Of a stretch of 64,000 nt of DNA, positions 1 through 64,000 are shown one piece after another. Every line of letters starts with the position of its first letter. Position 1 is the first letter of the stretch. The stretch is from Nibricoccus aquaticus (GTDB lineage Bacteria; Verrucomicrobiota; Verrucomicrobiia; Opitutales; Opitutaceae). The notes under the pieces are model-generated. The model made no database searches, was not told the DNA's origin, and was given only the letters and a program-made list of their open reading frames with translations. Where the stretch lies: NCBI RefSeq assembly GCF_002310495.1, contig NZ_CP023344.1, forward strand, positions 2,931,501 to 2,995,500, read 5' to 3'. A program made the position numbers and the translations under genes.

Positions 1-2
1 AT

Positions 3-644
3 CATCCCGAACTCAAGGAGACATTGCTGGACTGGATCATGAATACTGCCCGCGATCCGGAGACGGGTTACTGGGGTGAGCATTACGTACGAAAGGGTCG
101 GGTTACCAAAACCAAGGACATCAGCATCACGTTTCACATTGTCAGCTATCTCAACGGTGAGGTGCCCGACTGGCCGAAAATCATCGATACCACGCTCGCG
201 ATCAAAGGCGTGAGGTATGGCTGGGAAACGTCGAATCACGATCACACGGATGCGGTGGAGCTCTTTCGTCTCGGTTGGAAGCACGCGAGCCCGGCGCAAC
301 AGGCGGCGATGCGCACAGAAATCCAGACCATGCTCGATTGGTGCCTGCGCGAGTCGTTGCGACCGGATGGATCGTTTACGGTCGATCAGTCGTCGATCGA
401 AGCCAGTCAGTATTTCGGCGTCTCGTTTCTTGCCCGCATTGGCTATTTCGATCCGGCCCGACGTTTTTGGACGGATCAGGAGTTTCCCAACGCGGATCGA
501 GACCGGGAGCGCATCATCGACTTTATCCGATCACACTATGTCTCCGCGGGTGTCGGAGGGAGTATGTATCGCGTTTCGCTGACGCAGCTCGGCGCTCACG
601 ATCTGCGGCGGGAGCTGGAAGCTGCGGCAAAAGCGGATTTTTGA
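3..644 (+). CDS. Uncharacterised protein, 3' portion (gene starts before the window)
   Basis: The reading frame is open from the first bases of the window, with in-frame codons before the first ATG at 24, so this is the C-terminal part (about 213 residues) of a longer protein ending at TGA 642-644. I do not recognise the family. The visible part is rich in Trp, Tyr and His and in helical stretches, with repeated segments about 50 residues apart, which resembles an alpha/alpha-toroid fold such as those of secreted glycan-active proteins. That resemblance is only an impression. No signal peptide or catalytic motif can be judged because the N-terminus is missing. It is followed after 36 bases by the convergent class II aldolase gene. 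Confidence 0.6.
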   Translation, partial: HPELKETLLDWIMNTARDPETGYWGEHYVRKGRVTKTKDISITFHIVSYLNGEVPDWPKIIDTTLAIKGVRYGWETSNHDHTDAVELFRLGWKHASPAQQAAMRTEIQTMLDWCLRESLRPDGSFTVDQSSIEASQYFGVSFLARIGYFDPARRFWTDQEFPNADRDRERIIDFIRSHYVSAGVGGSMYRVSLTQLGAHDLRRELEAAAKADF

Positions 645-680
645 TCTGGAGGCTGAGGCTGATTGAGCGTGGCCCGGCTG

Positions 681-1478
681 TCAGAGCTTCAGCATTTTCC
701 GGCGGTAGTGTTCGTCGGGGCGGCCGGCGATGCGGGCTACTTGGGCGGGGGTGAGGAATTGCGGGGATTTTCCGCCGCTGGCGGCGGTAGCGCCTAAGAA
801 GATACGGGCGGCTTTGTCGGCCATGAGGGTGGCGGCGAGGACTCCGTTGGGGCTGGCGCCGAGGGCGATGAGGCCGTGGTTTTCGAGGAGGATGATGCGC
901 GGGGGCTGGCCGGTGCGTTTGACGAAGGCGAGGGTTTCGCGGCGGATGGTTTGCGCGAGTTTCAGGCCGGGGTCGGTGTAGGGGACGAAGACGGAGGCTT
1001 CGCCGCAGCAGACGATTTCGTCGGGGAAGAGGCGGCGGGTGGCGAAGGTTTTTCCCCACTTCGAGCAGAGGAGGCTGTTGACGGAATTGGGGTGGGTGTG
1101 GCCGACGAAATTCACGCCGGGGAGCGTGAGGAGGAAGGCGTGGAAGATGGCTTCGACGGAGGGTTTTTTGGCGGAGGCGTCTTCGCGGGAGGCGAGGAGG
1201 GCTTCGTCGATCGCGGCATCGGGCAGGGATTTTTTGTCGAGGAGCGGGAGGAGTTTGTCGAAGCGGCAGGCGGTGACGTTTTCGGGTGCGAGGGTGGCGA
1301 GGTTGGAGCCGCTGGCTTTGACGATGAAGGTGGACTCGCTGACGCGGGTGGAGGTGTTGCCTTCGCCGAGGATGGCGAGCGCGCGGTCTTCGCGGCCGAG
1401 GTCGTGGGAGAGGGACAACAACGACGGAAGCGCGGATGGATTAGGAGCGGGAGCGACGGGTTTGTTGGGCGAAGGCAT
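681..1478 (-). CDS. Class II aldolase/adducin family protein
   Basis: A 265-residue protein of the zinc-dependent class II aldolase family (L-fuculose-1-phosphate/L-rhamnulose-1-phosphate aldolase type), which cleaves a ketose 1-phosphate to dihydroxyacetone phosphate and lactaldehyde. Visible family features are GEGNTS near residue 40, a KASGS phosphate-binding stretch, PSVEAIFHA carrying the acidic catalytic residue, the zinc motif HTH in GHTHPNS, and the later ENHGL zinc His. It lies 169 bases downstream of the isomerase-like gene on the same strand, with a dispersed repeat between them. The pair is a typical isomerase-aldolase module without a visible kinase. The exact sugar cannot be read from sequence; a deoxyhexose such as fucose or rhamnose is the best guess from context. 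Confidence 0.85.
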   Translation of the reverse strand: MPSPNKPVAPAPNPSALPSLLSLSHDLGREDRALAILGEGNTSTRVSESTFIVKASGSNLATLAPENVTACRFDKLLPLLDKKSLPDAAIDEALLASREDASAKKPSVEAIFHAFLLTLPGVNFVGHTHPNSVNSLLCSKWGKTFATRRLFPDEIVCCGEASVFVPYTDPGLKLAQTIRRETLAFVKRTGQPPRIILLENHGLIALGASPNGVLAATLMADKAARIFLGATAASGGKSPQFLTPAQVARIAGRPDEHYRRKMLKL

Positions 1479-1499
1479 GGGGCGATTGACGGTTAGGTT

Positions 1500-1526
1500 A
1501 AGCGCGAAGACGCAACGACGCTAAGT
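1500..1526. repeat. Dispersed intergenic repeat, CGCGAAGACGC type
   Basis: The stretch GCGAAGACGCAACGACGC with flanking AAG/TAAG recurs in variant form at about 17342-17368 and 21046-21071, always between genes. It lies between the aldolase and the isomerase-like gene, next to the larger ACCACAGAG hairpin. No coding potential is evident. Function unknown. Confidence 0.6.
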
Positions 1527-1542
1527 TTTCGGAATAGTTTTT

Positions 1543-1612
1543 AACCACAGAGACACAGAGGGCACAGAGATCTGAAGGGTTGGGCTCCGTGTGCTCTGTG
1601 CCTCTGTGGTTT
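1543..1612. repeat. Long imperfect palindrome, ACCACAGAG repeat family
   Basis: The left arm 1543-1570 and right arm 1585-1612 are imperfect inverted complements (ACCACAGAGACACAGAGG against CCTCTGTGGT and its flank), forming a stem of about 26 pairs around a 14-base loop. A second copy with the same architecture is at 21106-21191. Partial one-sided copies (ACCACAGAT type) occur near 20957 and 22056. This looks like a dispersed palindromic intergenic element; it may stabilise or attenuate the isomerase-aldolase transcript, which is inference. Confidence 0.75.
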
Positions 1613-1647
1613 CATGGATTGGAAGTCAGCTTTGCGGCTTCGCGTTC

Positions 1648-3279
1648 TTAGAAGGCGGTGCCGTTGGCTTTGGTACCGCAGAGGGAGACTTCGAGGCCGA
1701 GTTCGGCGGCGAGGGCGGCTTTGGCGTAGAGGGCGAGGTCGGCTTCCTTCGCGCTGTTGGCGTAGGCGACTTGGATGTGGTTGGCCTGGTGGCGGGCCAT
1801 CATTTGGTCACGGCTAACTCCGTAGGTGACGGCGTGCATGATCGGCCATTGGACCGTGGTTTCTTTCCAGCGGCGCTCGGTTTCCTCCTTCGGGAGCTCG
1901 ATGACTTTGGCGCGGCCGAGGTCCATCTTGAGTTTGCCGTTGGCGACCCAGACGCGGCTCCAGACGATTTCGCCGGGCCTGGCGACGCCGCGGAGGGTGC
2001 CGCCGCCGAGGCGGAAATACATGCCGGGCTGGCGCATCGAGTCAGAACCGGCCCAGCCGCCGATGTGGTGGGCGGCGGGAGCGGAGCCGGAGATGAGGAA
2101 GACCCAGACGTATTCATCGGTCGTGCCGGAGGCGTCGGGGGAACCCCAGCGGAGATCGTGGAGCGTGTTTTCGACGGGCTGGCCGAGGGCGGTGTGCACC
2201 CGGTTGGTGAATACGCCGTCGAGGCCGGCGCATTCGTCGACCTCGTTGAAGTGGGTGATGGCCTGGCCGGGGCGGATGACTTTGCCGGCGGCGTTTTTGA
2301 CGGGAGGGCGGTCGCTGTTGTTGAGCGTGCCTTCGACGAGGTCGGAGGCGGGGAGGAGATCTTTGAGGCCCTGCTGGTATTGGATGCCGATGGACTCGCA
2401 GCCGAATTCGTCGGCGATGCGGACGGCGGCGATGTAGGTTTTGCACTGAAGGAGAACTTGGCGCTCGGTGAGTTCAGTCTCTTCGTTGGTGCCGAAGTGG
2501 AAGGTGAAGCCCTTCTTTTTGTACCAGTTGAAGACCTCCTGGGCCTCGGCGTCGGTGACCTGGGTGGCGGCGTAGTAGAGGGCGGATTGGGAGAGGCGCT
2601 CTTTGTAGACGCCGGTCTGGAAGAGGAGTTCGTCGGGGATGATGGCGTTGTACATGCCCATGCAGCCCTCGTCGAAGACGCCCATGATGGATTTGTTTTT
2701 GCGGAGGTCGGCGGCGATTTTTTTGGCGACGGCTTTGGCCTTCGGCGGGACGGTGGTCTTGGCGAGGGGGCGGACGTGGGCGGTCTTGTGTTTGACGACG
2801 CCGGTTTTCAGCCAGGCGGAGAGGCCGTCGAGGAAGAAGGCGTCGTCGAAGTTTTCGCTCCAGAGGGTGGAGTATTTGACGCCGGCTTTGGTGAGGCCGC
2901 CGTTGAGGTTCAGCATACCGACGAGGCCGGGCCAGGTGCCGGACCAGTTGGCGACGGTGAGGATCGGGCCGCGGTGCGAGATGAGGCCGGCGAGGACGTG
3001 GTGGGAATATTGCCAGACGGCTTCGGCGACGATGATCGGAGTCTCGGGATCAAGATTGGCGAAGATCTCCATGCCTTCCTTTTGAGAGGAGATGAAGCCG
3101 TGTTTGACGGCGGGTTTGTAGGGGTGGGCGCGGGTGAGTTTGTAGCCGAAGGAGGCGATGACCTTGGTCAGCGTTTTTTCCATCGCGGCCTGGGCGGGCC
3201 AGCAGGTTTCGTTGGCGGACTGGCGGAGGTCGCCGCTGGCAACGAGGAGGATGGTTTTGGCTTTGGAGGATTTTTTCAT
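1648..3279 (-). CDS. L-fucose/L-arabinose isomerase-like protein
   Basis: A 543-residue cytosolic protein with the overall plan of the L-fucose isomerase/L-arabinose isomerase superfamily: an N-terminal alpha/beta part, a central part with a conserved acidic [13 protein letters not shown] segment, and a C-terminal beta-rich part with [10 protein letters not shown]. Such enzymes interconvert an aldose and a ketose using a divalent metal. The start ATG at 3279 is preceded on the minus strand by a purine-rich CCCTTT-complement ribosome site. The aldolase gene follows on the same strand and an AraC regulator diverges from it 248 bases away, so this reads as a deoxysugar catabolic pair under AraC control. 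It is somewhat shorter than the usual L-fucose isomerase (about 590 residues), and the true substrate is uncertain. Confidence 0.75.
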
Positions 3280-3527
3280 GGGAAAGGGGGGGAGTTGAGG
3301 GATTAGAGCTGAGAGTTGAGAGAACAGACGGGGAGGGACGGAATTTTGGACAGGATTAAGAGGATTAACAGGATTGGGGATGAAGCGGGCTGGAAATTCT
3401 TGGTGGGGGTTTGGAGATCGGAGGAATGTGAATCTAGCAGGAGAGGAGGCGGGTGAGAATGGAGAATAACGGCAGCGGAATGGATATTGTTGGCTGTGTT
3501 GGAGCTTGGCGGTGAAAGGGGATTGAG
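3280..3527. other. Divergent intergenic region between isomerase-like gene and AraC regulator
   Basis: 248 bases between divergent genes, so it must hold the isomerase promoter and probably the AraC operator. Two low-complexity repeat stretches stand out: a GAGAGTTGAGAG tract near 3310-3322 and a GGATTAAGAGGATTAACAGG tract at about 3354-3373. The same repeat types reappear inside gspE (near 13500) and pabB (near 24330). No convincing -35/-10 pair could be fixed by eye. Confidence 0.5.
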
Positions 3528-4472
3528 GTGAGGTGGGGTAGCGTGAAAGAAAAAATCCAAAGTGGGAAAAGTTCGGTGAAGAAGCCGGCCAGCGGCCGAC
3601 GCTCCCAACAGGTGGTGGGGCCGGGGTTGTTGTCGGGGCAGGTGTCGGGGTCGCGGTATTTTTTCCTGAATTTATCGGGAGGCAAACAGGGCGGCGGGCT
3701 GGCGTTTGGGGGGCGGGAGCAGTGCAACCCGGATTACCGGATCGACCGGGCGTCGTTTGCGTATGCGCTCGTTGAGTTTGTCGCGGAGGGGGCGGGGTGG
3801 GTGCGGATTGGCGGTGGAAAGAAAACGGAGATCGGGCCGGGGAGTGTGGTGGTGTGCCGGGGGACGACGGCGTTGGAGATGGCGGCGGCAGCGGAGCGGC
3901 CGATGGTGAAGTATTTTTTGTGTCTGGCGGGAGAGGCGGAGGTGAAGCGACTGGCGAAGGCGGGGCTGGGGGCGGACCGGGTGACGGCGCTGAGCGCGCA
4001 TGGTGAAGTACGGAGTGTGCTCGATGATCTGGTGCGCGAAGGGCAGCGGCCGGGGAGACGGGCGGCGGAGATTTGCGGGGTGTTGTTTGAGTTGTTGTTG
4101 CTGAAGCTGAGCGAGGTGGCGCCGCGGGCGGGGGATGCGGCGGAAGGGGAGACGGCGCGGGAGAATTTTTTGCGGTGTAAGGCGCTCTTCGACGAGCAGG
4201 CGGAGCGGTTGATGACGCTGGAGCAGGCGGCAGTGGAGGCGCAGCTGGATGTGTCTAGTGTTTGCCGGTTATTCAGGCGGTTTCAGGGGATCAGTCCGTA
4301 TCAGTATCTGTTGCGGCGGAAGATGAATCTGGCGGCGGAGTTTTTGGTGGATGGGCGGGGGCTCGTCAAAGAGGCGGCGCAGCGGGTGGGGTTTGCGGAC
4401 CCGTATCATTTTTCCCGATGCTTCAAGGCGGTGCATGGGGTGGCGCCGAGCGGGTTGCAGCGGCGGGGATGA
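3528..4472 (+). CDS. AraC family transcriptional regulator
   Basis: A protein of up to 314 residues with two helix-turn-helix units in the last 100 residues (around [20 protein letters not shown] and [19 protein letters not shown]) and an N-terminal sensing half likely to be cupin-like. It is divergent from the isomerase/aldolase pair, so it probably activates that pair in response to the sugar. The start is uncertain: the longest frame uses GTG at 3528, another GTG lies at 3543, and the first 45 residues are basic and poorly conserved in look. Confidence is high for the family and low for the effector and start codon. Confidence 0.85.
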
Positions 4473-4590
4473 TTTAAGGCATGGGTCACAGAGGGCACGG
4501 AGCTGTGACACAGGGGCGGCGGGAGGGCAGAAGCGACGTTGAAGAGGGTTGGGAGGCGGCGTGGGAGTTGTGCCGGGTTAGGCGGCGAAA

Positions 4591-4620
4591 GCGCGGTTGG
4601 GGGCACCGCGCCTCCATCGG
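4591..4620. repeat. Dispersed repeat, GCGCGGT...CGCGCCTCCATCGG type
   Basis: A 30-base unit ending in CGCGCCTCCATCGG. Nearly the same 29 bases occur at 7652-7680, there inside the 5' coding part of gspK. A related hairpin (GCGGGGTG/CACCCCGC) is at 5185-5204. The unit can fold as a short GC-rich hairpin. Function unknown. Confidence 0.65.
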
Positions 4621-4682
4621 AAGAGGTGGAATGGAGCTTTTGGGTGGAGGTGGGGTCTGATCAGGTGCTTTAATTTTTCCCC

Positions 4683-5027
4683 ATGAAAAACAAACTGCTG
4701 GTTGGGTTGTTGGTGTTTATCTCCGCCGTTGCCGGCGTTTTTGCTCAGGGTCGCTCGGTTCAGCCGATCGAACAAACGGTGAACGTGGAGTCGGAGAACC
4801 GGTTGCTGGCGCGCTCGTATGTGCAGGCGTTTGGGGTGCTGGTACGGCCTCCGTTTACGCTGACGATGCAGAAGGAGAATGTCGGTTATGTGCTGGAGGA
4901 TGTGCGCGGGGTAAAGGAGGCGGGCGGGTTGTTGATCGTGGAGGTGGGGCGGGGGTTTAACTACATCGTGAATCCGAAGGATATTGTGGCGATTTCGGAT
5001 GGGCCGGCGGTGAAGGCGGATCGGTGA
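4683..5027 (+). CDS. Small exported protein of unknown function
   Basis: A 114-residue protein with a clear N-terminal signal peptide (Lys-Asn-Lys, then a hydrophobic run to about residue 21, with a cleavage site after VFAQ or AGVFA). The mature part of about 93 residues is beta-rich, with no motif I can name. It lies just upstream of the type II secretion block on the same strand but is separated from gspG by about 300 bases that contain hairpins, so co-transcription is uncertain. A perfect GC-rich hairpin begins right after its stop codon. Confidence 0.7.
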   Translation: MKNKLLVGLLVFISAVAGVFAQGRSVQPIEQTVNVESENRLLARSYVQAFGVLVRPPFTLTMQKENVGYVLEDVRGVKEAGGLLIVEVGRGFNYIVNPKDIVAISDGPAVKADR

Positions 5028-5029
5028 GG

Positions 5030-5051
5030 CCACGCCGCGCGTGCGGCGTGG
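5030..5051. repeat. GC-rich hairpin after small exported gene
   Basis: CCACGCCGC (5030-5038) and GCGGCGTGG (5043-5051) form a perfect 9-pair stem with a 4-base loop, starting 3 bases after the stop of the preceding gene. It has no T-tract, so it may be a 3'-end stabilising or weak termination structure rather than a standard terminator. A second hairpin (5185-5192 with 5197-5204) follows in the same 297-base gap before gspG; nothing else was recognised there. Confidence 0.5.
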
Positions 5052-5324
5052 AAATCGCAAACGCCAAAGGGGCAAAGACCAAAAGCGGAAGCCGAGATCC
5101 AAGGAAAGAGCCAAGGGGGCGGTGTATCGTGCGGATGCCACGCTTCAGGAGCGCGGCTACGACGGAAGGCGGCGAGCGGCCGGTGCGGGGTGAGGGCACC
5201 CCGCTTACAGGGAGGGGGCGCGGCGGAAGTTGGGTGAAACTTTTGAGACGTGAAGGCGTCACTCGATTGTGCCGCCCGCGCACTGGACAAAGGGCGCGGC
5301 GGGGCGTTTACCTTCTTATCTACC

Positions 5325-5804
5325 ATGACCCCTCTTCTTAGCGCTTCTCTTCGTCGCGGTGTGCGTCAGTCGCGTGCTGCATTTACCCTGCTCGAAATTC
5401 TCGTCGTGCTGGCGATCCTCGGTCTGCTGGCGACACTGGCGATCACAAATCTCGATACCGTGATGGGAACGGCGAATGACAAGACGGCCGATCTTTTCGT
5501 GAAGAATACGCTGAAGGTGCCGCTGAAAACGTACAGCATGACGATGGGTTCTTATCCATCGACGGCCGAGGGGTTGCAGGCGTTGATCACGGCTCCGGCT
5601 AACAAGTCGGGGCAGTGGAAGGGACCGTATCTCGAAGTGGACAGCGCCGCTTTACTCGATCCGTGGAAGGAGCCGTATCAGTACCGCTATCCCGGCGTGA
5701 AAAACAAAAACAGCTACGACCTTTGGTCGAAGGGGCAGGACAAGGTGGATGGCACGGCGGACGACATCGGCAACTGGGCCAGTGCAGCGGAGACCGCGAA
5801 GTAA
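5325..5804 (+). CDS. gspG: Type II secretion system major pseudopilin GspG
   Basis: A 159-residue major pseudopilin that builds the short periplasmic pseudopilus. A basic leader is followed by AFTLLEILVVLAILGLLA, with Glu at position +5 of the mature protein. The C-terminal part carries the GspG signature: STAEGLQALI, DPWKEPYQYRYPG, and the calcium-binding loop ending in TADDIGNW. The ATG at 5325 was chosen because it leaves a normal-length leader; an upstream in-frame start at 5250 would add 25 unlikely residues. The residue before the cleavage point is Ala rather than the usual Gly. It is first gene of the gspG-H-I-J-K-L-M run. Confidence 0.93.
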   Translation: MTPLLSASLRRGVRQSRAAFTLLEILVVLAILGLLATLAITNLDTVMGTANDKTADLFVKNTLKVPLKTYSMTMGSYPSTAEGLQALITAPANKSGQWKGPYLEVDSAALLDPWKEPYQYRYPGVKNKNSYDLWSKGQDKVDGTADDIGNWASAAETAK

Positions 5805-5835
5805 GGCGGTTTCCGGGGGCACGACTCCCCGTCTC

Positions 5836-6369
5836 ATGAACGCAGCGATCACCGTTTTTCGCCGGAGCCGGGCGGGTTTCACGTTGTTGGAAATCCTGCT
5901 GGTGCTGGCGTTGCTGGGCTTGCTGGCGGGGGTATTCATCTCGGCGGCGGGAGGGCTCACGGGCGGCAAGGCGGCGGTGGCGGAGGATGTTTTCTGGCAG
6001 GCGGTGACAGAGGGGCGTAAGCAGGCGCTGCTCGCGGGGCGCGAAGTGCGGATGCTTTTTGTCGCGGCGACAAAGGATGAGCCGGCGGCGCTAGTGCTGA
6101 ACCGGGACGGCGTGGAGCAGCGGATGCCGTTTGAGGCGAAGGACGATGTGAAGCTGGATTTTCTCTCCACGCAGAAGACGCGCTCGACGATTCTGGTGGC
6201 GGGAGAATTGGTGGAGACGCAGACGCTGCCGTATGTGACTTTTTATGGTGACGGGACGTGTTCGCCGTTTCGCGTGCAGCTGCGTAATGGGGGCATCAAT
6301 CCGCGCACGCATGCGATCGATCCGTGGACGTGCGCGCAGGTGCTGCCTTCGGCGGAGGATCGGCGATGA
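5836..6369 (+). CDS. gspH: Type II secretion minor pseudopilin GspH
   Basis: A 177-residue minor pseudopilin. A short leader ends in SRAG and is followed by FTLLEILLVLALLGLLAG, a canonical prepilin peptidase site with Glu +5 and a hydrophobic assembly helix. The rest is a beta-rich domain, as expected for GspH/FimT-like tip proteins. The ATG at 5836 gives the normal short leader. It follows gspG after 31 bases and its stop overlaps the gspI start (ATGA). The subunit assignment rests on position and length, since minor pseudopilins diverge rapidly. Confidence 0.8.
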   Translation: MNAAITVFRRSRAGFTLLEILLVLALLGLLAGVFISAAGGLTGGKAAVAEDVFWQAVTEGRKQALLAGREVRMLFVAATKDEPAALVLNRDGVEQRMPFEAKDDVKLDFLSTQKTRSTILVAGELVETQTLPYVTFYGDGTCSPFRVQLRNGGINPRTHAIDPWTCAQVLPSAEDRR

Positions 6370-6854
6370 CGCAGGGACGGGACTTTTTTTCCGTGAAGCG
6401 GCGGCGCGGTTTCTCGTTGATCGAGGTACTGGTGGCGCTGGCGATTTTCGTGATGATGGCGATCGCGCTGGGGGCGACGTATATCAACATCTTGAACGCG
6501 TACGAAATCGCGGGGCGGGCGGTGACGCGTGACGAGGATGTGCGTTTCGCGCGGGCGGCGTTGCTGGCGGAGGCGGATCTGACGGTGGTGGAGCGGGGCG
6601 CGGAGTTCGATGGTGGCAACGGGCGGCGCGTGAGCTGGAAAGCGGCGGTGGAGCCGACGACGACAGCGGATCTTTTCAAGGTGACGTTTCAGTGCGAGCT
6701 GACCGGGCCGGATCTGCCGAAGCCGGAGATGCGCGAGGAGACGTTCCGGGTATTGCGGCCGACGTGGTCGCAGCCGGCGGATCGCGACAAGCTGCGTGCG
6801 GATGCGAAAATGCGCATCGAGAAAATCCAGCAAGGACTGGCGAACAAGCGGTGA
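6366..6854 (+). CDS. gspI: Type II secretion minor pseudopilin GspI
   Basis: A 162-residue minor pseudopilin beginning at the ATG that overlaps the gspH stop. The leader ends in KRRRG and the mature part starts FSLIEVLVALAIFVMMAIAL, the pattern typical of GspI (FxLIEVLVALAI). The soluble part is short and polar, with a charged Lys-rich C-terminus. With GspJ and GspK it would form the tip complex that starts pseudopilus assembly. Its stop overlaps the gspJ start (TGATG). Confidence 0.85.
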   Translation: MTQGRDFFSVKRRRGFSLIEVLVALAIFVMMAIALGATYINILNAYEIAGRAVTRDEDVRFARAALLAEADLTVVERGAEFDGGNGRRVSWKAAVEPTTTADLFKVTFQCELTGPDLPKPEMREETFRVLRPTWSQPADRDKLRADAKMRIEKIQQGLANKR

Positions 6855-7585
6855 TGAAGGCGGGCGAAGATAATTTTACGGTGAATGCAAGACCGCTCGC
6901 TGCGCGCTCGCGGCTACGGGGCGGGCGCTCGTCGCTACGCGGGAGTTTGCGGCGGGGGTTCACGTTGCTGGAGGTGCTGGTGGCGATCGGGATCGTGGCA
7001 CTGGTGCTGGTTTCGATGAACACGTTTGTGTTTTCGATGGGCGAGTTGTGGGGGAAGAACACGGACCTGCGGTTGTTTGAACTGCATGTGCGCAATGTGA
7101 CGCGTTTCCTGGAGCGCGAGCTGGGCTCGGCGGCGCTGCCGCCTTTCGCGAGCGTGACGGAGCAGGGGATTTCGGTGCAGGAAATCCGCGCGCAGACGGG
7201 GATGACGGATAATTATCTCACCTTCGAGCTGCCTGAAGGCAGTCGGATCCTGAACTGGCCGGAGCGGGCGCTGCCGGATGTGATGTGCGCGCTTGCCGTG
7301 CGCGATCGCGAAGGGCTGGTGCTGCTGTGGCATTCGCGGTTGGAGAAGAAATTCGCCGACGATCCGCCGCGCGAGACGGTGATCACGCCGTTGGTGACGG
7401 AGATGAGTTACGATTACTACGATACGGATTTCAAAAACTGGAAAAACGAGCGGGCGCTGCGCAAAAACCCGGCGGGCGAAGTCGTGGTGCCGCAGCGACT
7501 CCGGCTGAAGTTTATCTACGGCGGTCGCACGATAGAATCGTTGATCGGGTTGCCCGCGGTCGGGCAGGGGATGCCGATGTTGTGA
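6854..7585 (+). CDS. gspJ: Type II secretion minor pseudopilin GspJ
   Basis: A 243-residue minor pseudopilin. The prepilin site LRRG/FTLLEVLVAIGIVALV is clear and the soluble domain of about 190 residues fits GspJ. The leader is odd: about 35 residues of basic, repeat-like sequence (ARPLAARSRLRGGRSSLRG) precede the cleavage site, where most leaders have 6-15. No in-frame ATG lies closer to the site, and the start overlaps the gspI stop, so the long leader looks real at sequence level. It overlaps gspK by TGATG. Confidence 0.82.
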   Translation: MKAGEDNFTVNARPLAARSRLRGGRSSLRGSLRRGFTLLEVLVAIGIVALVLVSMNTFVFSMGELWGKNTDLRLFELHVRNVTRFLERELGSAALPPFASVTEQGISVQEIRAQTGMTDNYLTFELPEGSRILNWPERALPDVMCALAVRDREGLVLLWHSRLEKKFADDPPRETVITPLVTEMSYDYYDTDFKNWKNERALRKNPAGEVVVPQRLRLKFIYGGRTIESLIGLPAVGQGMPML

Positions 7586-8817
7586 TGAAGAACGCGAACG
7601 CCATTTTTAAGGAGAAGACCGGCGGGGCGGTCGGTCGGCAATCGACGTCATGCGCGGTGAGGGCAGCGCGCCTCCATCGGACAAAAGGCTCGGTGCTGAT
7701 CATCGTGCTGGTGACGATGTTGTTCGCGGTGGCGGCGCTGACGTTGTTTTTGGAGAAGGCCAGCACGGATCTGATCGCGGAGACGCGGGTGATGACGGAT
7801 GCGCGGTTGCGGACTGAGGCGTACTCGGCGCTGGAGACGACGGTGGGCGTGCTGGAGGATTTTCGGTCGGTGCTGGGGAATTTGCGGAGTCCATCGGAGG
7901 GTTGGGGCGAGCCGTTGGAGTTTGCGGGGTACGAGCCGGGGGAGGGGCGGGAAGTGGCGGTGAGTTTTGACGATGAGAGCGGGAAGCTCTCGCTGCCGCG
8001 GGTGGATGCGCCGACGTTGACGCTGATTTTCAAGTCGTGGGACATGCCGGTGCCGGACGCGGAGAAGCTGACGGATGCGTTGCTGGGCTGGATGAAGAAA
8101 GACCACACGGCAGCGTCGATCGCGGCACCGCGGGCTGAGGATTACGACAAGGGGGATCTGCCGTACCAGCCGCCAGGGCGGTCGTTGCGGTCGTTCTCGG
8201 AGCTGGCGGCCATCGAGTATGCTCGGGAGGTTTTCTACGATGAGAAGGGGCTGCCGAATGATCTGTGGCGGCGGTTCACGACGACGTTTTCGCTCTATAA
8301 TTTCAATCGTCCGAATATCAACGGGGCGTCGCCGGAGCTGATTGCCTCGCTCGGGGCGGATGACCCGCAGCAGCAGCAACGGCTCAATGAGTATCGCACG
8401 GGTTCGGGGATGTATCAGGCGAATGGATCGGGTGTGTTCAAGTCGTCGAACGACATCGCGGGCGTGCTCGGGGCGAAGTCGGAAGCGGCGGGGCGGGTGG
8501 GGACGGAGATCCACGCATTGCGGGTGATCGTGACGGTGCGCGAAGGGTTGAACACGTACCGGCTGGCGGTGTTGCTGGCGCCATCGGGCGGGGCGAAGGC
8601 GCCGGAGGCGGGAGCGTTGAACAAGGCGACGGCAGAGGGAAATAATGGCGCGCAAGGAGGTAACTCCTCGCCGGCGGCTGCGTCTGGCCGGAGTACCCCC
8701 GCGACGGCTGCGAGCACGGCGCAGGTGAAAAGCCTGAACTACCCATTTACACTCTTGGAAATCCGTGAAAACGGTGCGATTCCCACTGCCGACGTTACGA
8801 CCTCTTCCCCCTTGTGA
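7585..8817 (+). CDS. gspK: Type II secretion minor pseudopilin GspK
   Basis: A 410-residue protein with the GspK plan: a prepilin-like helix (KGSVLIIVLVTMLFAVAALT) lacking Glu +5, as is usual for the tip subunit GspK, then a large alpha-helical domain with helix-hairpin-helix-like parts around NFNRPNINGASPELIASLGA. The leader is about 35 residues and includes a copy of a dispersed intergenic repeat (7652-7680). Near the C-terminus is an Ala/Gly/Ser/Thr-rich stretch (residues about 345-380). The stop overlaps the next start (GTGA). Confidence 0.85.
   Translation: MKNANAIFKEKTGGAVGRQSTSCAVRAARLHRTKGSVLIIVLVTMLFAVAALTLFLEKASTDLIAETRVMTDARLRTEAYSALETTVGVLEDFRSVLGNLRSPSEGWGEPLEFAGYEPGEGREVAVSFDDESGKLSLPRVDAPTLTLIFKSWDMPVPDAEKLTDALLGWMKKDHTAASIAAPRAEDYDKGDLPYQPPGRSLRSFSELAAIEYAREVFYDEKGLPNDLWRRFTTTFSLYNFNRPNINGASPELIASLGADDPQQQQRLNEYRTGSGMYQANGSGVFKSSNDIAGVLGAKSEAAGRVGTEIHALRVIVTVREGLNTYRLAVLLAPSGGAKAPEAGALNKATAEGNNGAQGGNSSPAAASGRSTPATAASTAQVKSLNYPFTLLEIRENGAIPTADVTTSSPL
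7652..7680. repeat. Copy of dispersed repeat inside gspK leader
   Basis: 29 bases nearly identical to 4591-4620 (shared block CGCGCCTCCATCGG and a matching GCGCGGT start). Here it lies in frame within gspK, encoding roughly residues 23-32 of the pre-protein, upstream of the prepilin cleavage site and therefore removed from the mature protein. Confidence 0.65.
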
Positions 8818-9974
8818 GCACGATCACGACCGAACCCGCCCAGCCTCGTTTTTCCCTGACCGCGCCGCCGCCGAAAGTCGTGCTGCTGCCGGATGCGCAA
8901 TTTTTCACGCGGGTGGTGCCAGTGGCCGAGGCGGTCACGGCGACGGATGTGGCCGCGCAGGTGGAGCTGGCGCTGGAGGCGCTCGCGCCGTTTCCGCTGG
9001 CTCAGATGTATCATGGGCATTTCTGGAAGCCGGGCGCGAAGCATGCGCTGGTGTTCGCGGCGTATCGGAAGCGTTTCACGGGCGAGCAAATGGAGGATTG
9101 GGCGGACGCGGAAGTGGTGATGCCGGTGTTTGCGACGGTGTTGCCGGCGAAGGTGGGGCGGGCGACGACAATTTTATTGAGCAGTGAAAACAATCTGACG
9201 GCGGTGCATTGGGCAGACGCGGAGGATGTGCCGTCAGCGGTGGTGAGCAGGCCGGTTGATCCGGAAGCGGACGAGGTGGCGCGCGCGCGGATTCGCGACG
9301 ACGTGCTGCGAGCGGTGGGCGAGAGCGTGACGGTGAAAGAGCTGGATGCGTTGCCCGCGCTCGATCCGGAGTCGGACAAGGACGAACTGGTTTTTAATGC
9401 GACAGGGGTGGAGACGTCGTTCACGCGCGAGGCGCTCGATGCGCTGGATGTGCGCGACAAGGATGACCTGACGGTGCGGCGCCGGGCGAGGGCGCGGGAT
9501 CTGTTGCTGTGGCGGATTTTTCTCGGGAGTGCGGCGGCGATCGTGTTCGCGCTGATCCTGGAGGTGGGCGTGGTTGGCGGGAAATTCTGGCAGAGAGGCC
9601 GTGTGGCTATCGTGAATGCGCGCGCGGGTGCGGTTGCAGAAATCGAGAAACAGAATGGGCTGGCGACGAGCATCGAGGAGCTTTCAACGAAGCGGTTGCT
9701 GCCGTTTGAGATGATCGACCTGGTGAAATCGAAACGGCCGGATTCGGTGGTGTTCACGAGCATCCGGGCCTCGTCCGATTCGATCTACACACTCGATGTG
9801 AAGGGACAGGCAAACGTGCCCAACGACATCGTAACGTTTCAAACGGTGCTCAACGGGCTGGAGCAGTGCGAGAGCGCGATCGTCCAGGAGAACGACACGC
9901 GCGGGGGTGTTTCTACTTTTAGAATCAAGGTGACGTTCAAACCAGGCGTCGTGCAGGCGGAGGTCGAATCATGA
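8814..9974 (+). CDS. GspL-like type II secretion inner-membrane protein
   Basis: A 386-residue protein with the topology of GspL/PilM-PilN fusions: a cytoplasmic part of about 230 residues, one transmembrane helix at about residues 230-253 (LLLWRIFLGSAAAIVFALIL), and a periplasmic part of about 130 residues. In the family the cytoplasmic domain binds the GspE ATPase and the periplasmic domain pairs with GspM. I see little direct motif similarity, so the call rests on topology and position between gspK and the GspM-like gene. It starts with GTG overlapping the gspK stop and overlaps the next gene by ATGA. Confidence 0.65.
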   Translation: MSTITTEPAQPRFSLTAPPPKVVLLPDAQFFTRVVPVAEAVTATDVAAQVELALEALAPFPLAQMYHGHFWKPGAKHALVFAAYRKRFTGEQMEDWADAEVVMPVFATVLPAKVGRATTILLSSENNLTAVHWADAEDVPSAVVSRPVDPEADEVARARIRDDVLRAVGESVTVKELDALPALDPESDKDELVFNATGVETSFTREALDALDVRDKDDLTVRRRARARDLLLWRIFLGSAAAIVFALILEVGVVGGKFWQRGRVAIVNARAGAVAEIEKQNGLATSIEELSTKRLLPFEMIDLVKSKRPDSVVFTSIRASSDSIYTLDVKGQANVPNDIVTFQTVLNGLEQCESAIVQENDTRGGVSTFRIKVTFKPGVVQAEVES

Positions 9975-10495
9975 AGGCATTTTTTCTAAGTCGTGCGTTG
10001 CGTGAGAAGGTATTGCTGGTGGCGCTGATCGTGGGTGCCGCGGCGATGTGGCTCTCGGGCGCAGGGAAGCGCGCGGGCAAATTCTGGCGCGAGGTGAGCG
10101 CGACCTCGCTGGATTTGAAGGAGCAGGAAGTGGTGCTCGGGCAGAAGGATTTGATCGAGGAGCGCGCGCACGCGGCGATCGCGCGGCTCGATCCGTCGCG
10201 GACTTACGATCCGGTGCGGTTGCAGTCGGAGATCAACACGATCGCCAATGCGGCGGGGGTCGCGAGCAAGGCGACCATCAGCGGCTCGCCGAGCGACAAG
10301 GCCGGGCAATTTTCGGTCCACACGGTGCAGGTGGTGATCCGTAACGCGGACTACGACGCGCTCACGAAGTTTTATACGGAGCTGCAGAAGCGATCGCCTT
10401 ACATGGGGATCGTTTCATTCGATCTGTTTTCCACGTCGGCGGCGAACGGGCATGTGCTGTCGCAGACGATGAAGATTTCCTCGATGCAGTTTTGA
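9971..10495 (+). CDS. GspM/PilO-like type II secretion protein
   Basis: A 174-residue bitopic protein: a short basic N-terminus, one transmembrane helix at about residues 14-30 (VLLVALIVGAAAMWL), a helical stretch, and a small C-terminal ferredoxin-like domain (around VQVVIRNADYDALTKFYTEL). This plan matches GspM/PilO, which forms the periplasmic scaffold with GspL. It is translationally coupled to the GspL-like gene by ATGA and is the last gene of the plus-strand block. Confidence 0.68.
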   Translation: MKAFFLSRALREKVLLVALIVGAAAMWLSGAGKRAGKFWREVSATSLDLKEQEVVLGQKDLIEERAHAAIARLDPSRTYDPVRLQSEINTIANAAGVASKATISGSPSDKAGQFSVHTVQVVIRNADYDALTKFYTELQKRSPYMGIVSFDLFSTSAANGHVLSQTMKISSMQF

Positions 10496-10551
10496 GCGAG
10501 GGAGGGTGGCGGGTGATGGTCCGGTCAGACTGAAAGCGATAGAAGCGTACT

Positions 10552-10582
10552 GATAAGTCTTATAGATCCTATGGGACTTATC
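10552..10582. terminator. Hairpin between convergent gspM-like and gspF genes
   Basis: GATAAGTC (10552-10559) and GACTTATC (10575-10582) pair perfectly, and the stem continues inward through two G-T pairs and TATAG/CTAT-type pairs to a 3-base loop, about 14 pairs in all. It lies in the 143-base gap between two convergent blocks, so it could end transcription from both sides. It lacks a T-tract and may instead belong to a dispersed repeat family. Confidence 0.5.
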
Positions 10583-10638
10583 GGAGATGGCTGTATCGCT
10601 GAGGACGGAGAATGGCGGACAGTCTTTGAGCAGCTCGT

Positions 10639-11889
10639 TTACTTGAAGGAGGCGCTGAGCTGGAAGACGGCGCTGACGATGGAGAAGGCGAGGAAGCCGA
10701 CGAAGACGAAGACGCTGAGGAGCACGCCGCTGGAGATCACTTTGGTGAACATGGCGAGCTGGCGGGAGACGATCTTCTGGTAGTTGGCGGAAATTTTTTT
10801 GAGGCTGGGCACGATGTTGCCGGTGTTTTCGCCGATCGCGAGCTGGTCGAGGACGAGTGGGGGAAAGCAAGCGGTGCGTTCGAGGGCGCGCGAGAGGCCT
10901 TCACCTTCGATGACTCGGTCCACGGCTTCGTCGAAGGCGCGGCGGTGGATGACGTTCTCGATCTGGCGGGCGGTCATCTTGAGTGCCTCGACGGTGGTGA
11001 TGCCATTTTCGAGGAGGACGGAGAGTGTCTGGCTGATGGCGAGGACGGTCTGGCTGACGAAGAATTTGCCGGCGAGCGGGAGCTTGAGGAGCCAGGCGTC
11101 GGTGGTTTCGCGGCCGGCGGGAGTCGCGCGCCAGCGCCAGAAAGTGATGACGCCGAAGACTGCGGCACCGAGGACGAAGATGCCGTACTTGAGGGCGAAG
11201 TTGGCCGAGCCGATGAGGAGCTGGGTTGAGAAGGGGAGTTTGCCGCCGAGGGAGGTGAAGAGGCCCTGGAGTTTTGGCAGGAGGAAGAAGAGGAAGAAGA
11301 GGACGACACCGCCGGCGACGAAGAGGAGCGTGACCGGGTAGAGCATCGCGTTAACGAGCTCGCGACGACGTTCCTGCTGTTCGCTCAAGTGCGTGATGAG
11401 GCGTGAAAGGACATCGTGGAGACTGCCAGTGGCTTCGCCGGCCTGGATGAGATTGATGGTGGCACTGTCGAACACCTCGGGGAAATCGCCGAGGGCGCGG
11501 GAGAGGGTGGCACCTTCGCCGAGGCGTTCCCAGAGGCCGGCGCAGAGGGCTTTGAGCTTGGGCTCCTGAAGGCGTTGCGAGAGCAGGCGGAGACCTTCGC
11601 CGGCGGAGAGGCCGCTGGAGATGAGATCTTCGAGGGCCTGGAGAAACGGGAGACGCTCGGCGCGGGTGAGTTTTTGCGCGGACTTGGAGCGGGCCGCGGG
11701 CTGGTCGGCGCGGGAAGAGGCTGAGGATTTTTTCGCGGCGGGGCGGCTGGTGGAGGATTCGTCGACGCGGATGGGTTGGAGGCCGCGGGCGGAGAGGAGG
11801 CGGAGGGCGTCTTTGCGGCTGGAGGCTTCGAGCGTGTCGGCTACGGACTGGCCGGAGCGGTTGCGGGCGGTGTAGGAAAAACGCGGCAT
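10639..11889 (-). CDS. gspF: Type II secretion inner-membrane platform protein GspF
   Basis: A 416-residue polytopic protein with two repeated GspF domains, each a helical cytoplasmic bundle (around LPFLQALEDLISSGLSAGEG and VLAISQTLSVLLENGITTVE) followed by membrane helices. Membrane segments are visible near PVTLLFVAGGVVLFFLFFLL, YGIFVLGAAVFGVITF and, at the C-terminus, LSVFVFVGFLAFSIVSAV. The ATG at 11889 begins with MPRFSYTARNRSG, the usual family start; longer in-frame starts run into a repeat. A Ser/Lys/Ala-rich linker at about residues 45-75 is unusual. It is separated from gspE by 190 bases holding a large inverted repeat. Confidence 0.92.
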   Translation of the reverse strand: MPRFSYTARNRSGQSVADTLEASSRKDALRLLSARGLQPIRVDESSTSRPAAKKSSASSRADQPAARSKSAQKLTRAERLPFLQALEDLISSGLSAGEGLRLLSQRLQEPKLKALCAGLWERLGEGATLSRALGDFPEVFDSATINLIQAGEATGSLHDVLSRLITHLSEQQERRRELVNAMLYPVTLLFVAGGVVLFFLFFLLPKLQGLFTSLGGKLPFSTQLLIGSANFALKYGIFVLGAAVFGVITFWRWRATPAGRETTDAWLLKLPLAGKFFVSQTVLAISQTLSVLLENGITTVEALKMTARQIENVIHRRAFDEAVDRVIEGEGLSRALERTACFPPLVLDQLAIGENTGNIVPSLKKISANYQKIVSRQLAMFTKVISSGVLLSVFVFVGFLAFSIVSAVFQLSASFK

Positions 11890-11906
11890 CGTTAGGTGAT
11901 CCGAAG

Positions 11907-12064
11907 GGGAATGACCAATGACCAGTGACCAATGACCAGTGACGGAAAGGCGGAGTGGGGCGGCGAAGGCCGGGGTGCTTCGGACGTGGCGTGAACAACG
12001 CGCACGGAGTGCGCGTTCCACCGGCGGAGAGCATTCATTGTGTCACTGGTCATTGGTCATTCCC
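11907..12064. repeat. Inverted-repeat element between gspE and gspF (GACCAATGACCAGTGAC type)
   Basis: Left arm 11907-11929 and right arm 12042-12064 are perfect 23-base inverted complements (GGGAATGACCAATGACCAG core). The left side also carries a second tandem CAATGACCAGTGAC unit at 11930-11943. Between the arms is a second hairpin, 11997-12005 with 12009-12017 (AACGCGCAC/GTGCGCGTT). The whole block is 158 bases, has no gene, and fills the gspE-gspF gap. It looks like a dispersed palindromic repeat rather than an insertion sequence. Confidence 0.8.
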
Positions 12065-12079
12065 GCAGCGGAGCTGTGG

Positions 12080-13825
12080 CTATTTTTCTGTCACCGTGAT
12101 GACGCGGAGGACTTCATCGAGGGTGGTGTGGCCGGCCTGGACTTTTTCCCAGCCGGAAACCTGGAGCGGACGCATCCCGTGTTTGCGGGCGGACTGGGTG
12201 AGCGTGCGGGTGCTTTCGCGTTTGATGACGAGGTCGTGGAGTTCGTCGTTGGGCTTGAGGATTTCGAAGATGCCGATGCGGCCGCGGTATCCAGTTCCCC
12301 GGCACCGGTCGCAGCCGACGGGTTGCTTGAGGGCGTTGATGAGATCGGCTTCGGCGGGGTCGATGCCGAGGACGGCGAGGGTGTCTCGGAGTTTGAGTTT
12401 GTTGACGGGCTCGGGGGCGGCGCAGTCGGGACAGAGGCGGCGGACGAGGCGCTGGGCGATGACGAGCTCGATGGCGGAGGTGACGAGGAAGGGCTCGATG
12501 CCCATGTCGATCAGACGCGTGAGCGCGCCGGGTGCATCGTTGGTGTGAAGCGTCGAAAAAACCAAGTGACCGGTGAGGGAGGCGCGGATGGCGATCTCGG
12601 CGGTGTCTTTGTCGCGGATTTCGCCGACCATGATGACGTCGGGGTCTTGACGGAGGACGTGGCGGAGGGCGCTGGCGAAGGTGAGGCCGATTTCGGAGCG
12701 GACCTGCATCTGGTTCACGCCGGGGACTTCGTACTCGATGGGATCTTCGATCGTGATGATGCGGAGATCGGGGGAGTTGATCTTGCGGAGGAAGGCGTTG
12801 AGCGAGGTCGATTTGCCGGAGCCGGTGGGGCCGGTGACGAGGATGATGCCGTGCGGGTACTCGAGGATGTGGTTGATCTGCTCCTGCTCGTGCTTGCTCA
12901 TGCCGAGGCGGTCCATCGTGTAGGCTTCCTTCTTCTGGTTGAGAAGACGGAGGGAGATGGATTCGGCGTAGATGGTGGGGACGGTGGAGACGCGGATGTC
13001 GAGGACGGTGGCACCGGCGCGGAAATTGATGCGGCCGTCCTGCGGGAGGCGTTTTTCTGAGATGTTCATCTTCGCCATGATTTTGAGGCGGGAGATGATG
13101 GCGTCCTGGAAACGTAGCAAATTATCCGGTACGGGGACGGCGACGAGGAGGCCGTCGACGCGGTAGCGGATCTGGAGGCGGCCTTCTTGCGGTTCGAAAT
13201 GGATGTCGGTGGCTTCGTCGGCGACGGCCTGGCTGATGACGTCGGTGACGAAGCGGACGACGGCGGCTTCTTCGTCAACGTCGTCGGCCTGCTGGGCGGC
13301 TTCGGGGGCGACGTAGCCGTCGTCGGAGTCTTCGAGAGAGCCGGAGCCGACGCCGAAGTGCTGGAGGATGAGCTGGTGGATTTTCTCGGCGACGCCGAGG
13401 TGCCAGACGACGGGGCGCGGGGTGAAGGTGCGGATCCAGTCCACCATGATCGCGTCGGGCGGCCAGGCGGTGGCGAGGTGGAGAGGATCTGAAGCGGAAG
13501 GTTGAGAGTTGAGGGTTGAGGGTTGAGGGCCGGAAGCGTCGGAGGCGGGTTTGCCGTGGACGATGGGAACGAGCTGGTAGTCGTGGACGAGGCGGGCGGG
13601 GAGGAGGCTGAGTGAGGGGCCGTCGGCTTCGAGGTTGTGGGCGGTGTCGAGGCCGGCGGCGGCGGCCACGGCGTTGAGTGTATCCGGTTCGGAGAGACTC
13701 AGGGCGGCGGCGAGGAGTTTGACGCGCTGGCCGCGGGAGGCTTCGAGGATGGGCTGGCGTTGCTCGTCGGAGAGGCGCGAGGCGAGCGAGGCCGGGAGGG
13801 TGGAATCGGGCGAGGTGCCGAGCAT
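12080..13825 (-). CDS. gspE: Type II secretion ATPase GspE
   Basis: A 581-residue GspE/PilB-family hexameric ATPase that powers pseudopilus assembly. Visible in order: an N-terminal domain of about 190 residues, the N2 domain with ATDIHFEPQEG, Walker A GPTGSGKST near residue 330, the Asp box (RIITIEDPIEYEVPGVNQ), Walker B region (RQDPDVIMVGEIRD), the His box (LTGHLVFSTLHTNDA), and the zinc-binding four-cysteine element CPDC...CDRC. Between residues about 99 and 109 the protein contains a repeat-derived stretch (PQPSTLNSQPS). It sits 25 bases after gspD and is oriented with it. Confidence 0.93.
   Translation of the reverse strand: MLGTSPDSTLPASLASRLSDEQRQPILEASRGQRVKLLAAALSLSEPDTLNAVAAAAGLDTAHNLEADGPSLSLLPARLVHDYQLVPIVHGKPASDASGPQPSTLNSQPSASDPLHLATAWPPDAIMVDWIRTFTPRPVVWHLGVAEKIHQLILQHFGVGSGSLEDSDDGYVAPEAAQQADDVDEEAAVVRFVTDVISQAVADEATDIHFEPQEGRLQIRYRVDGLLVAVPVPDNLLRFQDAIISRLKIMAKMNISEKRLPQDGRINFRAGATVLDIRVSTVPTIYAESISLRLLNQKKEAYTMDRLGMSKHEQEQINHILEYPHGIILVTGPTGSGKSTSLNAFLRKINSPDLRIITIEDPIEYEVPGVNQMQVRSEIGLTFASALRHVLRQDPDVIMVGEIRDKDTAEIAIRASLTGHLVFSTLHTNDAPGALTRLIDMGIEPFLVTSAIELVIAQRLVRRLCPDCAAPEPVNKLKLRDTLAVLGIDPAEADLINALKQPVGCDRCRGTGYRGRIGIFEILKPNDELHDLVIKRESTRTLTQSARKHGMRPLQVSGWEKVQAGHTTLDEVLRVITVTEK
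13500..13529. repeat. TTGAGGG tandem repeat inside gspE
   Basis: Four imperfect tandem units of GTTGAGG/GAGAGTTGAG lie in frame in the N-terminal domain of gspE, encoding PQPSTLNSQPS on the minus strand. Similar TTGAGAG tracts occur in the intergenic region near 3310. The insert keeps the reading frame. Confidence 0.65.
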
Positions 13826-13850
13826 GGCGGGTGGGGCGAGGCGCGGCGGT

Positions 13851-15977
13851 TTACTTCTTGCGGTTCAGGACGGGGCCGTCGGACTTTTTGTCTTCGTTCA
13901 GCGTGCCAGCGGGCTGGAGGACTTTTTTCACGGCTTCTTTGTTGGGCATGTTTTCGACCTGTTGCATCGCTTGCGCGTTGTCGGCGTCCGTATTGGTCAG
14001 GACGGTAGGGCGGATGAAGAAGACGAGTTCGGTGCGATCCTCACGGCGCGAGCGGCTCCCGAGAAGATCACCGATGAACGGAATCGGGCCGAGACGGCTT
14101 GTCGTGCGGCTGTTGGTGCGCTTTTGAATGCCGCCCATGACAAGTATTTCGCCGCTTCTGGCGGTGAAAAAAGACGAGGTTTTCCGTTTATTGATGATGT
14201 ATTGCTTGTCCTGGCCGACCAATACCTCGCCACCGACGTCGCTGATCTCTTGTTTGATTTCCATTTGGACGGAGCCGTCGTAGCCGATCAGGGGTTTCAC
14301 CGTGACGGTGGTTCCGATTTCCTGCTGGGTGACGCTGGATTGGGAGGAGAGCCCATTAGAATTTGATCCTGTCGCAGAGGAAGTGATGCTGCTGATAATC
14401 GGGCGGGTTTCGCCGAAGAAAATTTCGCCTTCCTTGTTGTGCATGGTGGTGATGCTCGGGACGGAGAAAATGACGCTGTTATTTTTTCGCGGCGTGGTGC
14501 TGAGCGAAATGACGGCGGACAGGTCGAACTTGCCGGTGGCACTGGCAAAGCCGGTGGGAGACGTGGAATCGTTGGCGGCAGGTAATCCACCGATGCTCGT
14601 TCCTGGACCCGAGGCGATGGCTCCGATGAGTTTGCCGTTTTGAACAGCGAGGCCGAGTGCGCTGATGCCGGAGCTGGCGGCGTCGCTCAGCGTGACTTCG
14701 GCGATGACGACTTCGATGCGGACTTGGGGTAGGACGATGTCGATTTTCTCGATCAGCTGTTTGATGAGGCGCATGTCGTCCACGGTGCCGGAGGCGACGA
14801 TGGCGTTGGAGCGGACGTCGGGCTGGAGGTTGACGAGGGAGCTGAACTCATTGCTGGCGCCGCCGACATCGATCATCGGGCCGGCGGGAGCGGTGACGTT
14901 GGGCGCGGGTGGCGTGTCGGGCGTGGTGGGAGCGGCAGGATTGCGGCCGCGGTTGTTGTTTTGAGCGTTGCCGTTGGCCTGGGTGGCGCGGGTCTGGCCG
15001 GTGATCAGCGTATTGAGGAGTGTGGATACCTCGGTGGCGTCGGCGTGTTTGAGGGGGATGACCTCGTTGCGGGTGTTGGGGTCGGATTTGACGTCGAGCT
15101 TGGCGATGAGTTCGTCGAAGAGGGGGAACTGGCGCGGGTCGCTGAAGAGGATGATCTGGTTGGTGCGGTCGTCGGCGTTGTAGGAGGTGTTCGAGCCGAT
15201 CTGGGCCTGCATCGGCTGGAGGAAGGTGCGGAGCTTGGTGACGATGTCGGAAGCTTTGGCGCCGTTGGTGAGGGTGTAGAATTTGGCCTGCGTGCCGGAG
15301 GCGGTGGGGCCGTCGGTCTTGGCGATGATCTGCTCGATGCGTTGGAGCGTGGAGATCGAGTCGGTGATGAGGACGGCGTTGGACTTTTCGAAGATGACGG
15401 GCGGGGAGCCGGAGCCGGGGTTGAGGAGGTTGCTGATCTGGGGGACGAATTCGCCCGCGCGGAGGAATTGGAGGGAGAAGAGCTTGGCGGCGATCTGGCC
15501 GCTAGGAGGGAGCGTGAGGGCGGATTCTTCGAGGAGGGCAGGGGCCTCGATGCGGGCGTTGCCGAGGGGGACGATTTTGAGGAATTTCGGACCGAGGGGA
15601 ACCAGGGCGAGCTGGTTCATGGTGAGGACGGTCTCAATGGCTTGGAGGAATTCGCCGCGGGTGGGGGCGGAGTTGAAGACGATCGGGAGGTCGGGGTTGG
15701 GGAGGCCTTGGGCGAGGAGAATGGTGCGGCCGGTGAGTTGCTCGAGGATGCTGGGCAGGAGTTTCAGCGGGAGCTGGGGCGCGTTGACGGGGCCGTCCCA
15801 GAGATCGTTGGGATTTCCCAGGACAACGAGGCGGGGCGTGGTGGAGCTGGGAGCCGGGGCGCTCGCAACGGGTGCGTTCGCAGGCGGTGAGGCCGGGCTG
15901 GTAGGCTGCGCGTTCAGGGTGAGGGCGGCGCCGGCGAGGCCGGAAAGCAACCACAGGCGGGAGGGACGCGGGGTCAT
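13851..15977 (-). CDS. gspD: Type II secretion outer-membrane secretin GspD
   Basis: A 708-residue secretin that forms the outer-membrane channel. A signal peptide ends near residue 24, a Pro/Ala/Ser-rich linker follows, then periplasmic N-domains (repeated ring-building units around FEKSNAVLITDS and DRTNQIILFSDPRQF), a Gln/Asn/Pro-rich loop at about residues 340-370, and the C-terminal secretin domain with the hallmark VTVKPLIGYDGSVQMEI and GPIPFIGDLLGS segments. It is the first gene of the gspD-gspE-gspF leftward block and faces aroC divergently over about 200 bases. Confidence 0.93.
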   Translation of the reverse strand: MTPRPSRLWLLSGLAGAALTLNAQPTSPASPPANAPVASAPAPSSTTPRLVVLGNPNDLWDGPVNAPQLPLKLLPSILEQLTGRTILLAQGLPNPDLPIVFNSAPTRGEFLQAIETVLTMNQLALVPLGPKFLKIVPLGNARIEAPALLEESALTLPPSGQIAAKLFSLQFLRAGEFVPQISNLLNPGSGSPPVIFEKSNAVLITDSISTLQRIEQIIAKTDGPTASGTQAKFYTLTNGAKASDIVTKLRTFLQPMQAQIGSNTSYNADDRTNQIILFSDPRQFPLFDELIAKLDVKSDPNTRNEVIPLKHADATEVSTLLNTLITGQTRATQANGNAQNNNRGRNPAAPTTPDTPPAPNVTAPAGPMIDVGGASNEFSSLVNLQPDVRSNAIVASGTVDDMRLIKQLIEKIDIVLPQVRIEVVIAEVTLSDAASSGISALGLAVQNGKLIGAIASGPGTSIGGLPAANDSTSPTGFASATGKFDLSAVISLSTTPRKNNSVIFSVPSITTMHNKEGEIFFGETRPIISSITSSATGSNSNGLSSQSSVTQQEIGTTVTVKPLIGYDGSVQMEIKQEISDVGGEVLVGQDKQYIINKRKTSSFFTARSGEILVMGGIQKRTNSRTTSRLGPIPFIGDLLGSRSRREDRTELVFFIRPTVLTNTDADNAQAMQQVENMPNKEAVKKVLQPAGTLNEDKKSDGPVLNRKK

Positions 15978-16186
15978 GCGGGTTATTAAAAGTGATCGTG
16001 GCGGATCGGGGTATTGGCCCGCCGGGGTGCGAATGAGAGGTGAGGAAAAGGGTGTTGTAAACGGCGATGTGAGCGACGTTCGCGTTAACTGGAGGAGGCT
16101 ATGACGCCGACGCGCGGTGCAGGTTGCCGGGATTTGTCGCTTGCGGGTGAGAAAGTCGGGCGCAAGCGTGCGTTTTTTCTACGACG

Positions 16187-17281
16187 ATGCCGAATAGCTT
16201 TGGAAAGAACTTCACGATCAGCACCTGGGGCGAGAGTCATGGCGCGGGGGTGGGCGTGGTGATCGATGGGTGTCCGCCGAATCTGCCGATCACGGCGGAT
16301 GAAATCCAAGTGGAGCTGGACCGGCGGCGTCCGGGGCAGAGTGACATCGTGACGCCGCGCAAGGAGGAGGATCGCGTGGAGATTATTTCAGGGATCTTCG
16401 AGGGCAAAACCACGGGAACGCCGATCGCGATGCTGGTGAGGAATGCCGATCACCGGTCGAGCGCGTACTCGGAGATGAAGGACAAGTTCCGGCCGTCGCA
16501 CGCGGATTTCACTTATCAATCGAAGTTCGGCATTCGCGATCATGCGGGTGGCGGGCGGAGCTCGGCGCGCGAGACGATCGGGCGTGTGGCGGCGGGGGCG
16601 ATCGCGAAGAAGATACTGGCGTCGGCCGGCGTGGAGATCCGGGCATTTGTCACGCGAATACAGGACATCGCGGCGCCGGAGAGTGCGTTGGAGAATTTCC
16701 CGGCGGCTGCGGACGTGGAGGCGACGGCGATTCGCTGTCCGCATGGCGAGACGGCGGCGAAGATGATCGAGCGGATCAAGGCGGTGCGCTCGGAAGGCGA
16801 TTCGGTGGGCGGCGTGATCCGGTGTCGCGTGCGGGGAATCCCGGCGGGATTGGGCGAGCCGGTGTTTGACCGGCTGGAGGCCGATCTGGGGAAGGCGATG
16901 CTGTCGCTGCCGGCGACGAAGGGATTTGAGGTGGGGAGCGGTTTTGGCGGGACGCTGCTGAAGGGATCGGAGCACAATGATTTGTTTGAAGTGCGGGACG
17001 GCAAGACGCGCACGGTGACGAATCGCTCGGGTGGGATTCAGGGAGGGATTAGCAATGGGGAGGAGATTTTCTTCAACGTGGCGTTCAAGCCGACGGCGAC
17101 GATTTTGCAGCTGCAGAAGACGGTCGATGTGCAGGGGAACGCGACGGAGTTGATGGGCAAGGGGCGTCACGATGCGTGTGTGTTGCCGCGGGCGGTGCCG
17201 ATCGTGGAAGCGATGGCGGCGCTGGTGCTGGTCGATCACTGGATGCGGCAGAATGCGCAGAACGGGACGTTTCGGTTTTGA
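16187..17281 (+). CDS. aroC: Chorismate synthase
   Basis: A 364-residue cytosolic enzyme that converts 5-enolpyruvylshikimate 3-phosphate to chorismate with reduced FMN, the last common step of the shikimate pathway. Family signatures are clear: [17 protein letters not shown] near the start, [27 protein letters not shown], and near the C-terminus the [18 protein letters not shown] segment. Length is normal. It lies alone between the secretin and the sigma factor gene; its product feeds PabB encoded 7 kb downstream, though the genes are not in one operon. Confidence 0.96.
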
Positions 17282-17550
17282 GATGACGTGGGCGGGAGGG
17301 GCAGCGCGGGCGGTGGTGAGGGGATTGCGATGGTGAGGTGAAACGCGAAGACGCAACGAGGCGAAGATCGAGCGCGAGGAGGCGGATAGTTCACCGCAGA
17401 GGCGCGGAGGACGCGGAGAAACGGAGCGGGCGGGGCGGAGTTTTGCAGGTGGGGAGGAGTGGCCGTAAAGAGGCGCAAAAAGACGCAAAGTGATGAGCGG
17501 AGTTTTCTTTGTTCGGTTCCTGCATCGGTGGCCAATAGTCATGTGAAGCC
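17282..17550. other. Repeat-bearing intergenic region before the sigma factor gene
   Basis: 269 bases without a gene. It contains three fragments of dispersed repeats: a CGCGAAGACGCAACGAGGCG unit at about 17344-17363, a CCGCAGAGGCGCGGAGGACG unit at about 17394-17413, and a GTAAAGAGGCGCAAAAAGAC unit at about 17465-17484. No promoter could be fixed by eye. Confidence 0.5.
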
Positions 17551-19116
17551 ATGATGGATGATGCGCAGTTGATCGGACGGTTTTTGGAGTCGAAGGACTC
17601 CGGGGCGTTTGGCGCGCTCGTGGAGCGGCATGTGGGGATGGTTTATCGGACGGCGCTGAGGTTGGTGGCGGGCGATGCGCATCGGGCGGAGGATGTGGCG
17701 CAGAGCGTGTTTACGTTGCTGGCGCGGAAGGCGGATTCGTTGCGCGGTTATGCGAGTATAGCGGGCTGGCTTTATGAAGCTACGCGGCGGATCGCGCGCG
17801 ATGTGCGGCGAAGCGAAGAGCGACGGAGGCGTCGCGAGAAAGGAGCGTTTGTTATGAGCGAATATTTGGATGATGGTGCGGGCGCGAAGGTGGGCGCCGG
17901 TGGCGATGGGGCGTCGGTGGATTGGGAGGCGGTGCGGCCGGTGCTGGATGAGGCGCTGGGGGAGTTGAGCGTGGCGGAGCGGGAAGCGGTGCTGCTGCGG
18001 TTTTTTGGCGGGAAGGGGTTTGGAGAGATCGGGGCGGCGCTCCGGTTGAGCGAGGATGCCGCGCGGATGCGGACGAGCCGGGCGTTGGAGAAATTGCGCG
18101 GGTTGCTGGAGCGGCGCGGCGTGAAATCGACGTCAGCAGCGCTCGGTGTGGCGCTGGCGGGCGATGCGGCGATGGGGGCTCCGGTGGGGCTGGCGGCGAT
18201 GGTTTCGCAGGGGGCGTTGGCGGGGGTGGCGTCGGGCGGTGCGGGTGTGGCGCTGGGCTTCGGCGCGGTGGGATTTATGAGTGTGATCAAAACGGTGGGA
18301 GTGGTGGCGGTCGCTGGAGTGGCGACCTTTTTTGCGGTTAAGGAAATCTCCGCGAAGCGCGATACGGAGGCAGTGCTAGCGGGCGTGAAGGCCGAATATG
18401 CAATGCTGTTGGGAAAAGCTGAAGAGGCTGAACGTGCGTTGAAACTGGCGGAGCAGGAGGCGGCAAGACGTGCGGAGGAAAAGGCAGCTGCCGCAGCGGC
18501 GTTTGCGAAAGCGGAGAAGGAAAAACCGAAGGAGGATCCGGTGGCGCTGGGCGATGCGTTGATGGCGAAACATCCAGAGGTGAAGACCGCGTTGATCGCG
18601 CAGTATCGAGCGGGCGTGGTGCTTAAGTATCTGCCTTTTTATCGGGAGCTGAAACTGACGGCAGAGCAGCGGGCGCAGTTTGAGGAGATTCAGCTCTCGA
18701 ATGAGATCCCCGGGATATCCTTGGATGATGGGCGGATAAGTCTGCGCATACCGCGGAAACTCAAAAGTGCGGAACGGAATCAAAAGCTGAAGGAGCTACT
18801 AGGAGATGAAGGCTATAAAGCGCTTGGTCAGTTTGAGCAGGAGGCCGGAGTGAGGGCGGAGGCGGAGAGGACCGCCGCGCTTTTATTCGACGGGGGCGCA
18901 TCGGTTACGCAGGAGCAAGGCAAGGCGTTGGCGAAGCTTTTTGGCAGGGAGAGGGGAGCGCCGGGCATGACTGCGACGCAGTATTGGGAGAAAATCCGTG
19001 CGGAGGCGTCGCGGTTTTTGTCTACGGAGCAGCTGTCGGTCCTGAGCGTCAAACAACTCCAAGCCGAGGCGGCATGGGCGAATCAACAGGCGGCGAAACG
19101 GAGTCTCAGAAAGTAA
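17551..19116 (+). CDS. ECF-type sigma factor with transmembrane anchor and C-terminal extracytoplasmic domain
   Basis: A 521-residue fusion. Residues about 10-90 form sigma region 2 (ALVERHVGMVYRTALRLVAG, AEDVAQSVFTLLARKA) and about 128-185 region 4 (ELSVAEREAVLLRFFGGKGF). Then follow a Gly/Ala-rich hydrophobic stretch with one transmembrane helix around 240-264, a Lys/Glu/Ala coiled coil at about 270-325, and a C-terminal domain to 521. Normal ECF factors end near residue 190. The topology places the C-terminal domain outside the cytoplasm, so the protein may sense a signal itself instead of relying on a separate anti-sigma factor; that is inference. The next gene starts 5 bases after the stop and shares the C-terminal domain. 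Confidence 0.85.
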   Translation: MMDDAQLIGRFLESKDSGAFGALVERHVGMVYRTALRLVAGDAHRAEDVAQSVFTLLARKADSLRGYASIAGWLYEATRRIARDVRRSEERRRRREKGAFVMSEYLDDGAGAKVGAGGDGASVDWEAVRPVLDEALGELSVAEREAVLLRFFGGKGFGEIGAALRLSEDAARMRTSRALEKLRGLLERRGVKSTSAALGVALAGDAAMGAPVGLAAMVSQGALAGVASGGAGVALGFGAVGFMSVIKTVGVVAVAGVATFFAVKEISAKRDTEAVLAGVKAEYAMLLGKAEEAERALKLAEQEAARRAEEKAAAAAAFAKAEKEKPKEDPVALGDALMAKHPEVKTALIAQYRAGVVLKYLPFYRELKLTAEQRAQFEEIQLSNEIPGISLDDGRISLRIPRKLKSAERNQKLKELLGDEGYKALGQFEQEAGVRAEAERTAALLFDGGASVTQEQGKALAKLFGRERGAPGMTATQYWEKIRAEASRFLSTEQLSVLSVKQLQAEAAWANQQAAKRSLRK

Positions 19117-19120
19117 GCGT

Positions 19121-20050
19121 ATGAACAACCGGTGGATGAAAGGCGTGCTGTGGATTTCGCTCTTGAGCTGGACGGCGGGCTCTGGGGCAGTGTGGACGTG
19201 GGCGAAAGCGGCGCGTGACAGGGCCGAGCAGGAGCGCGTGGTGTGTGAAGTACGTCTGCAGGAATTGAAAGCGCGCTTCCATGCGATTGAAAAACGCCGG
19301 AGCGGAGTCGAGAACGCGGAAACGAACGAACGTGCCAAGGCGGATAAAGCGAAAGCGGACGCGGAGAAAACGGCGCTCATGAAAGCACTGGCTCCTAAGC
19401 AATCGGAGCAGCGACTGGATAAAGATCCGCAGTTGCAGCTTTTGAAATTGAAGGCGTTACGCGCAGATTTGGTCGTGAAGTACGGAGTGTTTTTGCGGGA
19501 GAAAAAGCTGACGTCAGAACAGATCGAGCGGTTGAGTGCAGCGTGGTCGGATTATGAGGCTGCCAAGCTGGATATCGCGGCGATCCGCCGGGATCATAAA
19601 CTCGGATACGACGATCCGGCGGTGGCGGTTCAGCGTAAAGAGGCGCAGGCGGCGCTGGCTGTGGCTGAGAAGGCGGTGCTTGGCGAAGAGGGATTTAAGG
19701 ACTTCGACCAGTTCAGGCGGATGCAGCCGATGCGGGAACTGGTGCTGGGCTATGTGGGTAAAGCGGCGTTGCTAGGGGTGCCAGCGACTGAGGAGCAGGT
19801 GACACGGGTGACAGAGGTGCTGGCGGCGATGAACACGAATTTCCGAAACGGAGGGCAGGTGCAATTTGGGGAGATGGACTGGGATGCCGGCTGGGCGAAA
19901 GCGCGGGAGTTTATGTCGGCGGAACAATATGAGTTGCTCGTGGCCGAGACAAACGAGCGGCGCACGATGCACGACGTGATGGATGCCACGGTCTTTATCC
20001 ATGAGGAGCTGGCCAAGGAAGATGCGACCAAAGCGGCTGCGACGCGATGA
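19121..20050 (+). CDS. Membrane-anchored coiled-coil protein paralogous to the sigma factor C-terminal domain
   Basis: A 309-residue protein: an N-terminal membrane anchor at about residues 8-28, a charged coiled coil at about 30-95, then a domain that aligns with the C-terminal domain of the upstream sigma factor. Matching landmarks in the same order are KYGVFLREKKLTSEQ against KYLPFYRELKLTAEQ, VLGEEGFKDFDQF against LLGDEGYKALGQF, and FMSAEQYELLV against FLSTEQLSVLS. It lies 4 bases after the sigma gene and must be co-transcribed. It is probably a partner or competitor in the same signalling unit. No named family is recognised. Confidence 0.75.
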   Translation: MNNRWMKGVLWISLLSWTAGSGAVWTWAKAARDRAEQERVVCEVRLQELKARFHAIEKRRSGVENAETNERAKADKAKADAEKTALMKALAPKQSEQRLDKDPQLQLLKLKALRADLVVKYGVFLREKKLTSEQIERLSAAWSDYEAAKLDIAAIRRDHKLGYDDPAVAVQRKEAQAALAVAEKAVLGEEGFKDFDQFRRMQPMRELVLGYVGKAALLGVPATEEQVTRVTEVLAAMNTNFRNGGQVQFGEMDWDAGWAKAREFMSAEQYELLVAETNERRTMHDVMDATVFIHEELAKEDATKAAATR

Positions 20051-20121
20051 GTTGAGGGTCGTGCCTTGATCGCGGGATTGCCGGAGATCTTCGGAAGAAG
20101 CCGCTGGCGGTTTTTTGGGGA

Positions 20122-20925
20122 ATGGGTTTTGTGCGCGGCATGAATGATTCAGCGAAACCTCTTGTTTATGTGATCCTCGGTGCCTCTGGGTCCGGGCGGC
20201 GTGAGGTGCTGGCGGATTTGATCACGGATGGGCTCGATTCGGATGAGCAGGCGGTCGTGTTGCTCGCGGAGGGCGAGGCGGCGGATGAGCGCGATGCGAA
20301 GCTGGGGAGAATTGTGCGCTGGCGGTTTCTCGGGGCGGAAGCGGGGATCGAGGTGCCGGAGGGCGCGATCGAGGGGGCGACGCATGTGTTTTTCGTGACG
20401 GATGGGCGGGGGAATCCGGTGGATCAGCTGGAGGCGTTCAAGCCTTGGGTGGAGTCGAGCGGCGCGGAGATGGCCCGGGTGTTCACCGTCGTGGATTGTC
20501 AGCTCGCGGAAAAAAATAAGGCGCTGATCGCGTGGTATGAGGCGTGCATCCACTTTTCGGATGTGGTGCTGCTGACGAAGCGCGAGGGCGTGGCGAACAA
20601 GTGGATGTCGGATTTCCAGACGTTGTTTAAGGATAAGTTTTATCCGGCGCTTTTTGAGATGGTGAAGGGCGGACGGGTGAAGAATCCGCCGTTGCTGCTG
20701 GAGCCCGAGGCGCGGCGGATGTCGCATCTGTTCGATGAGCCGGATTGGGTCGTCGATGGCGTCGATGCCGAGGAGATGATCGAGACGGGCGAGGACGATG
20801 CTGAGGAAGGCACGGCGCTGAACGAAGAGGTCGAGGTCACACAGGCGGTCGATCCGTACATGGAGCGGCGGCTGGGTGGGCGGCGCGTGATCGAGATCCC
20901 GGACGTGGCGAAGTTTCTGGGTTGA
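20122..20925 (+). CDS. P-loop NTPase, possibly CobW/G3E-like, with acidic C-terminus
   Basis: A protein of 267 residues (261 if the second ATG at 20140 is used). It has a P-loop-like GASGSGRREV near the N-terminus, an alternating beta/alpha core, and a segment VVDCQLAEKNKALIAWYEAC...DVVLLTKRE that recalls the end of the CobW/HypB/UreG G domain, with TKRE in place of the usual NKxD specificity motif. The last 60 residues are strongly acidic (EDDAEEGTALNEEVEV). CobW-type proteins insert metals; a metal-handling role here is a weak inference. It stands alone after the sigma factor pair. Confidence 0.5.
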   Translation: MGFVRGMNDSAKPLVYVILGASGSGRREVLADLITDGLDSDEQAVVLLAEGEAADERDAKLGRIVRWRFLGAEAGIEVPEGAIEGATHVFFVTDGRGNPVDQLEAFKPWVESSGAEMARVFTVVDCQLAEKNKALIAWYEACIHFSDVVLLTKREGVANKWMSDFQTLFKDKFYPALFEMVKGGRVKNPPLLLEPEARRMSHLFDEPDWVVDGVDAEEMIETGEDDAEEGTALNEEVEVTQAVDPYMERRLGGRRVIEIPDVAKFLG

Positions 20926-21105
20926 GTGGGCTGATGGGGCGTTTGTCGGAATTTTTAACCACAGATTTCACGGATGGGAATGGATACGGAGGGCTGAGGT
21001 GGACTGGTTCCGGATCGCGTGGGTTGGTCACTCCCGGGGTTTGGTTAATCGCGAAGACGCGAAGGCGCTAAGGTCGGAGCGAAGGATCGGATACTGAAAT
21101 GGGAT

Positions 21106-21191
21106 GAACCACAGAGGCACAGAGGGTACGGAGAGGAGGAATGCAGGAGGCTCTTCGGTTTGTTCTCTGTGAGCTCTGTGTCTCTGTGGTT
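21106..21191. repeat. Long imperfect palindrome, ACCACAGAG repeat family (second copy)
   Basis: The left arm begins ACCACAGAGGCACAGAGGG near 21107 and the right arm ends GAGCTCTGTGTCTCTGTGGT near 21190. The architecture is the same as at 1543-1612 but with a longer loop of about 26 bases. The loop sequences differ while the arms are conserved, as expected for a dispersed structural repeat. Confidence 0.75.
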
Positions 21192-21196
21192 CTAAA

Positions 21197-21231
21197 TAAA
21201 AATCCGCGCGGGCAGACCGGCGCGGATTTTT
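21197..21231. terminator. Bidirectional rho-independent terminator
   Basis: AAAAATCCGCGC (21197-21208) and GCGCGGATTTTT (21219-21230) form a perfect 12-pair stem with a 10-base loop, flanked by T-runs on both strands. It lies between two convergent genes, the P-loop NTPase gene on the plus strand and the KDPG aldolase gene on the minus strand, and would end transcription from both. Confidence 0.85.
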
Positions 21232-21321
21232 TGAAGGGCTCGCTGTTGAGGCGGGCGGCCCGGGTTCCGAGGACGACACGGAGGTCGTCCCTCCATTGGC
21301 AAACGCAGGCAGTGCGAGAGA

Positions 21322-21960
21322 TTACTTCGCGGCGGCGACTGCGGCGGCGAAGGCTTTGGCTTTGGCGGTGATGGCGGCCCAGTTCTTTTCCTTGAGCGCT
21401 TTCGCATCAACGAGGGAGCTGCCGGCGGCGGTGGCCATGGCGCCGGCTTTGAGGAAGTCGCCGACGTTGGTTTCGTTCACGCCGCCGGTGGGCACGAAGT
21501 CGATCTGGGGGAAGGGGGCTTTGACGGATTTGATGTAGTTGGGGCCGAAGAATTCGGCGGGGAAGATCTTGATGGCGTCTGAGCCGGCTTCCCAGGCGCG
21601 GAGGATTTCGGTGGGAGTGAAGGCACCGGAGAAAATCGGAATGCTGTAGCGTTTGCAGACCTCGATGACGTCGGGGCGGGTGGCGGGTGTGACGATGAAC
21701 TTGGCTCCGGCGAGGATGCCGGCGCGGGCGGTTTCGGCGTCTAGGACGGTGCCGAGGCCGAAGATGAAATCGGGGAGTTCGGCAGTGGCTTTTTCGAGGA
21801 CGCGGATGGCGCCCGGGGTCGTCATGGTGAGCTCGATGCTCGTGAGGCCGCCCTCGGCGAGCGCCTTGGCGCAATCGAGGAGACCATCGGGACCGTCGGC
21901 GCGGATGAGCGCGACGACCTTCTCGGACTTAATTTTTGTGAGAACGGCGTCTTTTTTCAT
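21322..21960 (-). CDS. eda: 2-keto-3-deoxy-6-phosphogluconate aldolase-like protein
   Basis: A 212-residue class I aldolase of the KDPG/KHG family, which cleaves 2-keto-3-deoxy-6-phosphogluconate to pyruvate and glyceraldehyde 3-phosphate. Visible features: VVALIRADGPDG at the N-terminus, the catalytic Glu in SIELTMTTPGA, the Schiff-base Lys in AIKIFPAEFFGP, and the phosphate loop in VPTGGVNETN. The C-terminus is Ala/Lys-rich. It is a single gene, convergent with the P-loop NTPase gene. Substrate specificity (KDPG, KHG or KDPGal) cannot be settled from sequence. Confidence 0.9.
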   Translation of the reverse strand: MKKDAVLTKIKSEKVVALIRADGPDGLLDCAKALAEGGLTSIELTMTTPGAIRVLEKATAELPDFIFGLGTVLDAETARAGILAGAKFIVTPATRPDVIEVCKRYSIPIFSGAFTPTEILRAWEAGSDAIKIFPAEFFGPNYIKSVKAPFPQIDFVPTGGVNETNVGDFLKAGAMATAAGSSLVDAKALKEKNWAAITAKAKAFAAAVAAAK

Positions 21961-22259
21961 GGGGAGTGGGGTTGTAGGCGCGGGAGGGGCGGCGGGGAAA
22001 CTTTTTTTGCGAAACAGAAGCCGGCGGTGTGCGGAGGGTTAGTCGGACTTTTTTTAACCACAGATTACGCAGATGGGGAAGGATGGGGAGCGGGTCGGAA
22101 GGGTGGATGTGTGAAGGCAGGCGGTGAATCTTGGTGGGGGATGTAGCGTGATACGTTACAAGCTGGGTGGGGGGAGGAGGGTGGCGAGGGGGCGGACGCT
22201 TCGGAAAGCGGCGCTTGGCGTCGGGGGGAAGTTGGTTCACACCGGGCGCTCCTCGCTTG
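21961..22259. other. Divergent intergenic region, eda to folP
   Basis: 299 bases without a gene. It holds an ACCACAGATTACGCAGATGG repeat fragment near 22056-22075 and GC-rich sequence. It must carry the promoters of eda (leftward) and the folate operon (rightward), but no convincing -35/-10 elements were recognised. Confidence 0.5.
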
Positions 22260-23180
22260 ATGACCATCGATCCTAACAACCTCGTGTCAGTCCCTGGTGT
22301 GCGTTTGTGGCGTTGCCGCGAGCGGGTGATCGAGCTCGGCGGGGCACCGGTGATCATGGGGATTTTGAATGTGACGCCGGATTCGTTTTTCGACGGCGGG
22401 AAACATGCGCTGCGGGAAAGTGCGGTGGCGCAAGCGGAGCGCATGGTGGCGGACGGGGCGGGAATCGTCGATGTGGGCGGGCAATCGACGCGGCCGGGGT
22501 TTGTGGAGATTTCGGCGGAGGAGGAAATCGCGCGCGTGGTGCCGGTGATCGAGGCGCTGGTGCGGTTGGGGAAAGCGGTGGTGTCGATCGACACGTACAA
22601 ACCGGCGGTGGCGCGGGCGGCGCTCGAAGCGGGGGCGCAGGTGGTGAATGACGTGCATGGGTTGCAGGGCGCGCCGGAGATGGCGCGGCTGGCGGGGGAG
22701 TATGGCGCGGCGGTGGTGGCGATGCATCACGACGAGCGGTTTCGCGATTATGTGCGGAGGCCGGGTGATACGGCGCATGGGATCGCGGTGGTGGATTTGA
22801 TCGAGCGGATGAAGATGTGGCTGGCGCGTTCGCTGGAGATCGCGGCGGAGGCGGGCGTGACGGCGGAGCGGGTGGTACTCGATCCGGGTATCGGCTTTTT
22901 CAAGACGCAGGAGCAGAATCTCGAAATCATGGGGCGGCTGGCGGGATTGCGCGGGTTGGGTTGTCCGCTGCTGCTGGGGGCTTCGCGGAAGTCGGTCATC
23001 GGGCATGTGCTGGGCGGGCAGCCGGTGGAGGACCGGCTTGAAGGCACTCTGGCGACGACGACGCTGGCGGTATGGCAGGGCGTGGAGATCGTGCGCGTGC
23101 ATGATGTCGCGGCGAATGTGCGGGCGGCGCGGATGGCGAGCGCGATCCGGGCGCAGTCGTTGCATCCTTTTCATTCCTGA
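22260..23180 (+). CDS. folP: Dihydropteroate synthase
   Basis: A 306-residue TIM-barrel enzyme that joins 6-hydroxymethyl-dihydropterin diphosphate and p-aminobenzoate. Signatures: IMGILNVTPDSFFDGG near residue 30, VDVGGQSTRPGF (both pterin-binding signature regions), SIDTYKP, NDVHG, and LDPGIGFFKT towards the C-terminus with GASRKS. The ATG at 22260 was chosen because upstream in-frame codons are Gly/Arg-rich and unlike the family. It is the first gene of a five-gene operon making the whole branch from pterin and chorismate to dihydropteroate; it overlaps folB by one base. Confidence 0.95.
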   Translation: MTIDPNNLVSVPGVRLWRCRERVIELGGAPVIMGILNVTPDSFFDGGKHALRESAVAQAERMVADGAGIVDVGGQSTRPGFVEISAEEEIARVVPVIEALVRLGKAVVSIDTYKPAVARAALEAGAQVVNDVHGLQGAPEMARLAGEYGAAVVAMHHDERFRDYVRRPGDTAHGIAVVDLIERMKMWLARSLEIAAEAGVTAERVVLDPGIGFFKTQEQNLEIMGRLAGLRGLGCPLLLGASRKSVIGHVLGGQPVEDRLEGTLATTTLAVWQGVEIVRVHDVAANVRAARMASAIRAQSLHPFHS

Positions 23181-23545
23181 TGAACGCACGCATCCATCTT
23201 CGGAACATGGCTTTTTATGGCTACCACGGCCATCTGACGGCGGAGAACGCGCTGGGGCAGCGGTTTCAAATCGATCTGACGCTGACGACGGACATCGCGC
23301 GGGCGACGAAGACGGACGATCTGGCGGACACGGTGGACTACGTGAACATCTATGCGATGTGCCGCGAGGTGGTTGAAGGCGCGCATGTGAAGCTGCTCGA
23401 AACGCTGGCGGGGCGGATCATGGATCGCGTGCTGGCGGATTTCGCGAGTGTGCAGAAAGTGGAGATCACGATTCGCAAGCCGTCGGTGCCGCTGCCGGGG
23501 GTGCTGGATCATGTGTCGCTCGAAACCAGTAAATCCCGTGAGTGA
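23180..23545 (+). CDS. folB: Dihydroneopterin aldolase
   Basis: A 121-residue enzyme that cleaves dihydroneopterin to hydroxymethyl-dihydropterin and glycolaldehyde. Visible landmarks are FYGYHGHLTAENALGQRF (the FxGxHG...E motif with the catalytic pair), DTVDYVNIYAMCREVVE, LLETLAGRIMDRVL with the substrate-binding Glu, and VEITIRKPSVPLPGVLD. Length is normal. Its last codons overlap the likely GTG start of folK at 23538. Confidence 0.93.
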   Translation: MNARIHLRNMAFYGYHGHLTAENALGQRFQIDLTLTTDIARATKTDDLADTVDYVNIYAMCREVVEGAHVKLLETLAGRIMDRVLADFASVQKVEITIRKPSVPLPGVLDHVSLETSKSRE

Positions 23546-24053
23546 AGTTTTCATAGGCCTCGGCGGAAATCTCGGCGATCGCGAGGCGCTGATGGCGGAG
23601 GCGTTGCGCAGGCTGGATGCGACGCCGGGCGTGAAGGTGGTGGCGGTTTCGTCGCTCTATGAGACGAAGCCGGTGGGACTGACGCAGCAGCCGGATTTTT
23701 TGAATCTGGTGGCGAAATTGAAGACGGAGCTGCCGCCGTATGCGTTGCTCAACACGTGCCTGCGGGTGGAGACCGAGCTGGGGCGGGAGCGGCGTGAGCG
23801 CTGGGGGCCGCGCACGGTGGATCTGGATGTGCTCTGGTGCGAAGGCGTGGCGCAGGCGGATGAAAAACTGACGATCCCGCATCCGCGGATGCATGAGCGG
23901 GCGTTTGTGCTGGTGCCGCTGGCTGAGCTGGCGCCGAAGTTGAAACTCGACGGGGTGCCGGTGGCGGAGCTGGTGGGCGCGCTCGGTGAAGAAGGCTCGG
24001 GTGTGCGGAAGAAGGGGGCGCTGTTCTGGCGCGAGTCGAAGAAGGCGGAGTGA
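23538..24053 (+). CDS. folK: 2-amino-4-hydroxy-6-hydroxymethyldihydropteridine diphosphokinase
   Basis: A 171-residue pyrophosphokinase producing the pterin diphosphate used by FolP. The frame begins VFIGLGGNLGDRE, then SSLYETKPVG, QPDFLNLVAKL, RWGPRTVDLDVLW (metal- and ATP-binding DLD) and IPHPRMHERAFVLVPL, all in family order. The GTG start at 23538, overlapping the folB stop, gives the expected N-terminus; upstream ATGs would add about 30 out-of-family residues. The C-terminal 20 residues are Lys/Arg-rich. It overlaps pabB by GTGA. Confidence 0.93.
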   Translation: MSEVFIGLGGNLGDREALMAEALRRLDATPGVKVVAVSSLYETKPVGLTQQPDFLNLVAKLKTELPPYALLNTCLRVETELGRERRERWGPRTVDLDVLWCEGVAQADEKLTIPHPRMHERAFVLVPLAELAPKLKLDGVPVAELVGALGEEGSGVRKKGALFWRESKKAE

Positions 24054-25516
24054 GCGTGATGCATACGCGCGAACTTCGGATCGATGGCGGGATGGCGGCG
24101 GTGTTCGCGGCGACGGCGGAGAAGGCGCACGCATTTTTTTTGGAGAGCGCGCTGCCGGCGGACGGGCTGGGGCGGTATTCGTTTATCGGGTTCGGGCCGC
24201 TGGCGGTGTTTCGGGTGGCGGCGGGCGGAGCGGCGGAAGTGACGTGGGCGGATGGGCGCGTGGAGAGGACGGAGGGGGAGCCGCTGGAGGAGTTACGGAA
24301 ACTGCACGGGAGAATCGGGGCGGAGTTTGGGCAGGATTTACAGGAGGGACAGGATTCGGAAAAGGAGCGGGTGCCGTTTGCGGGCGGGGCGGTGGGATTT
24401 TTTTCGTACGAGTTTGGGCTGAGGTTCGAAGGCGTGAAGCGGACGAGTGCGGACGATCTGGCGGTGGCGGAGGCGGAGTGGGCGTTTTATGACGGGGTGG
24501 TGGTGTGCGAGGAGGCGAGTGGGAGCGTTTTTGTGGCGACGAATCGGCGCCATAAGGGAGAGGCGGAGAAAGTGTTGGCGCGGATCGAGCGGGAGGTGCG
24601 GGCGGCGTTGGCGGGAGAGCACGCGGAGGTAGGTGAGACGGAGCGGAGCGGGGTGGGTGGGCGTGGCGGGAAGGCGGAGATCGCGGCGAATTTTTCGCGC
24701 GAGGGGTATGTGCGGGCGGTGGGGCGGGTGAAGGAGTTCATCCGCAGCGGAGATGTTTATCAGATCAATCTGAGCCAGCGGTTCGAGACGGTGATGCCGT
24801 GTGCGGCGGCAGAGCTTTATCGAAAGTTGAGAAAGCAGAGTCCGGCGCCGTATGGGTGCTTTTTGAATTTCGGCGGTGTGCAGGTGGCGGGGGTTTCGCC
24901 GGAGCGGTTTTTGCGGGTGGAGGGCGAGGCGGTGACGACGCGGCCGATCAAGGGGACGCGTCCGCGTGGGCGCGATGCGGGGGAGGATGCGGCGTTGAAA
25001 GCGGAGCTGGCGGTGAGTGAGAAGGATCGCGCGGAGTTGCTCATGATTGTGGATTTGGAGCGCAACGATCTGGGGCGGGTGTGCGTGCCGGGGTCGGTGC
25101 GGGTGGAAAATCTGTACGCGCTGGAGGCGCATCCGACGGTGTGGCATCAGGTGGCGGAAGTGTCGGGACGGCTGGCCGAAGGGCGGGATGTTTTTGACTG
25201 CATCCGCGCCGCGTTTCCTGGCGGGTCGATCACGGGGGCGCCGAAGATCCGGGCGATGCAGATCATCGACGAGCTGGAGCCGCACCGGAGGCATTTGTAC
25301 ACGGGGGCGATGGGCTATCTGGGCTTCGACGGGCGGGCGGAGCTGAACATCGCGATCCGGACGATCACGTGCGTGGGAGGGCGGGCGTATTTCCACGCGG
25401 GCGGCGGCGTGGTGTGGGACTCCGATCCGGAAAGCGAATACGCGGAGACGCTGACGAAGGCAAAGGCGTTGCGGGCGGCGCTGACGCAGGCGGGCGCGGG
25501 AGGAGTGCGGTCGTGA
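24050..25516 (+). CDS. pabB: Aminodeoxychorismate synthase component I
   Basis: A 488-residue chorismate-utilising enzyme making 4-amino-4-deoxychorismate. The C-terminal chorismate-binding domain is complete: SGDVYQINLSQRF, SPERFL, PIKGTRPRG (the Lys typical of PabB rather than Ala of TrpE), LMIVDLERNDLGRV, and FPGGSITGAPKIRAM. The N-terminal domain carries an unusual insert at about residues 94-104 (GQDLQEGQDSE) from a CAGGATT-type repeat. The start is GTG 24050, overlapping folK; ATG 24059 is an alternative. No glutaminase subunit (PabA) is encoded in this operon. It overlaps pabC by GTGA. Confidence 0.93.
   Translation: MSVMHTRELRIDGGMAAVFAATAEKAHAFFLESALPADGLGRYSFIGFGPLAVFRVAAGGAAEVTWADGRVERTEGEPLEELRKLHGRIGAEFGQDLQEGQDSEKERVPFAGGAVGFFSYEFGLRFEGVKRTSADDLAVAEAEWAFYDGVVVCEEASGSVFVATNRRHKGEAEKVLARIEREVRAALAGEHAEVGETERSGVGGRGGKAEIAANFSREGYVRAVGRVKEFIRSGDVYQINLSQRFETVMPCAAAELYRKLRKQSPAPYGCFLNFGGVQVAGVSPERFLRVEGEAVTTRPIKGTRPRGRDAGEDAALKAELAVSEKDRAELLMIVDLERNDLGRVCVPGSVRVENLYALEAHPTVWHQVAEVSGRLAEGRDVFDCIRAAFPGGSITGAPKIRAMQIIDELEPHRRHLYTGAMGYLGFDGRAELNIAIRTITCVGGRAYFHAGGGVVWDSDPESEYAETLTKAKALRAALTQAGAGGVRS
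24330..24359. repeat. CAGGATT repeat inside pabB
   Basis: The unit pattern GCAGGATTTACAGGAGGGAC followed by AGGATTCGG lies in frame in pabB. It matches the intergenic tract near 3354-3373 (GGATTAAGAGGATTAACAGG). It encodes the polar insert GQDLQEGQDSE and keeps the frame. Confidence 0.55.
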
Positions 25517-26313
25517 TTTTGCTGAACGGAAAACTGGTGTCGAATGAAGCGGCTGGAGTTTCGCCAACGGCTGTGGGCGTATTTACGACGATGCGCGTGC
25601 GGAGCGGGCGGGTGGAGTTTTTGGAGAGACATGCGGCGCGGCTGGAGCGGGACGCGAAGGCGGTAGGGCTGGCGGCGGGGCTGGGAACGACGGGGCTGGC
25701 GGGGCGTTGTGCGGCGTGTGTGGCGGCTAACGGTGTCGTCGATGGCGGGGTGAAAGTGGTGTGGTTTGCCGGTGAGGGAGGGCTGGCGGAAGAAGTTATT
25801 TCAAACCGGCCTCATGCGTATGGAGTGGAGGCGGTGGCGCGGGGATTTCGGTTGATAACGAGAAGGTGCGAAGCGCGGGAAGCGCGAGTGTGGTGGCGGC
25901 ACAAGACGCTGGATTATGGCGTGCATGCGGAGGCGAAGCGCGCGGCGGTGGCGGCGGGTTTTGACGATGCGCTGTGGATTGACGAGGGCGGGCGCGTGCT
26001 GGAAGCGGCGACGACGACTGTGTTCGCGGTTTTTCGCGATGAGATCGTGACGCCGGAGGTGAGCGCGGGGTTATTGCCGGGCGTTGCGCGCGAGGTGGTG
26101 CTGGGGCTGGAGGGGATTTCGCGGCCGGTGCGCGCGGGTGAGTTGACGGAGGTGCGGCTGCGGGAGGCGGCGGAAATTTTTGTGACGAATGCGTTGATGG
26201 GCGTGATGCCGGTGCGCGGGTGGGATGCGCGGGCGTTCGATGTATCGCGCTGCGTGGTGACGCGGGAAGTGGCGGTGGCGTTTGATCGGGCGGCGTTGGG
26301 GTTATTGCCCTAA
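25513..26313 (+). CDS. pabC: Aminodeoxychorismate lyase (class IV PLP enzyme)
   Basis: A 266-residue class IV aminotransferase-fold protein that would release pyruvate from aminodeoxychorismate to give p-aminobenzoate. It shows the family plan: an N-terminal LNGKLV, VGVFTTMRVRSGRVEFLERH, the Schiff-base Lys in WWRHKTLDYG, EAATTTVFAVF, and AAEIFVTNALMGVMPV. The GTG start at 25513 overlaps the pabB stop. A branched-chain or D-amino acid aminotransferase activity is possible for the fold, but operon position makes PabC the natural reading. Confidence 0.88.
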   Translation: MILLNGKLVSNEAAGVSPTAVGVFTTMRVRSGRVEFLERHAARLERDAKAVGLAAGLGTTGLAGRCAACVAANGVVDGGVKVVWFAGEGGLAEEVISNRPHAYGVEAVARGFRLITRRCEAREARVWWRHKTLDYGVHAEAKRAAVAAGFDDALWIDEGGRVLEAATTTVFAVFRDEIVTPEVSAGLLPGVAREVVLGLEGISRPVRAGELTEVRLREAAEIFVTNALMGVMPVRGWDARAFDVSRCVVTREVAVAFDRAALGLLP

Positions 26314-26415
26314 ATTAAGCCGTGAGGCTCCTGGTCTGGGCGTAAAGAGCAGGCTAAAAGTGTGCGTGAAAAACCAATGGGCTTCCGGGAGGCGGGGATG
26401 CGCCGACATGGTGGG

Positions 26416-27207
26416 ATGATGAAAACGACGGTGCTGATTTTTTCGTGTCTGGTGATGTGTGGAGCGGGTGTGGCGGCGCCGTTGATCGAGGAGCCGGTGG
26501 AGGAGTTGAAACTGGGTTCAGGGAAGACGCTGAAGCTGGCGATGGCGCGGAGTTATTCGGCGAGCGGCGTTTTGGTGAGCCATGCGGGTGGGGCGGCGGC
26601 GGTGAAGTACGAGGAGTTTCCGGAGGAGTTGCGCGGGAGTTTGAAGGCGCAGCGGAAGGCCGAGGGGGAGAACGGCGACGCGGGCGAAAAGACTTTGGCC
26701 AAGGTGAGCTACGATTTTCCGACACCGCCGATGGTGAAGCCGGAGGCGGGTGAAGAGCGTGTTTTGTCCGGGCAGGTTTTCGTTTCCACGAACGATGCGG
26801 GGGATGTGAAGCTGGCCGGGGTGGTGGTCTCGGTTTACGCGAAGGAGGCCTATCGTGAGCAGACGGCATGGTATCAGACGAATCCGTGGGAGGCGTCGCG
26901 TATGCACGGACTGAATGCCGAGATCCTGGCGAAGGCGGGTGACGGTGCGGGAGCGATGAAGCAGTTCAACGCGGCGATGGAGATGGCGGCCCTGGGGTGG
27001 ATGCTGGTGACGCCAGCGGAGTTTACGACGACGACGAAGGCTGATGGGAAATTCACGCTGAAGCACCGGGTGGATGGCGCGTATTTCGTGGTCGCACACG
27101 CATCGCGCGTGGTGGAGGGAGAGACTCAGTATTATCGCTGGGCGGTGATCTCGGATGTGATCGAAGCGCCGGAGAATCTACTGTTGTTTAACGACAATAT
27201 GGAGTGA
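26416..27207 (+). CDS. Exported protein of unknown function
   Basis: A 263-residue protein with a signal peptide (MMKTTVLIFSCLVMCGAGVAAP). The ATG at 26416 is preferred over the upstream one at 26362, which would bury the signal. Residues about 120-160 look like a carboxypeptidase-regulatory or transthyretin-like segment (LSGQVFVSTNDAGDVKLAGV), and a second such beta segment lies near the C-terminus (TTKADGKFTLKHRVDGAYFV). I cannot name the family. It follows the folate operon after about 100 bases and precedes tRNA-Leu, which lies on the other strand. Confidence 0.7.
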   Translation: MMKTTVLIFSCLVMCGAGVAAPLIEEPVEELKLGSGKTLKLAMARSYSASGVLVSHAGGAAAVKYEEFPEELRGSLKAQRKAEGENGDAGEKTLAKVSYDFPTPPMVKPEAGEERVLSGQVFVSTNDAGDVKLAGVVVSVYAKEAYREQTAWYQTNPWEASRMHGLNAEILAKAGDGAGAMKQFNAAMEMAALGWMLVTPAEFTTTTKADGKFTLKHRVDGAYFVVAHASRVVEGETQYYRWAVISDVIEAPENLLLFNDNME

Positions 27208-27271
27208 GGACGGGAGCGCTCAGGATTTGCGTCGTGGTTATTTCCAGCAGAATTTTGCTGGTGCTGCCAAG

Positions 27272-27356
27272 TGGTGCCCGGGCGCGGACTCGAACCGCGA
27301 TGCTGTTAGGCACAGGCTTCTGAGACCTGCGTGTCTACCAATTCCACCACCCGGGC
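27272..27356 (-). tRNA. tRNA-Leu(CAG)
   Basis: Read on the minus strand from 27356, the sequence folds as a class II tRNA: acceptor stem GCCCGGG/CCCGGGC, D-arm GGTGGAATTGGTAGACAC, anticodon stem-loop CAGGT-CTCAGAA-GCCTG with anticodon CAG, a variable arm, and T-arm GCGGTTCGAGTCCGC. Discriminator A and an encoded CCA (27272-27275 on the complement) are present. It reads CUG codons. An integrase gene begins close to its 5' end, not its 3' end. Confidence 0.95.
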
Positions 27357-27439
27357 AGGGTGTTCTTTTTTGTGACTCGCGTCACGAAATCCATGATCCA
27401 TTTGCGTCATTTCTACGCGAGATTTTCCACACAATCACT

Positions 27440-27556
27440 TGTGGGGAAAGAAAGCGTGGAAAGACGTGGGAAAGAACAAACGTTACGAACCTAGTTCGCA
27501 ACGGTCAGAGCGGGACGTACTACGCCCGCGCAAAAGTGAACGGCAAGGAAAATTAG
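27440..27556 (+). pseudogene. N-terminal fragment of tyrosine recombinase, cut off by in-frame TAG
   Basis: In the same reading frame as the integrase that follows, this stretch encodes TWERTNVTNLVRNGQSGTYY and ARAKVNGKEN, the typical start of the arm-binding region in this recombinase family. It ends at TAG 27554-27556. The next codons continue the alignment (RALKTSVFTVAKLR), so the stop appears to replace a sense codon, perhaps TGG. Where translation of this fragment would begin is unclear. Confidence 0.65.
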
Positions 27557-27771
27557 CGTGCCCTTAAGACCTCGGTATTTACGGTGGCCAAACTGCGTTC
27601 GGGCGACGTTGAAAAGGAGACACGCGGCCGAAGTGCCCTTGCTCGGGGTGCGGGCGTCGACGTGACCGCCGGTTACTTTATCGAGCAGTACCGGCGGCGT
27701 TCGTTTCTGGATGCATCGCTGGCGAAAAGCTCACGGGAAAGGCGCGATTCGACCCTAAAAGCTATCACGAA
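27541..27771. repeat. Direct repeat, copy 1 (5' part of integrase)
   Basis: Starts CGGCAAGGAAAATTAGCG and runs to TCACGAA at 27771. The second copy is 29636-29867. The first 170 bases are nearly identical apart from a few substitutions and one inserted C in copy 2; the last 60 bases diverge more. Spacing between the copies is 2,095 bases. Confidence 0.85.
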
Positions 27772-28567
27772 GAGGTGGGCGGGGATTGAAAGCCGGGATA
27801 TTCGCCGGATCAGTGCCGACGATTGCCGTCAATGGGCGGCGTCGGCTTTGCGCATTGGAACTGGGTTTGTGGCACCACGGGCAAAAACCAGGCGGGTCGG
27901 TATGTCGGCGTCTGCCTTCAACAAAACGGTGGACGCTCTGCGAGCGGTTTTCGAACTAGCCCGCGATGCTGGCGTGATCTACGAAAATCCGGCGGCATCC
28001 TTGCAAAAGGTGCCCCTCAAAAAGAAGCGGCTTGAACTCCCGTCGATTCAGGAGTTCGAGAAACTGGTTCAACGGGTGAGGACGGCGGGGTCTAGGTGGT
28101 CCAAGGATGCTGCTGATTTGGTGTGCTTCCTCGCTTACAGCGGCGCACGTTTACGGGAGGCGACCGCAGTGAAGTGGCGCCACGTCGATGAATCCAGGGG
28201 CGTCATTACCATCCCTGGTTCGAAATCGGAAAGTAGCTATCGGACCATCCCTTTATTTCCGAAACTGGCATCACACCTCAAGGCGATGCGGGTCGGCCGT
28301 GAAAATGAAACTTCAGATACCGCTGTCTTGAAGGTTGGTGAGTGTCTCCCGGCTCTTCGTCACGCGTGCCAAGAGACGGGGCTGAAGGTTTTAACCCATC
28401 ACGATCTCCGGCATCTTTTCGCAACGCGCTGCATCGAAAGTGGCGTCGATATTCCGACGGTTTCTCGGTGGCTTGGTCATTCCGACGGCGGCGCTCTGGC
28501 GATGAAAACCTACGGGCATCTTCGCCAAGAGCACAGCATTGCGGCTGCGGCTAAAGTGGTCTTTTGA
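27584..28567 (+). CDS. Tyrosine recombinase/integrase, N-terminus probably lost
   Basis: A 327-residue integrase from the first available GTG (27584). All catalytic residues are present: Arg189 in SGARLRE, His273 and Arg276 in HHDLRH, His299 in WLGHSD and Tyr310 in KTYGHL. A core-binding domain lies at about 30-140. The family normally begins about 45-50 residues earlier; those residues are encoded in frame just upstream but are cut off by TAG 27554-27556. The protein may therefore be inactive or use GTG 27584. It lies 230 bases from tRNA-Leu and is convergent with the excisionase-like gene. A 231-base part of its 5' end is repeated at 29636-29867. Confidence 0.85.
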   Translation: MAKLRSGDVEKETRGRSALARGAGVDVTAGYFIEQYRRRSFLDASLAKSSRERRDSTLKAITKRWAGIESRDIRRISADDCRQWAASALRIGTGFVAPRAKTRRVGMSASAFNKTVDALRAVFELARDAGVIYENPAASLQKVPLKKKRLELPSIQEFEKLVQRVRTAGSRWSKDAADLVCFLAYSGARLREATAVKWRHVDESRGVITIPGSKSESSYRTIPLFPKLASHLKAMRVGRENETSDTAVLKVGECLPALRHACQETGLKVLTHHDLRHLFATRCIESGVDIPTVSRWLGHSDGGALAMKTYGHLRQEHSIAAAAKVVF

Positions 28568-28578
28568 AGCGACCGCTT

Positions 28579-28896
28579 TCACGCGCAAAAGCGTTCAATG
28601 GAACGCCGCGTGACGAGGACCTTCCTCGTGCCTGCTACTCGTTCCAACTTTCCGCGAACGAGAAAGCGGTAGAGGGTTGTTCGTGAAATGCCGCCTAGCA
28701 TGTGTCGCGCGTTTTTTTCGTCTACCGCCTCCGGTAATAGCGAAGGGGGCGGGGTCGCTTGGCTTGTCGTGGCTTCGCCTTCAAGTCCGCAGCCCAACGC
28801 TGCAGCTAGATTTGCAGCGGCGTCGATATCTGGAGCTTTAAACGTTATTTGGTGGATTTTTCCGTTGTTGATGAAGAGTGCGCTGAATAGGATCAT
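28579..28896 (-). CDS. Excisionase-like helix-turn-helix protein
   Basis: A 105-residue protein whose C-terminal 45 residues (GGISRTTLYRFLVRGKLERV...VTRRSIERF) have the winged helix-turn-helix pattern of excisionase/MerR-like DNA-binding proteins: a helix recognising DNA, a KLERVxGxRK wing, and a final helix. The N-terminal half has an IHQITFKAPDIDAAANLAAA stretch of unknown role. It converges on the integrase with 11 bases between stops. Such proteins direct the integrase towards excision or regulate the element. Confidence 0.7.
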   Translation of the reverse strand: MILFSALFINNGKIHQITFKAPDIDAAANLAAALGCGLEGEATTSQATPPPSLLPEAVDEKNARHMLGGISRTTLYRFLVRGKLERVAGTRKVLVTRRSIERFCA

Positions 28897-29017
28897 TTTA
28901 GCGGGATTTAGAGTTCTAGTTGATAGTTCTCTTCATGATAGCGGGCCGACGATTATGGGCTGGTCGATGAGGTTGGGATGCGACGAGTACACAGATGCAC
29001 TCGCCGCTCGGGTGGAT

Positions 29018-29029
29018 CATACCGGTATG
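29018..29029. promoter_or_regulatory. Palindrome CATACCGGTATG, possible operator
   Basis: A perfect 12-base palindrome. A second copy of its 10-base core is centred 54 bases away at 29073-29082. The pair lies upstream (by about 120 bases) of the excisionase-like gene on the minus strand, where an element repressor or the excisionase itself might bind. This is inference from symmetry and position only. Confidence 0.45.
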
Positions 29030-29072
29030 TAAAGCGTGTGGTGAGCTCGCTATCGTTCTTCGTGTGCTGCGT

Positions 29073-29082
29073 ATACCGGTAT
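29073..29082. promoter_or_regulatory. Palindrome ATACCGGTAT, possible operator (second site)
   Basis: A perfect 10-base palindrome identical to the core of the site at 29018-29029; the centres are 54 bases apart, about five helical turns, so both sites would face nearly the same side of the DNA. Confidence 0.45.
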
Positions 29083-29635
29083 TCACCATATAGTGACGGT
29101 TTTAAGAAAACCAGTGTGGTTTGTAGGCCGCGATAACCTAATTCATGGGAGGTCAGTCAGGAGGCTCCGGTGGACGAGTGGCTTTCGGTCCAACTAAAAC
29201 GAATCGGTGTCAGGTGAAGGACTAGCCTCCCGCTGACTGGAAGACACTTTACCGCCTCAGGTTGAACCCGACAAACAGAATGCGCTTCACGAATTTTCTG
29301 TTGGCGCCACACGGCGGGGCCTATTGGGACTGAAACAGGAACCGTCCTGTGATGCTGATAGTGACTGGAGGCGATCGCATCCATTTCAGTTTCGGGGCTT
29401 TTGATGTCGGGATATAAACCACGAACGGTGGTGCGGTCTGCGTAAGTTCCCAGCGCGTAGGATTCAAATCGGTGGTTACCTACGGACTCGGAATCGGCCA
29501 CCGAGTTGATGCCTCCGTCGAATCCAAGACCGAAATACGCGGTACCTGCTAGACGCACCAAAATACGCGTAACGGTGCGTCGTACAATTATACCGGATTT
29601 CTAGCTGGAGTGCTTGGCGGACTTCTTGGTACCAG

Positions 29636-29886
29636 CGGCAAGGAAAAATAGCGTGCCCCTTAAGACCTCGGTATTTACGGCGGCCAAACTGCGTTCGGGC
29701 GACGTTGAAAAGGAGGCACGCGGCCGAAGTGCCCTTGCTCGGGGTGCGGGCGTCGACGTGAACGCCGGTTACTTTATCGAGCAGTACCGGCAGCGTTCTT
29801 TTCTGGATGCATCGCTGGCGAAAAGTTCACGCGAGAAGTGCGACTCGCGACTCAAAGCGATCACGAAAGTGTTCGCGGGCAGTTAA
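29636..29886 (+). pseudogene. Partial second copy of the integrase 5' end
   Basis: Bases 29636-29867 repeat the first 231 bases of the integrase region and encode LKTSVFTAAKLRSGDVEKEA and on to YFIEQYRQRSFLDASLAKSS, then end at TAA 29884-29886 after about 20 divergent codons. The upstream TAG seen in copy 1 is also present, and an extra C shifts the frame. The rest of the integrase (catalytic domain) is absent. It is a remnant, either of a tandem insertion of a related element or of a local duplication. Confidence 0.8.
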
Positions 29887-29921
29887 TCGAGCCTGGTCAC
29901 ACCTCGAGTTTTAACTGGGGA

Positions 29922-30794
29922 TTATATTTTACGATCAGCGGCAGAGCGTAGCTGCCAGTGTTTTGGGGGTACTTTGTATTTTTTCTTAAAGAGGCGGTAG
30001 AAATGGGAAACGTCTCCAAAGCCGCAGGCGAAAATCACGCCGGAGATCGAGTGTTTGCCGGTTTGAAGCAGCGTGGCGGCGTGGTTCATCCGTAGCTGGA
30101 TCAAATGTTCGGCGAACGTGCGTCCTGTGAGCTCCCGGTATTTTCCGCTGAAATGCCGTCTGGAGATTCCTGCCCGGGCAGCAGCCTTGTCCAAGGTCCA
30201 CGGCTCATAAAAGGTTTCGCTCAGTTCCCTCGCCAATTCTTCCAGCCGACGCGGAATATCCGCTTCAGGACGGCGGGTGGGCGTGCGTGAGAGCAGAACC
30301 AAGACCTGCAACGCGATCGCCCGGATGGCGGTCTCGCTCCCGAGGCGGACGTGGGACTGTTCTAGAATGGCCCGCCGCCACAGCGACTCAAACTGGAGCA
30401 TCATTGGTTGGCTGACTTGAATGTGAGGCGCACGTGTGTGGCTGAGTTTGCGCCAGAGCTGAGCAAGCTCCGTTTCTTTTCCGAGGAAGCTGTCGGTGAA
30501 ACAGAAGATAAGCAGGGTCGATGGCTGCATGTCCGAGATGACGTGTTGTGCGCCGGCTGAAACCAGGATCAACGCGCCGCGTGCCGCCCGGACCTCGGGC
30601 TTTCCATCCTCTTGGTAGGAGATCTGACCATCGACCACGTAGAGCAGTTTTTGGAAAGCATCAGTCCGGGGTGCCATCTGGAAGTTCTGGGCGTGATGGC
30701 TCTCGGCAAAGGCAATTCCGGAAGTAGGCAGTTGAATCGAGAGTGGACGGGAAACTTTCGGCACTGCCCGATAAGCCAATAATCGATGCTTCAA
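29922..30794 (-). CDS. AraC family transcriptional regulator
   Basis: A protein of up to 290 residues with an N-terminal cupin-like sensing domain (LLYVVDGQISYQEDGKPEV) and a C-terminal AraC DNA-binding domain with two helix-turn-helix units (LDKAAARAGISRRHFSGKYR and SISGVIFACGFGDVSHFYRL). The longest frame starts at TTG 30794, which is weak; another start downstream is possible. It is divergent from the Rieske oxygenase gene, 66 bases from its ATG, so it most likely controls that gene and perhaps the island. Confidence 0.88.
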   Translation of the reverse strand: MKHRLLAYRAVPKVSRPLSIQLPTSGIAFAESHHAQNFQMAPRTDAFQKLLYVVDGQISYQEDGKPEVRAARGALILVSAGAQHVISDMQPSTLLIFCFTDSFLGKETELAQLWRKLSHTRAPHIQVSQPMMLQFESLWRRAILEQSHVRLGSETAIRAIALQVLVLLSRTPTRRPEADIPRRLEELARELSETFYEPWTLDKAAARAGISRRHFSGKYRELTGRTFAEHLIQLRMNHAATLLQTGKHSISGVIFACGFGDVSHFYRLFKKKYKVPPKHWQLRSAADRKI

Positions 30795-30860
30795 AAGCCA
30801 AGAAGGAAACGGACGGGCACGCTATGCTTGGATGCCTCATTCCCCAACCCCAATAAATTC

Positions 30861-31880
30861 ATGCAACTCAGCGAAGAGAACGCGTTCAAAGCGATGCGAG
30901 GAACCTGGCAACCGGTGGCCAATGCCGTCGATCTGCCGAAGGGAAAAGTGATCGGCTACAAATTGCTGGAGACGGAATTAGTCGTCGCGCGGTTTGATGA
31001 CGGCGCTCTGCTGGCCGCCGACGTGGCTTGTCCTCACAAGGGCGCCCGTCTCTCCGCCGGCTGCATTCGCGATGGGGAGTTGATGTGCGCTTATCACGGC
31101 TGGCGCTTCGATGCGTCAGGTGCGTGTCAGTCCATCCCGTCGTTGGTGGCGCCTAATCCGGACAAGCTGGCGTTGTCGCATCTGCATTCGTATCCGGTGA
31201 AAGAGCGTTATGGCTACATCTGGGTGAAACTGGATGCGTCCAGCCCTCATGAATTGCCGGAGGTGCCTGAGTTCGAAGATCCGCGATGGACCTACAAAAT
31301 GGGGCCGCCGATGGTTTTTGGATCGGGCTGGCGCCGCGAGGTGGAGAACTACCTCGACATGACGCATTTCGCTTTCGCGCATGCATCCACGCTGGGGAAA
31401 TGCGCCGATCCGAAAATCCCCGAGATGGACATCCAGGTGCATCCGGACGGGTTTCAGATGGACGCTCCGTTTCCCGCGCTGACCACTCCACACGAACAAC
31501 CGGGAAAACTTCAGAGCGCGCATCACCGCATGCAGCGGTGTTTCCTGCCGAATTTCACGACGATCCGGCAGTCCTTCACCGACGGCGATGAACGAGTGCT
31601 TGTTCATATCCCTTCGCCAAATACGCAGGAAAGCTGCACGGTCTTTTGGTCGGTCGCGATTTCACCCGATTTCCGCGGACCGCCGCCGGATTCGCAAATC
31701 GAGTTTGCGATCCGCGTACTCGATGAAGACCGGCAGATGTGCGAGCTGCAGATCCCACGCGAGGTGCCTATCAACCCCGCGCGAGGTGGCTGGGGCGTTT
31801 TGGTCACGCCGGGAGACACGCTCGCGAACACGTTTCAAAAGACGCTTCGGCAGTGGCTCACGGGGCGCACGCCGCAGTAA
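30861..31880 (+). CDS. Rieske non-heme iron oxygenase, alpha subunit
   Basis: A 339-residue oxygenase. The N-terminal Rieske domain binds [2Fe-2S] through Cys57, His59, Cys76 and His79 (CPHKGARL...CAYHGW), and the catalytic domain has the mononuclear iron motif ENYLDMTHFAFAH with Asp166, His169 and His174. The ATG at 30861 starts the natural N-terminus; an in-frame upstream start would add 25 unlikely residues. Length and layout resemble the vanillate demethylase/pheophorbide oxygenase group (monooxygenation or O-demethylation). No reductase or ferredoxin gene is nearby, so electrons must come from elsewhere. The substrate is unknown. Confidence 0.9.
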   Translation: MQLSEENAFKAMRGTWQPVANAVDLPKGKVIGYKLLETELVVARFDDGALLAADVACPHKGARLSAGCIRDGELMCAYHGWRFDASGACQSIPSLVAPNPDKLALSHLHSYPVKERYGYIWVKLDASSPHELPEVPEFEDPRWTYKMGPPMVFGSGWRREVENYLDMTHFAFAHASTLGKCADPKIPEMDIQVHPDGFQMDAPFPALTTPHEQPGKLQSAHHRMQRCFLPNFTTIRQSFTDGDERVLVHIPSPNTQESCTVFWSVAISPDFRGPPPDSQIEFAIRVLDEDRQMCELQIPREVPINPARGGWGVLVTPGDTLANTFQKTLRQWLTGRTPQ

Positions 31881-31928
31881 AAGGGTCTGATCACGTATGC
31901 GTTGCCTGAGTGCGCTGTGATCCTGCGA

Positions 31929-33179
31929 TCAAGCGGGCGACACGGTGAAGCCGGCGCGCTGGAGCGCCTGGTTCATCTCAGCAATGTGCGAACGGTTTCG
32001 CGTTTCCACGGTACACGTCACCCGGACCGCGCTGGTGTCGGGACCGTTGAAGGTGCGATCGTGTGCGATGTCTTTGATGCTGGCTCCCGCGTCGGCGATC
32101 GTGCGCGTGAGACGGGCGAGGCCGCCGGGACGGTCGCTGATGCCGACGACAAAACGGATCAAGCGGCCGTCCGTAACCAGGCTTTTTTCGACGACGGAGC
32201 TGAGGATTAGTGGATCGATGTTCCCGCCGCCGATAGCCAGCGCGACGGTCTTTCCTTTTAGCTCGGGAAGTTGTCCGGAAATCAGCGCGGCCAGAGGCGT
32301 TGCGGCCGCGCCCTCGACCACGGTTTTTTCCAGTTCGATGTGGCGCAGGATCGCGAGAGCAATGGTGTTTTCGTCCACCGTGACGACTTGATCGATGTGT
32401 GGACGGGCGAGAGTGAATGCGGTGGATCCCACCTCGAAGACGGCGAGACCGTCGGCGAGCGTGGGCAGTTTGGGAAGCGGGACCGGATGACCGGCAGAGA
32501 GCGCTGCGGAAAAAGCGGCGGCCTGAGACGATTCCACGCCGATGATCTTTATCTTCGGATTGAGTGATTTGATCGCGATGGCGGCGCCAGCGATAAGGCC
32601 GCCGCCGCCGATCGGGATGATCATCGCGTCGAGATGCGGAACTTGGGCAAGGACTTCTAGTCCGATGGTGCCCTGACCCGCGATGATCTGCGGATCATCG
32701 AAGCCGTGGATATAGGAAAGAGCTTCCTGTTGAGCGAGCGTCTGCGCGTGCGCACGGGCTTCGCTGAAATCGCTTCCGTGGAGAATGACGCGGGCTCCCA
32801 GGCGTTCGCATCGGGTGATTTTGATGAGTGGAGCCTGGACCGGCATCACCACGGTGGCGGGAATTCCGAGGCGACGTGCGTGGTAAGACAAGCCGAGCGC
32901 ATGATTGCCCGCGCTGGCTGCGATGACGCCCAGACGACGCGCGGGCGCGGGGAGTTGCATCAATGCATTGCACGCGCCGCGTTCCTTGAACGAGCCGGTG
33001 TGCTGAAGGTTGTCCAGTTTGCAGAAGATGCGTGATCCGGTGATCTCGCTTAATGCGTGTGACTCCGTGCACGGTGTAAGCAGCACCGAATTTTCGATAC
33101 GGAGAGCCGCGGCCTGAATGTCGTCAAGCAGCACCTGGGGAGCAGCGGCTTTTGGAGAGCGTTTTATTCGCGTAGCCAT
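31929..33179 (-). CDS. Threonine/serine dehydratase with ACT domain
   Basis: A 416-residue PLP enzyme of the threonine ammonia-lyase family, releasing ammonia from Thr or Ser through an enamine intermediate. Lys65 in TGSFKERGA is the Schiff-base residue; ASAGNHALG and the glycine loop PIGGGGLIAG bind the cofactor. An ACT domain occupies about residues 330-416 (VVGISDRPGGLARLTRTIAD), as in catabolic/biodegradative enzymes of this length. It lies 9 bases after the DegT aminotransferase gene and ends a four-gene leftward operon. The context suggests amino-acid catabolism rather than isoleucine synthesis. Confidence 0.9.
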   Translation of the reverse strand: MATRIKRSPKAAAPQVLLDDIQAAALRIENSVLLTPCTESHALSEITGSRIFCKLDNLQHTGSFKERGACNALMQLPAPARRLGVIAASAGNHALGLSYHARRLGIPATVVMPVQAPLIKITRCERLGARVILHGSDFSEARAHAQTLAQQEALSYIHGFDDPQIIAGQGTIGLEVLAQVPHLDAMIIPIGGGGLIAGAAIAIKSLNPKIKIIGVESSQAAAFSAALSAGHPVPLPKLPTLADGLAVFEVGSTAFTLARPHIDQVVTVDENTIALAILRHIELEKTVVEGAAATPLAALISGQLPELKGKTVALAIGGGNIDPLILSSVVEKSLVTDGRLIRFVVGISDRPGGLARLTRTIADAGASIKDIAHDRTFNGPDTSAVRVTCTVETRNRSHIAEMNQALQRAGFTVSPA

Positions 33180-33188
33180 GAGCCCGCC

Positions 33189-34397
33189 TTAGTAGAGCAG
33201 GCGCGCGGTCACGGTTCTGACCGCGCGGGCGATCTTTTCCACGTAGTCGTCGCTCATGGCTTCGTTGATTGTGAGCTTCACGGCGTCTGCGAGGATGGCG
33301 TCGGCCACTGGGCAGCTGACGGAGCGGTAATCCATTTGGGTGAGACCGAAGTCGCGGATCGGCCAGTGACCGCCGAAAAATCCATGCGTCTGAAACACGG
33401 GATAACGATAGACGGCGCGTGGGATGTAACCGGCGGTGCACGCGACGCCTTCGCTCGCGAGCGCTTTGGCGTAGTCGTCGCGCGAGCACGCAAACCGGTC
33501 GGTTTCCATGCGCAGCAAATAGAACCAGTAGCTGTGCGTGTCGCCCGCGTTCACCTTGGGAAGATGCAGTCCGGGGGTGTCTTGGAGAAGGGTGGTGAGC
33601 CGGTTGCCGGCGCGCGTGCGGACGGCCGCGATTTCCGGGAGTTTTGTGAGTTGGGCGGCAGCGACCGCTGCTTGTGGCTCGCTCATGCGGTAGTTGGGCG
33701 CAAGTTCCTCGGGGTCGCGACCGCCTTTCACGCGATCATAAAACTTGTCGCCCCATTTGCCGAGTTCAGCGCCGATCATCGCGTTTTTCGTCGCGACGAT
33801 GCCACCGTCGCCGCAGCTGAGGTGTTTATAGTCGTTGAACGAAAAACACGCGAGGTCGCCTTCGAGACCGACCGGGCGGCCTTGATGGCGGGCACCCCAG
33901 GCTTGGGCGCAGTCCTCGATCACGGACAAGTTGTGTTGTTTTGCGAGCTGCATGATCGCGTGCATGTCGCAGGGATTTCCTGCGAGGTGGACGGGCATGA
34001 TCGCGCGCGTTTTCGATGTGATGCGGCGGCGGACATCGGCGACATCGAGTGTGTAAGTGTGCGGATCGACGTCCGCGAAAACGGGCACGCCTTGCTGGTA
34101 AAGAATGCCGATGACCGAACCCATGTCGGTGATCGCTGGAACGATGACTTCCTCGCCCGGCTGCAGGCGCATGCTCGCGATGGCGACATGAATGGCGGCG
34201 CTGCCGGATGACGTGGGAAACGCCTGCGGGAGTGGATAGTGCCGGCGAAACTCGGTTAGCAGCCCAGTGGTCTGAGCTCCCTGCCAGTAAAAAAGCGACG
34301 GCTGGGCGAGCATCGACTCCAGACGCTCACGCTCGGGTTCGCCCCAGCGTTTGGGCTGGGGGAGCGGTTCGTTGAGCAAGGGGAATGGCAAAATCAT
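33189..34397 (-). CDS. DegT/DnrJ/EryC1/StrS family aminotransferase
   Basis: A 402-residue PLP enzyme of the sugar-aminotransferase family. Landmarks: TSSGSAAIHVAIASM (phosphate grip), VIEDCAQAWGARHQG, and FSFNDYKHLSCGDGG with Lys191 as the Schiff-base residue, so the protein looks catalytically competent. These enzymes usually move an amino group to or from a keto-sugar. Its start overlaps the stop of the amidohydrolase-like gene upstream (34394-34397), so it is translationally coupled. The neighbours point to degradation of an amino-bearing sugar or related compound, which is inference. Confidence 0.88.
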   Translation of the reverse strand: MILPFPLLNEPLPQPKRWGEPERERLESMLAQPSLFYWQGAQTTGLLTEFRRHYPLPQAFPTSSGSAAIHVAIASMRLQPGEEVIVPAITDMGSVIGILYQQGVPVFADVDPHTYTLDVADVRRRITSKTRAIMPVHLAGNPCDMHAIMQLAKQHNLSVIEDCAQAWGARHQGRPVGLEGDLACFSFNDYKHLSCGDGGIVATKNAMIGAELGKWGDKFYDRVKGGRDPEELAPNYRMSEPQAAVAAAQLTKLPEIAAVRTRAGNRLTTLLQDTPGLHLPKVNAGDTHSYWFYLLRMETDRFACSRDDYAKALASEGVACTAGYIPRAVYRYPVFQTHGFFGGHWPIRDFGLTQMDYRSVSCPVADAILADAVKLTINEAMSDDYVEKIARAVRTVTARLLY

Positions 34398-35152
34398 ACG
34401 GCCAGAAATTTTCGGAGGTTTTCCGAAGACATTTTTTTCGCGTCTGCTGGAGAGATCTTCGCGGTAGTTAGTTTTCTGACACCCGCTTCGGTGACCAGGA
34501 ACGGCGTCAGTGTGCCGAACACGAGCTGGCTAGGGTCCGCGCGCGTGAGGAGATATTCCACGGTGTTGTGCCACTCGGCGTAGGAGAACTCGGCCAGCAG
34601 ATTTGGGTGTTCGGGAGTAAGTGCGATGATCTCGGTTCGGCCGAGGCCGGTGGCGAGGATGGGAACGTCGGGGTGCCGGCGGAGCAGACGCGAGAGATCT
34701 GCGGTCGGAACTCCCTTCATTTTCATGGCGAAGTATTCGTGGCGTTCATCGATCAGGCGGGCGTTGACGATGAGACGCAGACCCTGCGAGTGCAGTTCGT
34801 GCAACAGAGCATTCACGGCGCGATGAGTGAGGCGGTAGTTATGATAATTCGGGAGAATCCGGACGGCGCGAACGCGTGAATCGGCGGTGACCGTCGCGAG
34901 TTCTTCTCTCCAATTCGCGAGCGAGGGATTGATGACAGGGACCGGGACGAGCGCGGGCTGGCGGCGCGTTTCGCGCAGGAGGTGGCGATTGCCGAAGCCG
35001 GGCTCGGGGTGAAAAACACTTTGCAGCGAGGAGACGAGGGCGCGGTCGATTTTGTGCGCTTTGAGATGCTTGGCCAGTGAGGCGGCAGTGAACTCAGTCA
35101 GCAGCGCGAACGGCCAGGCGCCGATCCAAGTGTTAGCATCGAAGAGCTTCAT
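34394..35152 (-). CDS. Amidohydrolase-fold protein lacking metal ligands
   Basis: A 252-residue TIM-barrel protein related in plan to the next upstream gene and to the amidohydrolase_2 family. Where the family has the HxH metal motif it reads FDANTWIG; the later His ligands are replaced (IVNAR, LATGLG), and the GSD aspartate region reads FGTLTP. It is therefore probably not a metal-dependent hydrolase and may be a pseudoenzyme or partner subunit. The ATG at 35152 overlaps the upstream stop (ATGA) and its own stop overlaps the aminotransferase start. A longer in-frame start exists but would run through the upstream gene antiphase. Confidence 0.78.
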   Translation of the reverse strand: MKLFDANTWIGAWPFALLTEFTAASLAKHLKAHKIDRALVSSLQSVFHPEPGFGNRHLLRETRRQPALVPVPVINPSLANWREELATVTADSRVRAVRILPNYHNYRLTHRAVNALLHELHSQGLRLIVNARLIDERHEYFAMKMKGVPTADLSRLLRRHPDVPILATGLGRTEIIALTPEHPNLLAEFSYAEWHNTVEYLLTRADPSQLVFGTLTPFLVTEAGVRKLTTAKISPADAKKMSSENLRKFLAV

Positions 35153-35910
35153 GACAGGCGGAGGAGTTCGCGGGCGTTGTCGTTGAGGATGCGTTGCTGG
35201 CTGCGTTTGCTGAGTGCGGAGCCAGTGATGCGGGCGAGTGCCGAGGCGAAATCGCGGATCGGAATGTCCGAACCGTACAGGATGCGGCGGTCGCCGAGGT
35301 GTTCGACCGCGTATTCGACAATTCCCGCTTCGGGTGCGGCGCCCGACGTATCGACCCAGAGGTTGTCGATATGCTTGGCAGCGAGCACGCCGCGCACACC
35401 GCAGCCTGTCAGATGCGCCATAATCATACGGACGCCGGGATGTTTGCGCGCGAGCCACGCAGCATCCTCGGGGTCGGTGTGATAGCGACGCTGGCGAATC
35501 TTTGTCATGCTCCAGGCGTGCTGGAGCACGATGAGATCGTGGCGGGCGGCGGCTTGCATGACGGGTTTCATGCAGGCATCGCGGGCATTGTTGGCTATTT
35601 CGAGTTTGATGCCACGCAGTCCGAGTTCGATGCCGTGCTCCACTTCGCTCCATACGGCACGCTCACCGAGCGTGGGGTTGAGGTGACAGAATCCGGTGAA
35701 GAATTTGGGGTGCGAGTGGACGACCTTCGCGGTGTCTTCGTTTATTTTGCGGATCTGTTGTGCGGTCGGCAGCCGGCCGAAGGCGAGAACGTCGCCGAGT
35801 GCGACGCAGTGCTGGATGCCGTGCTGCTTCGCACGCGCAATGAGCGGCGCCACCTGAGGAAAATCCTGGCCCTCGTTCACGCAGAGCGGGTGGGTGTGTA
35901 TGTCGATCAT
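35149..35910 (-). CDS. Amidohydrolase family protein
   Basis: A 253-residue metal-dependent TIM-barrel hydrolase (amidohydrolase_2/TatD-like). It begins MIDIHTHP with the HxH pair, has His residues in VLQHAWSM and IMAHLTGCG, and ends with the Asp motif LYGSDIPIRD, so the metal site looks complete. The family includes decarboxylases, lactonases and deaminases, and the reaction here cannot be named. It is the first gene of the leftward operon amidohydrolase, amidohydrolase-like, DegT, threonine dehydratase, read from a promoter in the divergent region 35911-36149. Confidence 0.85.
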   Translation of the reverse strand: MIDIHTHPLCVNEGQDFPQVAPLIARAKQHGIQHCVALGDVLAFGRLPTAQQIRKINEDTAKVVHSHPKFFTGFCHLNPTLGERAVWSEVEHGIELGLRGIKLEIANNARDACMKPVMQAAARHDLIVLQHAWSMTKIRQRRYHTDPEDAAWLARKHPGVRMIMAHLTGCGVRGVLAAKHIDNLWVDTSGAAPEAGIVEYAVEHLGDRRILYGSDIPIRDFASALARITGSALSKRSQQRILNDNARELLRLS

Positions 35911-36016
35911 GGCGGTGCTTGAAGGGTGGCCGGGGCGGACGCGTTCGCGAGTAAAGGTTCTCTGCGGCCGCGTTTGTTTTCAGAAATTTCCCCAAAAAGG
36001 AACGTCGGCAATATTA

Positions 36017-36036
36017 AAGTAACTAAAAGGTTACTT
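36017..36036. promoter_or_regulatory. Inverted repeat AAGTAAC-N6-GTTACTT, candidate operator
   Basis: AAGTAAC (36017-36023) and GTTACTT (36030-36036) are perfect inverted arms around TAAAAG. The site sits almost exactly midway in the 239-base divergent region, 107 bases from the amidohydrolase start and 114 bases from the lyase start, in the most AT-rich part. This is where a shared repressor or activator of both operons would bind. The cognate regulator is unknown. Confidence 0.55.
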
Positions 36037-36149
36037 GTCGCTTGACGCTTCTTCCGATCGCCGGTGTCTTCGATCGAGAAAGCCCGGCTGACGCAGCGCG
36101 TGAAGTCCGGGAAAAAATGCCGATAGGAACTTAATTGGACGTCCCGCTC

Positions 36150-38237
36150 ATGAACCAAAGCCGCCGCCACTTTCTTCGATCCTCCTCACTTCTGGCGACG
36201 TCGTTGCCCTTGATGTCTTTCACGGCGGCCAAGGCCGGAGCCGTGGAGAAATCATCGACGGAAAAAGATGCCCTCCCGAAAGGGCTGCTGTTCGCGCCGG
36301 AGGAGAAATCCCGGATTCTGGCCAATTTTAAGAGCGAGCGTTTTGCGGCCGTCGCGAAGGATGTGTTCGAGCCGGACTTTCAGGCTGAGACGGCATTTCT
36401 TGAGCGGGAGCTGCGTGTGACCAATCACGCGCTTCATCTGGCGCGCGCCCGGCGTACAATGGAAACGGCGGCGCTTGCGTTTACCCTCACCGGAGATGAG
36501 CGGCAGTTGGCGTTGTCGAAACTGGCGCTGCGCAGGCTCTGCGACTTCCCCAAGTGGGATTACTTTCTCGATGGCGGTAAGGCCGTGGTCGGCATTCAGC
36601 GAGCGGCTGATTCAAATCTCTCGACGGCGCTGACGCTTGACTGGCTGGGGGATGCGCTCAGTGCCGAGGAGCGCGAGCGGGCCGAGCATGATATCGGAAC
36701 GAAGGGCGCGCCCGCGTGTTATCTTTCGCTTTATGGAATGAAGCATCCAGACCGCGTGCGCGGCTGGGCGTTCGATCCGGAAGATGAATACCCGCACAAG
36801 TATGACATGAGCCGTTGGCCAATCATTCTGAATTCGACCAATCTGAAGGCGATTCCGACGGCGGGGCTAGGCGTCGCAGCGTGCGTGCTTCGTGGGAAGC
36901 ATCCGCAAGCGGAGCGCTGGCTGGAGATGGCGCGAAACAGTGCGCGGTCGTTTGCGCTGATGTTTAACTCGGATGGCAGCTACGACGAGGGAGTGGGCTA
37001 TGCGAGTTATGCGGCGTCTCATATCGCGGTGTTCACGGAGGTTCTTTGGCGGACGCAGGGGATCGATGACCGTTCCATCATCAATTATCCCGGCGTCGTG
37101 GAAATGATGCTGGCCATGAGCATGCCGACGGCGGGTGCTCCGACCAAACCTGCGGGTGAGCGCAACATCGTGGTGCCGCACGAAACGATTCAGCCGGCGT
37201 ACGACATCGTAAACTTCGGCGATTCCGGAGTGGGTCTGGATGTTCTCATCGCTCCGTGGGTCGCGCGTACGAACAAGGACAAGCTCTCGCAGCATGTGGC
37301 GACCAACATCGGTTTTTACAAATCTCATCTTGGGGCGATCTGGTATGACAGATCGCTCCCGGCCGAAGCGCCTCCGTCTGAATTGATGGATGTGCGCATG
37401 AACAATGATTGGGTTGTCTCCCGCTCCGGTTGGGGAACCAGCGACGGTGTGGTCGCTTTAAGGAGCGGGGGACCGGCCAATCATGAACACGCGGATCGCA
37501 ACAGCGTGATCTTCAAGGCGCATGGTGAACGTTTGTTTCACGATCCGTTCCGCGCCGCCTATTCGCCCGACGTCCAGCGATGGAAACTCCGGCAGACATC
37601 TGCACACACTGCTCTTTTGATCGATGGCGTCGGGCACCAATATCATGACGGACGCGAAGGTGTGAACTCGTCGTGGGCGTGGGCGCGTGTGCAGTCTTAC
37701 CACACGGGCAAAGACTGGATGAGCGTCACCAGCGATGCGACCGAGGCATACGCGCTGATCGATGAAAGTGTGCTGCTGGTTGAGCGCACGTTGATCTATC
37801 TCAAGCCCGATATTTTGCTGATGCTCGACCGCGTGAAGTTGAAGGAAAGACCGAGGCCCGTGCAGGTGCGCTTCCAGGTGTATAACGACGATGGACAGGG
37901 AGCGGCGGCCACCAGCTGGCGCGAGTTCACGATCACGCGCCCGCACGCTGTGCTCACAGGAAGCACGCACGCGCTGGAAAACGTCGTCACGCGTATCGGG
38001 CGTCTGGATCTCCCTGAGTCGGACGGCGTGTTTCCGTTTATCGAAGCGACATCACCGGCGGCGACAGGGCACGTGGTCCTCACGGCTTCGGTAGCGGCGC
38101 CCGCAGGCGAAAAATGCACCGCGCTGAACGTGATTCGTGAGGGCGATGCGTGGCGCGTGACAGGCGAGCATCGCGGTCAAAAAGTGACGGTGTTCATAAT
38201 TGTGGCTGACGGAAAACCTCCGGTCATCACCGTTTAA
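36150..38237 (+). CDS. Exported heparinase II/III-family lyase-like protein
   Basis: A 695-residue protein with a twin-arginine type signal (NQSRRHFLRSSSLLATSLPL), an N-terminal alpha/alpha-toroid region, and a C-terminal beta-sandwich domain with the heparinase II/III signature GGPANHEHADRNSVIFKAHG followed by LFHDPFR. Such enzymes cleave uronic-acid-containing polysaccharides by beta-elimination. The ATG at 36150 places the RR motif correctly; the TTG at 36135 is less likely. It is the first gene of the rightward operon with a symporter and a DegT aminotransferase. Confidence 0.85.
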   Translation: MNQSRRHFLRSSSLLATSLPLMSFTAAKAGAVEKSSTEKDALPKGLLFAPEEKSRILANFKSERFAAVAKDVFEPDFQAETAFLERELRVTNHALHLARARRTMETAALAFTLTGDERQLALSKLALRRLCDFPKWDYFLDGGKAVVGIQRAADSNLSTALTLDWLGDALSAEERERAEHDIGTKGAPACYLSLYGMKHPDRVRGWAFDPEDEYPHKYDMSRWPIILNSTNLKAIPTAGLGVAACVLRGKHPQAERWLEMARNSARSFALMFNSDGSYDEGVGYASYAASHIAVFTEVLWRTQGIDDRSIINYPGVVEMMLAMSMPTAGAPTKPAGERNIVVPHETIQPAYDIVNFGDSGVGLDVLIAPWVARTNKDKLSQHVATNIGFYKSHLGAIWYDRSLPAEAPPSELMDVRMNNDWVVSRSGWGTSDGVVALRSGGPANHEHADRNSVIFKAHGERLFHDPFRAAYSPDVQRWKLRQTSAHTALLIDGVGHQYHDGREGVNSSWAWARVQSYHTGKDWMSVTSDATEAYALIDESVLLVERTLIYLKPDILLMLDRVKLKERPRPVQVRFQVYNDDGQGAAATSWREFTITRPHAVLTGSTHALENVVTRIGRLDLPESDGVFPFIEATSPAATGHVVLTASVAAPAGEKCTALNVIREGDAWRVTGEHRGQKVTVFIIVADGKPPVITV

Positions 38238-38249
38238 GCACGCTTCACC

Positions 38250-40025
38250 GTGCCCGCCTTTAATACCGTCAACGCCTTCGACTACGGGCTGATCGGCTTG
38301 TACTTTGTTATCGTGGTCGCGGTGGGAGTCTACGCGGCGAGACGAAACAAGAGCGTCGAAGATTATTTCAAAGCAGGCGGACAGGTTCCGTGGGTGCTGG
38401 CTGGATTGTCGAATTGGGTCTCGGGGTTTTCGGCATTCATGTTCGTGGCGGCGGCAGGCTTCACCTATCGCACAGGTATCGGGGCAATGGTGATTTTCAC
38501 GATGGCTACGTGGGCGTATTTGCTGGGCTATTTTTATTTCGCGAAGATGTGGAGGCGGGCGCGGCTGGATTCGCCGCTGCAGTTTCTGACGCGGCGCTAT
38601 TCGCCATCGACGACTTACTTCTACTCGGTGACGGCGATTGTGCCTCAGGTCGTCGGCATCGGCCAGGGGCTCTACATCCTCTGCATTTTTGTCTCCACGG
38701 CCTTGGGGTTTGGAGGAGAGACGTGGCAGCTGTTCGGCGTGGAGGTCACGGGCATCCAGCTTTCGATACTGGTGGTTGGGGCGGTGATGGTGATCTACAC
38801 GGTGATCGGCGGCTTGTGGGCGGCGGTGCTTTCGGACGCAGTCCAATCGATCATCATCGTGGTGATGACGGTGATTATTTTCCCCGTCTCGTTTCTCTAC
38901 CTCGGCGAAGGTGCCGGCATCGGTGCCGGCTTTTCGCGAATGTTGAACGAAGTGCCGCCGGAGTTTCTCCGCCTTCAGGGCTCATCGGCCGATCCCTGGT
39001 TCCTGATCGCCTTTTTTATCAACACTCTACTCGGGTACAACGTCGCGTGGCACCTCGCGCAGCGTTACTACAGCGTCCCTGATGAACGTGGTGCGCGTCG
39101 CATGGCGCTGCTGTGTGCGGGCCTTTCGCTGTTTGCGCCGCTGCTTTGGATTCTCCCCGTGATGGGCGCGAAAGTCATCTTTCCCGATCTCGGCGCGATC
39201 TGGCCGTCGCTGAAGGAACCTGCGGAATCCGCCTATGTGAGTCTCGCGTTGTTGCTGCTGCCACATGGTTTGATCGGCTTTGTCGTGTCAGCGGTGATGT
39301 CAGCGACACTGGGGCAGGCGAACGACGCATTTAACTGGCTGGCGGCGACGACGACTCGCGATGTGTATGTGCCTGTTCGCAAGAGAATGACCGGGAGCGC
39401 TCCGTCGGACCGGCAGCAGCTGCGGTTCGCGCAGGCGACGATGTTCGTCGTGGGCGTGCTGGGGATATTGGTGGCGCTCTACATCCCGCGTTTCGGCGGC
39501 GCGTTTTATTTCGCGTTGAACTACCACTCGCTGGTCGCGGCATTTCTAATGCCTGTGGCGCTCGGGATGGTTTTCCGTCGCACGCCCTGGTGGTCGGGAA
39601 TGGCGGCCTGCATTTCAGCGCTTGCTGTGGCGATCACGCTGATGGTGATGAACGTGTGGCCAGAGAATCCGATGGCGCGAAATATCCTGAGCGAGGCGTT
39701 TGTCTGCACGCTCGTATTCGCGATCTCGGCACGCTGGTACAATCCGGACGATCCGCGTCACGCGGAGCTAAGGCGATTCGATGAAGATCTTCGGACGCCT
39801 GTGCCGGATTCACCGCAGAAGACGCTGGCTGGGCTGGGAGTGTACGCGTTGATCGGAACGATCTCGCTGGTGCTCGGAGGCGTTTTGCTGCTCTGCGCGC
39901 TGATTCCTGGAAGCGTGGTGGCTCCAGCGTCCCACAATGCCGTCGCCGGCGGGATGCTGATCTTGATCGGCCTCGGACTGCGACGACTAGCACGGCAGAC
40001 GGTGAAACCTGTTTCTCATGAATAG
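38250..40025 (+). CDS. Sodium/solute symporter (SSS family)
   Basis: A 591-residue polytopic membrane protein with the SSS family plan: an N-terminal helix, then GVYAARRNKSVEDYFKAGGQ, SGFSAFMFVAAAGFTYRTG, and further helices to about 14. It probably takes up a small organic solute, perhaps the product of the lyase encoded just upstream, by sodium co-transport. The start is GTG 38250, 12 bases after the lyase stop. It overlaps the next gene by 8 bases. Confidence 0.9.
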   Translation: MPAFNTVNAFDYGLIGLYFVIVVAVGVYAARRNKSVEDYFKAGGQVPWVLAGLSNWVSGFSAFMFVAAAGFTYRTGIGAMVIFTMATWAYLLGYFYFAKMWRRARLDSPLQFLTRRYSPSTTYFYSVTAIVPQVVGIGQGLYILCIFVSTALGFGGETWQLFGVEVTGIQLSILVVGAVMVIYTVIGGLWAAVLSDAVQSIIIVVMTVIIFPVSFLYLGEGAGIGAGFSRMLNEVPPEFLRLQGSSADPWFLIAFFINTLLGYNVAWHLAQRYYSVPDERGARRMALLCAGLSLFAPLLWILPVMGAKVIFPDLGAIWPSLKEPAESAYVSLALLLLPHGLIGFVVSAVMSATLGQANDAFNWLAATTTRDVYVPVRKRMTGSAPSDRQQLRFAQATMFVVGVLGILVALYIPRFGGAFYFALNYHSLVAAFLMPVALGMVFRRTPWWSGMAACISALAVAITLMVMNVWPENPMARNILSEAFVCTLVFAISARWYNPDDPRHAELRRFDEDLRTPVPDSPQKTLAGLGVYALIGTISLVLGGVLLLCALIPGSVVAPASHNAVAGGMLILIGLGLRRLARQTVKPVSHE

Positions 40026-41262
40026 CTCACAATCATTACGCGCACGTCCGAAGCCCGGACTGGGCGCGGCGGCGGTCGGGGTGGAGGAGGAGACGCTCGT
40101 GCTCGACGTGCTGCGTCGGCAGGAGCTTTTTCGTTACTATGGTTTCGATCCCTCGCGGCCGCCACCGATGGTAGCCACGCTCGAAGCGGAGACGAAGGCC
40201 TATCTGGATGTTGAGTACACGCTGGCGGTTTCCAGCGGGACGGCGGCGCTGGAACTGGCGTTGATTGCGGCGGGCATCGGACCGGGCGATGAAGTGATCG
40301 TGCCTGCGTGGAGCTGGATATCCTGCTTCACGGCGGTTGTGCGAGTGGGAGCGACGCCCGTGCTCGTGGAGGTGGATAACACGCTGTGTCTGGATCCAAC
40401 TGAAGTGGCGCGCGCAACCACGCCGGAAACACGGGCAGTGATGGTGATTCACTATCAAGGCATCGCGGCAGACATGGAGCCGATTTGCGCGGAAGCTCGA
40501 AAGCGCGGGCTGGTTGTAATCGAAGACTGCGCGGAGGCGCCCGGAGTTTTTTATCGGAACCGAGCGGTCGGTGCGTGGGGCGACATCGGGATCTTCAGTT
40601 TTCAACACAACAAGCCCGTGACTGCGGGCGAGGGCGGGTTGCTGGCGACATCGAATCCGCGTTTCTATGAACGTGCGGTGCGTGCGCATGACCTGGGCCA
40701 GTACAGGCCGGTGCATGTGGCGGTGAAGCCGCCGACGGAACCTTCGTTCTCAGGCGGGCAGTATCGCATGTCGGAGCTGACGGCGGCCGTCGCGCTGGCG
40801 CAGTGGCGCAAGCTCGACGGGATGCGCGCCCGGTGCCGCGCCTTGCAATCGTGTGTTCTCCCGCGACTGGAAAAGCTGACTGGCATCCAGCTGAGGCGCA
40901 TTCCTGATCCGTCAGGGGATTTTGGTTACGAGATCTATTTCTTCGCCAACGATGCGGCGGCTGCGGCGCGCTATCGGGAGCAATTGAATGCCCGCAATGT
41001 CTGGTGCCAGCAGCGGACGGGAACTTATCCGCAGTACCGGCGCGAATATGTGATCAACGGGCTGGCGGCGCATCCGGTGCTGTCGCCTTTCGCTGATTTC
41101 ACGACGTGGCCTGCGAAAGGTTACCGAGCGGAGGACTTTCCGAAGACGGAGGATCTCACGGCGCGCTTCGTAGCGCTGCCGATCGGGTGGGCTTACTCCG
41201 TGGAAGACGCCGATTACATCGCGGCCTGCGTCGAGGCGGTTCACGCCGAAATTCAGGGCTGA
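40018..41262 (+). CDS. DegT/DnrJ/EryC1/StrS family aminotransferase (second)
   Basis: A 414-residue PLP enzyme of the same family as the one at 33189 but clearly different in sequence. Landmarks: AVSSGTAALELALIA, VPAWSWISCFTAV, VIEDCAEAPGVFYRN and FSFQHNKPVTAGEGG with Lys199 as Schiff-base residue. It overlaps the symporter gene, so it is part of the lyase-symporter operon, and its 3' end overlaps the convergent S9 peptidase gene by 10 bases. Having one such enzyme in each of the two divergent operons suggests the pathway handles an amino or keto sugar in both directions or at two positions; that is inference. Confidence 0.88.
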   Translation: MNSSQSLRARPKPGLGAAAVGVEEETLVLDVLRRQELFRYYGFDPSRPPPMVATLEAETKAYLDVEYTLAVSSGTAALELALIAAGIGPGDEVIVPAWSWISCFTAVVRVGATPVLVEVDNTLCLDPTEVARATTPETRAVMVIHYQGIAADMEPICAEARKRGLVVIEDCAEAPGVFYRNRAVGAWGDIGIFSFQHNKPVTAGEGGLLATSNPRFYERAVRAHDLGQYRPVHVAVKPPTEPSFSGGQYRMSELTAAVALAQWRKLDGMRARCRALQSCVLPRLEKLTGIQLRRIPDPSGDFGYEIYFFANDAAAAARYREQLNARNVWCQQRTGTYPQYRREYVINGLAAHPVLSPFADFTTWPAKGYRAEDFPKTEDLTARFVALPIGWAYSVEDADYIAACVEAVHAEIQG

Positions 41263-44183
41263 GCGCTAGCAGGAGAGGAAACGGCTGCGTCGCGGAAGCG
41301 CAGCTTTTCCTCCTCGCGATCGGAGAACGGAATGCCGTTCTCCATCCAGTCAGGCTTGGGGGAGTCCTTGAGGAAGTGGTCGAAAAACTGGTTCATGCGC
41401 AGCGCGAAGTCGCGTTGATCGGCGCGGCGGCGGAGACCGTGGAATTCGTTGTTGTAGTTGAGCAGGTAGCACTCTTTCCCGAGACGGCGGAGTGTTAGAA
41501 AGAGCTCCAGACCTTGGGCGAAGGGCACGGCGTCGTCCTGATCGTTGTGCAAAAGCAAAAGAGGCGTCTCGATGCGCTCCGCGTGGAAGACGGGGGAGTT
41601 TTCCACATAGAGATGCGGCGCTTCGTGGAGCGGTTTGCCGATGCGGCTCTGGTAATGCTCGTACTGGAATTGACGCACGCGGCCAGAACCCTGGCGGATT
41701 CCCGAGTAGGCACTGGTCATGTTGGCGACGACGGCGCCGGCTTCGGCCGCACGGAAGCGATGGGTTTGAGTGAGCAGGTAAGCGGTCTGGTAGCCGCCCC
41801 ACGAGTGGCCCTGGATGCCGATGGCATTTTCGTTCACGAAACCGCGGCGGACGATTTCGTCGACGGCGGGCAACACGCACTTCACGGCGCTCTGGCCGGG
41901 CTGGCCGAGTGTGTAGCGAATGTCGGGCGTGAGCACCAAGTAGCCGTTGCTGGTGTAGTGCGAGAGATTGATGACTGCACTGGGGACGGGCGGATTGAAC
42001 GTGTGAATAACCTGGGAGAGCCGCTCGTAGAGATAGACGATCATCGGGTATTTCTTCGACGGATCGAAGTTGGCCGGCTTGTAGAGGACGGCGGGAAGTT
42101 CGATGCCGTCGGCATTGCGGTAACTCAGCATCTCCGCGTTTCCCCAGAGAAATGGGCCGAGCTGCGCGCCGCCGTTCGAAACTTTTTCGAAGCGATCCAA
42201 CTGGGCGTTGGAGGTGTAGAGATCGGGGAATTCGTCGAAGCGCGATGCGCTAAAAAGGAGGACGTCTGCGTCGGCTGCACGATTGAGATAGCGCAGGTTT
42301 TTATCCTGCCAGAGAAGGCGGGCGGGTTTTTCGGTGGAATCGAATGATGTGCGAAAGAAACCTGTCGCCCGGGTGATCTCGTCTTCTCCGCGTAAGAGCA
42401 GCGGGAGGGCGGTGTTGATCCCGCGTTTGTCGTCACCGGCATCGACTTGCTCGATGTTTTGAAGACGCAGGATGATTTTATTTTCCCGGCCGAACCCGGA
42501 AGTGAGGCAGCGGGCGGGCGATCCGTCGGCGAAGAGCTGCCACATATCATAGCGGTCATAGACGAGCAGGGAGTCGCCATCCCGGGTCCAACCGGCGGTG
42601 CCGTACGAAGGGATTTCTCCGGGGTAATCGACCAACTCGTCGGCGAAAAAAGCGGGCAAAGCCTGCGTGAGGTTTTTAATCGCGCCGGTTTGCGCGTCGA
42701 TGCTGTGCCAGTGTTTCTCGTGATAGAACGCGATCCAGCGGCTGTTGTGCGACCAGCGAACACCGGATTTTTCACCGAGTTCTTTTACCAGGAGGCGACG
42801 TTCGCCGTTGGTGGCATCGGTGAGGTGGAGATCTTGGAAGATGCCGTCGTAGTCGAAGCGCCGGCGGTACGGACGATCGTCGAGGCCGAAGGCGTGTGTG
42901 CCGCTATCTGCGATCGTGACGCTGGGGAGTGTGAGGTCGGCGAGTTGGACGTAGCGACGTGATGCGAGATCGAGCACGCCCCAGTAAGCGCGCTTTCGTT
43001 CTTTGTCGGCGCGCTGGCGTTGGAGAGTGGGGACAAAGTCGTCGCGCCAGTGCCAGAGATCGGCGGTGACTTTTTCTTCGTCGATGAGCGTTTCGCGGCG
43101 TTTATCGGGTACGGGCTGGATTCGTGCGGCGGGGATGGATAGCCTTTTCCCGTCCTGTGAGAAAATGGGGGCGGCTTCACTGTTGATGCCTAATGAAGAG
43201 GGAAGTCCGGTTGTCTTTGGCGTGATGAGCGGAGTGGCTTCGGTATTCGGTTTCCGGAGCCAGTGATAGAGAGAAAATTGTGCGGGCATCGAACCCTGCG
43301 CGTCGCGATCGGTGGCGAAGACGGCCTGCGTCTGTTCGCGATCCCAGGTGAACTGAAGGTATTTGCCGGGACCCGATGCCAGCGCGAAGGGCTCGGTCGA
43401 GTCGCCGGGGGTTACCGCAAAGAGGCCGTTTCGTGTTTCCGAGGTGGACGAAACGGAGAAGACCAGTGTGTGAGCGTCGCGAGAGAACCAATAGTCGAGA
43501 ACGTCGGTGAACGTGCGTTCTGCGGAGGACGCAGGCGCGGTCAGATCCATCAAGACGAGATCGGTGCCGGTCTTTTCTGGTTTAGTGACTGGAGGGCTGG
43601 CGTTGGCGGCGGGCTCTTTTCGATAGGCGAGCCATGCGCCGCCGCGTGCGGGCACTTGAAAGTTTTTAACGGATGCGAGTTGGCTGACGTTGCCGTTATC
43701 GAGAGCGATCACCACGAGGCCTTCGCGCGGCATTTCGGCGGCCGGCTTTTTTTCGCGTTTGGCGCGAAGCGTTTCTTCCTGCGCGGGAAATCGTGTGCAG
43801 ATTACGAAGTGGCTGTCGCTGGTGAACGTGATCGTGGCTTCGCGTCGAGGGGAGGCGCGGTCGGGGTTTTCCTCGGAAGCAGTCAGGGGCTGAGGCGGGA
43901 GTGCTCCGATGGGGACTCGCTGTTCCTGGCCTGTGGTGAGATTGCGGATGATCAGGTCGCCGTCGCCTTCGAGCGGCATGAAGGCATAGGCCAGCCAGCG
44001 TCCGTCGCGAGAGAGCACAGGCGTTGTCGAGATCGAGCGCCAGCTGTCGAAGTCTTGATGCGACAGCGGGTGTTTGGGTGATTCCGCATGCGCGACCTGC
44101 CAGTGCGCGACAGTCAAAAAGGCTGCACACAGAAGCAGACAGATCGAAGCGATGCGCATGCGGAAAGTTTTGAAGTGATTCAA
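41253..44183 (-). CDS. Exported S9 family (prolyl oligopeptidase-like) peptidase
   Basis: A 976-residue secreted serine peptidase. A signal peptide (about 33 residues, ending AHAES) is followed by a long beta-propeller region and a C-terminal alpha/beta-hydrolase domain. The nucleophile is in GIQGHSWGGYQTAY (Ser near 794), the Asp in HNDQDDAVPFAQG (near 881-884) and the His in NYNNEFHGLRRR (near 915), all in place. It would cleave short peptides outside the cytoplasm. It is the last of three overlapping leftward genes (ATGA with the upstream gene). Confidence 0.9.
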   Translation of the reverse strand: MNHFKTFRMRIASICLLLCAAFLTVAHWQVAHAESPKHPLSHQDFDSWRSISTTPVLSRDGRWLAYAFMPLEGDGDLIIRNLTTGQEQRVPIGALPPQPLTASEENPDRASPRREATITFTSDSHFVICTRFPAQEETLRAKREKKPAAEMPREGLVVIALDNGNVSQLASVKNFQVPARGGAWLAYRKEPAANASPPVTKPEKTGTDLVLMDLTAPASSAERTFTDVLDYWFSRDAHTLVFSVSSTSETRNGLFAVTPGDSTEPFALASGPGKYLQFTWDREQTQAVFATDRDAQGSMPAQFSLYHWLRKPNTEATPLITPKTTGLPSSLGINSEAAPIFSQDGKRLSIPAARIQPVPDKRRETLIDEEKVTADLWHWRDDFVPTLQRQRADKERKRAYWGVLDLASRRYVQLADLTLPSVTIADSGTHAFGLDDRPYRRRFDYDGIFQDLHLTDATNGERRLLVKELGEKSGVRWSHNSRWIAFYHEKHWHSIDAQTGAIKNLTQALPAFFADELVDYPGEIPSYGTAGWTRDGDSLLVYDRYDMWQLFADGSPARCLTSGFGRENKIILRLQNIEQVDAGDDKRGINTALPLLLRGEDEITRATGFFRTSFDSTEKPARLLWQDKNLRYLNRAADADVLLFSASRFDEFPDLYTSNAQLDRFEKVSNGGAQLGPFLWGNAEMLSYRNADGIELPAVLYKPANFDPSKKYPMIVYLYERLSQVIHTFNPPVPSAVINLSHYTSNGYLVLTPDIRYTLGQPGQSAVKCVLPAVDEIVRRGFVNENAIGIQGHSWGGYQTAYLLTQTHRFRAAEAGAVVANMTSAYSGIRQGSGRVRQFQYEHYQSRIGKPLHEAPHLYVENSPVFHAERIETPLLLLHNDQDDAVPFAQGLELFLTLRRLGKECYLLNYNNEFHGLRRRADQRDFALRMNQFFDHFLKDSPKPDWMENGIPFSDREEEKLRFRDAAVSSPASAQP

Positions 44184-45835
44184 GGATTCCGGTCCACGGG
44201 GTCGGTGGGTTTCTGGAAATTCGTGCGGTAGGTTTTCGCACTGGCGGCAAGTTTCAGGAAGACATCCATGGGAACCACTTCGACCGACTCGCTGAGGCTG
44301 TTGAAGATTTTGGTCACTTTCTCGACGGTGTTGGACTCTCGCACGTGCATGAGGAGAAAGTAGGGACGGTTGGGATTGAGCTGGATCAGTTCCTCAAGGT
44401 CGGCGGCGGCTTCTTCTATGGAGCGATCGACCGCGAGGTAGTAGTCGTAGCTGAGGAAAGGTTTTCCATTTCGCAGATCGAACGTGCGGGCGGAGCCGTA
44501 GCCGTTGACGAAGCCGAGCGCGTCGGGGAATTGCTCATAGTAACGATCGACGAGTTCCTTGGGCAGATCGGTGTTGCCGACATGCCGGTTGCCCTCGGAG
44601 TAGTCCATGATCTCAAGCACGCGGAGATCGAGCCGGGTCATCAACTCACGACCGAATTTCATGAGCCCGGGAAATTTGTCCGCGGGAATGGCCTTCGGGT
44701 ACATGTAGCCGGGACCACTGAGGCCGCCGATGAAGTAGTCGTTGGGCGATTTGTCTTCGTAGAAATACTGGAGCGCGGGCGGATTCATCCACACCCAGTT
44801 CATGAGAACCTGCCACGTGTAAGGAATCTGGCCGCGGCCGGGCTTGGTCCATGTGCCGATGCCCATCGCGTCGGTGGCGACGGCGCAGATGTAGACTTTT
44901 TTCTCCGCGACACGTTTTTCGTCCGCCTGGACGTGATGGTTGTTGGTGAACTTGAAATCCGGCGTGAGTGGAATTTGCGACGTGAAGGAGACGTTGGGAA
45001 GATTGTGAAGGCCCTCCATGATGAGCCCGTAGTTTCCGACGAGCGTCGTGTGCTGGCCTTCGGTGTCCTTGCCGTAGGAATGCCAGCCGAGGACGACGCT
45101 GGACGGATTTTGCTGGCTGAGAATTTTTCTCAGCAGAGCGAGTTCCTCCACGTGTTTGGGATTGGCGGAGAGATCGGTGAAGAACGCGCGTTGTTGAATG
45201 CCGAAGTCGGCAATGCCCGGCTGCATCTCTGCGCCGGCGTGGCCGCCCATGACGACGTAGTAATCGCGCGAGCAACGGGACCAATATTGGTCATATGCCC
45301 ATTGATAGATGACGTGATCCGGCTGGGCGGTAAATTTACCGCGAAGATCGACGACGGGTTTCAGACCGTGGCGGGCGGCGAGCGCCAACTGGTTTTCGTT
45401 CACGACGACGAGGTCTTCGACGCCGGCGATGGTGAAAGCGACGATCAGCGAGGAGCGCACATTTTTGTCCCAGACGACGCAGCCCTTCGCGTAGCGGGCG
45501 AACTGGCTGAGCGCGGCATCGGCGTCGTTCAGTCCGAGGCGTTCGAATGTAACGTGGTGACGTTTTTCGAGAAAACCGACGAGCGGGTGGACGATTTCCC
45601 ACTGCCAGTTTTTTGGATACTCGAGATAAAGGTGTGCGTTATCGCGATTGGTCAGACCCTGGAGGGAAATGAGCAACGCATGGACCGGAACGTCGCCATC
45701 CATGCGCCAGTTTTCGGAAAGCGGAACGATCGTCGCAGCAGCGGGAGCGCGGTCGAGCTGGCGTGGGGCGCGTTGAGCATGCGCGAAAGCGCAGACGCTG
45801 AGAGCGGCCAGCAGAGAAAGGGTGAAACGGATCAT
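44180..45835 (-). CDS. Exported GxGYxYP-type protein, putative glycoside hydrolase
   Basis: A 551-residue protein with a signal peptide (about 20 residues, ending AFAHAQ). It contains the SGPGYMYPKA motif that names the GxGYxYP family, whose C-terminal domain is regarded as a putative glycoside hydrolase, and conserved GWHSYGKDTEGQH and MHVRESNTVEK segments. Activity of this family is poorly characterised. It overlaps both neighbours by ATGA (45832-45835 and 44180-44183), so it is made together with the small exported protein and the S9 peptidase. Confidence 0.72.
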   Translation of the reverse strand: MIRFTLSLLAALSVCAFAHAQRAPRQLDRAPAAATIVPLSENWRMDGDVPVHALLISLQGLTNRDNAHLYLEYPKNWQWEIVHPLVGFLEKRHHVTFERLGLNDADAALSQFARYAKGCVVWDKNVRSSLIVAFTIAGVEDLVVVNENQLALAARHGLKPVVDLRGKFTAQPDHVIYQWAYDQYWSRCSRDYYVVMGGHAGAEMQPGIADFGIQQRAFFTDLSANPKHVEELALLRKILSQQNPSSVVLGWHSYGKDTEGQHTTLVGNYGLIMEGLHNLPNVSFTSQIPLTPDFKFTNNHHVQADEKRVAEKKVYICAVATDAMGIGTWTKPGRGQIPYTWQVLMNWVWMNPPALQYFYEDKSPNDYFIGGLSGPGYMYPKAIPADKFPGLMKFGRELMTRLDLRVLEIMDYSEGNRHVGNTDLPKELVDRYYEQFPDALGFVNGYGSARTFDLRNGKPFLSYDYYLAVDRSIEEAAADLEELIQLNPNRPYFLLMHVRESNTVEKVTKIFNSLSESVEVVPMDVFLKLAASAKTYRTNFQKPTDPVDRNP

Positions 45836-46368
45836 GGCGCGGTGGTTGGCGAGACGCGGTTGAAAATGTACACGATGGGACGGTTGCGCGTGCTACGGAG
45901 CTCGGTGAGCGTGAGGCGTGAGCCATTGGTCGAGAGCTTGTAGTCGCTGAGAATGTTCACGGCGCGCGGGCCTTGCTGGGCTTCGAGCGTGAGATCGGTG
46001 TTCACGCGCAGGATACGTTTTTCATCCAGCCACTCGGCGCGAACGCGTTTGGTGCGATCGTCGCTGATGTAGGCGCCGAGGTGGCGGTTGTCGGCCCACA
46101 TCGGAGCGAGCTGAACGTTACCGGTCTGGGCCAAGTCGATCACGGTGGTGTCTTCGTGAATGCGACGGCTCCAGCTGAGCTGGCGGTGAATGGTGATTTT
46201 TTCCCCCTGAACGGTCAGGGTGAGATCGAAGGCTTTCCAGGGGCTGAGTTCGGTGCTCAGTGTCGCATCGTAGCGCCAGAGGCCGGAGAAATTGTCGCTG
46301 CTTGCATCGGCGGCATGGGCCGAGAGCGCGAAGGTGGATAAAAGGAGGGTGGTCAGGAAACGATTCAT
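45832..46368 (-). CDS. Small exported beta-rich protein of unknown function
   Basis: A 178-residue protein with a signal peptide (MNRFLTTLLLSTFALSAHAA) and a mature part of repeated beta strands (FSGLWRYDATLS, FDLTLTVQGEKITIHRQL), which suggests a lipocalin-like or small beta-barrel fold. No family is recognised. It is the first gene of the leftward operon with the GxGYxYP protein and S9 peptidase, read from 46368, just after a terminator for the TonB receptor gene. Confidence 0.7.
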   Translation of the reverse strand: MNRFLTTLLLSTFALSAHAADASSDNFSGLWRYDATLSTELSPWKAFDLTLTVQGEKITIHRQLSWSRRIHEDTTVIDLAQTGNVQLAPMWADNRHLGAYISDDRTKRVRAEWLDEKRILRVNTDLTLEAQQGPRAVNILSDYKLSTNGSRLTLTELRSTRNRPIVYIFNRVSPTTAP

Positions 46369-46383
46369 GGCGGGGAAATAATA

Positions 46384-46412
46384 AAGGCGGAGCCCGTGAT
46401 GGACTCCGCCTT
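46384..46412 (-). terminator. Rho-independent terminator after the TonB receptor gene
   Basis: On the minus strand AAGGCGGAG and CTCCGCCTT (46404-46412 with 46384-46392) form a perfect 9-pair stem with an 11-base loop, followed by the U-rich tail TTATTATTT. It starts 42 bases downstream of the receptor stop and ends 16 bases before the next gene's start, so it separates the receptor gene from the GxGYxYP operon. Confidence 0.82.
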
Positions 46413-46453
46413 GTTGGTTGTGGCTTAAAACCGGGCCATCAGCAGTGGCTGGT

Positions 46454-49333
46454 TTAGAAGGTGAGCGTGGTGCGCAGCGTCCACGTGCGTGGCTCGGCTG
46501 CGACGACGTTGCCTTCGTAATAGGTCTTATCGGCGAGGTTCTGGATGCCGAGCGAGCTGGTCAGTTTGTATCCGAACAGTTCCCACGGGTAGGTGACCGA
46601 TCCGTCGAAAACGAAGTAGTCGCCGGCTTTCCAGCCACCGCGATCAGGATTCCAGTCGAACGAGCGGCTCTGGACGGTCTCGGAGGAGTAGCGTGCACCG
46701 AGGCTTAGCGCGAGGCCACGGACCGGACCGTGGGTGAACGTGTATTTGTTGTACACGTTGAAGCGGTATTCCGGAACGTTTTCGATACGATTGCCGAAGA
46801 ACATGCTCCAGAGCGCTTGATTGGAAGCGGTGGCGCTGTTGAAGCCGGCGGTACCGGGCTTGAACTTTGTAGGATCTTCCATGGTCTCGGCCTGCCACAT
46901 CCAGGCGCCGTTGATGACGGCCTGGTAGTTGCGGATCGGAGTCCAGATGATGTCGAACTCGGTGCCCTCGATCTGATTTTCAACACCGACCGTGCGCCAG
47001 CGGAAGTTGCGTTTGTTGTAGAAGAGCGATGTTGGCGCGAAGAGCGTGGTGCTGCTGTTGAAGGGATCGCTGGAGATTTTCTGGGTGTCGTCGAGCTTCT
47101 GGTCTTTGCGGATACCGCGGAAGAGCGATACGGTCGAAACGAGTTTGTCATTCCAGAGCGAGGTCTTCACACCGACTTCGTAATTCAAGCCTTCCTCATT
47201 CTCGATACTTGCATCGGAACCGTTTGCTATGAGCACGGAACGTCCTTGGGGTACGCTAGTGATGGTCGATCCTCGGTAATTAAAGCTACCTCCAGTAAAG
47301 GTAAGTGCGTCCTGTAGAAGCTGGTCCAATGCGAGTTCATCGTAACCGCCGGCGAGACCGGTATTGATCTTAAAGGTTTTTGAAATCGTAGCGTAAACGG
47401 AGAGACCAGGTTTGATCTCGTACGAGGCACCGCCCATCCAAGCGTCTCCCTTGCGGGTACGGAACATTTCGGGATCTCCGGCGTAGCTGGGGGTGTAGTT
47501 GTAAACGTTTGCTGGATACGTGGTCTGGTCAAGGTAGGCGGTTGCCGGTGGGATAAACCACGGAGCATTGGTCTCAGCAGTCTGACCCTGCGCTTCGGTC
47601 GATTCTTTGCGATAGCCGGACAGGATGGTCAGCTTGTCCTGGAGAAGCTGCACCTGCCAATTGACGTAAACGGCTTCGTTCTTGGTATTATAGCCATCGA
47701 GAATGTTGCGCTCGATATTGTACACTTTGTCGGCAGGGGGATTGGGGTGAATCGAGGGATCCCACTGTGAGTAAACCTGCTGAGCTGTGAGGATATTGCC
47801 GAAACGGTCACGGAGGACCTGATTGGTGGGGACGAGACCGTTAACGCCGGCAGGATTTGGGAGGTTGTTAACGGGAGGGGTCGGATAGTTATAGCCAGGA
47901 ACCTTATAATATACTGCACCGGCCGAAGCCATGTACTGCTGGCGCTGCTTGTTCACGATGCCGCCCACGAGTATCTTGTTTTTAATTCCGAAGGCGTCGG
48001 CTTTGAAAATGAGATCGATCTGATGGTCCTGAGCTCGACGATAGTAACCGTTGCCTGCTCCTGCATTGATTGCGTTGAAGGTGATACCGTCGGCATTGGG
48101 TATGTTGAGACCGCCGATGTTATCGAACTGGCTGTTGTCATTGGTGAAGACATAGCGGGCGTCCACCCACGAGAAGGGCGAGAGATCGACGGTAGTCTGG
48201 AAGGTTTTAACCTCATTTTCCGTGTAGGCTCCGGAGTTGGTGAAATTAAACGCTTCATCCTTCACGCGGACACCACTGGTGTTGGTGTAGTAGCCGTTTG
48301 GGGAGTTGGTGGTATAGAGAGGAAGTGAGGGATCGTTTCTGGCCTTGCGGACGTCGGCGATCCAGTTGGTCGGGCTGTTGAAAATGCGCGCGCGGTAGGC
48401 GGTCGCATTAGCGACGCCAGAAGCAGCGATCAGCTCGGGAGTCGGATTCGCGTAGGCCTCGAACCAGGCAGTCGGGTAAACCCAGCTGTAGTCATTCTGG
48501 TTGTAGGACTCTTTGAGATACTCGAGCTCGAGGTTGATGCGGAGCTTGCCGCTCTTGAATGGATTGAGCGTGAGAGACGGCGTGATGTTGAGGTTCTTTT
48601 TGAACTCGTAGTTGCGATCACCGCTCTGGTCGGTCCATGCGCCGACAACCCGGAGCGCCGCCTGTGAAGAAAGCGCGGCGTTATGATCGAGGATGACTTT
48701 GTCGCCTCCGTTGTCGTCTACGGTGTAGCTGAGAGTGGTGAAGTTTTTTTCAAACTGTGGTTTCTTCGTGATGTAGTTGATGACACCGCCGGGGTAACCC
48801 TGGCCGAAGAATACGGCGGCGGGGCCTTTGACGATTTCGACACGATCAACGTTATCGAGATTGTAAGAGGCGTAGCGAAACACGCCATTGCGGAGAAGGG
48901 AGTTCACGGTGAACCCGCGCATGGTGAAGTTGCCTTGCGGAGTGGCAGAGTTGCCGGGGAGGCGCATGGCGAACCGTGAGTCGGGCGAACCGGACGCGGT
49001 GTAGCGCAAAATGTCCGTGATGGAACTGACACCGGTGTCATCCAAGAAGTCGCGACTCATCACGGAGATATTTACCGGGACCTTTTGGATCTCGGTGCCG
49101 ATACGAGTTGCGGTGGCTGAGTTCGTTTTCAGGTAGCCGTAGTCTCTTTCGGTTTTCACCTCGAACGGCGACAATACCAGTACTTCGTCATCGGGCTGTG
49201 TGACGGGGGTGGCGGGAGTTGGGATAGCGGGGGGCGTGGTTTGTGCCCGTGTAGTGGTTACTGTCAGCAGTGCAGCCAGGCCGATGGTCAGGTATTGCCC
49301 GACAGCGGCTGGAGTACGCGGATTGGTTTTCAT
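46454..49333 (-). CDS. TonB-dependent outer-membrane receptor
   Basis: A 959-residue receptor. A signal peptide (ending TTTRAQ) leads to a short Pro/Thr linker and a DDEVLVLSPFEVKTER box that probably serves as the TonB box. The plug domain follows (KVPVNISVMSRDFLDDTG, NFTMRGFTVNS, VDRVEIVKGPAAVFFGQG, GGVINYITKKP), then a long 22-strand type barrel and a terminal strand ending in Phe (WTLRTTLTF). The plug resembles that of siderophore receptors, but in this phylum the same type serves glycans and peptides. Here the substrate is probably that of the surrounding genes. Confidence 0.92.
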   Translation of the reverse strand: MKTNPRTPAAVGQYLTIGLAALLTVTTTRAQTTPPAIPTPATPVTQPDDEVLVLSPFEVKTERDYGYLKTNSATATRIGTEIQKVPVNISVMSRDFLDDTGVSSITDILRYTASGSPDSRFAMRLPGNSATPQGNFTMRGFTVNSLLRNGVFRYASYNLDNVDRVEIVKGPAAVFFGQGYPGGVINYITKKPQFEKNFTTLSYTVDDNGGDKVILDHNAALSSQAALRVVGAWTDQSGDRNYEFKKNLNITPSLTLNPFKSGKLRINLELEYLKESYNQNDYSWVYPTAWFEAYANPTPELIAASGVANATAYRARIFNSPTNWIADVRKARNDPSLPLYTTNSPNGYYTNTSGVRVKDEAFNFTNSGAYTENEVKTFQTTVDLSPFSWVDARYVFTNDNSQFDNIGGLNIPNADGITFNAINAGAGNGYYRRAQDHQIDLIFKADAFGIKNKILVGGIVNKQRQQYMASAGAVYYKVPGYNYPTPPVNNLPNPAGVNGLVPTNQVLRDRFGNILTAQQVYSQWDPSIHPNPPADKVYNIERNILDGYNTKNEAVYVNWQVQLLQDKLTILSGYRKESTEAQGQTAETNAPWFIPPATAYLDQTTYPANVYNYTPSYAGDPEMFRTRKGDAWMGGASYEIKPGLSVYATISKTFKINTGLAGGYDELALDQLLQDALTFTGGSFNYRGSTITSVPQGRSVLIANGSDASIENEEGLNYEVGVKTSLWNDKLVSTVSLFRGIRKDQKLDDTQKISSDPFNSSTTLFAPTSLFYNKRNFRWRTVGVENQIEGTEFDIIWTPIRNYQAVINGAWMWQAETMEDPTKFKPGTAGFNSATASNQALWSMFFGNRIENVPEYRFNVYNKYTFTHGPVRGLALSLGARYSSETVQSRSFDWNPDRGGWKAGDYFVFDGSVTYPWELFGYKLTSSLGIQNLADKTYYEGNVVAAEPRTWTLRTTLTF

Positions 49334-49401
49334 GGTTCGTTGGTGTTGGTTTGTGTTTCAGCGGCAGAAGCGGGGTGCGCGTTCCGATTGCGGAAAGTTT
49401 T

Positions 49402-50448
49402 TTATGGAGCGGCCGTGGGGCCGACAGACCCTGGAAGCAGCAGGCGGGGCGAAATGCTTATGCCGATACGTCCGTTCACGCCGGGGTTTTCGATCCGCCA
49501 GAGCAGGTGATCGACGACCTTGCGAATGAGGGTGGGCAGGTTGACGTCGATCGCGGCGGGAGAGTGGTCGAGGTTGTGGTAGATGACTGGGTTGTAGTTG
49601 CCCAAGACGGCCTCGAAATCTTTTGGTGCGGTTTTACCCGCCTCGCGGAGCGCTCTGAAAAAAGAGCCGCAAAAATGGTCTACGGGAATATACAGGCCGG
49701 TGGCGGCCGGTGTGATTTCCAGGAGGCGTTTAACCAAGATGCTGCTTTCGCCGTGTATGGGTGCGATCTCTAGATAGCTGACTCCTGGATTCGCCTGTCC
49801 AAGGATGGGATGCACGGACATGCCCAATTCATGCGCGTGGGCTATGAAGGCCTGATTGCGGCTGACAACCGCGCTGTAGTCGGGATCGGTTGAGATGACG
49901 GCGACCGACTTGTGTCCCCTGGACTTCAAGTACTCGGCGGCCATGCGGCCGTTTTCTTCGTTGTTGGGTTCGACGTAGTCGCCTGAATACGTCGCCGAGC
50001 GGCGCGTCATGAACCAAACGTAAGGAATTTCCCGCAGTTTGCTCAGGCACTCGGCGGAAGGCTCCATGCCTTGGATGATGATCCCGTCCAGCTGTTCGCT
50101 CGCGAGACTGCGGGGCAGTTCGTCAGGCGTGTTGGTGAAAAGCACGCGGACATCGATGCGATAACGCTGGTCCGCAGACTGAGCCTGAAGGAGTCGATCT
50201 TGAAACCAGTTGTGACTGGGGTTGTTCGCCTTTGCCCCGACGAACCAGACACCGATGCGGCGTTGTTCAGGCTGTGCAGACTTGGGGCCGCGGCGGCGAT
50301 TAACAGGGGCGGGCACATAATTGTGCTGCTGCATGACAGCGCGGATGCGCGCGAGACTGTCAGGGGCTACCAACTGGGGTTGATTGATGGCGCGTGACAC
50401 CGTGGCGGGGGAGACACGGGCTTTGCGGGCGATTTCGGTGATTAACAT
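49402..50448 (-). CDS. LacI family transcriptional regulator
   Basis: A 348-residue repressor: an N-terminal helix-turn-helix (ITEIARKARVSPATVSRAIN) and hinge, then a periplasmic-binding-protein-like effector domain (IGVWFVGAKANNP, LDGIIIQGMEP, GRMAAEYLKSRGHKSVAVIS). It is oriented with the TonB receptor gene 68 bases downstream and the TIM-barrel gene upstream. It probably represses the surrounding sugar genes, including the divergent rhamnosidase, and responds to a sugar; target and effector are inferred from position. Confidence 0.9.
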   Translation of the reverse strand: MLITEIARKARVSPATVSRAINQPQLVAPDSLARIRAVMQQHNYVPAPVNRRRGPKSAQPEQRRIGVWFVGAKANNPSHNWFQDRLLQAQSADQRYRIDVRVLFTNTPDELPRSLASEQLDGIIIQGMEPSAECLSKLREIPYVWFMTRRSATYSGDYVEPNNEENGRMAAEYLKSRGHKSVAVISTDPDYSAVVSRNQAFIAHAHELGMSVHPILGQANPGVSYLEIAPIHGESSILVKRLLEITPAATGLYIPVDHFCGSFFRALREAGKTAPKDFEAVLGNYNPVIYHNLDHSPAAIDVNLPTLIRKVVDHLLWRIENPGVNGRIGISISPRLLLPGSVGPTAAP

Positions 50449-50469
50449 TTAGGTTGGGGTGACCTTCAA

Positions 50470-50482
50470 ATGAAATTTTCAT
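50470..50482. promoter_or_regulatory. Palindrome ATGAAATTTTCAT upstream of the LacI gene
   Basis: A perfect 13-base palindrome with a single central base, 22 bases upstream of the regulator start; a half-site-like CATGAAAATTG follows at about 50490. It could be an autoregulatory operator. AACTGAAAA-type half sites in tandem (51411-51430) lie in the promoter region of the rhamnosidase, but they do not form the same palindrome. Confidence 0.4.
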
Positions 50483-50544
50483 AACAAGTCATGAAAATTG
50501 TCTGACGCGGGTCAAGTATTTTCAGCAAGACGCTTGCCACTTCG

Positions 50545-51405
50545 CTAGAAATTCCGGGCGCGCAATTTTGCGCGTTCCCATGATTTCAGGAGTTCCAACC
50601 GGCAACGGATCGTGTCGGGCCAGACGGGCGGATTGGTGCTGACATTGTAGCCCACGGTCGTGCCCAGCTCGGGACAGATCCAGAGTTCGCCGCGTGGGGC
50701 TGGGCCTTGAAGCCACATTGCGAACAGGTCTTCTGCGAAGGATAGATAATCGTTAAATTCAGGGGTGAGTTTACCTTTCCCATTAGTCACTGGAATCTGG
50801 CAATGCTGGCTGTTGAAAGGCCGACAATGAAACAGGTGCGAGTGCTGAATGAGGCGCGGACTATCAAGCAGCCGTTTTGAATAATCTTGGGGCAGCACGT
50901 GCTTCATCACGGCCGGATGAGAATGGTCCCAGGTTAACGGCAGAGGTTCTCCTGTTTCACGAGTGAAAAGCCTGGAGATTTCAGCGATTTTCTCGGGAGT
51001 CTCCGTGCAGGTATCACGATGGGTTTCGATGTGTGCGGAGAGGCCCAGTTTTTGTGCTGCCCGCACGGTTCGGATGATGATCTTTGTGGCGGCAGCAGGT
51101 GTGGTGTCATGCTCGCCGAGCATGCAATTGACGTAGTGGGCGCCTCCGGCAGCTTCGATTTCGAGCAGGGTGCGAACGTCGCTGCCAGTTCGTGAGAAAA
51201 CACGTCCGCAGATCTTCAGTTGCAGACGCCTTAAGTGGGGGGCCAGTTCTGGCCGGAAGGTTTCGGCGATGCCGTCGAATCCCGCATCTTTGATCGCGGC
51301 GAGTTTTCTTGTGAGTGACCATTCGCGGCGCGTGGTGGGATGTGCGACTAGAGACCAGAGGGACGCGCAAACGATCAAGCGGGGTTGTTCTGAAATGATT
51401 TTCAT
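50545..51405 (-). CDS. Sugar phosphate isomerase/epimerase-like TIM-barrel protein
   Basis: A 286-residue protein of the xylose isomerase-like TIM-barrel superfamily. Visible metal-site segments are LSAHIETHRDTCTETPEK (Glu and His), PLPLTWDHSHP (Asp, His) and a late ELWICPELGT (Glu). The ATG at 51405 is chosen because upstream in-frame codons resemble no family member. It could isomerise or epimerise a sugar or act as a dehydratase. It diverges from the rhamnosidase gene across 97 bases and shares its strand with the LacI regulator, so it may be part of the rhamnoside pathway. Confidence 0.72.
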   Translation of the reverse strand: MKIISEQPRLIVCASLWSLVAHPTTRREWSLTRKLAAIKDAGFDGIAETFRPELAPHLRRLQLKICGRVFSRTGSDVRTLLEIEAAGGAHYVNCMLGEHDTTPAAATKIIIRTVRAAQKLGLSAHIETHRDTCTETPEKIAEISRLFTRETGEPLPLTWDHSHPAVMKHVLPQDYSKRLLDSPRLIQHSHLFHCRPFNSQHCQIPVTNGKGKLTPEFNDYLSFAEDLFAMWLQGPAPRGELWICPELGTTVGYNVSTNPPVWPDTIRCRLELLKSWERAKLRARNF

Positions 51406-51502
51406 TACTTTACTGAAAATAACTGAAAACAAATGTTGAAATTCAGAGTGTGGCCAGCCCATTTTGAACCTCAAAGTCACTGCGAGCCCTCATTAGACAG
51501 CG

Positions 51503-53956
51503 GTGGCGTCCGACTTTCAGCTCATGCCCCAGCCATTTGTTAATCGTTCCGCTTGGATTTGGTCTCTCGAAGGATCCCATGCTGCGGCGGCCGAAGCATC
51601 GCCGTCGCATTATCAAGTCCGTCTTTTTCGTCGTTCATTCGAACTTGGGGACGCTGCGGCAACACTGACCGCGCATATTTCCGCGGACAGTCGGTATCTG
51701 TTCTACTGCAACGGCGTTTTGGTTTCACGGGGGCCAGCGAAGGGGGATATCCATCACCACTTTTATGATACGTGCGAACTGACCCGCTGGCTGAAGCCGG
51801 GCCGGAATATGCTCGCGGCCGTGGTGCTTGATATGTCGCGCGTCGCACACCGGCCATCCGCGCTAGGCGCGCCTTGCTCGGTCATGACGTACACGGGCGG
51901 TTTTCTCCTAGAAGGAGAACTGGGCGGGGCGTCGGAAAAAACCGGACGGCTGGACACCGGCCTGCCCGGATGGCTTGTGAAAGTGGATACCTCTTTCCGC
52001 TTCCAGAATGATGGAACGCGTTTTGAGGGGTATCACGGTTACTTTGAGCACCGTGTTTCTCGAGAGCTTCCAGCCGGATGGAATCAGCCGGAGTTCGACG
52101 ATAGCGGCTGGAAAGACGCGGCCACACTGTATCTGGCGGAGAGGCATGAAAACCGCCGTGATCCCACTAGTCCGTATGGTTTGGTTCCTCGGATGATCTC
52201 GCCACTGGAGGAGGGTGCTCCTGCGCGTTTTTCCTCAGTGTTTTTGCAAGGCGGAGCTGATGCTGGTGACGGCTGGCTAAATTTAATCACGCAGGACAAG
52301 TCCGTTATCATTTCTCCCGGTGAGACCTGCTCGGTTATTGTCGACACGGGCGAGTTAACGACGGCTTATCCTCTTTTAGATGTCTCTGGCGGAGCTGGCG
52401 CGCGTATCCGTTTCACGTATGCGGAGGCTCTCCGTCTGCCGTGGGCGACGAAAGATGCGAAACTGCTCGGGCGTCCGCAGTCGTTGGAGAATCTGGCGTC
52501 TCATTTCGCGGATGAGTCGAGCGGCTGGACGTTCGATCGCCGAGGAAAAATCAGCGGCTGGTCCGATGTGTGGGAGCCGGCCGGATCGGGGGCTGAACAA
52601 TTCGAGCCCTGGCATTGGCGTGCGTTTCGTTACGTCGGGTTGGAGATAACGGCGGGAACTGAGCCGCTGACTCTGCTACAATTAAAGCAACGATTCACCG
52701 CATATCCTTACAAGATCACCGGCGCGTTTGAATGCTCCGATCCGCGTTTGAATAAAATCTGGGACGTCGCGCTGCGCACCATGCGGCTCTGTTCGCATGA
52801 GACGTTCGAGGACTGCCCGCATTACGAGCAAATGCAGTACGCGGGGGACACGATGATCACGTCGAAGATCGCGATGCTGACGAGCGGTGATGCTTCGTTG
52901 GGCCGGCAGGCGCTCTATCAATTCGATTGGTCGCGTCTGCCGGAAGGGCTCACTCAGAGCCGGTTTCCGTCCCGGCTGCTTCAGGTCATTCCCTCGTGGT
53001 CTTTGCACTGGGTCACGAATGTTCGCGATTACGTTTATTGTACCGGGGATCTGGTGACGCTTCGAGATCTGCTTCCTGGAATCAGAGCGGTGCTCGATTG
53101 GTTTCGCCGTCACGCTGATGAGAGCGGTCTTCCGTCGCGTCTTCCGTTCTGGAACATCACCGATTGGTGTTCCTGGTGGCCGCGCGGGGTTGTTCCGGGT
53201 GCTGCCGATGGTCCTGTTTGCATCATCTCCGCGCAGTACATCCAAGCGCTGGATGAAGTTTCAGATCTTTGCCGGATCGCGGGCAGAAGCCCGGAATCTA
53301 CGGATCTTGTCAAAGAAGCCGACGGACTCAGACGTGCGCTTCACACGCGATTCTGGTCTGAAAAAGAAGGCCTCTATTTCGACCGCCCCGGCGGCCCTGA
53401 GGTCAGTCAATACGGCAATGCGTGGGCGGTGATTTGTGGAGCGGCCGGTGAAAAGGAGCGCGCTCAGTTGTTGAAACGATTCCCAACGGATCCACTTCTC
53501 GCGCCCGGCTCGTTCTTTTGCTGGCACGCTGTTTTCCGCGCGCTGCGGGTTTGCGGAGTTTACGACCGATTCCCTGAGTTTCTCGGACCGTGGCACGAGA
53601 TGGTGGATTACGGTCTCGATACATTTGTCGAAGAGAACAGTTACTGGCGCTCGCTCTGTCATGCGTGGAGCGCGCATCCGGCGCTGGAGTTCATCGGCGG
53701 TGTGCTGGGCGTTACCCCGAAGAAAATCGGATTCACTGAGGTAGATGTTGCTCCGAACATTTGCGGCCTCACTCACGCAAGCGGGCGGGTCTGCACGCCG
53801 GCGGGTGCGATCGACGTTTCGTGGGAAATCCGTGATGGGGTTTTTGGCATATTGATTTCCGCTCCGGCGAAGACATTCGTGAATGTCACTCTGCCGGGCG
53901 GTCATCGCCGCTGCTTCGAAGGCGGGCGCTTTGAAGAGAAAGTGAAGCTTCTGTGA
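51503..53956 (+). CDS. Alpha-L-rhamnosidase-like glycoside hydrolase (GH78)
   Basis: An 817-residue protein with the GH78 layout: an N-terminal beta-sandwich (RSAWIWSLEG, FRRSFELGDAAATLTAHISA, DTCELTRWLKPGRNMLAAVV), further beta domains, and an (alpha/alpha)6 catalytic domain starting near FECSDPRLNKIWDVALRTMR with the catalytic-acid region FEDCPHYEQMQYAGD at about residues 433-448. No signal peptide is visible, so it would act in the cytoplasm. Start GTG 51503 or ATG 51524 are both possible. It is coupled to the DUF6807 gene by GTGA. Confidence 0.88.
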   Translation: MASDFQLMPQPFVNRSAWIWSLEGSHAAAAEASPSHYQVRLFRRSFELGDAAATLTAHISADSRYLFYCNGVLVSRGPAKGDIHHHFYDTCELTRWLKPGRNMLAAVVLDMSRVAHRPSALGAPCSVMTYTGGFLLEGELGGASEKTGRLDTGLPGWLVKVDTSFRFQNDGTRFEGYHGYFEHRVSRELPAGWNQPEFDDSGWKDAATLYLAERHENRRDPTSPYGLVPRMISPLEEGAPARFSSVFLQGGADAGDGWLNLITQDKSVIISPGETCSVIVDTGELTTAYPLLDVSGGAGARIRFTYAEALRLPWATKDAKLLGRPQSLENLASHFADESSGWTFDRRGKISGWSDVWEPAGSGAEQFEPWHWRAFRYVGLEITAGTEPLTLLQLKQRFTAYPYKITGAFECSDPRLNKIWDVALRTMRLCSHETFEDCPHYEQMQYAGDTMITSKIAMLTSGDASLGRQALYQFDWSRLPEGLTQSRFPSRLLQVIPSWSLHWVTNVRDYVYCTGDLVTLRDLLPGIRAVLDWFRRHADESGLPSRLPFWNITDWCSWWPRGVVPGAADGPVCIISAQYIQALDEVSDLCRIAGRSPESTDLVKEADGLRRALHTRFWSEKEGLYFDRPGGPEVSQYGNAWAVICGAAGEKERAQLLKRFPTDPLLAPGSFFCWHAVFRALRVCGVYDRFPEFLGPWHEMVDYGLDTFVEENSYWRSLCHAWSAHPALEFIGGVLGVTPKKIGFTEVDVAPNICGLTHASGRVCTPAGAIDVSWEIRDGVFGILISAPAKTFVNVTLPGGHRRCFEGGRFEEKVKLL

Positions 53957-54810
53957 ACGATCAGTTGCGATTGAAGCAGGACGGCGATCAAGCGGTGGAG
54001 ATCCATCACCGTGCAGGACTGCTCTTCCGTTACGTTTACCGTCCGGAGACTTTGGCCAAAGAGTCTTCGCGTCCATTTGCGCATCCGGTGCGAAGTTTGT
54101 CTGGAGCGACGTTGTCTTGTTTTCGTCCGAACGATCATCCTTGGCATCATGGGCTGAGCTTCACGATCAACCATGTCGGGGAGAAAAATTTCTGGGGCGG
54201 CCCGTCTTATCGTGCGGCCGACGGCTATCAGTGGCGCGACGATCACGGTATTCAGAAACATCTGGAGTGGCTGGAGCTTTCTGCAGCGGCGCTCACGCAC
54301 CGGCTTCAGTGGAGAACGGCGGACAAGGACGAGTTACTTTTGGAAGAAGTCCGTTCGTTGGAGGTCGAGGTTCTGTCGGAGAATGCCTGGGCGCTCTTCT
54401 GGCGAGCTTCGTTAAAGAACGTAACTGGCAGCGCGCTTTCACTGGGGAATTATCATTCGCGGCATGGTCTCACAGGCTCGCATTACACGGGTCTGCAATT
54501 CCGGGGCGCGCGCGATTTGCTCGATGAGCATGGCGATGCCAGCATCAGCATCGCTGCCGAAAACGGCCTGAGCGGTGAGGTGGCGATTCACGGAGCAGCG
54601 GCAGGTTGGATGGAGTGGAACGCGCAGAAGGACGAAAATCTTCAGCGCGTGAATATCCGATTCATCAATAACACCGGGCCGATTCACTGGTTCGTGAGGC
54701 AGAAAAATCCGCTCACGGCTTTTCCGTTTCAGTTCGATCGCGATCACCTTTTGGCAGCAGGGGCTGAACTGCTGATCGATCACAGTCTGATTTTCACCGA
54801 CGTCTCATGA
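53953..54810 (+). CDS. DUF6807 (PmoA-annotated) family protein
   Basis: A 285-residue protein of the family often labelled PmoA, though unrelated in function to methane monooxygenase. The marker segment FRPNDHPWHHGLSFTINHVG is clear, with later HSRHGLTGSHYTGLQFRG and a C-terminal DHSLIFTD. These proteins are common in sugar loci of Verrucomicrobiota and Planctomycetota and have a galactose-mutarotase-like beta-sandwich look; biochemical function is unknown to me. It begins at a GTG overlapping the rhamnosidase stop and overlaps the next gene by ATGA. Confidence 0.75.
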   Translation: MNDQLRLKQDGDQAVEIHHRAGLLFRYVYRPETLAKESSRPFAHPVRSLSGATLSCFRPNDHPWHHGLSFTINHVGEKNFWGGPSYRAADGYQWRDDHGIQKHLEWLELSAAALTHRLQWRTADKDELLLEEVRSLEVEVLSENAWALFWRASLKNVTGSALSLGNYHSRHGLTGSHYTGLQFRGARDLLDEHGDASISIAAENGLSGEVAIHGAAAGWMEWNAQKDENLQRVNIRFINNTGPIHWFVRQKNPLTAFPFQFDRDHLLAAGAELLIDHSLIFTDVS

Positions 54811-56096
54811 AATTCACGCGCACTCATTTTCTTCGTAGTCTGGGAGCAGGAGCGATGGGCCTGTTGGCCGCCAGCCGCCTGAAGGCGTCCTCATCGGCTC
54901 CACACGTGGACGATGTCCTGCCTATTTTCGATGCGAGCCGCGCCGAGGAGTTTTGGAAGCGGGTGCGCGCGCTGTATCCGATTTCTGAGGAGCTGGCCTA
55001 TTTCAATTGTGGCGGGCTGGGACCGTCCTCCCGGCCGGTGCTGGATGTGTACGAGCGCAGCACGCGTTCGTTGCAGTTGCGCGTCGATTCGGGTCATGCG
55101 TCTTTTGACGAAGCGCGTCGGACCTTCGCCAAGTTTTTCGGAACGGATGCGGAGGAACTCTGTTTCACGCGCAATGCGACCGAGAGTAACTCCATCATCG
55201 CGGCGGGGATCGCTTTGCGCGCCGGCGATGAGATCATTTTCGAATCGCACGCGCATCCGGGCGGATCGCTTCCTTGGCTGAATCAGGTGAAGCAGCGAGG
55301 AGCCGTGGTGAAAACATTCGAGCCGGCTACTGACTCTGCCGCGAGCAATCTTGAGCGTCTCGCACGTCTGATCACTACACGCACGCGCGTCATTCAAGTG
55401 AGCCACGTTACCGCGCCGACCGGAGTCGTCATGCCGGTGGCGGCGATGGCCGAACTCGCCCGTGAGAAGGGTATTTGGTTTCACATCGATGGCGCCCAAT
55501 CCGCTGGGATGCTGCCTTTCGACTTACACGAGATTGATTGCGATTCCTACGCGACCAGCGGGCACAAGTGGCTGGGCGGACCTCGCGAGTCGGGATTGCT
55601 CTACATCAAAAAATCGCGCGTTGAGGAAATCGCGCTCTCGCACCTCGGTGCTTACTCGAGCGAGAACTTTGATTTCACAGGGAAGCTGGAAATTGTGCCT
55701 GGCACCCGGCGTCACGAGTACGGCACGCGAAACGCAGCCACTGTGCTGGCTTTGCAGGAAGCTGCACGTTTTCAGGAATCAATCGGGCGACAGCGGATCG
55801 CCGAACGCGGACTAGCTCTGGCGACGCAGGTGCACCGTGGACTCGAGGCGATTTCTGGCGTGCAAGTGCTGACGCCTTCGCGTCCTGAGCTGCGTGCGTC
55901 GATGACTACGTTCAAAGTGAAAGACGTCTCCTCGGAGAAACTGTTCGGTCATCTGCTCGGAAAGCATAAACTTCGCTGCCGTCCGGTGACCGAAGAAAAT
56001 CTGGATGCGCTCCGCGTTTCTACTCACTTGTTCAACACTGCGGATGAATGCGACCGCCTGGTGACGGCGGTCGCTGAATTCGCGAAGACGGCCTGA
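54807..56096 (+). CDS. Exported class V aminotransferase-fold PLP enzyme
   Basis: A 429-residue protein of the class V/isopenicillin-N-epimerase-like family. The N-terminus (TRTHFLRSLGAGAMGLLAAS) resembles a twin-arginine signal in which one Arg is Thr, followed by an Ala/Gly/Leu core, so export looks likely. The PLP part has FTRNATESNSIIAAGI, SHVTAPTGVVMPVA, WFHIDGAQSAGMLP and the Schiff-base Lys254 in TSGHKWLGG. Class V enzymes include epimerases, desulfurases and lyases; the reaction is unknown. It is co-transcribed with GH78 and DUF6807. Confidence 0.85.
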   Translation: MKFTRTHFLRSLGAGAMGLLAASRLKASSSAPHVDDVLPIFDASRAEEFWKRVRALYPISEELAYFNCGGLGPSSRPVLDVYERSTRSLQLRVDSGHASFDEARRTFAKFFGTDAEELCFTRNATESNSIIAAGIALRAGDEIIFESHAHPGGSLPWLNQVKQRGAVVKTFEPATDSAASNLERLARLITTRTRVIQVSHVTAPTGVVMPVAAMAELAREKGIWFHIDGAQSAGMLPFDLHEIDCDSYATSGHKWLGGPRESGLLYIKKSRVEEIALSHLGAYSSENFDFTGKLEIVPGTRRHEYGTRNAATVLALQEAARFQESIGRQRIAERGLALATQVHRGLEAISGVQVLTPSRPELRASMTTFKVKDVSSEKLFGHLLGKHKLRCRPVTEENLDALRVSTHLFNTADECDRLVTAVAEFAKTA

Positions 56097-56117
56097 TCCT
56101 TTATGCGTCGCTCTTCC

Positions 56118-56639
56118 TCAATCCGCTATTTCCACGACGAGATCGATCTCGACGGCGGCGCCTGCTGGCAGCGAGGAAACGCCGATGGCTGCGCGGGTGT
56201 GGCGGCCGCTATCGCCAAAAACGGCGACGAGAAGATCGGAGCAGCCGTTGATCACCGCTGGCTGCCGGGTGAAATCATCGGTGCAGTTCACGAAACCACC
56301 GACGCGAACGATTCGTTTCACGCGATCAAGGGAACCGAGTTCGGTCTTGAGCGTGGCGAGCAAAGCGAGGGCGGTCTGGCGGGAGGCATTTGCTCCGGCA
56401 GCTTCATCGAGATCGCGGCCGATCTTTCCCGTGATGACCTTGCCCGCGCCGTCGCGGGGAAGATGACCGGACAGGAAAAGCAGCGAGCCGCTGCGCACGG
56501 CAGAAACATAGTTGGCCACCGGAGCGCTGGTCGCCGGGAGCGTGAGACCGAGTTTGGCCAGATTTTCCTCGGGCGCGCTTTGAGCGGCCGAGACGGAAAG
56601 AAATGCGCAGAGGAGAAAGCCAACGATGCGGGTATTCAT
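56118..56639 (-). CDS. Exported RidA/YjgF family protein
   Basis: A 173-residue RidA-like protein with a signal peptide (MNTRIVGFLLCAFLSVSAAQSA). The RidA core is complete (SAVRSGSLLFLSGHLPRDGA, GRDLDEAAGANASRQTALALL, VVEI), and the conserved substrate-binding Arg appears as Arg149 in GRHTRAAIGVSSLPAG. Cytosolic RidA hydrolyses reactive enamines/imines formed by PLP enzymes. An exported version next to an exported PLP enzyme gene is notable. It converges on the class V enzyme gene (21 bases between stops). The ATG 56639 start is chosen because the upstream start would hide the signal. Confidence 0.85.
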   Translation of the reverse strand: MNTRIVGFLLCAFLSVSAAQSAPEENLAKLGLTLPATSAPVANYVSAVRSGSLLFLSGHLPRDGAGKVITGKIGRDLDEAAGANASRQTALALLATLKTELGSLDRVKRIVRVGGFVNCTDDFTRQPAVINGCSDLLVAVFGDSGRHTRAAIGVSSLPAGAAVEIDLVVEIAD

Positions 56640-56692
56640 ATGAGTGTTACTTGCTCTAGCAGGACGCGAGCCCGCTGGGAAACGACAAACCA

Positions 56693-57697
56693 ATGATTTT
56701 TATGCGACGACTACTTGTTACCTTGTTCTTGCTGGCCGGAATTCCGGTTTTTGCGGCGCAGCCCAAACACGATCTCTATCTCTGCGTCAGCCAGTCGAAG
56801 CCGTTCGTGATTGGGATGAAGGTGCAGCAATTGAACGGTATCTACCGGATCGACGATCAAGAGACTCCCGTACACGTCGGCTTCAATCATCCGCGGCAGG
56901 ACACGCTGACGGTTGATCCCCGGGGAGCCCGGACGATTTTCAGCGTGGGTCTCAACGGTGTGCTGCGTTACTCCATCGATGGGAAATCGTGCCGGATCAT
57001 GACGAGCTGGGACATGACGGAGCCCAAGGACATCGCGATAGATCCGCACGCGCCGGATACGCTCTACATCGGATTGCCGGACGGCATCGGCGTTTCGCAC
57101 GATGGCGGTCAGACGTGGAAACGCTCCAACAAAGGAATCACTCGTTCGTACACGCAGAGTATTTTGGTGGATCGTACACGACAGGGCCGGGTTTTGGCGG
57201 GGACTGAACTCGGCATTTATCTTAGTGAAGACGGTGCGAAGACTTGGCGCAGGGTTTTTGAGACCTCGCACACGGTGAACGACATCAAGCAGTCGCCGCA
57301 CGATCCGCGTGTGATGCTGGCGGTGACTCAAAGCGACGGTGCGGTGTTGTCCCGCGATGGCGGTGCCACGTGGAAGGCCATCAGCCAGATCGATAAGAAG
57401 CACACACTGCACAATGGTGATTTCGATGCGACCGATCCGAAGCGACTCGCGGTTAGCGGGTGGGGTTGTGGAGTCCTCGTTTCCGAAGATGGTGGGGCCA
57501 CCTGGGTTTCACGAAACGACGGACTGCCCAATCGGGAAGTCTGGCGCGTGGCGATAGATCCGGATCGCCCGGGACGGCTTTATGCTTCGCCACATCAGAA
57601 CGCAGTTTTTTCGTCGGACGATTTTGGACGTACGTGGAAGAAACAGTGGTTCGAGGCCGCCACGGTCTGGGACTTTGTTTTCGTGCCACGACAGTAA
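56693..57697 (+). CDS. Exported beta-propeller protein with Asp-box repeats
   Basis: A 334-residue protein with a signal peptide (ending PVFAAQ). It carries five Asp-box type repeats: SHDGGQTW, SEDGAKTW, SRDGGATW, SEDGGATW and SSDDFGRTW, spaced about 40-50 residues apart, as in BNR/sortilin-like propellers and sialidase-fold proteins. No sialidase Arg triad was identified, so glycan binding rather than hydrolysis is likely. The ATG at 56693 or the one at 56702 may start it. It begins the rightward five-gene run ending with the S51 peptidase. Confidence 0.8.
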   Translation: MIFMRRLLVTLFLLAGIPVFAAQPKHDLYLCVSQSKPFVIGMKVQQLNGIYRIDDQETPVHVGFNHPRQDTLTVDPRGARTIFSVGLNGVLRYSIDGKSCRIMTSWDMTEPKDIAIDPHAPDTLYIGLPDGIGVSHDGGQTWKRSNKGITRSYTQSILVDRTRQGRVLAGTELGIYLSEDGAKTWRRVFETSHTVNDIKQSPHDPRVMLAVTQSDGAVLSRDGGATWKAISQIDKKHTLHNGDFDATDPKRLAVSGWGCGVLVSEDGGATWVSRNDGLPNREVWRVAIDPDRPGRLYASPHQNAVFSSDDFGRTWKKQWFEAATVWDFVFVPRQ

Positions 57698-57715
57698 CCC
57701 ACAGCTCACGTTCTT

Positions 57716-59530
57716 ATGAAAATTTTCAGCACGATTCTTTTTTCTCTCACTGCCGCGATTGTCTGCCACGCAGGCGAAACGGCTGATCAACGACTGGCGG
57801 CCTATCAAAGCCGGCTGCATGAAGTGACGGCGTGGCGATCCGGTCTGGTCAAAAAAGAAGATCCGAAATCTGGCGGCCTGGCGGAGATTGCCGCGAAACT
57901 TGCGCGTCGGGAAGATGCCGACTGGTGCTCCACGCGGCTGATCGAGCTCATGAAGGAGCCGGCTAGCGATATGTTCTGGATGTTCCCCTGCGTGTCTGTG
58001 GCCTATCTCGGGCGCGATCAACTTTCGCCGGAGGCAAAACTGGCGATGCGCGAAGCGTGGCGCACGTACATGCCCATGCGCGGCGATACTGAAAACCACT
58101 GGGCCATGTACTACAGCTCGCTGTACCTGATGGCGCAGTTGTGGGCCGATGAGCCCGGCGACCGCTGGTTCACCGGGAAAAGCTCGGCGGAGAATCTGGC
58201 CGAATCCCGCGACTACCTGATCCACTGGATGGATCTCGCCACGACGATCGGGCAGGGCGAGTACGACTGCACCCACTACATCGGAGAATACTGCATCCCG
58301 ATGCTGTTTCTCGCGACGTGGGCGGAAGATCCCGCGATGCGTAAACGCGGGCAGATGATGCTCGACTGGACTCTGGCTGACTTTGCCATCGATACGCTCG
58401 ACGGAATCTACATCGGCGCACATGCCCGCACGACAGATGGGCAGGTGTTGGAGAAGTGGAACGGGCTCTCTTCGTTTTTTGCGTGGCTGTACTTTGGGAA
58501 TTGCCCGGCGCCTGAATCGTACGGGCACTGGGGAATCTACTTTGCGGCGGCGGGAACCGTCTCCGATTACCAGTTGCCGGAAGTCATCAACAGCATCGCG
58601 ACGGACCGCAGCGGACCGTACTTGAGCTTGGAGCAACGCCGCACCCGCCATCGCTGGCGGAACTCGGATGTTCGCAACGCGACGGTGTACAAAACGACCT
58701 ACGTGACGAAGGACTATGCAATCGGTTCCGACCAAGGCGGGATGCTGCAGCCCATTCAGCATCATTCCTGGGACGTGACGTGGTCGGTTCCCAATCCGCG
58801 CGGCATTCACAACACGCTTTTCTCTCTCAATCCCTATTACTCGTCTGATGAGTTGCAGACCTACTTCACGGAATTTCCTGACTGGATCACCGAAGCGGTC
58901 ACGCAGCAGGGAAAGCCGACGTATAATAAGGAGGACAAGTTTCTCGGAGGTTCGCCGTATGAGCAGGTTTATCAGAATCTCGATACGCTGATTGCGCTCT
59001 ACGACATCCCGACGGGAACGACGTTTGAGCACATCAACGGATTTTTCTCCAAGGATCTGAGCCGGCTGGAAGAGGATTCGTCGGGCTGGATCTTTGCGCA
59101 GGGTGGCAACGCGTTTATCGCCTACCGGCCGCTGGCCGCGTACGAGTGGCGCGAGATCAAGGGCGGCGGCAAACGGCTCTACAGCCCTCACAAAAAGAAC
59201 GGCACGCTTGTCCAGATCGCGGCCGCAGGAGAGTTCGCGAATTGGGACGCGTTTAAGAAAGCGATTCTCGCGCTGCCATTGAAGACATCGGTCGATCCTG
59301 TGCCTCGTGTGGAGTTCACGACGCTGCGCGGACGGAAGGTTGTCTGCGCGTACGGAAAGATCCCGACGGTGGACGGAAAGAAAGTGGACTACTCCAAATG
59401 GAAGCTTTTCGACAGTCCCTATCTGCAGTCGGAAAACGGCAGCAAGAAGCTGATCCTCACGCACGGCAAACAGGAGCGTGTGCTCGATTTCAATACGCTG
59501 ACGACCATCGACCGGGTGAAGGAGAACTGA
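57716..59530 (+). CDS. Exported protein of unknown family, alpha/alpha-toroid-like
   Basis: A 604-residue protein with a signal peptide (about 19 residues, ending CHAGE). The first 350 residues are helical and rich in Trp, Tyr and His (DTENHWAMYYSSLYLMAQLW, CTHYIGEYCIPMLFLATWAE), recalling the alpha/alpha toroid of polysaccharide lyases; the later part is beta-rich and ends in a C-terminal strand set. I do not recognise the family. Lying between a propeller protein and an M28 peptidase in one operon, it probably acts on the same extracytoplasmic substrate. A 651-codon antisense frame here is rejected. Confidence 0.75.
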   Translation: MKIFSTILFSLTAAIVCHAGETADQRLAAYQSRLHEVTAWRSGLVKKEDPKSGGLAEIAAKLARREDADWCSTRLIELMKEPASDMFWMFPCVSVAYLGRDQLSPEAKLAMREAWRTYMPMRGDTENHWAMYYSSLYLMAQLWADEPGDRWFTGKSSAENLAESRDYLIHWMDLATTIGQGEYDCTHYIGEYCIPMLFLATWAEDPAMRKRGQMMLDWTLADFAIDTLDGIYIGAHARTTDGQVLEKWNGLSSFFAWLYFGNCPAPESYGHWGIYFAAAGTVSDYQLPEVINSIATDRSGPYLSLEQRRTRHRWRNSDVRNATVYKTTYVTKDYAIGSDQGGMLQPIQHHSWDVTWSVPNPRGIHNTLFSLNPYYSSDELQTYFTEFPDWITEAVTQQGKPTYNKEDKFLGGSPYEQVYQNLDTLIALYDIPTGTTFEHINGFFSKDLSRLEEDSSGWIFAQGGNAFIAYRPLAAYEWREIKGGGKRLYSPHKKNGTLVQIAAAGEFANWDAFKKAILALPLKTSVDPVPRVEFTTLRGRKVVCAYGKIPTVDGKKVDYSKWKLFDSPYLQSENGSKKLILTHGKQERVLDFNTLTTIDRVKEN

Positions 59531-59533
59531 GCG

Positions 59534-60955
59534 ATGTTGTACTATTCGAGTTTCCGAAATGTTGCAGGCGCCGCTGTCCTCTTGGCGGCAAGTGCGCTGG
59601 CGGCATTGGGAAATTTACCATCGGAGGAATCGTTGAAGGAGGGCGGCAAGGCCGCGCATGTGATGCTCACGCATCTCTGCGACGACTTTGGCGGACGGCT
59701 CACGGGATCAAAGACCAACCAAGGCGCGCTAGAGCGGCTGGTTGGTGAGTTAAAAAAGCTCGGCCTGAATCCGCAGACGACGACTTTTTCTATGCCGGGG
59801 TGGGAGCGCGACGATGACAGTGTGGAAATGCTCGCGCCTGTAAAACGACGGCTGCGGGTGGCCGCGCTTAGCTACACGCAGGCGCAGCGATCGTTTGAGG
59901 CGTCGGTGGTGAACATCGGCGCAGGGGGCGCAGGCGCTTATCCTGAAGGGAAGAATCTTCGCGGATTTGTCGGGTTGCTGGCGGCGAACTCCAGCGTGCC
60001 GTTGCAGGAAATTTTGAGAGAAGCTTCCGCGCGCGGACTCAAGGGCGTGCTTTTTGTGAACCGCGAAGATGGCGGACAGTTGCTCGCACGGACGGGAAGT
60101 TTTGTCGGAGAGAAACTGCCGATGCCGGTTTTCTCCGTCACGCAGGAGGAAGGATTGTGGATCGGGCGGTTGCTTGCGCGTGACGTTCCTGTGCGCGTGA
60201 AACTGGAGACGAAGTCACGCAGCACTGAGATAACGACTGCGAATGTCTCGGTGACTTTTCCGGGAAAAACTTCCCAGCGCGTCGTCGTGGGAGCGCATTT
60301 CGACAGCTGGGATCTGGGGCAAGGAGCCATGGATAACGGAATCGGTACGGCGCAATTGTTCGCGCTCGCCCACGTATTGCGCGGCCAGGAGCTTCAGCGC
60401 ACAGTTGAGTTGATCTGGTTCAATGGAGAAGAGCAGGGGCTGTGGGGCTCGCGGCATGAAGCGAAGCGGATCGGAGACGCGCCGGTCGTTGCGATGATCA
60501 ATCTCGACATGATGGGCGTGCCGCAGGCGGTGAATGCGCTGGGCGATGCCTCGCTGGTGCCAGCGCTCGAACGTTGGAATAAATCCCGCGGCGATGCGCG
60601 GCTTCCCAACGGCGTGCTCAACTTCAACTGGTTTGGCAGCGATCACACGCATTACCAGATCGCCGGTGTGCGCACGGTCACGTTTTCTGCGCCGATCGAG
60701 CGTACGTCGGTTCGCTACTATCACGATTTCGCCGACACGATCGACAAGGTATCCGAGAAGCTGATCGTCGATTCCACTGCGGTGATTGGCAGCCTCGTGT
60801 TTGCGCTGGCGGAGGACGCGGAACTGGAGGCGTTCCGACGGGATCGTGCAGAGACCGAAAAATTGTTTACCGAATTTAAGCTGGAGGCGCGGATGAAAGG
60901 AGCCGGGCTCTGGCCGCTTCCTGATTTTATTAGCAAACCTAGTTCCACCCCATGA
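59534..60955 (+). CDS. Exported M28 family zinc peptidase
   Basis: A 473-residue zinc aminopeptidase-type protein. A signal peptide (about 25 residues, ending ALAALGN) is followed by a helical region, a PA-like inserted domain (about residues 130-215) and the catalytic domain. The expected ligands are all present: His255 (GAHFDSWD), Asp267 (AMDNGIG), catalytic Glu299 and ligand Glu300 (FNGEEQG), Asp325 (NLDMMG) and His397 (YYHDFADT). It removes residues from peptide N- or C-termini outside the cytoplasm. It overlaps the symporter gene (ATGA). Confidence 0.9.
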   Translation: MLYYSSFRNVAGAAVLLAASALAALGNLPSEESLKEGGKAAHVMLTHLCDDFGGRLTGSKTNQGALERLVGELKKLGLNPQTTTFSMPGWERDDDSVEMLAPVKRRLRVAALSYTQAQRSFEASVVNIGAGGAGAYPEGKNLRGFVGLLAANSSVPLQEILREASARGLKGVLFVNREDGGQLLARTGSFVGEKLPMPVFSVTQEEGLWIGRLLARDVPVRVKLETKSRSTEITTANVSVTFPGKTSQRVVVGAHFDSWDLGQGAMDNGIGTAQLFALAHVLRGQELQRTVELIWFNGEEQGLWGSRHEAKRIGDAPVVAMINLDMMGVPQAVNALGDASLVPALERWNKSRGDARLPNGVLNFNWFGSDHTHYQIAGVRTVTFSAPIERTSVRYYHDFADTIDKVSEKLIVDSTAVIGSLVFALAEDAELEAFRRDRAETEKLFTEFKLEARMKGAGLWPLPDFISKPSSTP

Positions 60956-63066
60956 CCGTCCTTGGCCTTCATATCGTAGATGCTCTCGTAGTCGTCGTTT
61001 ATATCATCGCGGTCCTCGCGATTGGAAAAATTCTCTCTCACGGAGTGAAGGGGGAAGGAGACTATTTCCTAGGCGGCCGCTCGCTAGGGAAGTGGTTTCA
61101 GTTTTTCCTGAGCTTCGGCAGCATGGCCGATCCGGGGCAGGCGACCACGACGTCGAGTTCGGTGTACCGTCAGGGCGCGGGCGGTGCGTGGCTCGCGCTG
61201 ATCACGTTGTTTCTCACGCCGTACTATTGGTTCAGCAATGTCTGGTTCAGGCGTGTGCGTCTCACGACGATGGCGGATCTTTTTCAGGATCGTTTCGGAA
61301 AACGATTTCTGGCGACGCTGTACGCCAGCACGACGATCTTCATCATCATCGTGGGTATTGCCGGCGGAAACGTGGTCGCGCTCAAAACACTCCAGCCGTT
61401 GATGGTGAAAGATCCGGCGATCTACTCACCTGTGGAGAAACAGAGTGTGGCTGATTTTCACGAGTTCACTGAACTCAGGAAGGTGAGGCAGACGGCACCG
61501 CTCGCTGAAGCGAGCGAAGCGCGGTACAGCGTGCTAAAGGATTACTATGATCGCGGTGAGCTTCAGCCGTACGTCACTTATTTGAAGCCGGTGCTGTTCT
61601 ACCTCGTTTCGACGTCGCTCGTGGCGATTTTCGTCATGCTGGGCGGACTGAAAGCATCCGCGATGGTCGATGCCGTGCAGGCGGTGCTCGTCATCTTGAT
61701 ATCGGTTATCCTGATACCGTTCGGTCTCGCACAGACGGGAGGCGTCAGTGGGCTGCACGAGAAAGTGCCGGCGGTGATGTTTAATCTCTTCGGAGGAGGC
61801 GGGATGAGCGAGTACACGTGGTACTCGATCGCGGCGTTGTTGCTCGTGCAGTTCGTGGGCATCGTCGGATCGCAGGCGAATATGACGATCGCCGGCTCCG
61901 CGAAAAACGAGTTTGCCGCACGGCTGGGTGCGGTGACCGGTGGATTCAGCAAACGCTTCGTCACGATAGCCTGGGCTTACTGCGGATTGATCGCGCTGGC
62001 GCTGTTTGGGCCGAACCTCTCCGACCCGGATCAAGTGTGGGGATTGCTCACGAGCGAACTGCTGCCGGTCGGTTTGATTGGCGTCATGATCATCGGCATT
62101 CTCGGCGGAAAGCTGGCGCTACTGGGCGCGCAGTCGGTGGTGCTTTCAGGTCTCGTGGTGAAAAATCTCTACGGCCCGCTGTTCCCCGGAAAGAGCGAGC
62201 GGCACTATATGTTCGTGGCGCGTGCGACGGTGCCGATCGTTTTGGCTCTCGGCGTAGCGGTGGGGCTGTACCTCAACAGCGTCGTCGCGATTTTGAAATT
62301 CTCCATCGTGCTGCTGGTCGTGTGGGGCGTGCCGATCACGCTAATTTTCCTGTGGCGCCGGCTCACCGAAGTCGCGGTGCGCGTGCAGGTGCTGGCGACG
62401 CTGTTTGTGATCGCGGTGGTACCGTGGAGCGTTCCGGCGATTCCGGCTCTCGCGCAATCATCCGCGCTGACGTTGATGACCCGGGAACGGACGACCTCGA
62501 CGCAGATGAACGCCACGGCGGCCGATGTGACGGCGGGGCTGGCGGCGAAGGAAGGCGACTCGATCACGAAGGTGGTCCGCACAGAGCCTGTTTCGGTTTT
62601 CTTTGAAGAAGGTGTGGTGCGCACGGATATCAAGAATCCGGATTCACCGCGCACAGGAAAAGGACTCTTCCGGAGCGAAGTGTATCTGGTGTCGTTGCTG
62701 GGCGTCGATGTGGCGGGTTTCAGCCCGGCGCAATTGATGACGACGCGTTACGTGGTGGATGCTCTGTTTCCGATCTTCGTCCTGATCGTGGTGAGCTTGC
62801 TCACGCAGCCTACTGATCCCACGCGGGTCGCGCGCTTCCATGTGCGCATGAAGACTCCCGTAGCGCTGACATTGGATCAGGACGCGAGGGACGTGGAGGC
62901 GAGCTATGCGAATCCGACGCGTTACGATCACTTGAAGCTCTTCCCGAAATCGAACTGGGAATTCACCAAATGGAACAAGCAGGACACTCTGGGCTTTATC
63001 GGGTGCTGCGCGTTGGTTGGCGTGATTTTGATCTTCTTCAAAGGAGTGCTGCTGCTCGGCAGCTAG
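60952..63066 (+). CDS. Sodium/solute symporter (SSS family) with large soluble inserts
   Basis: A 704-residue polytopic membrane protein with the SSS N-terminal plan (VVVVYIIAVLAIGKIL, GDYFLGGRSLGKWFQFFLSF) and about 14 helices. It is longer than usual because of a polar insert at about residues 155-205 and a Lys/Thr/Glu-rich insert at about 505-585, the latter before the final helices. It is coupled to the M28 peptidase gene, so it probably takes up the peptide or amino-acid product released by that enzyme. The transported solute is unknown. Confidence 0.88.
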   Translation: MTVLGLHIVDALVVVVYIIAVLAIGKILSHGVKGEGDYFLGGRSLGKWFQFFLSFGSMADPGQATTTSSSVYRQGAGGAWLALITLFLTPYYWFSNVWFRRVRLTTMADLFQDRFGKRFLATLYASTTIFIIIVGIAGGNVVALKTLQPLMVKDPAIYSPVEKQSVADFHEFTELRKVRQTAPLAEASEARYSVLKDYYDRGELQPYVTYLKPVLFYLVSTSLVAIFVMLGGLKASAMVDAVQAVLVILISVILIPFGLAQTGGVSGLHEKVPAVMFNLFGGGGMSEYTWYSIAALLLVQFVGIVGSQANMTIAGSAKNEFAARLGAVTGGFSKRFVTIAWAYCGLIALALFGPNLSDPDQVWGLLTSELLPVGLIGVMIIGILGGKLALLGAQSVVLSGLVVKNLYGPLFPGKSERHYMFVARATVPIVLALGVAVGLYLNSVVAILKFSIVLLVVWGVPITLIFLWRRLTEVAVRVQVLATLFVIAVVPWSVPAIPALAQSSALTLMTRERTTSTQMNATAADVTAGLAAKEGDSITKVVRTEPVSVFFEEGVVRTDIKNPDSPRTGKGLFRSEVYLVSLLGVDVAGFSPAQLMTTRYVVDALFPIFVLIVVSLLTQPTDPTRVARFHVRMKTPVALTLDQDARDVEASYANPTRYDHLKLFPKSNWEFTKWNKQDTLGFIGCCALVGVILIFFKGVLLLGS

Positions 63067-63090
63067 CGCATCCACATCCGCCTTTTTGAT

Positions 63091-63888
63091 ATGAAACGTT
63101 TTCTCCTGCTTATCGTTTCTCTATTGAGCCTTGGTGTTTCGCGGGCGGAGCGCGTTGATCTACAAACATCCAAAGCGGCGTCCGTGCTGGTGTGCGGTGG
63201 CAGCATGATGAACGGCGATCAGTTTGCCGACTCCGTGCAGGCGGTGATGAAGACGCACTATGCGGGCTGTAAGAAAATCGCGTTGGTGCTGCACGCCACG
63301 CTGCCGGAGGATCGTGACCGGATGGAGGAACGGCTGCGCAAGGCGTTTCAGCATCTCGGAGGATTCGCCGTGGAGTCTTTGCATCGGCATGACAGATCCG
63401 GCCAGAGGGCGCTGCTGGAAAAGGCGGACGGCATTTTTGTCGGCGGAGGAGAGACGTTCGTTCTGCTTTCCGATCTCTACCGCTCAGGACAAATCGATAT
63501 TCTGCGCAGACGAGTTCTTGCGGGAATTCCTTTTGGCGGCACGAGTGCCGGAGCGAATGTCGCAGGACTATTGATCGGGACGACGAACGATTTTCCGGTG
63601 ACGTTTGTGCCGACGCGTCGTGCGCTCGCCGTGTTTCCCGCGGTGATCAATCCGCATCATCCGTTGCCTGCGAACAAAGCGGATTTCGACGGGCGTGTGG
63701 GGAAGATCAAAGCGTACCTGCGTTTCAACCCAGACGAGACGGTTTTTGCGTTGTCGAATGCGGCGATCGCCAGGCTCAACGGCGGGCGCGTCACGCTAGA
63801 GGCGGGCGCCGGTTGGGTTTATCACGGAGCGGGTGTGCGCGAGTTGAAGCTCGGCGAGGAAGTCCCGGAGCTCATGCCGAAGTCGTAG
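63091..63888 (+). CDS. Exported S51 family dipeptidase/cyanophycinase-like protein
   Basis: A 265-residue protein with a signal peptide (about 19 residues, ending SRAE) and a PepE/cyanophycinase-type core: the nucleophile elbow PFGGTSAGANVAG with Ser152, a glycine-rich FVGGGETF segment and the His pair in VINPHHPLP. PepE acts on Asp-X dipeptides and cyanophycinase on aspartyl-arginine polymers; which applies here is unknown. It follows the symporter after 24 bases. Its last 67 bases overlap a convergent reading frame that continues past the window end. Confidence 0.82.
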   Translation: MKRFLLLIVSLLSLGVSRAERVDLQTSKAASVLVCGGSMMNGDQFADSVQAVMKTHYAGCKKIALVLHATLPEDRDRMEERLRKAFQHLGGFAVESLHRHDRSGQRALLEKADGIFVGGGETFVLLSDLYRSGQIDILRRRVLAGIPFGGTSAGANVAGLLIGTTNDFPVTFVPTRRALAVFPAVINPHHPLPANKADFDGRVGKIKAYLRFNPDETVFALSNAAIARLNGGRVTLEAGAGWVYHGAGVRELKLGEEVPELMPKS

Positions 63889-64000
63889 CGCAGCTGCCAC
63901 TGGCGGACTTCACCCGGAGCCAGTGTGATCGAGAGATACGGTTCGATGGAGAACGTGTTGGCGTTGCCCCAGATCACGCATTCGTCGGGCGGGAAGCTGG
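63822..64000 (-). CDS. C-terminal end of a gene continuing beyond the window
   Basis: A minus-strand frame is open from the window edge to TGA 63822-63824 and encodes 58 residues, beginning SFPPDECVIWGNANTFSIEP and YLSITLAPGEVRQWQLRYDF. The pattern (ordered beta strands, LAPGExxxWxxxY ending) resembles the C-terminus of aldose-1-epimerase-like or DUF4380-like proteins. Family naming from this fragment is tentative. The last dozen codons are Ser/Thr/Pro-rich and overlap the S51 gene tail-to-tail. Confidence 0.55.
   Translation of the reverse strand, partial: SFPPDECVIWGNANTFSIEPYLSITLAPGEVRQWQLRYDFGMSSGTSSPSFNSRTPAP

Follow-up and report, generated by a model that had tools for sequence, protein, structure and literature searches.

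Organization of the locus

The analysed window is a stretch of 64,000 nucleotides from contig NZ_CP023344.1 of Nibricoccus aquaticus. The two open reading frames of the original prediction, and the 4 bases between them, were recovered on the forward strand, and their features are collected in Table 1. The product of the first gene contains sigma-70 regions 2 and 4 above the curated Pfam cut-offs, which identifies it as an ECF sigma factor, and it also matches TIGR02937 with 66.9 bits (model cut-off 42.9). The likeliest transmembrane segment, residues 245-263, scored 2.26 on a second hydropathy scale versus 3.59 for the next segment (lower values are more hydrophobic), and other moderately hydrophobic segments, with Kyte-Doolittle values up to 1.6, lie in residues 200-246. 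The C-terminal domain (domain A), for which no Pfam or NCBIfam model matched at the thresholds used, was modelled with AlphaFold2 at a mean pLDDT of 90.2 and pTM of 0.77. The Pfam and TIGR matches, the hydropathy and the model bear out the prediction of a sigma factor that carries a transmembrane segment and a C-terminal domain, between which lies a coil-like linker.

The second gene encodes a membrane-anchored protein, hereafter the partner. AlphaFold2 predicted the whole partner (pLDDT 90.8, pTM 0.66) as a single unbroken helix of residues 5-89 followed by a domain (domain B). Its membrane segment, with a score of 3.6, is the second weakest among the partners of the 27 pairs described below (range -2.3 to 5.3, lower values more hydrophobic). 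The ordered landmarks predicted for both domains are present in both proteins, as KYLPFYRELKLTAEQ at residue 359, LGDEGY at 417 and FLSTEQ at 489 of the sigma protein and as KYGVFLREKKLTSEQ at residue 120, LGEEGF at 187 and FMSAEQ at 264 of the partner.

Table 1. Features of the sigma factor-partner locus, in window coordinates
Feature	Position	Strand	Basis
Upstream half of promoter-like element, TTTGTTCGGTTC; clade consensus TTTGTKCGGTTT	17508..17519	+	Conservation across clade
Downstream half, GGTGGCCAATA, putatively -10-like by position, less conserved	17527..17537	+	Column composition
Membrane-anchored ECF sigma factor, 521 aa	17551..19116	+	ORF, Pfam/TIGR matches
Sigma-70 region 2, residues 23-91	17617..17823	+	Pfam PF04542, 35.4 bits (cut-off 24)
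Sigma-70 region 4, residues 132-182	17944..18096	+	Pfam PF08281, 36 bits (cut-off 25.7)
Likeliest transmembrane segment, residues 245-263	18283..18339	+	Kyte-Doolittle mean 2.14, highest of several
Ala/Glu/Lys-rich coil-like linker, residues 264-330, putative coiled coil	18340..18540	+	Sequence
Domain A, residues 338-503, helical throughout apart from a beta hairpin	18562..19059	+	Profile comparison, AlphaFold2 model
Spacer of 4 bases, sigma stop to partner ATG	19117..19120	+	Sequence
Membrane-anchored partner protein, 309 aa	19121..20050	+	ORF, AlphaFold2 model
N-terminal membrane anchor of partner, residues 9-27	19145..19201	+	Hydropathy; part of modelled helix 5-89
Coil helix of partner, residues 28-89	19202..19387	+	Continuous helix in AlphaFold2 model
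Domain B, residues 99-278, homologue of A	19415..19954	+	BLASTP, profile-profile comparison, model

Homology and fold of the two domains

In BLASTP, the sigma protein and the partner align over 182 columns at 28% identity (E 4e-6). Profile-profile comparison of domains A and B (16 and 19 sequences), which the original prediction had proposed as a check, returned a probability of 99.9% over 168 columns (E 1.1e-35 for this single comparison), versus at most 0.6% in 30 column-shuffled controls. On these sequence comparisons, domains A and B are homologous.

In PDB searches with the models of domain A and of the complete partner, the best Foldseek E values were 0.42 and 1.0, respectively, and the best VIA-align 2 Z scores were 6.3 (76 residues, 2.8 Å) and 7.4 (86 residues, 3.1 Å), a range that the tool deems common among helical models. 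Neither was assigned to a fold on these values, although theirs may still be a known one. The best match of a 54-row profile to sequences of solved structures was a phage head protein (E 0.033, 33 residues), which was rejected as chance.

As helical, predicted periplasmic domains with LTxxQ-like motifs where helices start, A and B resemble the LTXXQ/Spy/CpxP family (PF07813). They could be diverged periplasmic chaperones or metal sensors of that family, in a unit that would operate like CnrX/CnrY/CnrH or like sensing based on CpxP. PF07813 was the commonest weak Pfam match among 54 members of the domain family (10/54, best E 7.5e-4), and the Spy model matched 4/54 (best E 1.4e-3). However, these matches are confined to some relatives, neither window protein matches PF07813 (at E 1) or the Spy model, and unrelated models did as well or better (SAM_SMF in 6/54, best 1.8e-4; a trehalase model, 1.7e-4). 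No family member was among the solved structures listed in the fold and sequence searches, and Spy/CpxP was absent from the best 50 PDB matches of each structure search with domain A and the whole partner. We consider descent from this family rather unlikely.

Membrane topology

By hydropathy, a single anchor is preceded by a short stretch of mostly basic residues, 2-14 in number, in 25 of the 27 partners; the window partner has 8. TonB_C, a periplasmic domain, matches 16 of 55 other clade sigmas and was located after the sigma part in one of them (L008, residues 361-437). The short basic N-termini of the partners and the TonB_C matches on related sigmas, together with the hydropathy, indicate that domains A and B most likely lie outside the cytoplasm, which agrees with the location first proposed for the C-terminal domain of the sigma protein. 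Given the moderately hydrophobic stretches in residues 200-246, the membrane might be crossed twice, in which case domain A would be inside; the paralogue in the partner speaks against this. The original prediction was to be abandoned if the domains lacked profile similarity or if the C-terminal domain was cytoplasmic, and neither was found.

The membrane-bound product and the position of its gene directly 3′ of an ECF sigma gene, the usual anti-sigma site, could suggest that the partner is a classical anti-sigma factor. This role was rejected as extremely improbable owing to the very short cytoplasmic end, which in 25/27 partners is too short to hold a cytoplasmic anti-sigma domain. The window partner has no Pfam or NCBIfam match at the thresholds used, and no Pfam match to a FecR-like anti-sigma domain was obtained for either window protein.

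Recurrence of the pair in relatives

To collect loci, 293 matches were ordered by how similar they are to the whole window sigma, which favours domain-bearing sigmas, and the top 80 (79 distinct) were taken; the partner had no role in the choice of loci. This census left out sigma matches scoring below 100 bits, frames truncated at the 3′ side, duplicate sigma sequences and loci with at most 1.1 kb downstream. Among these sigma-found loci (L103-L181 alone), a partner lies downstream of 17/36 domain-bearing sigmas and 1/50 sigmas without the domain (Fisher 2.9e-7, relatedness ignored). With L083-L102 included, which were picked for the domain or the partner, and with loci having at most 1.2 kb downstream left out, the counts were 25/47 and 1/49 (Fisher 3.6e-9, relatedness ignored). 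The sole domain-less sigma with a partner (L162) looks like a frame-broken gene.

Taking as the partner start the plausible codon closest to the sigma stop, 26 of 27 pairs are spaced by -4 to +10 nt, and in 15 of the 27 the genes overlap by 4 nt. The pair recurs in relatives as a unit, with 27 pairs and with the partner nearly confined to domain-bearing sigmas, which supports this part of the original prediction. In the sigma-found loci, 19/36 domain-bearing sigmas have no B-type partner beside them, so not every member requires one. At 21 lone domain-bearing sigmas, no gene for an anchored protein lay between -40 and +30 nt, so the domain can also work alone.

The sigmas without partners, and the stand-alone anchored proteins with the same domain that are present within the host's family and beyond, so that the domain lives outside sigma factors too, would fit a domain that is a mere anchor or scaffold, a neighbouring paralogue that arose by duplication, hitch-hikes and serves the envelope in some unrelated way, and a sigma under transcriptional control alone. 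The near absence of the partner at domain-less sigmas and the tight spacing, as well as the A+B fusion, the A-B correlation and the recurrence with unrelated domains described below, argue against this explanation, and we judge it very unlikely.

A natural fusion and the shared history of the domains

The same genome contains a single ORF of 733 aa that comprises a sigma factor, A and B and lacks the partner's anchor and coil. One of the two halves of this fusion falls in the A group of the domain tree and the other in the B group. With the C-terminal 411 residues of the fusion as query, no second protein containing both halves was seen in 250 family genomes, with up to 7 candidates scored per genome. 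In the tree, A and B cluster separately (4 and 2 label changes versus about 24 for shuffled labels), which points to old paralogues inherited together; bootstrap values are unsettled, the A and B groups are moderately supported, and 1 of 95 domains was omitted as too short.

Across 27 pairs, including the fusion, the Mantel r between A and B was 0.69, a value reached in 0/5000 permutations (permuted maximum 0.36), and the partial r was 0.67; between A and its own sigma part r was 0.29. The correlation is at least as much a sign of common history as of contact, and residue covariation would need more than 27 pairs. Within the window's domain family, a sigma's own partner was its best BLAST match in only 4/20 cases.

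The gene order and the correlated divergence would fit equally well a partner that acts as a protector or antagonist, capping A and blocking a site-1 protease until a signal removes the partner and the sigma is cut free. RseB shields RseA in a comparable way. The genome encodes two M50 (site-2-type) proteases; such proteases are, however, present in 14/14 control genomes and so do not discriminate. IutY offers a precedent, in which sigma and regulator form one protein and the sigma is released by Prc and RseP (PMC5411451). In the natural fusion, B is unable to leave A, and protection is in our estimate unlikely.

Other domain families of the clade

Other clade sigmas bear unrelated C-terminal domains. 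In four further families, the downstream anchored protein has its sigma's own domain; two of the four (clusters 5 and 6) are represented by one locus each, and clusters 3 and 4, which are probably related (hhalign 84%), were counted as one family. Because matching of domain types over the whole set is dominated by the window's family, a separate run was made without it, in which 11/24 loci matched (permuted maximum 10; 0/20000 permutations). The own-pair comparison covered the 24/29 class-N and 25/25 class-P loci within length limits, and the first 60 residues past the membrane segment were cut off to guard against coil matches. Among class-N loci, 11 were positive, and in four of them (L115, L116, L129 and L155) the match spans 60-88 residues only. 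For class P, E 1e-3 was reached by 14/25 own pairs and 288/600 cross-locus pairs. Lengths overlap from one class to another. The original prediction had singled out the adjacent paralogous domain as the new point; the pairing is real, but this was an understatement, as it recurs with several unrelated domains.

A conserved element upstream of the sigma genes

At least 10 of the 12 bases of the upstream half were found in the 100 bp before the start of 94/119 clade sigma genes, with an exact match in 45, while 1.2% of base-shuffled upstream stretches (n = 2380) matched at this level. This genome encodes six clade sigmas, and in three of them (the fusion, L008 and the sigma of the window) the core stands in exact form 42-45 nt ahead of the start. 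None of the other three (L009-L011) has it in exact form; L011 is preceded by a variant, and the upstream set did not include L009.

Genome-wide, the exact core (TTGTKCGRTT) has 20 matches and a reversed control 22. Many of the other 17 sites are inside long open frames, and none could be assigned to an evident gene. A gapped pattern of both halves gave 1 genome match and 1 control match and was too strict, missing the window's own copy. No promoter-defined regulon is proposed beyond the sigma operons. Instead of a promoter, the element may be an operator or a feature of the RNA.

Comparison with known systems and proposed mechanism

In the co-component systems VtrA/VtrC and ToxR/ToxS, a tethered transcription protein acts with an anchored periplasmic partner (Kinch et al., 2022; PMC9214523). 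Like these systems, the window pair has an overlapping or abutting partner gene and rapid sequence change (PMC9214523); the gene order is found in the 26 of 27 closely spaced pairs, with membrane segments assigned by hydropathy and a predicted periplasmic side. Unlike them, its output consists of sigma-70 regions 2 and 4 instead of a winged-helix (CadC-like) DNA-binding domain, and its domains are helical and mutually homologous, whereas VtrC-like partners are lipocalin-like beta barrels (PMC9214523). IutY of Pseudomonas putida (ECF243) is similarly a single polypeptide, with an ECF sigma in the cytoplasm, a membrane segment and a regulatory part in the periplasm (PMC5411451, PMC8999054). Its anti-sigma domain, however, is of the cell-surface-signalling type and its signal is a siderophore, whereas the window sigma shows no recognised anti-sigma family and has a paralogous partner encoded beside it. 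ECF48, ECF52 and ECF53 of Actinobacteria, for example SCO4117, also carry C-terminal membrane helices and further domains on the sigma; these include zinc-finger and other outside domains, and a paralogous partner is not described in the portions of the source available (PMC8999054). No Pfam match to a zinc-finger domain was obtained in the C-terminal extension of the window sigma.

The A-B homology, the gene order, the natural fusion, the correlated divergence, the recurrence with other domains and the shared upstream element together suggest that the two genes probably form a sigma-factor co-component cassette, in which an A/B periplasmic sensor controls a membrane-held ECF sigma. The transmembrane helix would keep the sigma at the inner face of the membrane, with domain A very probably in the periplasm. 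The partner would be translated directly after the sigma and anchored by its own N-terminal helix, presenting the paralogous domain B. A and B, aided by the adjoining coils, would most likely form a heterotypic periplasmic complex, which may receive an envelope signal and relay it via the membrane helix of the sigma protein. The sigma might then be freed by regulated proteolysis, as in IutY, or be switched while tethered, as in ToxR/VtrA. Once active, the sigma would probably use the conserved element to transcribe the operon that encodes it.

More tentatively, and with a chance that we place somewhat below even, the pairs may represent a distinct transmembrane signalling class of Verrucomicrobiota, in which ECF sigmas kept at the membrane by interchangeable periplasmic domains each go with an independently anchored paralogue of that domain from the gene immediately downstream. 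The homotypic pair, rather than a histidine kinase or anti-sigma factor, would be the sensor, and a domain swap would re-aim a constant sigma and promoter. In the literature searched, whose coverage was partial so that an earlier mention is possible, no description was found of sigma factors with paralogous anchored partners, nor any work linking co-component systems with ECF sigma factors or Opitutaceae with ECF sigmas. If correct, the proposal would give a sigma-factor version of co-component signalling beyond the enteric bacteria where the concept arose, and a simple rule, that a sigma and its partner tend to bear domains of one kind. The arrangement suggests modular construction of envelope sensors that drive one promoter type, points to a little-studied route for signals into the cell, and offers testable partners for the membrane sigmas of a widespread, little-studied phylum. 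The natural one-protein fusion can be used as a control, and since three paralogues in this genome have a common upstream core, cross-talk between them is directly testable.

Sigma factor, partner and domain homology

An ECF sigma factor gene adjoined by a gene for a paralogous domain had been described, and both ORFs were found at that place with homologous domains (see table). The sigma protein, in which regions 2 and 4 exceed the Pfam cut-offs, continues with a hydrophobic segment (residues 245–263, by hydropathy), an Ala/Glu/Lys-rich linker and the C-terminal domain A, and the partner comprises, from N to C terminus, a weak membrane anchor at the position usual for the family, a long helix and domain B. 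The pair is preceded by the chorismate synthase gene and followed by a gene (20122–20925) whose product had no Pfam match.

Features of the sigma/partner locus (window coordinates)
Feature	Position	Strand	Remarks
Promoter-like element	17508–17537		Upstream of sigma gene
ECF sigma factor gene	17551–19116	+	521 aa
Partner gene	19121–20050	+	309 aa; four bases after sigma gene

Profiles of A and B (16 and 19 sequences) were aligned over 168 columns with a probability of 99.9% and E = 1.1e-35, confirming the homology put forward in the original prediction; column-shuffled profiles (n = 30) gave ≤0.6%, and BLASTP of the window sigma against its partner gave E = 4e-6 over 182 columns. AlphaFold2 models of both domains were confident and mainly helical. 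Between the LTAEQ and LLGDEG motifs, a beta hairpin is predicted in window domain A and a helix at the same place in the partner; this stretch had a median of 44 residues in paired A domains and 51–52 in B, lone-sigma (partnerless) and stand-alone copies, with overlapping ranges. PDB fold comparison and Pfam scans assigned neither fold nor family to the A/B domain. LTXXQ and Spy models matched some relatives weakly, which is no more than a lead, and unrelated models scored equally well.

Membrane topology

Among relatives of the window sigma, whatever their C-terminal part (the clade), the best hydrophobic segment after the sigma part scored ≤2 in 54/112 members, and a second such segment occurred in 2/112. 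The two best segments of the window sigma scored 2.26 and 3.59 on the same scale and stretches before residue 246 reached up to 1.6 on Kyte-Doolittle, making additional membrane passes unlikely. The short, mainly basic N terminus of the partner and its one anchor point to an N-in, C-out orientation. Sister sigmas carry TonB_C, which we take to be a periplasmic domain. Taken together, the segment scores, the partner N terminus and anchor and these sisters agree with the extracytoplasmic placement proposed originally, and a predicted periplasmic site for A and B is well supported.

Recurrence of the pair

A genome-collection scan with the sigma alignment produced 293 matches, the best of which make up 79 distinct loci; most are MAGs, and almost all carry the label Opitutaceae or another verrucomicrobial (Verrucomicrobiota) label. 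Counting sigmas with >1.1 kb downstream in these best matches, a domain-bearing partner lay 3′ of 17/36 domain-bearing versus 1/50 domain-less sigmas, the single domain-less one being that of stretch L162; in a larger set, comprising these loci, own-genome loci and 20 stretches picked for domain or partner matches, the figures were 25/47 versus 1/49. Sigma and partner recur as a unit. With the partner start taken as the plausible codon closest to the sigma stop, genes overlapped by 4 nt in 15 of the 27 pairs measured, and gaps were −4 to +10 nt in 26/27.

In L162:3944–5552 and in L092:3805–5624, the latter from the larger set, a broken frame apparently separates the sigma from its own domain. 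One Opitutaceae MAG contig carries three pairs and an extra single domain protein within 20 kb (L083:4543–11074, L083:17205–19854 and L084).

Upstream element

Most clade sigma genes are preceded by TTTGTKCGGTTT, a G/C-rich stretch and then TA; the median distance to the start is 44 nt. At least 10/12 bases were matched before 94/119 genes (exactly in 45), compared with 1.2% of base-shuffled upstream stretches. The exact core lies 5′ of 3/6 clade sigmas in the window's own genome (window sigma, fusion and the TonB_C sigma of L008) and the core was absent from the 150 nt 5′ of partner genes (0/27), as expected if sigma and partner form one operon. The element would most naturally be an autoregulated ECF promoter, and the common core would predict cross-talk among sigma paralogues. 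The genes preceded by the element lie in the window, L004, L008 and L083–L181, irrespective of C-terminal domain.

Evolution of A and B

A tree built from 94 domains showed clustering of A and of B, which required 4 and 2 label changes (shuffled labels, ~24); lone-sigma copies required 7 and stand-alone copies 2. This clustering indicates that the A and B paralogues are old and have been inherited as a pair, rather than being fresh tandem duplicates. A-A and B-B distances correlated with r = 0.69 (0/5000 permutations; permuted maximum 0.36), far above the r = 0.29 between A and the sigma part of the same polypeptide, and the partial correlation controlled for the sigma part was 0.67. The correlation fits a co-evolving A-B module and is by itself no proof of contact.

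Other C-terminal domains

Clade sigmas without an A-type domain have different C-terminal parts; Pfam identified TonB_C in 16/55, whereas an SLBB, a carboxypeptidase-regulatory and an Ig-like domain were each identified once. The TonB_C sigmas are L008:1003–2334 (own genome) and 15 more in L119–L171, cluster 2. An anchored ORF started at −40 to +30 nt after 21 of the 54 sigmas without an A-type domain that had >900 bases downstream, and after 0/21 lone domain-bearing sigmas. With the coil removed, the C-terminal part of the sigma and the downstream product of its locus were homologous in 11/24 testable loci, compared with 68/552 cross-locus comparisons, and the own partner was the top match in 8 of those 11.

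Clustering yielded six BLAST families whose domain type is common to the sigma and the partner of one locus, or five once two probably related ones are merged; the rest were unrelated by hhalign. Types agreed in 36/49 loci overall and in 11/24 without the window's family (equalled in 0/20000 permutations). At 11 loci, a sigma from the cluster to which the TonB_C sigma of L008 belongs is followed by an anchored partner of a family borne by other sigmas; by these comparisons, matching is a strong tendency and no law. At L083:2409–4586 (−), oriented divergently to an array of pairs with domain A, lies a sigma with another large C-terminal part; the anchored ORF after it overlaps the sigma gene and has 35% identity to that part over 338 columns.

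Natural fusion and proposed mechanism

A second copy in the window's own genome encodes sigma, A and B in one 733-aa ORF without the partner's anchor and coil; one half of the fusion fell in the larger A group of the tree and the other in the larger B group. No further sigma-A-B fusion was seen among the matches listed across 250 genomes of the window's family.

Sigma and partner, each membrane-anchored, would join via periplasmic domains A and B, and the sigma would be either freed by proteolysis or active in place. For co-component systems, PMC9214523 describes an anchored transcription protein and an anchored partner joined by periplasmic domains, and such an arrangement would be the best fit for the window pair, which differs in that its output is an ECF sigma and its two domains are homologous to each other. 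For IutY, PMC5411451 describes sigma release by proteolysis. Two M50 proteases are encoded in the window's own genome, and M50 was also present in 14/14 control genomes. The original observation is confirmed; the reading as a membrane signaling unit with a modulating paralogous partner is partly supported, by the homologous domains, recurrent pair and predicted topology, and is extended here to the natural fusion and other domain families. There is a fair chance that, with the sigma/paralogue pair, a distinct class comes into view for the first time.

Domains outside sigma factors

Stand-alone anchored proteins with an A/B-type domain occur, which argues from sequence that the domain also serves without sigma. 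Two adjoining, overlapping anchored domain proteins lacking a sigma part are encoded in L089:4208–6030 (−) and L100:4051–5843 (+), and no clade sigma was detected in either stretch. The stand-alone protein of the window's own genome (L212:5443–6423) adjoins a class II aldolase gene. In 6/7 same-family stretches (L212–L218), the protein has a topoisomerase gene on one side and a class II aldolase gene on the other, neighbors that were checked by Pfam in one stretch; in L215, other genes intervene.
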